A DNA stretch of 32,304 nt from Spirochaetales bacterium (GTDB lineage: Bacteria > Spirochaetota > Spirochaetia > Treponematales > Treponemataceae). Made by a program: the position numbers and the translations under genes. Position 1 is the stretch's first letter; each line of letters starts with the position of its first letter. Shown here one piece after another: positions 1-32,304 of the stretch. The DNA lies in NCBI GenBank assembly GCA_003245785.1, contig QKCE01000223.1, positions 1 through 32,304 of the forward strand, in the 5' to 3' direction. Under the pieces are notes generated by a model. The model had not been told where the DNA came from. It made no database searches and worked only from the letters and a program-made list of their open reading frames with translations.

Positions 1-2
1 AT

Positions 3-749
3 AACGACAAATACGACGACCTGGGCTATTCCTCCGCCGTGCTCGCGGGCTGCAAGGCCGCGGGGTCCGCCGCCTTCACCGGCGACGGCGTAAAGGACGA
101 GGTCTACGCCGGGTGCATCGGGGCGATAAAGGCCAACGGCGGCTTCGGAATCCCGACGATAAAGCCCTGGAACGAGGCGGAAGTCATCGCGAAGGCGAAG
201 GCCGCGGAAGCGGCCGGCGCCTTCGCCTTCGCCATGGACATAGACGCGGCGGGCCTCGCGTTCCTCGCGGCCCAGGGAAAGCCCGTCTCCCCCATGCCGG
301 TCGAGTCGCTCCGGCGCATCGCCGAATCCGTGGGCATTCCCTTCATCCTCAAGGGCGTAATGACCGCCGAGGGCGCGAAGAAGGCCCTCGAGGCGGGGGC
401 GGCGGGCATCGTGGTTTCCAATCACGGCGGCCGCGTCCTGGACGAAACCCCCGCGACCATAGAGGTTCTCCCCGAAATCGCCGAGGCGGTCGGCGGGAAG
501 CTCACGATCCTCATCGACGGCGGCTTCCGCTCGGGCCTGGACGCGTTCAAGGCCCTGGCCCTGGGCGCCGACGGGGTACTCATCGGCCGTCCCTTCGTCA
601 CCGCGGTGTACGGCGGCGGCGCGGAGGGCGCGGAACTCTACGTGCGCAAGATCGCGGCGGAACTCGCCGAGGCCATGCTCATGACCGGCGCCACGACCCT
701 CGCGCAAATAGACCGGCGAAAGGTCTCGATCCCCGATCGCGCGGACTGA
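3..749 (+). CDS. FMN-dependent alpha-hydroxy-acid oxidase/dehydrogenase (3' part)
   Basis: The reading frame is open from the window edge, so the N-terminal part is missing; about 248 residues are seen. It belongs to the FMN-dependent 2-hydroxyacid oxidase family (lactate oxidase, LldD, glycolate oxidase), TIM-barrel enzymes that oxidise L-lactate or similar acids to 2-oxoacids. The visible marks are the FMN lysine in ILKGV (near base 351), the active-site segment SNHGGR with its catalytic His (near base 423) and substrate-binding Arg, and the C-terminal FMN-phosphate segments IDGGFRSG and GADGVLIGRPF. Only 6 bases separate it from the sensor kinase downstream, so the two are probably co-transcribed. 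Substrate cannot be fixed from sequence; lactate is an inference from the pyruvate-type sensor and transporter that follow. FMN-dependent isopentenyl diphosphate isomerase is a related fold but lacks this SNHGGR context. Confidence 0.85.
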   Translation, partial: NDKYDDLGYSSAVLAGCKAAGSAAFTGDGVKDEVYAGCIGAIKANGGFGIPTIKPWNEAEVIAKAKAAEAAGAFAFAMDIDAAGLAFLAAQGKPVSPMPVESLRRIAESVGIPFILKGVMTAEGAKKALEAGAAGIVVSNHGGRVLDETPATIEVLPEIAEAVGGKLTILIDGGFRSGLDAFKALALGADGVLIGRPFVTAVYGGGAEGAELYVRKIAAELAEAMLMTGATTLAQIDRRKVSIPDRAD

Positions 750-755
750 CGTGCC

Positions 756-2432
756 ATGTTCGACCTGCTGATCAACCTGGTGAACCAGGGGGGGATGATC
801 GCGTTTTTCAGCTTCGTCTTCTCCAAGGTGAGGCTTTTCCGGAGAATTTCCTCGCAATCGCGCGTGTCCTTCCGGGACCGCGCGCTCGTCGTCCTCTTTT
901 TCGCGGGAATCGGGATCGTCGGAACGTATACGGGGGTTCCCGTGCGCGGGGCCCTGGCGAATACCCGGGTCGTGGGCGTGTTCGTCGGCGGGCTTCTCGG
1001 CGGCCCGGTAGTGGGAATCCTCGCGGGGATCATCGCCGGGGTTCACCGCTGGGCCATCGATATCGGCGGGTTCACCGCGTTCTCGTGCATGCTCTCCACG
1101 GTGGTCGAGGGCATCCTGTCGGCCCTTCTCTGGAGAGCCTTCCAGAAAAGCGCGAACAAATGGCTTTTCGCCGCCCTCTTCGGCGCCGCCGCCGAGGTCG
1201 CGCAAATGTTCATAATCCTCCTCACCGCCCGGCCCTTCTCCGAGGCGGTGGAACTGGTGCGACTCATCGGCGTGCCCATGGTTGTCGGCAACGGGATCGC
1301 GATCGGCATGTTCATCGCGATCGCCAACTCGCTCTTCCGCGAAAAGGAGGCAATCGCGGCCCGGCACGCCCAGAAGGTCCTCAGGATCGCCCAGGAGAGC
1401 CTGCCCTTTTTCCGCAAGGGCTTCACCGAGGCCACCGCCCGGGAGACCGCGAAGATAATCCTCCATCAGCTGAACCTCGCGGCGGTGTCCTTCACGGGTA
1501 CCGAGGCATGCCTGGTCCACGAGGGAATGGGCAGCGACCATCACTTTACCGGCCGGCCCCTGTCCCGGAGCCTGACCCGGCGCGCCCTCCGGGAAGAGCG
1601 GTTCCAGGTGGCCCGGGTCAAGTCGGATATCGACTGCGCCGACCCCGCGTGCCCCCTCAAGTCGGCGGTCATCGTGCCCCTCATCTCGGGGGACAAGACG
1701 ATCGGGACGCTCAAGCTGTACCGGAGCCGGGAATACGCGATCACCCGGGTGGACGAGGAAGTTGCCGCCGGGCTCGCCTCCCTCTTTTCCCTTCAGCTGG
1801 AGATAAGCCGGCTCGAGGAACAGTCGCGCCTCCTCAATCGCGCGGAGCTCAAGGCCCTGCAGTCCCAGATCAACCCGCACTTCCTCTTCAACGCGCTCAA
1901 TACGGTTTCCTCCTTCATTCGGACCAAGCCGGAGAAGGCGAGGGAACTCCTCCTCGACCTGAGCGACTATTACCGGTGCCGGCTCCACGAGCCGGACGCG
2001 TTCATTCCCCTCGCCCGGGAACTGGAGCATATCCGGACCTACCTGGAAATCGAGAAGGCCCGTTTCGACGACCGGCTCACCGTGCGGTATCCCGAGGGGG
2101 ATATCCCCGCGATAACCGTGCCGCCCCTCATACTCCAGCCCCTCGTCGAGAACGCGGTGAAGCACGGGATCGGGAACAGCGTGAAGGGCGGCGTGGTGAC
2201 CATCGCGGTGGAACGGAAAAAAGAGGGAACCCATATACGGGTCGAGGACGACGGCGTCGGCATGGAATCCCGGAAGGCGGCCGCGCTGCTCCACGAGGGC
2301 AAGTGCGCGAGCATCGGGCTCATGAACGTGCACAGCCGGCTGGTCAACGCCTACGGCCCGTCGGCGGGACTCAAGATCAGCAGCAAGAAAGACAGGGGGA
2401 CTACCGTATGCATGACCATACCCTCCGCGTAG
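756..2432 (+). CDS. LytS-family membrane sensor histidine kinase (BtsS/YpdA-like)
   Basis: This 558-residue kinase has the LytS layout. Several hydrophobic segments in residues 1-195 match a 5TM-LYT type sensor. A GAF-like region (about 215-350) contains the family's Cys-rich CADPACPLKSA segment. A HisKA_LytS-type domain carries the phospho-acceptor His375 in QINPHFLFN, and an HATPase domain has N467 in VENAVKHG and a DDGVG box at 498-502. LytS relatives in E. coli (BtsS, YpdA) sense extracellular pyruvate. The ATG at 756 sits 6 bases after the oxidase stop, with no strong ribosome site of its own, suggesting coupling. The LytTR partner gene overlaps its 3' end by 25 bases. Pyruvate or lactate as ligand is inferred from the neighbouring oxidase and CstA transporter. 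Confidence 0.9.
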   Translation: MFDLLINLVNQGGMIAFFSFVFSKVRLFRRISSQSRVSFRDRALVVLFFAGIGIVGTYTGVPVRGALANTRVVGVFVGGLLGGPVVGILAGIIAGVHRWAIDIGGFTAFSCMLSTVVEGILSALLWRAFQKSANKWLFAALFGAAAEVAQMFIILLTARPFSEAVELVRLIGVPMVVGNGIAIGMFIAIANSLFREKEAIAARHAQKVLRIAQESLPFFRKGFTEATARETAKIILHQLNLAAVSFTGTEACLVHEGMGSDHHFTGRPLSRSLTRRALREERFQVARVKSDIDCADPACPLKSAVIVPLISGDKTIGTLKLYRSREYAITRVDEEVAAGLASLFSLQLEISRLEEQSRLLNRAELKALQSQINPHFLFNALNTVSSFIRTKPEKARELLLDLSDYYRCRLHEPDAFIPLARELEHIRTYLEIEKARFDDRLTVRYPEGDIPAITVPPLILQPLVENAVKHGIGNSVKGGVVTIAVERKKEGTHIRVEDDGVGMESRKAAALLHEGKCASIGLMNVHSRLVNAYGPSAGLKISSKKDRGTTVCMTIPSA

Positions 2433-3187
2433 TCATCGCCGAGGACGAGGCCCCCGCCAGGGAAGAACTGCGCCATCTCCTCGAGCGGCGCGGCGGCGTG
2501 GAACTGGCGGGCATGGCGGGCGACGGGACCGTGGCCCTCGAGATGATCCGCCGCGAAAAGCCCGACGTAGTGCTCCTGGACGTGGAGATGCCGGGCCTGA
2601 GCGGGCTGGACGTGGCGAAGACCGTCCTCGACGAGCGCCTATCCCCCCGCATCATTTTCACCACCGCCTACGACCGCTTCGCCGTCGACGCCTTCGAGGT
2701 CGACGCGGTGGATTACCTTTTGAAGCCCGTCCGGCGGGAAAAGCTGGACCGCGCCCTGGACCGGGCGGGGGGAGAAATTTCCGCCTCCTCCAATAATCGC
2801 GGGAACTTCGCGGCCGGTCCCGCCGAGCCGGAGCCGCGGAGGGGCAGGGACGCGCCGTCGCGGTTTCTCTCGGTCTTCCGGGGCGAACGGATCATTCCCC
2901 TCAAGATCGCGTCCATCCATTTCGCCGAGGCGAGGGGCCGCTTCGTCTGGGTCACCACCGACGAGGGAGACTTCGAGACGTCCCTCAGCTTTCACGAGGC
3001 GGAAACCCGGCTCCCGGAGCCGGAATTCTTTTGCTGCCACCGTTCCTTCATCATCCGCCCGGAATCGGTGGAATCCATCGACCTCTGGGTAAACTGCAGT
3101 TACCGCCTGAAAATGCGCGGGTCCGACGTCCCCGTGCCCGTGAGCCGAAGCCGCAAGGAGGCGTTTCAGGCCCTCATGGGCCTGTGA
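2408..3187 (+). CDS. LytTR-family response regulator (BtsR/YpdB-like)
   Basis: This is a 259-residue regulator with an N-terminal receiver domain and a C-terminal LytTR DNA-binding domain. The receiver (about 7-120) shows the acidic pocket EDE near residue 12, phospho-acceptor Asp58 in LLDVEMPG, the TTAYD switch region and Lys106 in LLKP. A low-conservation linker rich in Pro, Glu and Arg (about 122-150) leads to the LytTR domain (about 153-255), with the typical CHRSFIIRPESV segment. The ATG at 2408 was chosen because it has an AGGGGGA ribosome site 6 bases upstream and leads directly into the receiver fold. It overlaps the kinase gene by 25 bases, as expected for a cognate pair. A likely target site lies just downstream, in front of the CstA gene. 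Confidence 0.92.
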   Translation: MHDHTLRVVIAEDEAPAREELRHLLERRGGVELAGMAGDGTVALEMIRREKPDVVLLDVEMPGLSGLDVAKTVLDERLSPRIIFTTAYDRFAVDAFEVDAVDYLLKPVRREKLDRALDRAGGEISASSNNRGNFAAGPAEPEPRRGRDAPSRFLSVFRGERIIPLKIASIHFAEARGRFVWVTTDEGDFETSLSFHEAETRLPEPEFFCCHRSFIIRPESVESIDLWVNCSYRLKMRGSDVPVPVSRSRKEAFQALMGL

Positions 3188-3215
3188 CGGAACCCGGGGC
3201 GCGGACCCCGGCCGT

Positions 3216-3244
3216 ACCGTTCATGCGCGATTTTTTACCGTCCA
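3216..3244 (+). promoter_or_regulatory. Candidate LytTR (BtsR-type) operator upstream of cstA
   Basis: Two direct 8-mers, ACCGTTCA (3216-3223) and ACCGTCCA (3237-3244), are separated by 13 bases. Their start-to-start distance is 21 bases, or two helical turns. The wider 12-mers at 3215-3226 and 3236-3247 differ at one base. From memory, the E. coli BtsR site is ACC(G/A)CT(C/T)A-N13-ACC(G/A)CT(C/T)A, which these match at 7/8 and 6/8 positions with the same spacer. It lies about 70 bases before the transporter start, in the gap after the regulator gene. No good sigma-70 promoter is visible nearby, as is common for activator-dependent promoters. Confidence 0.65.
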
Positions 3245-3311
3245 TGCCGGGCGCCCCACGCCGCCGCGGCGCCATGCCATGCTTCGCCGATAAATCACAT
3301 CGGAGGAAAGT

Positions 3312-4745
3312 ATGGTTAGTTTTCTCGGTTCTCTCGCCCTGCTCGTCGTCGGGTATCTCGTCTACGGCAAAATAGTGGACAAGATCTTCGGCGCCGACTC
3401 GTCCCGGCCCACGCCCGCGGTGCAGCTCAACGACGGGATCGATTACGTGCCCCTCAAGTGGTACAAGATCTACCTGATCCAGTTCCTCAACATCGCCGGC
3501 CTCGGCCCCATTTTCGGCGCCATCCTGGGCGCCCTCTACGGTCCCGCGGCCTTCCTCTGGATCGTCCTGGGCACCATTTTCGCGGGGGGCGTGCACGATT
3601 ACTTCTCGGGCATGCTTTCCGTGCGCCATGACGGCAAGAGCGTCCCGGAGATCGTGGGCCTCTACCTGGGCGACAAGATGCGGATGGTCATGCGGGTGTT
3701 CTCCGTGATCCTCCTCGTGCTCGTGGGCACCGTCTTCATGGCAGGCCCCGCCGGGCTCCTCGCCAACCTCGGCTTTACCGGCGCCTTCGCCAACAAGTGG
3801 GTATGGCTCGCCATCATCCTGGTCTATTATTTCATCGCCACCGTGCTCCCCATCGACAAGCTGATCGGGCGGATATATCCCCTGTTCGGCGCGGTGCTCC
3901 TCTTTATGGCGGTCGGTATCGGCGGCGTGCTGATCTTCGGACGCATGGACATCCCCGAAATCCGGCTGGTCAACATGCATCCCGGCCATCTCCCCCTGTG
4001 GCCCATGCTGTTCATCACCATCGCCTGCGGCGCGATTTCCGGCTTCCACTCCACCCAGTCCCCCCTTATGGCGCGCTGCCTTCCCGACGAGAAATACGGC
4101 CGCAGGGTCTTCTACGGCGCCATGGTAGGCGAGGGCGTCGTCGCGCTCATCTGGGCCGCCGCCGCCATGACCTTCTTCCCGAACGGCATCGCCGGGCTTC
4201 AGGAAGTCGTGAAGGCCGGGGGCACCGGGCTCGTGGTCAACAAGATCTCCATCGGCATGCTCGGCTCGATCGGCGGATTGCTGGCAATCCTCGGCGTCAT
4301 CGCCGCGCCCATCACCTCGGGCGACACGGCCTTCCGCTCGGTTCGCCTCACCATCGCCGACGCGGTCGGCATCAAGCAGGACAAGATCAAGAACCGCCTG
4401 CTCCTCGCCGTCCCGGTGTTCGCCATCGGCCTCGCCCTGAACTTCGTCGACTTCACCGTCATCTGGAGATACTTCGCCTGGTCGAACCAAACCCTGGCGA
4501 CCATCGTGCTCTGGGCCGCCGCGATGTACCTGGCGTCCAGGAAGCAGTTCCACTGGATCGCCACCGTCCCGGCGACCTTCATGACCGCCGTGTGCACGAC
4601 CTATATCATGATCGCCCCCGAGGGCTTCAAGCTCTCCACCGCGGTTTCGTACCCCGTGGGTATCACCGTTGCGGCGCTCCTCTTCGGGCTGTTCATGTTC
4701 AAGGCCCTCAAGAAAAAAGACGGCGCGATGGAAGAAGCGGCGTAA
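3312..4745 (+). CDS. cstA: CstA-family carbon-starvation transporter (pyruvate/peptide uptake type)
   Basis: This 477-residue polytopic membrane protein has about a dozen hydrophobic segments and clear CstA-family sequence: LNIAGLGPIFGAILGALYGP near residue 60, GGVHDYFSGM near 95 and ISGFHSTQSPLMARCL near 245. E. coli CstA and BtsT are about 700 residues; this shorter form lacks much of the C-terminal region but keeps the core fold. E. coli relatives import pyruvate, and CstA has also been linked to peptide use. A GGAGGAAAG ribosome site lies immediately before the ATG. The gene follows the LytS/LytTR pair, with a candidate regulator site in the 124-base gap, mirroring BtsSR control of btsT. 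A strong terminator follows. Substrate is inferred. Confidence 0.9.
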   Translation: MVSFLGSLALLVVGYLVYGKIVDKIFGADSSRPTPAVQLNDGIDYVPLKWYKIYLIQFLNIAGLGPIFGAILGALYGPAAFLWIVLGTIFAGGVHDYFSGMLSVRHDGKSVPEIVGLYLGDKMRMVMRVFSVILLVLVGTVFMAGPAGLLANLGFTGAFANKWVWLAIILVYYFIATVLPIDKLIGRIYPLFGAVLLFMAVGIGGVLIFGRMDIPEIRLVNMHPGHLPLWPMLFITIACGAISGFHSTQSPLMARCLPDEKYGRRVFYGAMVGEGVVALIWAAAAMTFFPNGIAGLQEVVKAGGTGLVVNKISIGMLGSIGGLLAILGVIAAPITSGDTAFRSVRLTIADAVGIKQDKIKNRLLLAVPVFAIGLALNFVDFTVIWRYFAWSNQTLATIVLWAAAMYLASRKQFHWIATVPATFMTAVCTTYIMIAPEGFKLSTAVSYPVGITVAALLFGLFMFKALKKKDGAMEEAA

Positions 4746-4771
4746 TGTAAGCTTCGCTTTCGCCGCGTACG

Positions 4772-4806
4772 GGCCCGGGGAGAATTCTCCCCGGGCCTTT
4801 CTTTTT
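4772..4806 (+). terminator. Rho-independent terminator after cstA
   Basis: A perfect 26-base palindrome (4772-4797; arms GGCCCGGGGAGAA and TTCTCCCCGGGCC) starts 26 bases after the cstA stop and is followed by TTTCTTTTT. It is the clearest intrinsic terminator in the window and closes the oxidase-sensor-transporter unit. Confidence 0.9.
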
Positions 4807-4879
4807 ACAGAGCCTTTACGTTCCCGTAACAACGTTAACGCGCCCGCGGGGTACCTTTATGACAACAAAAGGAGACCCC

Positions 4880-6355
4880 ATGAAAACCATTTCACGCCTT
4901 GCCCTCGCGGGCCTTATTCTCGTCGCGGCCACCGCCGCCCTTCCCCTTTACGCCGATACCGCCTCGACGGGCGTCGCCGCGACCACCGGTTCCGTAATGC
5001 CCCCTCCCAACGGCACGCCCCCCGACGGCGTACCGCCGGACGGAACCCCTCCCGGCCCGCCCCCCGGCGGTTTCGGCCAGGGCGGACCCGGCGGCCCCGG
5101 CGGACCCGGAGGAATGCCCGGCGAACCCGGAGCAGGCGGCCCCGGCATGAACGCCCAGGCGCCCGAAACACTCGCGGCGACGAAAACCGTCACGGGTACC
5201 TCCGAGACCCTGAGCGGCCAAACCCTCGTGGCGACCGCCGCGGATACCTCGGTCGTCTACGCGGCCGACAAGGCCGCCCTTACGCTGAATGACGTTACCC
5301 TGAAGAAAACCGGCGGGGATACGAGCTCCGACGACGCGAGCAACTTCTACGGCCAGAACGCGGGCCTCGTGGCGGCCGCCGCCTCGACCGTGACCGCGAA
5401 GAACCTCGTCGTGGAAACCGCCGCGGAGGGCGCGAACGCCGTCTTCTCCACCGGCGAAGGCTCGAAGATCACCATAGACGGAATTACGATAAAGACGACG
5501 AAAAACTCTTCCCGGGGGCTCGACGCCACCTGGGGCGGCACGGTCATCGCGACGAACGCGAAGATCGAGACCCTGGGCGCCCATTGCGCGGCCCTGGCGA
5601 CCGACCGCGGCGAGGGCACCGTGACCGTGACGAATTCCTCCGGCAAGACCGCCGGCGAAGGCTCCCCCGGCATCTACTCCACCGGCGCGATCACCGCGAC
5701 CAAGTCCTCCTTCGTCGCGACCGGCTCCGAGGCCGCCGTCATCGAGGGCAAGAACTCCATCGTCCTCGTCGACACGGACATTTCCGGCGCGGTAACCGCC
5801 GGCGTCATGGTGTACCAGAGCTTCTCCGGCGACGCCGGGATCGGTACGGGAACCTTCACCATGACCCGCGGTACCCTCACGGCGAAAGCGGGCCCGCTCT
5901 TTTACTCCACCAATACCGACGCGGTGATCAACCTCGAGTCGGTCACCCTCAAGGGTTCCTCCGGCGTGTTACTCGCCGCCTCGGCGGACCGCTGGGGCAC
6001 CGCCGGCTCGAACGGGGCCACCGTGAAGTTCAACGCGAAAAAGCAGGCCCTCGAGGGAACGGTCTCCGCCGATTCGGTGAGCGCCCTCTCCCTGGCCCTG
6101 ACCGACTCTTCCTCCTGGACCGGGGCCGTTTCCGGAAACTCCGGAGCGGTGAACCTTTCGCTGGACGCGTCTTCCTCCTGGAACGTCACCGCGGACTGCG
6201 TCCTTACGGCCTTCGTCGACGCGGACACGACCTTCGCGAACGTGAAGTCGAACGGGCACACGGTAATCTACGACGCCTCGGCCGCCGCGAACGCGTCCCT
6301 CGCCGGCAAGACCTACGCCCTGCCCGGCGGCGGAAAGCTGATGCCGGCGATGTGA
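4880..6355 (+). CDS. Exported beta-helix-like protein with Pro/Gly-rich linker
   Basis: This is a 491-residue predicted secreted protein. The start at 4880 is preferred to an in-frame ATG at 4859 because AAAGGAG lies 5 bases upstream of it and it begins directly with a signal peptide (about 1-25, ending LPLYA). Next comes a low-complexity linker (about 36-90) rich in PPDG, PPG and GGPGG. After about residue 100 the protein consists of short Thr/Ser/Ala/Val-rich strands with repeated phrases such as TLNDVTLKK, KITIDGITIK and AVINLESVTLK. This is the pattern of right-handed beta-helix (pectin-lyase-like) surface proteins. No catalytic residues or membrane anchor are evident. Adhesin, matrix protein or carbohydrate-binding roles are all possible. 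It is a single-gene unit between a terminator and a stem-loop. Confidence 0.7.
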   Translation: MKTISRLALAGLILVAATAALPLYADTASTGVAATTGSVMPPPNGTPPDGVPPDGTPPGPPPGGFGQGGPGGPGGPGGMPGEPGAGGPGMNAQAPETLAATKTVTGTSETLSGQTLVATAADTSVVYAADKAALTLNDVTLKKTGGDTSSDDASNFYGQNAGLVAAAASTVTAKNLVVETAAEGANAVFSTGEGSKITIDGITIKTTKNSSRGLDATWGGTVIATNAKIETLGAHCAALATDRGEGTVTVTNSSGKTAGEGSPGIYSTGAITATKSSFVATGSEAAVIEGKNSIVLVDTDISGAVTAGVMVYQSFSGDAGIGTGTFTMTRGTLTAKAGPLFYSTNTDAVINLESVTLKGSSGVLLAASADRWGTAGSNGATVKFNAKKQALEGTVSADSVSALSLALTDSSSWTGAVSGNSGAVNLSLDASSSWNVTADCVLTAFVDADTTFANVKSNGHTVIYDASAAANASLAGKTYALPGGGKLMPAM

Positions 6356-6390
6356 GCCGGTCCGCGACTTTCTCGCGACTGAAATATCCA

Positions 6391-6420
6391 ATAACCGGGC
6401 GGGGTATTCCGCCCGGTTAT
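6391..6420 (+). terminator. Stem-loop after the beta-helix gene
   Basis: A perfect 12-bp stem (ATAACCGGGCGG at 6391-6402 with CCGCCCGGTTAT at 6409-6420) has a 6-base loop and lies 36 bases after the stop codon. There is no T-run on the + side, so it may act as a weak terminator or an mRNA-stabilising hairpin. It ends 17 bases before the next start codon. Confidence 0.5.
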
Positions 6421-6437
6421 GCGGTATCCTGTGAGTC

Positions 6438-7169
6438 ATGGAAAACCGTAACGAACCGAACGGCCGAATCACGGTATATATCGCGGGGGACTCCACCGCC
6501 GCGAACAAGGAAGCGGACAAGCGTCCCGAAACCGGCTGGGGCGAAGCCTTCCCCGCCCTCGTCGGGCCCGGCATCATGGTCGACAACCGCGCCATGAACG
6601 GCCGCAGTACCCGCACCTTCATCGCCGAAGGTCGCCTCGACTCCATCGCCTCGACCATCCGGCGGGGCGATTACCTTTTCATCCAGTTCGGGCACAACGA
6701 CTCGAAAACCGACAGCGAACGGTATACGGACCCGGAAACCGAATACCCGGCGAACCTCCTTCGCTACGTCGAAGCCGCCCGCTCGGCCGGGGCCGTACCG
6801 GTCCTTCTCTCCCCGGTGGTCCGCCGCCACTTCGACGACAACGGCGCCTTGAAGGACACCCACGGGCCCTACCTCGCCTCGGTAAAGCGCCTTGCCGCGC
6901 GACGCGGGCTTCCCCTCCTCGACATGGAGGCCCGGACCCGGGAACTGCTCGCGTCCCTCGGCCCCGAAGCCTCGAAAAAGCTCTTCCTCCATCTCGCGCC
7001 CGGGGAAAACCCGAACTACCCGGAGGGCATCGCCGACGACACCCATGCCTCGCCCCTGGGCGCGGAACGGGTGGCCGCCCTCGTGGCCGACGAGTTGCTC
7101 CGCCTGGCCCCCCGATTCCCGGAACTCGGGCCCCTCGCCCGGGCCATCCGGGAAACGCGCGCGGGGTAA
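6438..7169 (+). CDS. SGNH/GDSL hydrolase, rhamnogalacturonan acetylesterase-like
   Basis: This is a 243-residue SGNH-fold esterase resembling carbohydrate esterase family 12 (RGAE, YesT). The four SGNH blocks are visible: IAGDST with nucleophile Ser19, the oxyanion Gly in MNGRST (54-58), FGHND with Asn87, and DDTH carrying Asp200 and His203. The family removes acetyl groups from pectin or other polysaccharides. There is no signal peptide, so the enzyme would act in the cytoplasm on imported oligosaccharides unless exported by an unusual route. The start codon has only a weak GTGAG ribosome site, and a TATCCT hexamer ends 8 bases before the ATG. The last codons run into a 40-bp tandem repeat. 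Lipase or other GDSL activities cannot be excluded. Confidence 0.83.
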   Translation: MENRNEPNGRITVYIAGDSTAANKEADKRPETGWGEAFPALVGPGIMVDNRAMNGRSTRTFIAEGRLDSIASTIRRGDYLFIQFGHNDSKTDSERYTDPETEYPANLLRYVEAARSAGAVPVLLSPVVRRHFDDNGALKDTHGPYLASVKRLAARRGLPLLDMEARTRELLASLGPEASKKLFLHLAPGENPNYPEGIADDTHASPLGAERVAALVADELLRLAPRFPELGPLARAIRETRAG

Positions 7170-7255
7170 CCGGCTGACGGATCGGGGCGTAACCGGGCGC
7201 GCGGGGTAACCGACTGACGGACCGGGGCGTAACCGGGCGCGCGGGGTAACCGGCT
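7157..7255. repeat. 40-bp direct tandem repeat (about 2.5 copies)
   Basis: Units 7161-7200 and 7201-7240 are nearly identical (2 differences in 40 bases), a third partial copy covers 7241-7255, and GCGC before the first unit continues the match. Each unit holds CGGGGTAACCG. The first copy includes the stop codon of the esterase gene. The period is not a multiple of three and later copies are non-coding. The rest of the gap up to psiE (7256-7362) shows nothing definite. Confidence 0.9.
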
Positions 7256-7362
7256 GCCCGCGCGCGACGAACCCCGGCATGCGGCCGAACCTACCGATTT
7301 CCGCCTTGCGCAAACCCCCGAAATGCACCATTCTGTAAGTCAAGCAAGGAGTAGCACCGCCC

Positions 7363-7761
7363 ATGGATCACCGAGGACCCTTTCCCAAGACAACCGCCGC
7401 CATCTTCCGCTGGGCCGAAACCGTCGGCGTGTTCATCGTCTTTGCCGCCACCCTCGTGTCCCTTGCCCTGGCCCTCTGGCGCATGGTCAACGAGCGTTCC
7501 TTCGCCCTCGAGGAAATACTGCTCCTTTTCGTATATCTGGAAGTCATCGCCATGATCGGCATCTACGCCCAATCCCATCGGGTCCCGGTCCGCTACCCGG
7601 TCTACATCGCCATCACGGCCCTCGCGCGGTACCTCGTCCTCTCCTCGAAAACCCTCTCGGCCCTCGAAATCGCCTTCGTGTCCCTCGCGATCCTGGCCCT
7701 CGCCGGGGCGGTCTTCACCCTTCGCTTTTGCGAAAGCCGGTTCCAGACCGACGACGACTAA
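7363..7761 (+). CDS. psiE: PsiE-family phosphate-starvation-inducible membrane protein
   Basis: This 132-residue protein has four hydrophobic segments (about 18-40, 48-66, 76-92 and 98-120). The central stretch, EEILLLFVYLEVIAMIG followed by VPVRYPVYIAITALARYLVL, matches the conserved core of the PsiE family (Pfam PF06146), including the aromatic/Glu motif in the second helix and the RY-VYI-ITA-AR motif in the third. In E. coli, psiE is induced by phosphate starvation and its molecular function is unknown. AAGGAG lies about 12 bases before the ATG. No Pho box was recognised. The gene stands alone between the 40-bp repeat upstream and a GC-rich structured gap downstream. Confidence 0.85.
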   Translation: MDHRGPFPKTTAAIFRWAETVGVFIVFAATLVSLALALWRMVNERSFALEEILLLFVYLEVIAMIGIYAQSHRVPVRYPVYIAITALARYLVLSSKTLSALEIAFVSLAILALAGAVFTLRFCESRFQTDDD

Positions 7762-7798
7762 ACGATCGAGTGGGGGGGGCGCAGCCGCTTCCTTTCCT

Positions 7799-7810
7799 TC
7801 GGTTACCCCG
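7799..7810 (-). repeat. Inverted 12-bp copy of the tandem-repeat core
   Basis: TCGGTTACCCCG is the exact reverse complement of CGGGGTAACCGA at 7202-7213 inside the 40-bp repeat. psiE therefore lies between inverted copies of this word. The surrounding gap (7762-7907) also has a G8 run at 7772-7779, two C7 runs and a GCCCC-TTC-GGGGC hairpin (7853-7865) that might terminate psiE. Confidence 0.6.
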
Positions 7811-7907
7811 CTTGTCCGCAAGTCCAAAACACGCGGCCCCCCCTGGCTCCACGCCCCTTCGGGGCCTTCCGCCACCCCCCCGTCCAGGATCCGAAGATTC
7901 CCTTTCC

Positions 7908-7936
7908 TTGAGCATTCCGGCCGCCCGGCGTATACT
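7908..7936 (+). promoter_or_regulatory. Sigma-70-type promoter for the GH115-like gene
   Basis: TTGAGC (7908-7913) and TATACT (7931-7936) are separated by exactly 17 bases. Transcription would start near 7943, about 90 bases before the glycosidase ATG. A repeated GGAAATT element around an AATTCCGG core in the leader could be an operator, but this is weak. Confidence 0.7.
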
Positions 7937-7937
7937 C

Positions 7938-8024
7938 ATGCGATGCGGGACGGGAAATTCCGGAAATTGCCTGCCGACCAACAGCCCTGCCTCGCCTTCG
8001 GCGTTTTCGCCACTTACGGGATAA
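7938..8024 (+). CDS. Possible 28-codon leader ORF before the GH115-like gene
   Basis: ATG at 7938 opens a 28-codon frame that ends in TAA at 8022-8024. The stop overlaps the AAGGGG ribosome site of the glycosidase gene, whose ATG follows 9 bases later. The ATG lies one base after the -10 hexamer, so it is included in the mRNA only if transcription starts at or very near it; with a usual start near 7943 it would be left out. The product is Ser/Pro/Gly-rich and resembles nothing recognised. It may be chance, or it may couple translation into the downstream gene. Confidence 0.25.
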   Translation: MRCGTGNSGNCLPTNSPASPSAFSPLTG

Positions 8025-8033
8025 GGGGCTGAC

Positions 8034-10037
8034 ATGTTCATACTCAACGCCCAAACCGGGCTTTGCCTCGACGACCCCTCGTTCGCCAAGGACGAGGCCG
8101 CGCACCGGGCCGTTGCCCGGTTCCGCCGGGACCTTGGGCTCACCCTGAAGCCCACCGCCGAGGCGGGCACGCGAATCTCGATCCTTCGGGACGCGACCCT
8201 TCCCCCCGAGGCGTGGACCATCGAGGCCGGGGACGGGATCCTGACCCTTCGCGCCGCGGATTCCCTCGGCGTCGTGTACGGGCTTTCCCGCGTTTCTCGC
8301 GACGGCCTGGGTGTGGAGCCCCTGTGGTTTTGGAACGACCAGCGTTTCGCGCGGAAGGCGAGGCGGGCCTTCCCGGACTCGCGCGCGGCGGGCGAACCCG
8401 CCGCCTACCGGTTCCGGGGCTGGTTCCTCAACGACGAGGTATTGCTCGCGACCTGGAATCCCGGGCAGGGAATCGACCCGTGGGAAATGGCCTTCGAGGC
8501 CCTTCTCCGGCTCGGCGGGAACCTCGTCATTCCCGGCACGGACGGCAACTCGAAGGAGAATGCGAGCCTCGCCTCGGCCATGGGCCTCTGGATAACCCAC
8601 CACCACGCGGAACCCCTCGGGGCGGAAATGTTCAGCCGGGCCCATCCCGGACTGGAACCCTCGTACCTCAAGCACGCCGACCTTTTCGAAAAGCTCTGGC
8701 TCGACGCGGTGGAGCGCCAGAAGGACCGGAAGACCGTGTGGACCATCGGGTTCCGCGGACAGGGAGACTCGCCATTCTGGGAGGGGGATACCCGGTTCGA
8801 TACCGACGAAAAGCGGGGCGCCCTCCTTTCCGCTATCCTCGCGAAACAGGCGGGCCTCGTCCGCTCCCGCCGGCCCGACGCGGTACTCGCGTGCAACCTC
8901 TACGGCGAAAGCGTGGGCCTTTACGCCCGGGGCTTTCTCCGGCTTCCCGAAAACGCCATCCGGATCTGGGGGGACAACGGTTACGGGAAGATGGTGTGCC
9001 GCCGCCAGGGACTTGATAACCCCCGCATTCCCTCGCTTCCGGACGCCCGTGAGCGGGGAATGGCGCACGGCATGTATTACCACGTCTCGTTTTACGACCT
9101 TCAGGCGGCGAACCATATCACCATGACCCCGGTGCCCCTCGACCTGTTGGCGAAGGAACTGACCGCCGCGCGGGACGCGGGAATCGACGAGCTCCTCGTC
9201 GTGAACGCGTCGAATATCCGGCCCCACGCCATGCCCGCGGCCTTCGTCGCGGACTTTTGGAACGCGGGCGCCGTAGACCCCGGGGTCTTCCTGAATGGCT
9301 ACGCGGAAACCTGGTTTCCCGAAGCGCCCGAGGCCGCGATCCGGGCCTTTCTTGCCTATTCCGAGGCCGCCCTTCCCTACGGGACCGAGGCGGACGAGAA
9401 GGCCGGCGAGCAATTCTACTGCTACGCGGTCCGGGCCCTGCTCGGCGCCTGGATGAAGGGCGGGACGTCGAAGCCCGTCGAGAGCCTAAGCTGGTTCGCC
9501 CCCGGGAATTTCGCCGCCCAGGCCGCCCTGGTACGCGACATGGGCCTCGCCGCGGAAAAATCCTACGCCGGTCTCGTCCGGGAATGCGGGGAAGTCTCCG
9601 CGGGCCTCAAGGGGAGCAAGGCTCTGTTCGACTCGACGCTCGGCATGCACGCCGGGCTCTACGCGTCCCTGGCGAGGACCCTGGCCCTGTTCGCCGAATC
9701 GGCGATCCTTTTCATCGGGGGCAAGTACGTCGAGTCCTTCGTTCGCGCGGGCGAGGCGGCGGAGGAAAACGACCGCGCCTCGGCGGTCCTTCGCTCCTGG
9801 GAACGGGGAAAATGGCGCGGCTTTTACGCCAACGACTGCCTGGCCGACGTGAGCCAAAACTCCTACCTCTTGCGGGTTCTCATGGAATATATCAGGACCT
9901 TCGGCGACGCCCCCGGGTATTTCAAGTGGCAACGGCTCTTGGCGTACCCCGAAAAGGACCGGGACGTGGTACTCCTCACCAACTGGGAAAAACACATGAC
10001 GGCCTGGGAACTTTACCGGGCGAATAAAAAAGGATGA
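8034..10037 (+). CDS. GH115-family glycosidase (alpha-glucuronidase-like), short form
   Basis: This 667-residue protein shows the ordered motifs of glycoside hydrolase family 115: YRFRGWFLNDE (125-135), GNLVIPGTDGN followed by GLWITHHHAEPLG (162-196), IGFRGQGD (238-245), IRIWGDNGYGKM (309-320) and GMYYHVSFYD (346-355). Near 385-405 comes a segment comparable to the family's NVGDIKP region, here VVNASNIRPHAMP. Known members remove 4-O-methyl-glucuronic acid from xylan, are usually 800-1000 residues and are often secreted. This one is shorter and starts without a signal peptide, so a cytoplasmic role on oligosaccharides is likely. AAGGGG lies about 10 bases before the ATG and a good promoter is present further upstream. 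Divergence from well-known members leaves the exact substrate open. Confidence 0.8.
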   Translation: MFILNAQTGLCLDDPSFAKDEAAHRAVARFRRDLGLTLKPTAEAGTRISILRDATLPPEAWTIEAGDGILTLRAADSLGVVYGLSRVSRDGLGVEPLWFWNDQRFARKARRAFPDSRAAGEPAAYRFRGWFLNDEVLLATWNPGQGIDPWEMAFEALLRLGGNLVIPGTDGNSKENASLASAMGLWITHHHAEPLGAEMFSRAHPGLEPSYLKHADLFEKLWLDAVERQKDRKTVWTIGFRGQGDSPFWEGDTRFDTDEKRGALLSAILAKQAGLVRSRRPDAVLACNLYGESVGLYARGFLRLPENAIRIWGDNGYGKMVCRRQGLDNPRIPSLPDARERGMAHGMYYHVSFYDLQAANHITMTPVPLDLLAKELTAARDAGIDELLVVNASNIRPHAMPAAFVADFWNAGAVDPGVFLNGYAETWFPEAPEAAIRAFLAYSEAALPYGTEADEKAGEQFYCYAVRALLGAWMKGGTSKPVESLSWFAPGNFAAQAALVRDMGLAAEKSYAGLVRECGEVSAGLKGSKALFDSTLGMHAGLYASLARTLALFAESAILFIGGKYVESFVRAGEAAEENDRASAVLRSWERGKWRGFYANDCLADVSQNSYLLRVLMEYIRTFGDAPGYFKWQRLLAYPEKDRDVVLLTNWEKHMTAWELYRANKKG

Positions 10038-10178
10038 CAGGTTGTTTAGCGTGCCCTAATGGGGCTTCTAAGCCCGCCGGGGGCGGCCGCGTACCGGGAC
10101 CCGAGGAAGGCCGTCATGCGGGTAGGCTTCGGCGCGCGCCCCTTCGGCGGGCCGGCGCCAACGCGAACCCGTGACCTC

Positions 10179-10904
10179 TCAGTAGCCCCTTTCCCCGGCC
10201 CCTACCTTGTTCTCGATCTCCCGGGTAAGCCGCGCCAGTTCCCCGCTGGCCGCCATTTGACGGATCATCGCGTCCACTTTCGGCACGAGGTCCGCGTGGT
10301 GGACGTCCAGGAAGTGGTAACAGTCCGTCGTCGCGAGGGGCGGCTCCAGGGGGACAACGTCCTCGAGGTCGAGCTCGCGGATCGTGATCATCCCCCCGAT
10401 CCGGTTCGTCACCGCGACGTCGGCCCTTCCGTGGTCGAGAAATTTAAACATGGTTTCCAGGTCGCCGAACTCGTGAATCTGCGCTGCGTCCTTGGTGAGA
10501 TCCGTCGAGTTGAGTACCCCGCGGATCCTCGCCACGGTAAGGCTTTTCAGGCTTTCCGCTCCCTGAAAGGCGAAGTCGCGATCCCTTCGGGCGAAGGCGA
10601 CGGTATCCGCCGCGAAAAACGGGGTGGATACCCGGATCAGGTTCGGGGCGGACTGGTTGAACGAGAAGATGCGCCCCACTTCCCCGTCCACGAGGCCCTT
10701 CGAGGCCTCCACGGCAGCCCGCGCGGGAGCCAGGGGCAAGACCGTCACCGAATAACCCAAGCGGGCGTACACTTCCTTGATTATGCCGGCGGTCACCGCC
10801 ATGATAGGCTGGTTTTCGATGGTCGAGAATACGAGCTCCTGCGCCCGGACCCCGGCGACCGACGCGAAGATGAATAGGCAGAGAAGGGCGTTTCGTATGC
10901 GCAT
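10179..10904 (-). CDS. Periplasmic solute-binding protein, family 3-like, orphan
   Basis: This is a 241-residue protein with a cleavable signal peptide (about 1-21, ending GVRA, no lipobox Cys) and the fold pattern of bacterial extracellular solute-binding proteins family 3: LVFSTIENQP near the mature N-terminus, the GLVDGEVGRI segment, a TPFF stretch and AVTNRIGGMITI in the second lobe. The family binds amino acids and similar small ligands in the periplasm. No ABC permease or ATPase gene is adjacent, so it may feed a transporter elsewhere or act as a sensor. GAGGAT precedes the ATG by 5 bases. It lies downstream of nrdB on the same strand, but a -10 hexamer and a palindrome in the 93-base gap suggest its own promoter. 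The 141-base gap to the convergent glycosidase has no clear terminator. Confidence 0.78.
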   Translation of the reverse strand: MRIRNALLCLFIFASVAGVRAQELVFSTIENQPIMAVTAGIIKEVYARLGYSVTVLPLAPARAAVEASKGLVDGEVGRIFSFNQSAPNLIRVSTPFFAADTVAFARRDRDFAFQGAESLKSLTVARIRGVLNSTDLTKDAAQIHEFGDLETMFKFLDHGRADVAVTNRIGGMITIRELDLEDVVPLEPPLATTDCYHFLDVHHADLVPKVDAMIRQMAASGELARLTREIENKVGAGERGY

Positions 10905-10920
10905 CTTGTATCCTCGATTC

Positions 10921-10937
10921 GAGTATAAGCGATACTC
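10921..10937 (-). promoter_or_regulatory. Palindrome over a -10 element, solute-binding protein gene
   Basis: GAGTAT-N5-ATACTC is a perfect 6-bp inverted repeat 16 bases before the start codon. On the minus strand it contains TATACT, a good -10 hexamer (10922-10927 on +). No convincing -35 is seen at 17 bases. The overlap is what a repressor operator would look like; the binding protein is unknown. Confidence 0.45.
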
Positions 10938-10997
10938 ACCGGAATTCCCCGGGCGTCCGGCTTTTTGCCCGAAAATGCCGCCGGGGCCCCGGGCCGC

Positions 10998-12092
10998 TTA
11001 CAGGTCGTCTTCCAGGGCCGTGGATTTCGCGTAGGCCGTGGGCTTGGCCTCGAAAAAGTCGGTTTTCACCTGGTTCGCGTCGCTGTATTGCTCGATCCAT
11101 GCCATGGACGCGGGAATCGTGCGGCCGCCCTCGTAGAGGGTCCCGAAGCCGAGTCCCGTGGAGCGGAGGTTCCCCAGGTAGCGGATATAGTCGCCGATCA
11201 TCTCGCGGTTAAGCCCCGGAATGTCGTCGCCGATCGCGTACTCCCCCCATCGGATCTCCTCCTCCACCCCCGTCCGGATCATCCCCCGGTATTCCTCCAC
11301 GAGTTCCTCGGTGAAAAGCTCCGGCCTCTCCTTCTTCAGCTCCAGGATGATCGAGCGGAACAGGTAGAGGTGGGTGTTCTCGTCGCGGTTTATGTAGCGG
11401 ATCTCCTGGACGGAGCCCCCCATCTTGCCGTTCCGGGCGAGGTTGTAGAAGAACATGAAGCCCGAGTAAAAGTAGATGCCCTCGAGCACGTAGTTCGCCA
11501 CCGCGGTCCTCACCAGGGTCCGGGCGTCCTGCCTTTCCTGGAACTCGTTATAGAGGTCGCCGATGAACCGGTTCCGCGCGAGGAGCCGCGGGTCGTCCTT
11601 CCACTGGTACAGGATCGCGGTCCGCTCCTCGGGGGAGCAGATCGTGTCGAGCATGTAGCCGTAGCTCTGGGAGTGCACCGCCTCCTGGAAGGCGTGGATC
11701 GTCAGGCAGAGGTTCACCTCGTTCGCGGTTATGAAGGCCCCGAGGGAGGGGAGGTTCGCGGTCTGAATGCTGTCCAGGAAGACGAGGAAGGAAAGGATGC
11801 GGTCGAAGGCCGCCCGCTCGGCGGGGGAGAGCTTCCGGTAATCCTTCACGTCCTGCTGGAGGTTGATCTCCTCGGGTATCCAGAAGTTGTTCATCCCCTG
11901 GCGGTACCAGTCGCTCGTCCAGGCGTAGCGCAGGTTGTTGAAGTCGTTCAGGTTGGTGGTGTTGCCGCCTATCATCCGGCGCTTCACCGTCTCCGTGTCC
12001 CCGTGCTCGTTGAAAAGGGGCTTCCTCTTCAGGGGCTCGTCGGCCCGTCCCGTTCCCGCCGTCCGGCCCTCGTCGCGCGTCGCGTCGCTCAT
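10998..12092 (-). CDS. nrdB: Class Ia ribonucleotide reductase, beta subunit (radical protein)
   Basis: This 364-residue R2 protein carries the full set of di-iron ligands and the radical tyrosine: Asp107 (FLDSIQ), Glu137 and His140 (FQEAVH), Glu204 (VLEGIYF), and Glu238 and His241 (RDENTH). The tyrosyl radical residue is Tyr144 in the ExxHxxxY pattern, so this is not the tyrosine-less class Ic type. With NrdA it reduces ribonucleoside diphosphates for DNA synthesis, in an oxygen-dependent way. The acidic C-terminal tail ending LEDDL is the usual R1-docking peptide. GGGAGAA precedes the ATG. It lies 40 bases after nrdA in the same operon. The first 20 residues are a charged, low-conservation extension. 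Confidence 0.96.
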   Translation of the reverse strand: MSDATRDEGRTAGTGRADEPLKRKPLFNEHGDTETVKRRMIGGNTTNLNDFNNLRYAWTSDWYRQGMNNFWIPEEINLQQDVKDYRKLSPAERAAFDRILSFLVFLDSIQTANLPSLGAFITANEVNLCLTIHAFQEAVHSQSYGYMLDTICSPEERTAILYQWKDDPRLLARNRFIGDLYNEFQERQDARTLVRTAVANYVLEGIYFYSGFMFFYNLARNGKMGGSVQEIRYINRDENTHLYLFRSIILELKKERPELFTEELVEEYRGMIRTGVEEEIRWGEYAIGDDIPGLNREMIGDYIRYLGNLRSTGLGFGTLYEGGRTIPASMAWIEQYSDANQVKTDFFEAKPTAYAKSTALEDDL

Positions 12093-12132
12093 CTCGTTCT
12101 CCCGTCTTTCGTTTTTTCGGCCCGCGCGCCCG

Positions 12133-14694
12133 TCAGCTCGAGCAGGTTTCGCATTCCGTCACCTCGAGGGCCTGGGACCGTACGTAGTATACGGACTTTA
12201 CCCCTTCTTCCCAAGAGCGTACGTAGAGATTCAGCACCTGGCGCAGGGTAAAATCCGTGGTGATGTACAGGTTCATGGACTGGGCCTGGTCGATATGGCG
12301 CTGGCGGACCCCGGCCGCCCGAACCGACCATTCCTGGTCTATGAGGTGGGCGTTCTTGTAGAACCAGAAGGTCTTCAAGGAAAGGTCCGGCGCGACCCGG
12401 GGCACGATGCTTCCCTTCTTCTCCTCGAGGAAAAAGCGCTTCATGATGGGGTCGAGGCCCGCGGTCGTTCCCGCGATGATCGAGGTCGAGCTCGTCGGGG
12501 CGATCGCGATGAGATACGCGTTCCGGAGCCCGCTATCCGCTACCTCGGCGCGGAGGGCGTCCCACTCGGTCCCCGCGTAGCCGCGCTTGTCGAAATAGGC
12601 GCCGGTCTGCCAGTCCGAACCGGGGAAGAGGCCGTAGGCGCCCTTTTCCCGGGCGAGGCCTGCGCTCGCCCGGATGGCCGCGCGGTTGAGCCGCTCGAAG
12701 AGCCGGTCGGAGAACTCGAGATGGGCCTCGCTTTCCCACTTAACCCCCCGCTTGGCGAGAAGGTGGTGGTAGCCGCTTATCCCGAGGCCGATGGGGCGGT
12801 ACTTTCGGTTCGTGAGCTCCGCGTACTGGAGGGGGTAAAAATTGAGGTCGATCACGTCGTCGAGCATGCGCACCGCGGTGGACACCACCCGTTCAAGCTC
12901 CGCGTCGTCGTCCACCTCCACGTTCCCCAGGGCCACCGAGGCGAGGTTGCAGGTCACGAAGTCCCCGGGCCGGGTGGTCTCCACCACGACGGTTTCGCCG
13001 TTTTCCGTAAGGGTTTCCTTGCGGAGGAGCTCCACGGGGCTCATGTTCTGGGCGATCTCGGTGCAGAGGTTGGAACAGTAAATCACCCCGGCATGGGAAT
13101 TCGGGTTCATGCGGTTCACGTGGTCCCGGTTGAAGGCGAAGGGCGTGCCGGTTTCCACCGCGCTCTTGAGGGTCAGGCGGACTATCTCCTTCACCGGTAT
13201 AGTCCGCTTGGCGATCCTCGGGTCGGCCACGCACTCTTTGTAGCGTTTCTCCCACTCGTCGCCCCAGAAATCCTCCAGGGACCAGCCCTTCACGGTGAGT
13301 ATCTCGTGGGGGCACATGAGGTGCCAGGGCGCCTCTATCTCGTCCCGGGCGAGGCGCCAGAAGAGGTCGGGGTAGCACACCCCGGGGAACACGTCGTGGG
13401 CCTTCATGCGGTCGTCGCCGTTGTTCGTCTTTATCTGGAGGAATTCCGGAAGGTCCCGGTGCCAGGCGTCGAGCCAGACCGCGACGGAACCCTGCCGCAT
13501 GCCCAGCTGGTCCACCGCCACGGCGGTGTCGTTCGCGAGCTTGATCCAGCGGAGCACGCCCCCCGCCACGCCCTGGAAGCCCCGGATCGGGCCGCCCACC
13601 GCGCGCACCTTGCCGAAATAGAGGCCCATGCCGCCGCCGTACTTCGAGACCTGGGCGAAGCTGTCGATGCTCCGGTAAATCCCGTCCAGCGAGTCCGGCA
13701 CGGTATCGATGAAGCAGGAGGAAAGCTGATGGAAGGGCTTCCGCGCGTTGGAGAGGGTCGGGGTCGCGACGGTCACCTCCAGGCGGGAAAGGATATCGTA
13801 GAACCGGGATACCCAGAGCGCCCGGTCGTTTTTCTCGTTCATCGCGAGGTGCATGGCGATCCCCAAAAACATTTCCTGGGGCGATTCGACCGGGACGTGG
13901 TCCCGGGTGCGGATCACGTAGCGGCGCAGGAGCAGGTCGAGGGCGCTCCAGGCGAGAAGCCGGTCCCTCGCGGGATCGATCAGCCTCGCGAAGCCCTCGA
14001 TCTCGGCGGCGGAGTAGGCGAGGGGGATGTACTCGCCGTAGAGGCCGTCGGCGACGAGGGCCGAAACCTTGCCGTAAAAGCCCTCCCATCCCCGTTTCGC
14101 GCTCTCCGCGTCCAGGGCCCGGTAAAACCGGACGAACTCCAGCCGGGAGGCGATATACTCCCAGCGCGGGGCTTCCTGGCTCGTGAGCTCCACCGCCGCC
14201 CGGACCAGGGCGGCCAGGGCCTCCTCGGCTTCCGTCGAGTCGGCCAGGAAAGACCGGAATTTCTGGAGAAGATGCTCGAGCCCGTATTCGGCTTCCGCAA
14301 AGTCCGCCTGCACGTCCTTCAGCGCGCCGTTCAGGGCGGCGGAAAGGCCTTCGTCCCAGGGATAAGCCTCGAGCAGGGACAAGCGGGCTTCCCTCAGTTT
14401 TGCCCGGGAGTCGCGGTACAGGATGAACCGCTTCGCTTCCCCGTACCGGTTATGGGCCACCAGGGTCCGCTCCGCCACGTCCTGGACCGCCTCCACCGTG
14501 ACGGGAATCCCCTCCGCGTCGAGGGCATCGGCCCATTTCACGATCTCCGCGGTCATGGCATCCAGCAAGGATTGGACCGATTCGCCCGTCGCGGCGCCCT
14601 CCGCGTCTTCGCGGAGGAATGACGCCGCCATGGCGGCCCGAATTTTGTCTCCGGTAAAAATTTCCCGTTGACCGGTGCGTTTTACTATGTTCAT
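12133..14694 (-). CDS. nrdA: Class Ia ribonucleotide reductase, alpha subunit
   Basis: This 853-residue R1 protein starts with an ATP-cone (about 1-95), the allosteric overall-activity site, followed by the R1 N-terminal and barrel domains. Catalytic residues are in place: Cys327 (QLSSCF), the Asn542/Cys544/Glu546 triad in SNLCTE, and Cys582 (VTCNLAS) as the partner of the active-site disulfide. The radical-transfer tyrosine pair is in KSVYYV near residue 837, and the C-terminal redox pair is Cys848/Cys851. Length and order match family members with one ATP-cone. It is the first gene of nrdA-nrdB. The promoter is embedded in an AT-rich patch with two NrdR-like boxes, pointing to repression when dATP is plentiful. 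No nrdR gene is in the window. Confidence 0.97.
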   Translation of the reverse strand: MNIVKRTGQREIFTGDKIRAAMAASFLREDAEGAATGESVQSLLDAMTAEIVKWADALDAEGIPVTVEAVQDVAERTLVAHNRYGEAKRFILYRDSRAKLREARLSLLEAYPWDEGLSAALNGALKDVQADFAEAEYGLEHLLQKFRSFLADSTEAEEALAALVRAAVELTSQEAPRWEYIASRLEFVRFYRALDAESAKRGWEGFYGKVSALVADGLYGEYIPLAYSAAEIEGFARLIDPARDRLLAWSALDLLLRRYVIRTRDHVPVESPQEMFLGIAMHLAMNEKNDRALWVSRFYDILSRLEVTVATPTLSNARKPFHQLSSCFIDTVPDSLDGIYRSIDSFAQVSKYGGGMGLYFGKVRAVGGPIRGFQGVAGGVLRWIKLANDTAVAVDQLGMRQGSVAVWLDAWHRDLPEFLQIKTNNGDDRMKAHDVFPGVCYPDLFWRLARDEIEAPWHLMCPHEILTVKGWSLEDFWGDEWEKRYKECVADPRIAKRTIPVKEIVRLTLKSAVETGTPFAFNRDHVNRMNPNSHAGVIYCSNLCTEIAQNMSPVELLRKETLTENGETVVVETTRPGDFVTCNLASVALGNVEVDDDAELERVVSTAVRMLDDVIDLNFYPLQYAELTNRKYRPIGLGISGYHHLLAKRGVKWESEAHLEFSDRLFERLNRAAIRASAGLAREKGAYGLFPGSDWQTGAYFDKRGYAGTEWDALRAEVADSGLRNAYLIAIAPTSSTSIIAGTTAGLDPIMKRFFLEEKKGSIVPRVAPDLSLKTFWFYKNAHLIDQEWSVRAAGVRQRHIDQAQSMNLYITTDFTLRQVLNLYVRSWEEGVKSVYYVRSQALEVTECETCSS

Positions 14695-14727
14695 TATTCT
14701 ATCCTAACGATAACGATTATTGATAAA

Positions 14728-14756
14728 ACTATACACGCTATTGATAGTGTTATCAA
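14728..14756 (-). promoter_or_regulatory. nrdA promoter
   Basis: On the minus strand TTGATA (14751-14756) and TATAGT (14728-14733) flank a 17-base spacer, each matching consensus at 5 of 6 positions. Transcription would start near 14721, about 27 bases before the nrdA ATG. The patch is strikingly AT-rich for this genome. Confidence 0.82.
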
Positions 14757-14781
14757 TAATTATTTACGCTAAATATCGGGA
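14735..14781 (-). promoter_or_regulatory. Tandem NrdR-like boxes at the nrdA promoter
   Basis: Box 1 (14735-14750, ACGCTATTGATAGTGT on +) matches the NrdR consensus ACACWATATATWGTGT at 13 of 16 positions, and box 2 (14766-14781, ACGCTAAATATCGGGA) at 11 of 16. Starts are 31 bases apart, the three-turn phase known for NrdR box pairs. Box 1 fills the spacer between -35 and -10, so binding would block RNA polymerase. An 8-bp inverted repeat TATTGATA-N4-TATCAATA overlaps box 1, and a third octamer copy lies 21 bases away. Confidence 0.75.
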
Positions 14782-14917
14782 ATTATCTGGGGACTGTAGA
14801 GGAAATTTCCTGAAAAGCTTCGTTTGACGCCGCGGCGACTACGTCGCTCCCAATCGGCGTTGCCTGTCCCCGCGTTGCGGGCTTCCCCTTCGGTATCTCC
14901 CCCCGTACCGCTTCGTG

Positions 14918-14926
14918 TGCTATACT
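14918..14926 (+). promoter_or_regulatory. Extended -10 element of the HD-GYP gene
   Basis: TGC-TATACT (14918-14926) is an extended -10 box whose last base lies only 10 bases before the ATG. There is no matching -35. If used, transcription would start about 3-4 bases before the start codon, giving a nearly leaderless mRNA, consistent with the absence of a ribosome site. Confidence 0.5.
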
Positions 14927-14936
14927 TGGCCCACTT

Positions 14937-16415
14937 ATGGACGTTTGGAAAGTACTGGTCGTGGACGCCGACGGGCAAACCCTGACCGACACGGTTCTCG
15001 CCCTGGCCCGCCTCGAATACCTCGGCCGCGCGGTCATCGTTTTCAAGGCATTCTCCGCCTCGGACGCCCGGGCTGTCGTTTCGGTCCACCCGGATATGGC
15101 GGCGACCTTCGTCGACCTTGGCCTGGAGGGCGAAGCGACCGGCCTCGACTTTATCAAGTGGCTGCGGCTGGACCTGGACAACTGGAGCGTACAGGTAGTG
15201 GCGCGCCTTTCCCGTCCCCTCGGGGAGGGCGACGAGGCGTTGGCCCAGGAATTCGAGATCGCCGATTTTCAGGAAAAGAAGGGGCTTTCCCCCGTCGGTA
15301 TCCGCCTGTCCGCCCTTTCGGCCCTTCGCGCCCATGAAGCCCTCAAGACCCTGTCGGAAAGGCACGGCGACCTCCGGCGGGTCATCGAGGCTTCGTCCCA
15401 CGTATTCCGTAACGTGGACGTCCCGGACTTCGAGCGGGAAACCCTGACCTGCCTCGGCTCGATCCTGCACGGCCCCGGGGGAACCGACCGCCGTTTCGGC
15501 CTTTTCGCCAGCCGTACCCCGGACGAAACCGTACCGCGAATCACCACCGCCACCGGGCGTTTCAGGCATCTCGAGGGCCAAAAACTCAACCAGCTCCTGG
15601 ACCCGGCGGCCTACGCCAAGGTCCTTTCCCACGACTACTCGAAGGGCGCCCTCTCCATCGGCAAGCTCCGGGTTTACGGCTTCCGCGTCCGGGACAGCTC
15701 CGAGGTATTCATCGTGCTCGAGGACAACGACGATTCCACGGAATGGAACCTGGATCTCCTCGAGGCGTTTACGATGAACCTCGCCGTGGCGGTCGACAAT
15801 TTCCGGCTCTTCAGCGGGATGGAAAACGCCCGGAACGACCTCGTGTTCGCCCTGGGGGAGATGGCGGAATCCCGGTCCGAGGAAACCTGGAACCACGTAA
15901 AGCGCGTGGCCGAGATCGTCCAGATCATCGCCCAGGGCCTGGGCATGGGGGAATTCGAGACCGAGCAGCTCCGCATGGCCGCCTCCCTCCACGACCTCGG
16001 GAAGCTCAGCATCAGCGAGGATATCCTGGCCAAGGAAGGGAAGCTCTCGGAAGAGGAATTCGAGGCCATGAAAAGCCACGCCAAGGTCGGGTTCGAGATG
16101 CTAAAAACCTCGAACCGGGGCCTGTTCCGCACCGCCGCGCAAATCGCCCTGGAACACCACGAGAACTGGGACGGTACCGGCTATCCCCGGGGGCTCAGGG
16201 GCGAGGAGATCAGCCTCTATTCCCGCATCGTGACCGTCGCCGACGTCTTCGACGCCCTGGGGAACCGCCGGGCCTACAAGAAGCCCTGGCAAACCCCCGA
16301 CATCCTCGAGTTCATGTACCGGGAAACCGGGCGCAAATTCGATCCCCGCGTCATGGACGTCTTTTTCGAGCGGGTAGACGAGCTGAGCGAGGTCCGTCAC
16401 CGCTTCCCCGATTGA
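14937..16415 (+). CDS. Receiver-DUF3369-HD-GYP protein, probable c-di-GMP phosphodiesterase
   Basis: This 492-residue cytoplasmic signalling protein has a receiver domain (about 1-125; VLVVDAD, Asp60 in TFVDLGLEG, Lys114), a middle DUF3369/GAF-like region (about 145-295), and a C-terminal HD-GYP domain (about 300-485). The last shows His320, the HD pair His352-Asp353 in LHDLGK, HHENWDGTGYP with His407-His408 and the GYP at 415-417, and Asp436 in VADVFD. HD-GYP enzymes hydrolyse cyclic-di-GMP through a metal centre, and all expected ligands appear present. The receiver suggests control by a sensor kinase elsewhere. It is divergent from nrdA. The start at 14937 leads straight into the receiver strand, and no ribosome site precedes it. 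Confidence 0.9.
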   Translation: MDVWKVLVVDADGQTLTDTVLALARLEYLGRAVIVFKAFSASDARAVVSVHPDMAATFVDLGLEGEATGLDFIKWLRLDLDNWSVQVVARLSRPLGEGDEALAQEFEIADFQEKKGLSPVGIRLSALSALRAHEALKTLSERHGDLRRVIEASSHVFRNVDVPDFERETLTCLGSILHGPGGTDRRFGLFASRTPDETVPRITTATGRFRHLEGQKLNQLLDPAAYAKVLSHDYSKGALSIGKLRVYGFRVRDSSEVFIVLEDNDDSTEWNLDLLEAFTMNLAVAVDNFRLFSGMENARNDLVFALGEMAESRSEETWNHVKRVAEIVQIIAQGLGMGEFETEQLRMAASLHDLGKLSISEDILAKEGKLSEEEFEAMKSHAKVGFEMLKTSNRGLFRTAAQIALEHHENWDGTGYPRGLRGEEISLYSRIVTVADVFDALGNRRAYKKPWQTPDILEFMYRETGRKFDPRVMDVFFERVDELSEVRHRFPD

Positions 16416-16569
16416 GGGCCCCCGTTTTTCAGGAGCCTTTTCGGCGGATTTTTCCGTTTTTTCCCGCGTTTTATAATTCATTTAAACGGCCCTTATACTC
16501 CCCTTAAGGTAGGAATCCCGTCCCCCGGGTACATTGAGAGTATCAAATCCTTTCGAAGGAGGTCAGAAA

Positions 16570-17025
16570 ATGACCAAAGAAAAGAAACTCATCGTGTTGG
16601 TATCCGTAATCGCCCTTGGCGGCGCCCTGGTGTGCGCCCCCGTATTCGCCGGCGGACGGACGATCTCAATGTCTTCGAGCGTCACCAGCTCGAACGCCGA
16701 CTACCTGCCCCAGGTCGTGCCCGCCCCCGAGGCGGCCAAGCAGTTCCTGATCGCCCACGGCGCGAGCCCTTCCACCATCTCGGATTCCCTCGCGGAGATG
16801 CCCATCGCCGACCGGAACAAGATCCGCGCGATCTATTCCTACACCGACACGGACACCCCGGATTACCGGGCGCAGCTTAACTCGATCGTGTACGCCGCCC
16901 TCCAGAAATACCTGGTCCCGGGATCCGTCGAGTCGGTGACCACCTCCATCGGGCCCTGCTCCTGGACCGTGTCCTATAACGGCCCGAGCATCTACGTCGA
17001 CGGCGCCGTCCCCACCTCGGACTGA
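16570..17025 (+). CDS. Small secreted protein of unknown function
   Basis: This 151-residue protein is not recognised. The start at 16570 was chosen because AAGGAGG ends 8 bases before it and the product opens with a clean signal peptide (about 1-28, cleavage after VFA). An in-frame upstream start at 16534 would spoil both. The mature part is about 123 residues, Ser/Thr-rich at first, then a helical region (PAPEAAKQFLIAHGAS, SDSLAEMPIADRNKIRAIYSY), and a beta-rich tail with a single Cys near residue 132 (GPCSWTVSY). TATAAT (16472-16477) and TATACT (16494-16499) are possible -10 boxes without good -35s. It converges with an OmpR-type regulator gene only 11 bases away. Confidence 0.65.
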   Translation: MTKEKKLIVLVSVIALGGALVCAPVFAGGRTISMSSSVTSSNADYLPQVVPAPEAAKQFLIAHGASPSTISDSLAEMPIADRNKIRAIYSYTDTDTPDYRAQLNSIVYAALQKYLVPGSVESVTTSIGPCSWTVSYNGPSIYVDGAVPTSD

Positions 17026-17036
17026 GCCGAACGCCC

Positions 17037-17750
<714 letters not shown>

Positions 17751-17824
17751 GGAAATATCCTCCGAACCCTATAACAAGAATGGTAATGGAGAGTATCCGG
17801 GAATCGGGGGAAAGGTTTTTGTTT

Positions 17825-19618
17825 TTACAGAGTAACGGCGCAGCGGTCCCTGTCCAGGGCGGCGTCCGCCTCGAACTCCGGGTCGGGGAGGGGCTCGCCC
17901 ACGTAATAACCCTGGGTGAAGTCGATGCCGAGTTCCCGAACGCGCTCGAAGACCCGACGTTCGTGGACGTGTTCCGCCACGGTGGAGACCCCGAGGGTTT
18001 TCGCGAAGTCGACGATAGTCTTGACCACGAGGCGGGCGTTCGCGTCGTCGGCGACCCGCCGGACGAGGGACGCGTCGATTTTCAGGAAGTCCGGCCGTAC
18101 CCGGAGCACGAAGTTGAAATTGGAATAGCCCGAACCGAAATCGTCGATCGCTATCCTGCAGCCCCTCTCGCGGACGGCGTCCAGGAACCGGAACACTTCC
18201 GGGGAATCCTCCATGCGGTCCGTTTCGAGAAGCTCGAAAATGAGGTTGCGCCCGAGGTCCGCCCGGTCGATCCAGTCGAGGAGGAAGGAGTGGGTATCGG
18301 CGTTGAGAATGTCGTCCAGGCTGAGGTTGACGGAAAAGTCGACTGGCGCCCCGCGGAACCGCTCGAAGGCCTTCGCGAAAATCTGCCGGGTAATGGCGGG
18401 GTAGAGCTTGGCCCTCCGGGAGATGGCGATGAAATCCACCGGGAGGGCGACCCCGTCGCCGTCTTTCATGCGGGCGAGGCATTCGTATTTCGTGACGGTT
18501 TCGGTCGCGTTCGAAAGGATGGGCTGGAAGTAGGGGACGAAGGAATCGGAGGCCAGGGCGTAGCGGATTCTCCCGAGGCTGTGCACGTTTTCCCGGTACC
18601 GTTCCGGCATGCCCATGCCGCGGTCGTAGAATTCGTAGGTCTCCCTGCTTTGCTTCGCGATGCGGAGGGCGATATCCGCCTCGGCGAAAAGGTTCCCGGT
18701 TCCCACGGCGATGCCCACCGAGACGGTGACCCTCACCGTGGAGTCCGCGAGGACGATCATGCGGTCCGCCTCCCGGCCGATTCGGCGGGCCAGGAGCTCG
18801 AGGAAGTCCCGCGCCCGGGAACCGGGGCAGAGGAAGGCGAACTCGTCGGCGTGGAGCTTGTAGAGCCGGGAGTTGGCGGTCCAGCGGGTGAGGGCGTTCA
18901 GCCGTTTGGCGATTTCCGCCAGGGCCAGGTCTCCCGCGGCGTCGCCGAACAGGTCGTTGATCTCCCTGAAATCGTCCACGTTAACGAGGAGAAGGGCGGC
19001 CTCTTCCGTTTCCTTCAGGTCTTCCTTGAGCTTCGTCCGGTTGGGAAGCCCCGTGAGCTCGTCCCGGGTATAACGCTGGGAAAGGCTCTTCTGGCTCAGT
19101 TCCATGCCGCGCTGGTAAAAACCGATCATGGACGTTATCAAGAGGAATGAAAGGATGATTACCCGAAAGTCGGTCTGGGTGTAAGGTAAATTCAGGAAAC
19201 CGAAGGCCCCGAGGGCCGCGATGGCGATGGTTCCGAGGAGGAAGGTCGCGCTGAGGATGGTTCCCCGCCTGAGTCCCTGGGTATAAAAGGCGCTGAGGGG
19301 GATTACGGGGAACCACATGACGGCGAGTCGGGATACGCCGCCGCCGGTTTCGAACCATAGAAAAAGGGCGATGCACCCGATTATCGGCACGAGGGATCCC
19401 CGTTCATGGTTTCCGGTACGGTGAATATAAATCCCGGCCGCGAGGAGGATGGCGGCGCACCCCCCCAAAGCGAATGCCGTGGGATATTGGCCTGTCGTAG
19501 CGGCGAGCATGCCGAATCCGAGGGCCAGGGACGCCCCCATGGCGTAGAGCCCCAGTATATAAGGATGCGCTTTTACGGGGTTAACCGGGCGCGTGGAGGA
19601 TAATGACCGCTTCGGCAT
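17825..19618 (-). CDS. Membrane GGDEF-EAL protein: degenerate GGDEF, likely active c-di-GMP phosphodiesterase
   Basis: This is a 597-residue protein. About six membrane segments (20-168) precede a GGDEF domain (about 183-335) whose signature reads HADEF (256-260), so cyclase activity is doubtful. The EAL domain (about 345-580) keeps its catalytic set: Glu379 (signature ECL instead of EAL), Asn431, Glu462, Asp492-Asp493 in IDDFGSGYS, Lys513 in LKID, Glu549 and QGY at 569-571. It probably hydrolyses c-di-GMP, with the GGDEF part possibly regulatory through GTP. The frame is open much further upstream, but 19618 is preferred: it is the first ATG after a good promoter and the upstream stretch is Arg/Pro-rich with non-coding character. 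It lacks a clear ribosome site. Confidence 0.88.
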   Translation of the reverse strand: MPKRSLSSTRPVNPVKAHPYILGLYAMGASLALGFGMLAATTGQYPTAFALGGCAAILLAAGIYIHRTGNHERGSLVPIIGCIALFLWFETGGGVSRLAVMWFPVIPLSAFYTQGLRRGTILSATFLLGTIAIAALGAFGFLNLPYTQTDFRVIILSFLLITSMIGFYQRGMELSQKSLSQRYTRDELTGLPNRTKLKEDLKETEEAALLLVNVDDFREINDLFGDAAGDLALAEIAKRLNALTRWTANSRLYKLHADEFAFLCPGSRARDFLELLARRIGREADRMIVLADSTVRVTVSVGIAVGTGNLFAEADIALRIAKQSRETYEFYDRGMGMPERYRENVHSLGRIRYALASDSFVPYFQPILSNATETVTKYECLARMKDGDGVALPVDFIAISRRAKLYPAITRQIFAKAFERFRGAPVDFSVNLSLDDILNADTHSFLLDWIDRADLGRNLIFELLETDRMEDSPEVFRFLDAVRERGCRIAIDDFGSGYSNFNFVLRVRPDFLKIDASLVRRVADDANARLVVKTIVDFAKTLGVSTVAEHVHERRVFERVRELGIDFTQGYYVGEPLPDPEFEADAALDRDRCAVTL

Positions 19619-19940
19619 TCTGATTGTCCAACTTTCTACACAGTACCGAATCGATCGAAATAAGAATCGGCCGTGTCCGACTATAACATGGAGAGTCGCC
19701 ACATACAAGTAATCGGCAAATTCGCGCGATTTCCGCGCAATATAATCGCGTTTTTTTGGGAGAGCTTTGACAGGTACCGCCTTAAGGGCCTCAATTGTCC
19801 CGTTTTTCGGGTCTTTTAAGGGAAAACGCCGCGGGTTACGGCGAAAATTGCGTCCCGGGCCGCGGGGATTCCTTCGGCAGGGTTTCCCGCGTCCCGGGCC
19901 GCGCGCGCGTTCCCTGCGGGTCGGCGCGCGCGTCACGGCG
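19619..19940. other. Gap between the GGDEF-EAL and chitinase genes
   Basis: This 322-base gap has no convincing gene. Its left part holds the promoter of the GGDEF-EAL gene. Its right part is downstream of the chitinase and contains a possible minus-strand terminator (CGCCG-N7-CGGCG at 19827-19843 followed by TTTT), a CCCG-TTTTT-CGGG hairpin near 19800, and a 15-base direct repeat GCGTCCCGGGCCGCG at 19850-19864 and 19889-19903. Confidence 0.5.
19680..19708 (-). promoter_or_regulatory. Promoter of the GGDEF-EAL gene
   Basis: On the minus strand TTGTAT (19703-19708) and TATAGT (19680-19685) are 17 bases apart, with TGT before the -10 giving an extended -10. Transcription from about 19673 gives a 55-base leader and supports the start codon at 19618. 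Confidence 0.65.
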
Positions 19941-22025
19941 TTACAGCTTTTGCCAAAGCGTGGGCGCCTCGGCGGGGTTCCAGTTGGTGGCGTAGGCAAC
20001 GTGGGTTACCAGGCATTTGTAGCTCGATCCCTGGTAGGTCACGACCTGTCCCGCGACGTAGGAGCCGTTCAGGACCCATTCGGTGCCGCCCGTATCCCCG
20101 CCGGTGGAGGCGAGGGTCGTGAAGCTTACGGAACTTCCCGCGGACTCGTTGCCCGCGGCGTCGACGGCGGTTACGCTTATGGCGTAGCTCGTGGCGGCGG
20201 TGAGTCCCGACAGGCTATGGGACGTCCCGGTTACCGTGGCGACAAGGCTGCCGTTCTTCTTGACGCGGTAGCCCGTCACTCCCACGTTGTCGGAGCTCGC
20301 GGTCCAGGATATCGTCGCCCCGGTTTGGCTCACGGAGCCCGCGGTCACGCTGCCCGGCGCGGTGGGCGCCTGGGTGTCGGCCGTGGTATTTCCGGTTCCG
20401 CCCTTGGTGACCGTATAGGTGAGGGTCCCCGAGGCGGTAGTGCCGAAGCGGTTCGTCAGGCGGCACTGATAGGCGTACGATCCGTTCGCCTTGCCCGAGA
20501 AGGCGACGGCGACCCGCTGGGCGGTCGGCGAGGCGTCGGTGAGGGCGCGGGAAGCGACCACGGCGCCGTTTTCGAGAAGCTCGAAGAGCGTTCCGTTGTT
20601 GCCCCACCACATATCCATCGTGATCGTATAGTCCGCCTCCCCGTTCCACTTGTTCTGCGAAAGGGAGGGAGTCCCCGGCACTCCCGTAGCGGGGCCGTCC
20701 GTCGGGACCGTGGACGCCGCGGTCTTTCCCGTCACGGCGGCGCCATAGGCGCTCGAGTTGCCCGCCGCGTCGTAGGCGGCGACGGAAATCGAGTAGGAGG
20801 TATCGGCGGAGAGGCCCGAGACCGTGGCCGAGGTGCCCGAGGCGGTCATGTACTGGCTTCCGTTCACCGCGATTTTATAGCCCGATACGCCGACGTTGTC
20901 GGTGCTGGCGGACCAGGATATCGCGAGGCTCGACGAGGTGGCGGACTTGACGGTAAGCCCCGAGGGTACGCTGGGCGCGGAGGTGTCGCCGGGGTTGACC
21001 GTGCCGCCTCCGGCCTTTTGGTAGATCGCCGAAAGGAGGGAGGTGCCGTCGTTCGTGTCGTGGCTGAGTTCCCAGATCATGATGCCCCCCGCGCGGTCCA
21101 TGGCGAGCTGGGTTTTCGCCTGGATCGTCGGGATTCCGTTGTAATAGTCGCCGTTATAGTAGTCGGTGTAGGGCACGACCGAGGGCGCCAGGGGCACGAG
21201 CTCGTCGTAGGCGCGCCAGCTCGGGCGGGCGTAGAACGGCACGCCGAGGTTAATTTTCGAGGAAGGCGCGCCCCGCTGGGTAAGCCAGTAGTCCAGCGCG
21301 GAGGTGGCGTAGCTCATGGGGGAGTGGCCGGCCCCGGCGTCGCCGTCGTAGGCCATCACGTTGAGGAAGTCCACGGCGTTTATGACCGCGGAGGTCACCG
21401 CGTTGGCGGTCCAGCCCTGGGCGACGACCGCGGCGGAAAGGAGCTTGCCCCGGGAATGCATGGCCTGGGAGAGCTCGGTCATGAGGGCCACGTAATTCGT
21501 CTCGGAGGAGGTGCCCGCGTCCGGGTATTCCCAGTCCATGTCCACGCCGTCGAGGCCGTACTGGTTTACCAGGGACACGAGGTTGTTCACGAGGTTCGTC
21601 CTGGCCGAGGGGCTGGCGGCGAGCTGTTCGAAGGTGCCGTCGAGCTCCGCCCCGTTGTAGGACCAGCCGCCCACGGCGAGGGAAACCTTCACGCCCTTGG
21701 CGTGGGCCTTGCTCACGATACTCTGGAGTTTCGAGGTGTTTTCCAGCGAAATGATGTTTCCCGCGGTATTGGGAATGGCGAAGGCGTAGATCACGTGGGT
21801 GAGCTTGTCGAACTGGATTTCGTCCGCGGTCCCGCGCCAGCTGGCCGAGTACCCGACGATTTTGAAGCCGCTCGAGAGCGAGATGGCGCGGGCCGGGGTA
21901 TCCCCGCTCCCGCCGCCACCCGAAAGGGCGTTCGAACACCCGGCGAACGCGAGGGCTACGGCGGCGCAAAGCGCCCCCGCGAGGGCGAAAAATTTGCCGC
22001 GACTGATTCTCTTTTTTTTGATCAT
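19941..22025 (-). CDS. GH18 chitinase lipoprotein with FN3 and chitin-binding modules
   Basis: This is a 694-residue exported enzyme. The start at 22025 has AAGGAG 7 bases upstream and begins a lipoprotein signal peptide with lipobox AFAGC (Cys30). The GH18 barrel (about 53-336) has the catalytic DGVDMDWE motif (Asp159-Glu166, proton donor Glu166) and the substrate-contact MAYD near 224-227. It is followed by FN3 domain 1 (about 347-437), an Ig-like ChiA-N-terminal-type domain (about 440-540, with KWNGEADY and MDMWWGNN), FN3 domain 2 (about 548-640) and a C-terminal CBM5/12 module (about 645-694, with the aromatic residues of the chitin-binding surface). It would hydrolyse chitin outside the inner membrane while lipid-anchored. 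No other chitin genes are adjacent. The 177-base gap upstream holds no recognised riboswitch. Confidence 0.93.
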   Translation of the reverse strand: MIKKKRISRGKFFALAGALCAAVALAFAGCSNALSGGGGSGDTPARAISLSSGFKIVGYSASWRGTADEIQFDKLTHVIYAFAIPNTAGNIISLENTSKLQSIVSKAHAKGVKVSLAVGGWSYNGAELDGTFEQLAASPSARTNLVNNLVSLVNQYGLDGVDMDWEYPDAGTSSETNYVALMTELSQAMHSRGKLLSAAVVAQGWTANAVTSAVINAVDFLNVMAYDGDAGAGHSPMSYATSALDYWLTQRGAPSSKINLGVPFYARPSWRAYDELVPLAPSVVPYTDYYNGDYYNGIPTIQAKTQLAMDRAGGIMIWELSHDTNDGTSLLSAIYQKAGGGTVNPGDTSAPSVPSGLTVKSATSSSLAISWSASTDNVGVSGYKIAVNGSQYMTASGTSATVSGLSADTSYSISVAAYDAAGNSSAYGAAVTGKTAASTVPTDGPATGVPGTPSLSQNKWNGEADYTITMDMWWGNNGTLFELLENGAVVASRALTDASPTAQRVAVAFSGKANGSYAYQCRLTNRFGTTASGTLTYTVTKGGTGNTTADTQAPTAPGSVTAGSVSQTGATISWTASSDNVGVTGYRVKKNGSLVATVTGTSHSLSGLTAATSYAISVTAVDAAGNESAGSSVSFTTLASTGGDTGGTEWVLNGSYVAGQVVTYQGSSYKCLVTHVAYATNWNPAEAPTLWQKL

Positions 22026-22202
22026 GTTTTTTCTCCTTGTTTTCGCCAATCCGGGATCGGCTTTTTGGGCGCAATGCCCTAAATGGGGAGGTTTGTAATC
22101 CCTTTGTACCATCCTTGCACGGGGAGGGCCTCAGGGCGAGCGTTTTTTTCGCCTGGGAGGTGGGGAAGTTTCGTTACGGTGTCGGGATTTCGGAAGTTTG
22201 GC

Positions 22203-23231
22203 TCAGATAGCGCCGGATTCCGCGTCTATCGCCCGGCCCTGGTCGGCGAGATCCTCGATTTCGCGGATCCAGAAGGCTTTGGACCCCCAGTCGGGGTTCC
22301 GGTCGCGGAAGAGGGCGTCGTCCCGCTGACGGGCCTGCCAGTCGAGAAAATAGATCATGCGCATGAACCGGAGGGGCTCCACGATGGCGAGTTCCGCCCG
22401 GTCGAAGTGGGTGAATTCCGTGTAGCCCTCGAGGAGGAGCTCCATCTCCCTCCCGGAATCCGCCAGATGCCCGGGCAAGAGGAGCCAGAGGTCCTGGATC
22501 GCGGGTCCGCTCATCATATCGTCGAAATCGATGAGGAGGAGGGAGCCGTCGCCGGTCTCGAGGATGTTTCCCCGGTGGCAGTCCCCGTGGATGCGGATGT
22601 ATTCGCCGCGTTCGAGCTCGGCTTCGGCGAAGCGCGAGGCGCAGGTCTCAAGGCAAGACCCGGTAATCTCCAGGAATTCCTCCCTCATGTCGCCCTGTAC
22701 GGCGCCGGAGGAAACGAGGGCCTCGCACCGTTCGACGAAAAGCGGCACGGGGGAGAGCACGGGCCGGCGGGTCGCCCGGGCCTTTCGGGAAACCCCGTGG
22801 AGTCGGCCTATGAGCGCGCCCGCCCGGAGATAGTCTACGTCGCCCCTCAGGTCGAAGGTTCGCCCCCCGCGGAAGGGGAAAAGGGCGAAGGGAATGCCGT
22901 CCGCGTCGCCGAGGGTGGCGCACCGGTCCCGTCCCGCGCCTGCTTCGGGGTATCCGCCTTTTACGGGTAGCGGCGCGACCACCGGCAGTTCCGCCGCGGC
23001 GCAATCCGCCAGGAACGCGTGCTCCTCGGCGATGGCCCCGGTATCCCACCGGCCCGGGCGGTAAAACTTCGCCACGTAGCGGTTTCCGTCCTCGTCCTTA
23101 AGGCCGTACACGCGGTTCACGTAACTGTTGTAGGGCACGACGACGGGTTCCAAAAAGACGCCGAGGGCGCTTTCGGCCGCGTCGAGCACCGCGTCGGGGG
23201 AAAGGGACATAAAACCGGCGGATGGATTCAT
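22203..23231 (-). CDS. srkA: SrkA/YihE-type stress-response protein kinase
   Basis: This 342-residue protein with the aminoglycoside-phosphotransferase kinase fold matches SrkA (YihE/RdoA). Marks are NSYVNRVYGLKDEDGNRYVAKFYRP (35-59) with ATP-binding Lys55, EEHAFL (69-74), the FPFRGGRTF segment (118-126), the catalytic loop HGDCHRGNIL with Asp217 and Asn222, and DFDDMMSGPAIQDLW (235-249) with the metal-binding Asp. In E. coli, SrkA is a Ser/Thr kinase that protects against stress-induced death downstream of Cpx. Length is close to the usual 328. It is divergent from the trp operon. The ATG has GAGG only two bases before it, and a TATGCT hexamer ends 6 bases before it, so the mRNA may be leaderless. 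An alternative start is Met8. Confidence 0.9.
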   Translation of the reverse strand: MNPSAGFMSLSPDAVLDAAESALGVFLEPVVVPYNSYVNRVYGLKDEDGNRYVAKFYRPGRWDTGAIAEEHAFLADCAAAELPVVAPLPVKGGYPEAGAGRDRCATLGDADGIPFALFPFRGGRTFDLRGDVDYLRAGALIGRLHGVSRKARATRRPVLSPVPLFVERCEALVSSGAVQGDMREEFLEITGSCLETCASRFAEAELERGEYIRIHGDCHRGNILETGDGSLLLIDFDDMMSGPAIQDLWLLLPGHLADSGREMELLLEGYTEFTHFDRAELAIVEPLRFMRMIYFLDWQARQRDDALFRDRNPDWGSKAFWIREIEDLADQGRAIDAESGAI

Positions 23232-23237
23232 GCCTCA

Positions 23238-23243
23238 AGCATA
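23238..23243 (-). promoter_or_regulatory. Possible -10 element of srkA
   Basis: On the minus strand TATGCT lies 6 bases before the srkA ATG. No -35 fits at 17 or 18 bases. If real, transcription would start at or next to the A of the start codon. Confidence 0.35.
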
Positions 23244-23275
23244 ACACAGATCGGGATTTTTTTTCCGCCCGCGAA

Positions 23276-23297
23276 ATGTTTCTATTGACAGTAACAT
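23276..23297. promoter_or_regulatory. Trp operator-like palindrome O1 (over -35)
   Basis: This 22-base element is an imperfect inverted repeat that matches the perfect palindrome O2 at 18 of 22 positions and lies exactly 44 bases upstream of it. It covers the TTGACA hexamer of the trp promoter, so a bound protein would compete with RNA polymerase. Confidence 0.7.
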
Positions 23298-23313
23298 CAA
23301 GGGATGCTATTCT
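23285..23313 (+). promoter_or_regulatory. trp operon promoter
   Basis: The -35 is the perfect consensus TTGACA (23285-23290), the spacer is 17 bases and the -10 is TATTCT (23308-23313), with TGC before it as an extended -10. Transcription should begin near 23320, at the left edge of the second palindrome. Confidence 0.9.
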
Positions 23314-23319
23314 CCTGAC

Positions 23320-23341
23320 ATGTTACTATTTGTAGTAACAT
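23320..23341. promoter_or_regulatory. Trp operator-like palindrome O2 (at +1)
   Basis: A perfect 22-base inverted repeat, ATGTTACTA-N4-TAGTAACAT, begins at the predicted transcription start. In RNA it could also form a 9-bp hairpin at the extreme 5' end. The E. coli TrpR core has a 6-base gap between its CTA and TAG elements and this has 4, so a different regulator is likely. Confidence 0.8.
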
Positions 23342-23464
23342 CGGGGAACCTTCCGGAAGGGCGCATCGCGACCGCGTAACGCAAGCGCGTTTCGCGCCGC
23401 GCGCAAGGCCTTCCTTCGAGCCCTCCCGGCGGCGCCGGGGGGCGACCAATTTCAGGAGAACGCC
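23342..23464 (+). promoter_or_regulatory. trp mRNA leader
   Basis: The leader from O2 to trpE contains CCTTCCGGAAGG (23349-23360) and a CCCGGC-GGC-GCCGGG hairpin (23425-23439) without a T-run. It has no TGG codons in any short frame, so ribosome-mediated attenuation by a Trp leader peptide is unlikely. No T-box features are visible. AGGAG lies 7 bases before the trpE ATG. Confidence 0.45.
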
Positions 23465-24913
23465 ATGACACCCAAACGAAGCGACATGATTTCAGTGACC
23501 CTTCCCGGGGACCGGTACACCCCCTTTTCCCTGGCGAAAAAACTGGGGGCCCTCGCCATCCTCGAGTCCGCCTCCTTTTCCCACGGCCGGGAGCGCTACT
23601 CGATCCTCCTCGCCCGGGAAGCCTTCCGGATCCGCCAGGACGACCGCGGCGTGACCTTCACGATCGACGGCGAGGAAAGCGTGTATTCAGGCGGGGACAT
23701 TCTTGCCGCCCTCAAGTCCGTCGCCGCCCAGAACCCCCTCCCGCCGGACGGCATCCCGCTTCCCGCCTCGGGCGTGGGCTTTCTCGGCTACGAGTTCGCC
23801 GCCCGCTGCGACACGATCAGGCTGCGGGCGAATCCCGACGAGATCGGTATTCCCGAGTCGGAGTTCATCGTCGGCCACGTATACCTCGTGTTCGACCATT
23901 TCTCGGACCTCATCCACGTGTTCGCCCTCAACTACGCCGAGCACGAGATCGACCTCGACGGGGCCGTCGCCGACATCAGGAAGCGCATGCACGACCTCGA
24001 TTTCTCCTATCTCGAGCCCCCGGGAAGCGCCTACGAGTCGAAGGTCGTGTCCGACGAAGCCGCTTCGAAGGAAAACTTCGTCGCGGGGGTGAACGCGATC
24101 AAGGACCATATCACCCGGGGCAACCTCCTGCAGGCGGTCATGTCCCGACGCCTTGTGCTCGAGTCCGCCGAGAGCGCCCTCGAGGGCTACCGGCGGCTCC
24201 GTACCAAGAGCCCTTCGCCCTATCTTTTCTACCTCGATTTCGGTTCCTACCACATAATCGGCGCCTCCCCCGAGAGCCTCGTGCGGGTGCGCGATTCCGT
24301 AGCGTCCATCCGGCCCATCGCGGGAACCCGGCGGCGCGGCAAGACGGCGGAGGAAGACGCGGCGCTCAAGGCAGAGCTCCTGGCGGACCCGAAGGAGCGG
24401 GCGGAGCACCTCATGCTCGTGGACCTCGCGCGGAACGACCTGGGCCGGGTGTGCCTGCCCGGCACGGTGCGCCTGACCCGCAACATGGAAGCGGAGCTTT
24501 TCAGCCACGTCATGCACATCGTCTCCGACGTGACCGGCGAGTTGGGCAAGGGCCCCGCCCCGGGCAGCGCGGCGGCCAACGGACCGGGCTCCGCCCCCGA
24601 GGGCATCGACGTGCTCCGCGCGGCCTTTCCCGCGGGCACCGTGTCCGGGGCGCCGAAGATACGGGCGATCGAGATTCTCTCGGGCCTGGAAAAGGCCCGG
24701 CGCGGCTTTTACGCCGGGGCGGTGGGCTACGTCGAGCCCGACGGCGACCTGGACTTCTGCATCGCGATCCGCTGCGCCCTCAGGAAGGGCGACCGCTGGT
24801 ACCTGCAGGCCGGGGCCGGCATAGTCGCCGCCTCCGAGGCCGAGCGGGAATGGGAAGAGACGAACGAAAAGCTTTCGGCCCTGCGCGCCGTGCTCGAAGG
24901 GGGCACCAAATGA
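23465..24913 (+). CDS. trpE: Anthranilate synthase component I
   Basis: TrpE (482 residues) converts chorismate and ammonia or glutamine to anthranilate together with the TrpG domain of the next gene. The N-terminal regulatory region has ILESA (32-36), part of the LLES-type tryptophan feedback site. The chorismate-binding domain shows NLLQAVMSRRL, GASPESLVRV, RPIAGTRRRG, LVDLARNDLGRV, FPAGTVSGAPKIRA and QAGAGIV near the C-terminus. An Ala/Gly/Pro-rich insertion of about 20 residues near 360-378 is unusual. PabB is excluded by the operon context and the feedback motif. The stop codon overlaps the start of trpGD (ATGA), giving translational coupling. Confidence 0.97.
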   Translation: MTPKRSDMISVTLPGDRYTPFSLAKKLGALAILESASFSHGRERYSILLAREAFRIRQDDRGVTFTIDGEESVYSGGDILAALKSVAAQNPLPPDGIPLPASGVGFLGYEFAARCDTIRLRANPDEIGIPESEFIVGHVYLVFDHFSDLIHVFALNYAEHEIDLDGAVADIRKRMHDLDFSYLEPPGSAYESKVVSDEAASKENFVAGVNAIKDHITRGNLLQAVMSRRLVLESAESALEGYRRLRTKSPSPYLFYLDFGSYHIIGASPESLVRVRDSVASIRPIAGTRRRGKTAEEDAALKAELLADPKERAEHLMLVDLARNDLGRVCLPGTVRLTRNMEAELFSHVMHIVSDVTGELGKGPAPGSAAANGPGSAPEGIDVLRAAFPAGTVSGAPKIRAIEILSGLEKARRGFYAGAVGYVEPDGDLDFCIAIRCALRKGDRWYLQAGAGIVAASEAEREWEETNEKLSALRAVLEGGTK

Positions 24914-26502
24914 TAGTCATGATCGACAACTACGACTCGTTTACCTACAACGTCTACCAGCTCCTCGCGCGGCTCACCCCCGAGGAAACCCGGGTAATCC
25001 GGAACGACCAACTGACCCTCGCGGAGCTCGTCGCCCTCAAGCCCTCGCGGCTCGTGGTCTCCCCGGGCCCGGGCCGGCCGGAGGAGGCGGGAATCAGCGT
25101 GGAGGCGATCCGCCACTTCGCCGGAAAAATCCCGGTGCTCGGCATTTGCCTGGGCCACCAGGCCATCGGTTACGCCTTCGGCGCGAAGATCGTCGGGGCG
25201 AAGTTCATCAAGCACGGCATCGCCGAGGAAATCGCCCTGGACGGGAAGGGACTCTTCCGCACCGTCGGGACGAAGGCGACCTTCACCCGATACCACAGCC
25301 TGGTCATCGACGAGTCCACCCTGCCCCCGGAACTCGAGGTGACCGCCCGGGCCGCCGACGGCGACATTATGGGCGTGCGGCACCGGGAATACGAGCTCGA
25401 GGGGGTGCAATTCCACCCCGAATCCATCGCGAGCGAGTCCGGCGAGGCGCTCATCCGGGCCTTCCTCAACTATCGCCGGGAGAATTTCCCCTTCAATGCC
25501 TGCCTTGCCCGGCTGCTCGAGGGCGAGAGCCTGAGCCGGGAGAACGCGGAACTTTTCATGGAAGACCTTACCGAGGGCTCCCTGGACGAGCGGAAAACCA
25601 CCGCCATCCTCACCGCCCTCGCGGCCAAGGGCCCTTCCGCCGAGGAAATAGCGGGCTGCGCCGCGGTTCTGTGCCGTAAGAAAAAACCCATCCCGATATC
25701 GAGCGACCTGACCGACGTGGTCGGCACCGGGGGCGACGGGCTCGGGTCCTTCAACATCAGCTCCATGGCGGCCCTCGTGGCGGCGGCCTGCGGGCTCCCG
25801 GTGGCCAAGCACGGCAACCGTGCCGTTTCCAGCAAGTCCGGCGCCGCGGATTTTTACGAGGCCCTGGGCTTCAAGATCGACAATCCCCCGGAGAAAACCG
25901 CCGCGACCATCGGCTCGACGGGCTTCGGCTTCCTCTTCGCCCCGGTGTACCACAGCGCCATGCGCTTCGCCGCGCCGGTCCGGAAGGTCATGGGCGTCAA
26001 GACGATCATGAACCTCATCGGTCCCCTGTCGAATCCCGCGGGGGCCCGGTACCAGATGATCGGCGTCTATAGCCGCTCGCTCATGCATCCCGTCGCGAGG
26101 GCGGCGGTCATGCTCGGCAGCGAGCGCGTGATGGTCGTCGCGAGCCGGGACGGCCTGGACGAGATTTCGCCCTGCGCCCTTACCGACGTGGTCGAGATGG
26201 ATTCCACCGGCTCGCTCCTCGAGTACACCATCAGCCCCGCCGACTTCGGCATCGAAGGCTGTTCCGTCGAGGAGCTTCTCGGGGGCGACTCCGAGACCAA
26301 CGCGGGCCTCGCCAGGGACCTCCTCGCGGGGACGGGCCGGAAGTCCATACGGGAGGCGGTGGCCCTCAACGCGGGGGCCACGCTGTTCGTCGCCCGGAAG
26401 GTCCCCACCCTCGAGGCGGGTTACCGGGCCGCCCTCGCCGCGATCGGCGACGGTTCCGTCGCGCGGAAGATCGAAGAGGTGCGGGAGGCGACCAATGCCT
26501 GA
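24910..26502 (+). CDS. trpGD: TrpGD fusion: anthranilate synthase glutamine amidotransferase and phosphoribosyltransferase
   Basis: This is a 530-residue bifunctional enzyme. The TrpG amidotransferase (1 to about 190) has DNYDSFTYN, SPGPGRP, the catalytic Cys80 in GICLGHQ, and the His169/Glu171 pair in QFHPES. The TrpD phosphoribosyltransferase (about 197-530) has VGTGGDG (271-277), FNISSMAA, KHGNRAVSSKSGAADFYEALG and NLIGPLSNPAGA, the signatures for PRPP and anthranilate binding. The same G-D fusion is found in E. coli. The ATG at 24910 overlaps the trpE stop, and a much longer open frame upstream is non-coding shadow of trpE. The 3' end overlaps trpCF by 8 bases. Confidence 0.97.
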   Translation: MIVMIDNYDSFTYNVYQLLARLTPEETRVIRNDQLTLAELVALKPSRLVVSPGPGRPEEAGISVEAIRHFAGKIPVLGICLGHQAIGYAFGAKIVGAKFIKHGIAEEIALDGKGLFRTVGTKATFTRYHSLVIDESTLPPELEVTARAADGDIMGVRHREYELEGVQFHPESIASESGEALIRAFLNYRRENFPFNACLARLLEGESLSRENAELFMEDLTEGSLDERKTTAILTALAAKGPSAEEIAGCAAVLCRKKKPIPISSDLTDVVGTGGDGLGSFNISSMAALVAAACGLPVAKHGNRAVSSKSGAADFYEALGFKIDNPPEKTAATIGSTGFGFLFAPVYHSAMRFAAPVRKVMGVKTIMNLIGPLSNPAGARYQMIGVYSRSLMHPVARAAVMLGSERVMVVASRDGLDEISPCALTDVVEMDSTGSLLEYTISPADFGIEGCSVEELLGGDSETNAGLARDLLAGTGRKSIREAVALNAGATLFVARKVPTLEAGYRAALAAIGDGSVARKIEEVREATNA

Positions 26503-28045
26503 CATCCTCGACGAGATCGTCGCGAGGAGAAGGGAAGATTACGCGCGGCTCGGACCGACCTTCGGGGTCGACGTTCCCGCCCATCGGTCCCGGGCCCTCG
26601 TGCCGTTTCTCGCGGAGAGCGGGGCCATTCTCGAGATCAAGCGCGCCTCGCCCTCCAAGGGAGACATCGCGCCGGACCTCGACCCCGTCGGCCTCGCGGC
26701 GAAATACCGGGCGGCGGGGGCGAAAAACGTCTCGGTGCTCACCGAGTCCCGCTATTTCAAGGGTTCCCTCGCGGACCTCGTGGCGGTCGGCCGCGCCCAC
26801 CCCGACCTATCCCTTCTCCGCAAGGACTTCATCCTCTACGAGGACGAGATTGAGGTGGCCTGGCGGGCAGGGGCCGACGCGGTGCTCCTCATCGCGCGGA
26901 TCCTGGAGCTCCCGGCCCTCCTCAAGCTCGCGGCCGCGGTGCGCGCCCGGGGCATGACGGCCTTTATCGAGGTGCGGGAGGAAGGGGACGTGGAAAAGCT
27001 GAACCAGGCCCTTCGGGCGGGTCCCGTCCTCGCGGGGGTGAACTCCCGCGACCTGGCGACCTTCCGGATCGATCCCCTGGTGCCCGCCATCATGCGCTCG
27101 CGCCTCCGCTGCCGCTGCGTCTTCGAGTCGGGCACCGCGACGCCCGAGGCGGCGCGTTTCGCCCGGCGGCTCGGTTTCGAGGGCATCCTGATCGGGGAAG
27201 CGGCGGCGAAAAACCCGGAAGCGGCGGGCGTCCTCGTGGGCGCCTTCGCGGGGGCTTTCCCGGACTGGAACGGCCACTTCTGGCGGGAAATGGGGCGGAG
27301 AATCGCGGAGCGAAGCCGGGCGGCCTCCGCTTCGGGCGGCGGGACGGCGATGCGGCCCCTCGTGAAGGTGTGCGGCCTTACCAGGGCGGAAGACGCCCTT
27401 TTGGCCGCGGAACTCGGTGCGGACCTTCTCGGCTTCGTGTTCGCCGAAAGCCCGCGAAAGGCGGACCGCGCCCGGGTAATAGAGGCCGCGACGGCCCTCA
27501 ACGTCCGCTATGACCGGGAAGCGGCGGCCCGGCGGCCCCTTCTCGTGGCCGTGGTGACCGGCGCGGACGAAAACGACCCCGCGGTGCGCGACGCCTTTTC
27601 CCTCGTCCGTGAGGGTATCCTGGACGGGGTTCAGTTTCACGGGGAAGGGGGCTGGGCCGAGCTGGAGCGGGTAGAGGCCGCGGGCTGCGGCTCCGGCATG
27701 GGCCATTACGCGGCGGTGCGGCTCGGGAGCGAGGAGGACCTCGCGCTCCTGGACGACCTCGTGGCCCACGGAGAGCCCCGGGTCCTCGTGGACGCCCGGG
27801 TCCAGGGCGTCGCCGGAGGGACCGGGAAGGCCGTCCCGGAGGGGCTCGTAAAAAAGGTCGCCGATCGGACGGGTCTCTGGCTCGCCGGCGGGCTCGGCCC
27901 CGGGAACGTCGCGGAAGCGATCGGGAAATTCTCGCCGGAGCTCGTGGACGCGTCGAGCGCCCTCGAGGCGTCGCCCGGGATAAAGGACGGGGCGCTTTTG
28001 CGGGCGTTTTTCGAGGCGGTTCGCGGCGGAACGGCCGGGGCTTGA
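26495..28045 (+). CDS. trpCF: TrpCF fusion: indole-3-glycerol-phosphate synthase and phosphoribosylanthranilate isomerase
   Basis: This is a 516-residue bifunctional enzyme. The TrpC barrel (1 to about 255) carries EIKRASPSKG (47-56, Lys49), LLRKDFI with general acid Lys110, FIEVREE with general base Glu159, Asn183 in GVNSRDL and Glu211 in ESG. After a linker rich in Ala, Ser and Gly (about 270-285), the TrpF barrel (about 286-516) has KVCGLTR with catalytic Cys293, VQFHGEG, Asp433 in LVDAR, and AGGLGPGNV. It catalyses two consecutive steps, from phosphoribosylanthranilate to indoleglycerol phosphate. The domain order is that of E. coli. An internal ATG at 27350 (Met286) precedes the TrpF part, but the frame is continuous. 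Confidence 0.96.
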   Translation: MPDILDEIVARRREDYARLGPTFGVDVPAHRSRALVPFLAESGAILEIKRASPSKGDIAPDLDPVGLAAKYRAAGAKNVSVLTESRYFKGSLADLVAVGRAHPDLSLLRKDFILYEDEIEVAWRAGADAVLLIARILELPALLKLAAAVRARGMTAFIEVREEGDVEKLNQALRAGPVLAGVNSRDLATFRIDPLVPAIMRSRLRCRCVFESGTATPEAARFARRLGFEGILIGEAAAKNPEAAGVLVGAFAGAFPDWNGHFWREMGRRIAERSRAASASGGGTAMRPLVKVCGLTRAEDALLAAELGADLLGFVFAESPRKADRARVIEAATALNVRYDREAAARRPLLVAVVTGADENDPAVRDAFSLVREGILDGVQFHGEGGWAELERVEAAGCGSGMGHYAAVRLGSEEDLALLDDLVAHGEPRVLVDARVQGVAGGTGKAVPEGLVKKVADRTGLWLAGGLGPGNVAEAIGKFSPELVDASSALEASPGIKDGALLRAFFEAVRGGTAGA

Positions 28046-28068
28046 GAAAAAGGAATAAGGAAAAATCG

Positions 28069-29328
28069 ATGGAAACGACTGGATATTTCGACCGGTTCGG
28101 CGGGCGGTACGTCGCCGAGGTTTTGAGAAGGCCCCTGGAGGAACTGGGAATCGCCTTCGCCGAGGCGACGGGCGACCGGGCCTTCATGGAGCTCCTGGAA
28201 GGGCTCCGGCGCGATTTCATCGGCCGGCCGACCCCTCTCCTCTTCGCCGAAAACGCCTCCCGGGAGCTTGGTGGCGCGCGAATCTACGTGAAAATGGAAG
28301 GACTCGCCCACACGGGGGCCCACAAGATAAACAACGCGATAGGCCAGGCCCTCCTCGCGAAGCGAATGGGCAAGACGCGCATCATCGCCGAAACCGGGGC
28401 GGGCCAGCACGGCCTCGCCACCGCCTCGGCCTGCGCGCGGCTCGGCCTGGAGTGCACGGTGTACATGGGCGAGGTCGACGTGAGGCGGCAGCAGCCGAAC
28501 GTCGCGGCCATGGAGCTCTACGGCGCGAAGGTGGTACCGGTGACCTCGGGTTCCCGGACTCTCAAGGACGCGATCAACGAGGCCATGCGCGATTGGGCGG
28601 CGAGCTTCGCGGACACCCATTACCTCATCGGCTCGGCCCTGGGGCCCGCGCCCTTCCCGGACATGGTGAGGGAATTCCAGTCGGTCATCGGGTCGGAAAC
28701 CCGCGAACAGATCGCCGAGCGCGGGCTATCCGTGGAAGCCCTCGTCGCCTGCGTGGGCGGCGGTTCCAACGCCATCGGCTTCTTCTCGCCCTTCATCGAC
28801 GCGGCCTCTCCCCGGCTCATCGGCGCGGAGGCGGGCGGAATAGGCCCGGGCCCGGGGGAAAACGCCGCCCGCATGACCGGGACCGCTGCGAGCGACGGCA
28901 TAATCCACGGCTACAAGAGCCGGTTCCTCACCGACGAAGACGGCCAGGTCGCCGAGACCCGGTCCATCTCGGCGGGACTCGACTATCCGGGCATAGGGCC
29001 CCAGCTTGCGGCCCTCGGGGAGTCGGGCCGCATCGAATTCACCGCGGTGCGCGACCGGGAGGCCCTGGAGGCCCTGCGCTTTTTCGCCCGGACCGAGGGG
29101 GTAATCTTCGCCCTCGAGAGCGCCCACGCGGGAGCCGCCGCCATGGCCCTCGCGCCCACCCTGCCCAAGGACCGCGCGATCGTCGTGAACATGTCGGGAC
29201 GGGGGGACAAGGACATCTTCATCACCTCTCCCGTATTCCGGCCGGCGGACTGGACCGGCTTCCTCCGGGCCGAGCTCGCCCGGCTCGAATCGGGCGAGGA
29301 AATCCACGTATTCGGAGGCCGAGAATGA
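28069..29328 (+). CDS. trpB: Tryptophan synthase beta chain
   Basis: This 419-residue PLP enzyme joins indole and serine into tryptophan. It shows GRPTPLLFA, the PLP-binding HTGAHKINN with Lys86, ETGAGQHG with the catalytic Glu, VDVRRQQPNV, the phosphate-binding GGGSNA and the tail motif NMSGRGDKD. These mark the standard TrpB1 type that pairs with TrpA. The ATG at 28069 is preferred over an in-frame TTG at 28042 because AAGGA lies about 8 bases before it and the protein then begins at the usual GYFDRFGGRYV. It overlaps trpA by an ATGA junction. Confidence 0.97.
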   Translation: METTGYFDRFGGRYVAEVLRRPLEELGIAFAEATGDRAFMELLEGLRRDFIGRPTPLLFAENASRELGGARIYVKMEGLAHTGAHKINNAIGQALLAKRMGKTRIIAETGAGQHGLATASACARLGLECTVYMGEVDVRRQQPNVAAMELYGAKVVPVTSGSRTLKDAINEAMRDWAASFADTHYLIGSALGPAPFPDMVREFQSVIGSETREQIAERGLSVEALVACVGGGSNAIGFFSPFIDAASPRLIGAEAGGIGPGPGENAARMTGTAASDGIIHGYKSRFLTDEDGQVAETRSISAGLDYPGIGPQLAALGESGRIEFTAVRDREALEALRFFARTEGVIFALESAHAGAAAMALAPTLPKDRAIVVNMSGRGDKDIFITSPVFRPADWTGFLRAELARLESGEEIHVFGGRE

Positions 29329-30125
29329 CCCTTCCAAACCGAGCGCCCGTCCGGGTAATGGCCCATCTCGTCGCGGGCTATCCCGACGACTCCCTCGCCC
29401 TCGCCGCCGCCGACGGCCTCGCCGCGGGAGGCGTTTCAGCCTTCGAGGTCCAGCTGCCCTTCAGCGACCCGAGCGCCGACGGCGTCGCGATCCAGACCGC
29501 CTGCGCCGAGGTCCTTTCGCGGGGCTACCGCGTCGCCCGGGGACTCGCCTTCGTCGGCGAACTGAAAGCCCGGTACCCGGAAATTCCGGCCTTTATCATG
29601 ACCTACGCGAACCTCGCCTGGAAGGCGGGAATCGAGCGCTTCGCGGACCTCGCCGCGAAATCGGGGGCGAAGGGTCTCATCGTTCCCGACCTGCCCTTCG
29701 ATTCCGACGAGGGCCTCGCCGCGGCTTGCGCCGCCCGGGGACTCGTCTCGGTTCCGGTGGCCGCCCCTTCCATGACCCCGGATCGTATCGCCGCCCTGGC
29801 CGCCCTGGACCGGCCCCTGGTCTACGCCGCCCTCCGGGCGGGAATCACCGGGAGCGAAACCCGTATCGACGCGGAGACCCTCGCGTTTCTCGCATCCCTC
29901 GAAGGAAGCGCCGGGACAGGGGACGCCGGGCAGGAATCCCGGGTCCTGGGAGGCTTCGGGATCCGGAACGGGGAACAGGCCTCCCGGCTCGCCCCGCGCG
30001 TGCACGCCGTCGTGGCAGGCTCGGTTTTCGTGGAACTTATCCGGGGCGCGGCCCCATCGGGCGCCGACGCGGTACGGGAAGCGGTCCGGAAAAAGGCGGC
30101 GGAACTATCCGGTTTTGGACAATAG
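29325..30125 (+). CDS. trpA: Tryptophan synthase alpha chain
   Basis: This 266-residue TIM barrel cleaves indoleglycerol phosphate to indole, which is channelled to TrpB. Catalytic Glu41 (FEVQLPFSDP) and Asp52 (SADG) are in place, as are the GLIVPDLP strand, the YAALRAGITGS loop that closes the site, and the phosphate-binding GGFGI. The segment reads EVQLPFSDPSADG where E. coli has ELGIPFSDPLADG. GGAGG precedes the ATG by 6 bases, and the start overlaps the trpB stop. No terminator follows; the last codons of trpA contain the promoter of the next gene. Confidence 0.96.
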   Translation: MTLPNRAPVRVMAHLVAGYPDDSLALAAADGLAAGGVSAFEVQLPFSDPSADGVAIQTACAEVLSRGYRVARGLAFVGELKARYPEIPAFIMTYANLAWKAGIERFADLAAKSGAKGLIVPDLPFDSDEGLAAACAARGLVSVPVAAPSMTPDRIAALAALDRPLVYAALRAGITGSETRIDAETLAFLASLEGSAGTGDAGQESRVLGGFGIRNGEQASRLAPRVHAVVAGSVFVELIRGAAPSGADAVREAVRKKAAELSGFGQ

Positions 30126-30144
30126 GCGCGTATCCGGTTATACT
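30116..30144 (+). promoter_or_regulatory. Promoter of the hybrid kinase, inside the end of trpA
   Basis: TGGACA (30116-30121) and TATACT (30139-30144) are 17 bases apart, each matching consensus at 5 of 6 positions. The -35 lies within the last codons of trpA. The predicted leader is about 17 bases, so the kinase can be expressed apart from the trp operon. Confidence 0.7.
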
Positions 30145-30167
30145 GAGGGAACGGAAACGACCCCAAA

Positions 30168-31958
30168 ATGGATAGAACAAAACATTCGCGCGTCGGCCTC
30201 GTGATCCTGGTCACGGCCGTCCTGGCCCTGGTCATCGCCCAGGCGCTTTTCCTCTGGCTTCTCTTCGGCGCCGGCCGCTACGTCTGCGTCGCGGAGGACT
30301 TCTTCCCGTCCCTGGGGGGAGTTCCCCTCGGCGTGTACGGCATCGGCGCGGTGGGCTTCCTGCTCTTTCCGTGCGTAGTCGGCATGGCCGTCCATTTCAT
30401 GCTGATGCGCCGGCGCTTCGACGAGGAATCCGGGGCCAGCGAGAATTTCCACAGCATCGCCACCGAGATGTTCTCCCGGCTCGATACGGGCGTCATCGTC
30501 CTCGACCGGGACTATCGCGTGCTCATGCGCAACCCGGCGAGCGAGCGCATTCTCGAGCTCTCGCCGGGTACCATCGCCCCCGGCACGGTGTGGAGCTCCT
30601 TCGTGAACCCCGTACTCGTCCCGGTGGCGGAGCGCCTGGCGGACTCCCTCGACCGAAGCGTGCCCTTTTCCAGGGAATTCCGGGTATTCCTGCCGAGCGG
30701 CGTGCGCTGCGTGCGCCTGGAGCTCAACTCCTTCGAAGCCCCCCTTTCGGGACTCCTTTACGCCCTAATCATCGTCGACAACACGAGGGAAGACGAGATA
30801 AAGCAGAAGCTGGTGCAGCAGCTCGAGGAAACCCACCGGCACGCCGTAGCGAAGGACAACTTCTTCGCGAACATGAGCCACGAGATCCGCACGCCGATCA
30901 ACGCGATCCTGGGCATGACCTACTTCGCGAAAAGCTTCGCCAAGGAACCGAAGGCGATCGAGTATATAGAAAAGATCGAGAACGCCTCGGATATCCTCCT
31001 CGGGATCGTGAACGACATCCTGGACTTTTCGAAGATGCAGGAGCACAAGTTTTCGCTCAATCCCGAGACCTTCAACCTTTACGGGATGCGGAAGGTCCTC
31101 CTGGACCTTTTCGCGGACAAGGCGAAACAGAAGGGCCTCGACCTCGCCATAGACATCGGCTGCCCCGAGGAATTCTACGTGTTCGCCGACCAGTTCCGGC
31201 TCACCCAGATCTTCATGAACCTCCTGAGCAACTCGATCAAGTTCACCGACGAGGGACAGGTGCACGTGAGCGCGAACGTGGAGCTCGTGACCAACGAGGT
31301 CATCCTGCGGTGCGCGGTCCGGGATACGGGCTGCGGCCTCGACGAGGACGAAATTTCGCGCCTCTTCACGGATTTCGAGCAGTTCGGCAAGGTACTCGTG
31401 AAAAACCAGGAGGGAACCGGCCTCGGCCTCGCGATCACCAAGCGGCTCGTGGAGCTCATGAACGGCGTGATCTGGGTGGACAGCACCCCGGGCAAGGGCT
31501 CGATCTTTCATTTCGTCGTGGTGCTCAAGCGTTCCGGCGCGAAGGGCCCAGTCCCCGTCGACGCCTCTCTGCCCCACGTGGAACTGCGAACCCGGCGCGT
31601 CCTCGTGGTGGAGGACAACGAGATAAACGCGGAGATCGCCGGGACGCTCCTCGCGGAGAGCGGCTGCACCGTCGAGTACGCCTCGGACGGCGTGGAAGCC
31701 GTGGAAATGTGCCGCGACCGGGAACCCGACTATTTCGACCTCGTGCTCATGGACATACACATGCCGCGCATGGACGGCTACCAGGCCGCCCGGATCATCA
31801 AGGAAGAGCTGGGCGTTTCCTGCCCGATCCTGGCGGTTACCGCGACGAGCGACAATACGGACCAACTCGAGAAAAACCGCGACGTGATCGCCAATTATCT
31901 CCTGAAACCCTATACCCCCGGCGTCTTCAAGGCCATTTTCGGCAAGGGCGGACGCTGA
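30168..31958 (+). CDS. Hybrid sensor histidine kinase (membrane, PAS, HisKA, HATPase, receiver)
   Basis: This is a 596-residue kinase. Two membrane helices (about 8-34 and 52-80) enclose a short outside loop with Cys40. A PAS-like domain (about 95-205) leads to a HisKA domain with His238 in FFANMSHEIRTPINAILGM, an HATPase domain with NLLSNSIKF (351-359), DTGCGL (386-391) and GTGLGLAI (416-423), and a C-terminal receiver with EDNEIN (482-487), Asp529 in LMDIHMP and Lys580. No DNA-binding output is present, so the signal probably passes to a phosphotransfer protein or another regulator. The membrane hairpin loosely resembles the first hairpin of VKOR proteins. An acyl-CoA thioesterase gene follows after 12 bases. 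Confidence 0.93.
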   Translation: MDRTKHSRVGLVILVTAVLALVIAQALFLWLLFGAGRYVCVAEDFFPSLGGVPLGVYGIGAVGFLLFPCVVGMAVHFMLMRRRFDEESGASENFHSIATEMFSRLDTGVIVLDRDYRVLMRNPASERILELSPGTIAPGTVWSSFVNPVLVPVAERLADSLDRSVPFSREFRVFLPSGVRCVRLELNSFEAPLSGLLYALIIVDNTREDEIKQKLVQQLEETHRHAVAKDNFFANMSHEIRTPINAILGMTYFAKSFAKEPKAIEYIEKIENASDILLGIVNDILDFSKMQEHKFSLNPETFNLYGMRKVLLDLFADKAKQKGLDLAIDIGCPEEFYVFADQFRLTQIFMNLLSNSIKFTDEGQVHVSANVELVTNEVILRCAVRDTGCGLDEDEISRLFTDFEQFGKVLVKNQEGTGLGLAITKRLVELMNGVIWVDSTPGKGSIFHFVVVLKRSGAKGPVPVDASLPHVELRTRRVLVVEDNEINAEIAGTLLAESGCTVEYASDGVEAVEMCRDREPDYFDLVLMDIHMPRMDGYQAARIIKEELGVSCPILAVTATSDNTDQLEKNRDVIANYLLKPYTPGVFKAIFGKGGR

Positions 31959-31970
31959 TCGGAGAGCGTT

Positions 31971-32304
31971 ATGGACAGTTATACCCTCGTGAGGACCGAA
32001 CACCTCAACCACCACGGAAAGCTTTTCGGCGGCCAATTGCTGAAATGGGTCGACGAGTACGCGTGGATGGCCGCGTCCCGGGACTTTTGCGGCTCGATCC
32101 TCGTGACCCGCGCCATGGAAAACCTGGAATTCCGGCACGCCGTGCCCAACGGCTCCATCATGCATTTTTCGGTGAACCTCGCGCATCGGGGAACCACCTC
32201 CGCCACCTATTCCGTCGACGTCTACGCCGACATGCCCGGCCAGTACGAGGAGAAGCTGATCTTCACGAACAGCGTCACCTTCGTGGCCGTCGACGAGGGG
32301 GGCA
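31971..32304 (+). CDS. Acyl-CoA thioesterase, hotdog fold (5' part)
   Basis: The frame runs off the window after 111 codons. It matches hotdog acyl-CoA thioesterases (YciA/ACOT type): the opening HLNHHGKLFGGQLLKWVDEYAW has the conserved Asn, the GG turn and the Asp of the active site, followed by EFRHAVPNGSIMHFSVNLAHRGTTSATYSVDVYA. Such enzymes hydrolyse acyl-CoA to free acid and CoA in the cytoplasm. GGAGA lies 6 bases before the ATG. It starts 12 bases after the kinase stop and is probably co-transcribed with it. Confidence 0.85.
   Translation, partial: MDSYTLVRTEHLNHHGKLFGGQLLKWVDEYAWMAASRDFCGSILVTRAMENLEFRHAVPNGSIMHFSVNLAHRGTTSATYSVDVYADMPGQYEEKLIFTNSVTFVAVDEGG

Follow-up and report, generated by a model that had tools for sequence, protein, structure and literature searches.

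The trp operon in the window (the whole stretch of 32,304 nucleotides that was analysed) has its promoter flanked by two similar palindromes, O1 and O2 (Table 1), and the question raised by this locus is which regulator they serve. A first-pass annotation of the sequence had read them as repressor operators that were not of TrpR type and possibly belonged to an undescribed trp regulator. The presence and positions of both palindromes, their identity at 18 of 22 positions and their start-to-start distance of 44 bp were all confirmed. O2 was shown to be ATGTTACTA-TTTG-TAGTAACAT, so that its description as a perfect palindrome holds for the 9-bp arms and fails for the 4-base TTTG centre, which is not self-complementary; O1 showed self-complementarity at 14 of 20 positions over its inner 20 bases. 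The sigma-70-like promoter TTGACA-17 bp-TATTCT was the only one found in the region. Its whole -35 hexamer falls within O1 and O2 starts about 7 bp past the -10 hexamer, which agrees with the earlier description of two copies bracketing the trp promoter, with O1 over the -35.

Table 1. Features of the trp promoter region and its neighbouring genes (positions in the window).
Feature	Position	Strand	Remarks
O1, upstream TrpR-type operator (predicted)	23276..23297	.	ATGTTTCTATTGACAGTAACAT; -35 hexamer in centre
O2, downstream TrpR-type operator (predicted)	23320..23341	.	ATGTTACTATTTGTAGTAACAT; at predicted start point
-35 hexamer TTGACA	23285..23290	+	Inside O1
-10 hexamer TATTCT, TG before it	23308..23313	+	Between O1 and O2
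srkA-like kinase, divergent neighbour	22203..23231	-	NF008738, 301 bits; start codon ~45 bp from O1
trpE, anthranilate synthase component I, first gene of controlled operon	23465..24913	+	TIGR00564, 458 bits
trpGD, fused glutamine amidotransferase / anthranilate phosphoribosyltransferase	24919..26502	+	NF011201, 724 bits, over cut-off
trpCF, fused indole-3-glycerol-phosphate synthase / phosphoribosylanthranilate isomerase	26495..28045	+	NF006945, 180 bits
trpB, tryptophan synthase beta	28042..29328	+	TIGR00263, 544 bits, over cut-off
trpA, tryptophan synthase alpha	29325..30125	+	PF00290, 158 bits

That the sites arose by chance, as simple palindromes of high AT content against a GC-rich background, has a negligible probability: 100 dinucleotide-preserving shuffles of the window gave 0 matches with up to 3 mismatches compared to the 2 observed, and the sites were found to be conserved before trpE in relatives and across families and phyla (see below), which together refute a chance origin. 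Control at the RNA level by trp attenuation or a T-box was also rejected, since an Rfam scan of positions 22000-32304 detected no such leader RNA before trpE and gave a weak, irrelevant miRNA as its sole match.

As the first-pass annotation had observed, no regulator gene adjoins the trp operon; trpR is located on another contig. The genome was found to contain one TrpR-family gene (C49:6459-6779), encoding a protein of 106 aa, with 51.5 bits for PF01371 (cut-off 27) and 48.7 bits for the stricter TIGR01321, under its curated cut-off of 67.25. The AlphaFold model of the protein showed six helices (pLDDT 88), and in a Foldseek search of the PDB with this model the first 43 matches were all TrpR-family structures, with a best E-value of 4.7e-3; modest E-values are usual with small helical proteins. 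The residues that we take to contact tryptophan in TrpR (Thr44, Arg54, Arg84, and Gly85, E. coli numbering) are all kept, and their equivalents were invariant in 25 Treponematales sequences. Among the DNA-contacting residues of TrpR, namely Arg69, Ile79, Ala80, Thr81, Thr83, and Arg84 (PMC9413887), Arg69, Thr83, and Arg84 are kept, while positions 79-81 read LCK instead of IAT, and one residue is missing before the QRE motif. Judged from the aligned residues, the LCK replacement would be in line with an altered operator core.

A search of the 3.3-Mb assembly, allowing up to 3 mismatches, gave five matches including O1 and O2, compared to 0 for the reversed control pattern. One site on C294 lies about 15 bp upstream of an operon for a TrpX-type binding protein, a permease and an ATPase (trpX1YZ), and one on C140 lies upstream of a lactate/malate-dehydrogenase-like gene that is followed by a second TrpX-type operon (trpX2). 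The dehydrogenase-like gene itself (L010:3952-4922), placed between a trp operator and the trpX2 operon, may encode a tryptophan-linked 2-hydroxyacid dehydrogenase. A match at C283:4677-4698 (L011), with 3 mismatches and within a short AT-rich intergenic stretch, had no clear trp link and is possibly due to chance. A looser pattern, also with up to 3 mismatches, gave 21 matches in the same genome compared to 20 for its reversed control, and therefore only matches with 0-1 mismatches or with clear pairing or positioning were used. These included, on C87, two sites 50 bp apart ahead of a gene of TrpB2 type and, on C49, a weak palindrome (TGTTTCTCATGGAAGAAACG) that spans the trpR start codon (L008:6451-6470). 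This palindrome was also present at the corresponding position of trpR in five congeners (G001, G002, G004, G006, and G008). It may serve trpR autoregulation under the constraint of the coding sequence; taken by itself, it could also reflect coding constraint. Weak matches at C92:2363 and C260:1092 were without trp genes and were discarded.

Footprinting of trpE upstream regions, which had been proposed as a check, was done on 59 genomes of the same order, the genome under study included; TrpR was present in 53 and trpE in 25 of these. Where the DNA upstream of trpE was readable, at least one site scoring at least 13/18 was found in 22 of 23 cases. The single exception, G042, was shown by two independent searches to lack TrpR as well. 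In 18 of the 22 site-bearing trpE promoters, O1 contains TTGACA, a spacer of 16-18 bp leads to the -10, and O2 follows 5-15 bp past the -10. Further targets in relatives were trpX, trpB, trpB2, and trpP, and most trpX promoters seen had a single strong site. The consensus operator is the 20-bp palindrome TGTTACTAnnnnTAGTAACA.

The same comparison bears on the suggestion that a wider regulator acts through these sites on the divergent srkA-like gene as well. The short distance from O1 to the srkA start codon (Table 1) speaks for it. However, G004 and G002, both near relatives, were the only ones whose upstream DNA appears srkA-like by eye, while the others keep the sites beside other neighbours, and elsewhere the motif was not seen at any stress-type gene. 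All other targets that we found belong to tryptophan or aromatic metabolism; the proposed wider role is thus unsupported and we consider it improbable, and we do not count the srkA-like kinase among the regulon genes.

Across 247 Spirochaetota genomes, the pattern GTTWCTRTNNRYAGWAAC was present in 84 of 138 genomes with TrpR compared to 5 of 109 without it (Fisher p = 3e-22, genomes taken as independent), and the reversed control pattern was present in 6 and 1 genomes, respectively. The 54 TrpR-containing genomes without an exact-pattern site include all 25 of family f25 (e.g., G103 and G150), whose TrpR may recognise a different operator or act on different genes. Three of the five exceptions without TrpR (G025, G152, and G190, all of one genus) share an asymmetric, non-palindromic match, GTTTCTATCCGCAGAAAC, that is probably located inside one conserved gene. 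In the fourth, G272, the site lies 26 bp upstream of a trpB-like gene and the assembly is 94% complete, so that trpR may be missing from the assembly. In seven distant Spirochaetota (G079, G089, G104, G122, G126, G206, and G237) the site is found directly at trpR, and in other distant members of the phylum sites were found at trpE, trpD, trpX, and a class II DAHP synthase gene. The last of these would, as read from gene position, widen the regulon to include the entry reaction of the aromatic pathway. In the distant spirochaete G124, the class II DAHP synthase gene (L185:170-1489) is located 12 bp from the operator.

When GTDB species genomes were scanned for exact copies of TGTTACTATNNATAGTAACA, 58 stretches were obtained, most of them from Treponema and Spirochaetales. 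A trp gene was present in 30 of the 58 (BLAST against references from the genome under study and one relative), nearly always directly downstream of the site. In seven more stretches, all from Treponema MAGs (L112, L115, L129, L131, L132, L152, and L153), a TrpP-like gene adjoins the site, an assignment for which Pfam (PF17099) was tested on one of the seven; an operator in this position would place a TrpP-type tryptophan transporter under TrpR. Besides, the site was found at the start of a trpR-trpB operon in seven stretches (L108, L110, L116, L118, L123, L143, and L146) from Gastranaerophilales/Melainabacteria, a Caldisericaceae MAG, and rumen bacteria. Six of these seven showed the twin arrangement, O1 with TTGACA and then O2, at a spacing of 28 or 36 bp.

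These operons bear on both remaining alternatives. A different, undescribed regulator might act at the sites, with TrpR as a mere passenger; the position of trpR away from the trp operon in this genome and a core unlike the E. coli operator would be compatible with this. However, the motif stands at trpR in distant families and in other phyla, where trpR is the first gene of the operon, its occurrence tracks the presence of TrpR, and no other regulator gene was found to recur beside the sites examined. We regard such a regulator as very improbable. As a TrpR homologue is encoded in the genome, and the motif co-occurs with TrpR and is found at trpR in distant lineages, neither the exclusion of a TrpR-type operator nor the appeal to an undescribed regulator is upheld, and it is a TrpR homologue that very probably binds the palindromes, an outcome which the first-pass annotation had itself named as contrary to its reading. 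Its view of the palindromes as repressor operators of the trp promoter is supported, with the sites as putative TrpR operators.

The other alternative, that O1 and O2 form a cooperative or looping pair held in a fixed helical phase, finds some support in the twin layout kept in 18 trpE and 6 trpR-trpB promoters, and the third, abutting site found at 21 bp in the trpE promoters of G014, G020, and G027 would allow side-by-side contact. However, the start-to-start distance of O1 and O2 was 41, 42, 43, 44, 45, 46, 48, 49, 50, or 52 bp in most relatives, in addition to the shorter spacings of the trpR-trpB operons, which shows that neither the 44 bp nor the helical phase is conserved and that the earlier description of the pair as phased and looping does not hold. 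The single strong site at most trpX promoters also argues against such a pair, and the -35 hexamer and the start point are sufficient to explain where each site lies. We therefore consider a phased pair unlikely, and DNA looping over 44 bp between dimers as small as those of TrpR also appears unlikely.

Taken together, we consider it very likely that O1 and O2 are the operators of the organism's own tryptophan-dependent TrpR-family repressor, while from sequence comparisons we infer that it binds the sites physically, that tryptophan is its corepressor, and that it represses by excluding RNA polymerase. In the proposed mechanism, a tryptophan-bound TrpR dimer would occupy each of the two 20-bp palindromes. 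The dimer on O1 would cover the -35 hexamer, itself part of the operator, and since this hexamer lies in the O1 centre, repressor and sigma factor would compete for the same bases; the dimer on O2 would cover the start point. One dimer, on either site, would suffice to block access of RNA polymerase to the promoter, and the pair would repress more tightly. Under tryptophan shortage, the repressor would dissociate and trpEGDCFBA would be transcribed. The same signal would control uptake through trpXYZ, trpB2, and probably trpR itself.

We also think it probable, with less confidence than for the operators themselves, that this repressor represents a distinct TrpR subfamily, with a one-residue deletion before the HTH, an SLCK[IV]TRG recognition helix, an operator code of its own (TGTTACTAnnnnTAGTAACA) and the -35 built into the operator, which would be common to Spirochaetota, Gastranaerophilales, and a small number of further phyla and would amount to a naturally occurring change of specificity among TrpR-family proteins. 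No description of TrpR in spirochaetes was found in the open-access literature searched, although one may still exist. The results would provide an operator motif by which tryptophan control can be recognised across Spirochaetota and in certain uncultured phyla, link trpX and trpP transporter genes and free-standing trpB genes into one regulon, and offer a natural case of altered DNA specificity in a textbook repressor; an unknown trp regulator need not be postulated.

Operators of the TrpR family are 20-bp palindromes with a lineage-specific consensus (PMC9413887). This also applies to HisR (YerC), the histidine repressor of the TrpR family, which controls his genes, carries Tyr for Arg69 and Ser for Thr83, and has the consensus cacTTTAnnnnnnTAAAgtg. 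The repressor studied here belongs to the same protein family and shares this type of operator; however, it keeps Arg69 and Thr83, and a HisR identity was rejected on account of the sites at trp genes and the Arg69 kept in the QRE motif. Chlamydia trachomatis trpRBA (PMC7755916, PMC6504234) resembles the seven trpR-trpB stretches in having trpR first in a self-controlled operon, a likeness in gene order; unlike there, most targets found here are unlinked to trpR.

The closest parallel is the TrpR of E. coli and other gammaproteobacteria, also a TrpR-family repressor with a 20-bp palindrome with outer TGT...ACA that overlaps the promoter. Known TrpR regulons comprise trp biosynthesis, tryptophan uptake, and trpR (PMC5343134), which is the range of targets seen in the spirochaetes, where the trpX and trpP transporters are included as a difference. 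The claim that the operator sequence is unlike that of E. coli was borne out, the spirochaete core being TGTTACTAnnnnTAGTAACA and not the gammaproteobacterial consensus TGTAcTnGTnnACnAgTACA (PMC9413887). Besides, the spirochaete operator includes the -35 hexamer and is present in two copies, and the spirochaete TrpR is one residue shorter before QRE and has SLCK[IV]TRG for GIATITRG. As far as sequence can tell, the spirochaete system is a lineage-specific TrpR variant that agrees with the known systems in the defining features open to test, except for the exact core sequence and, in part, the DNA-contacting residues.
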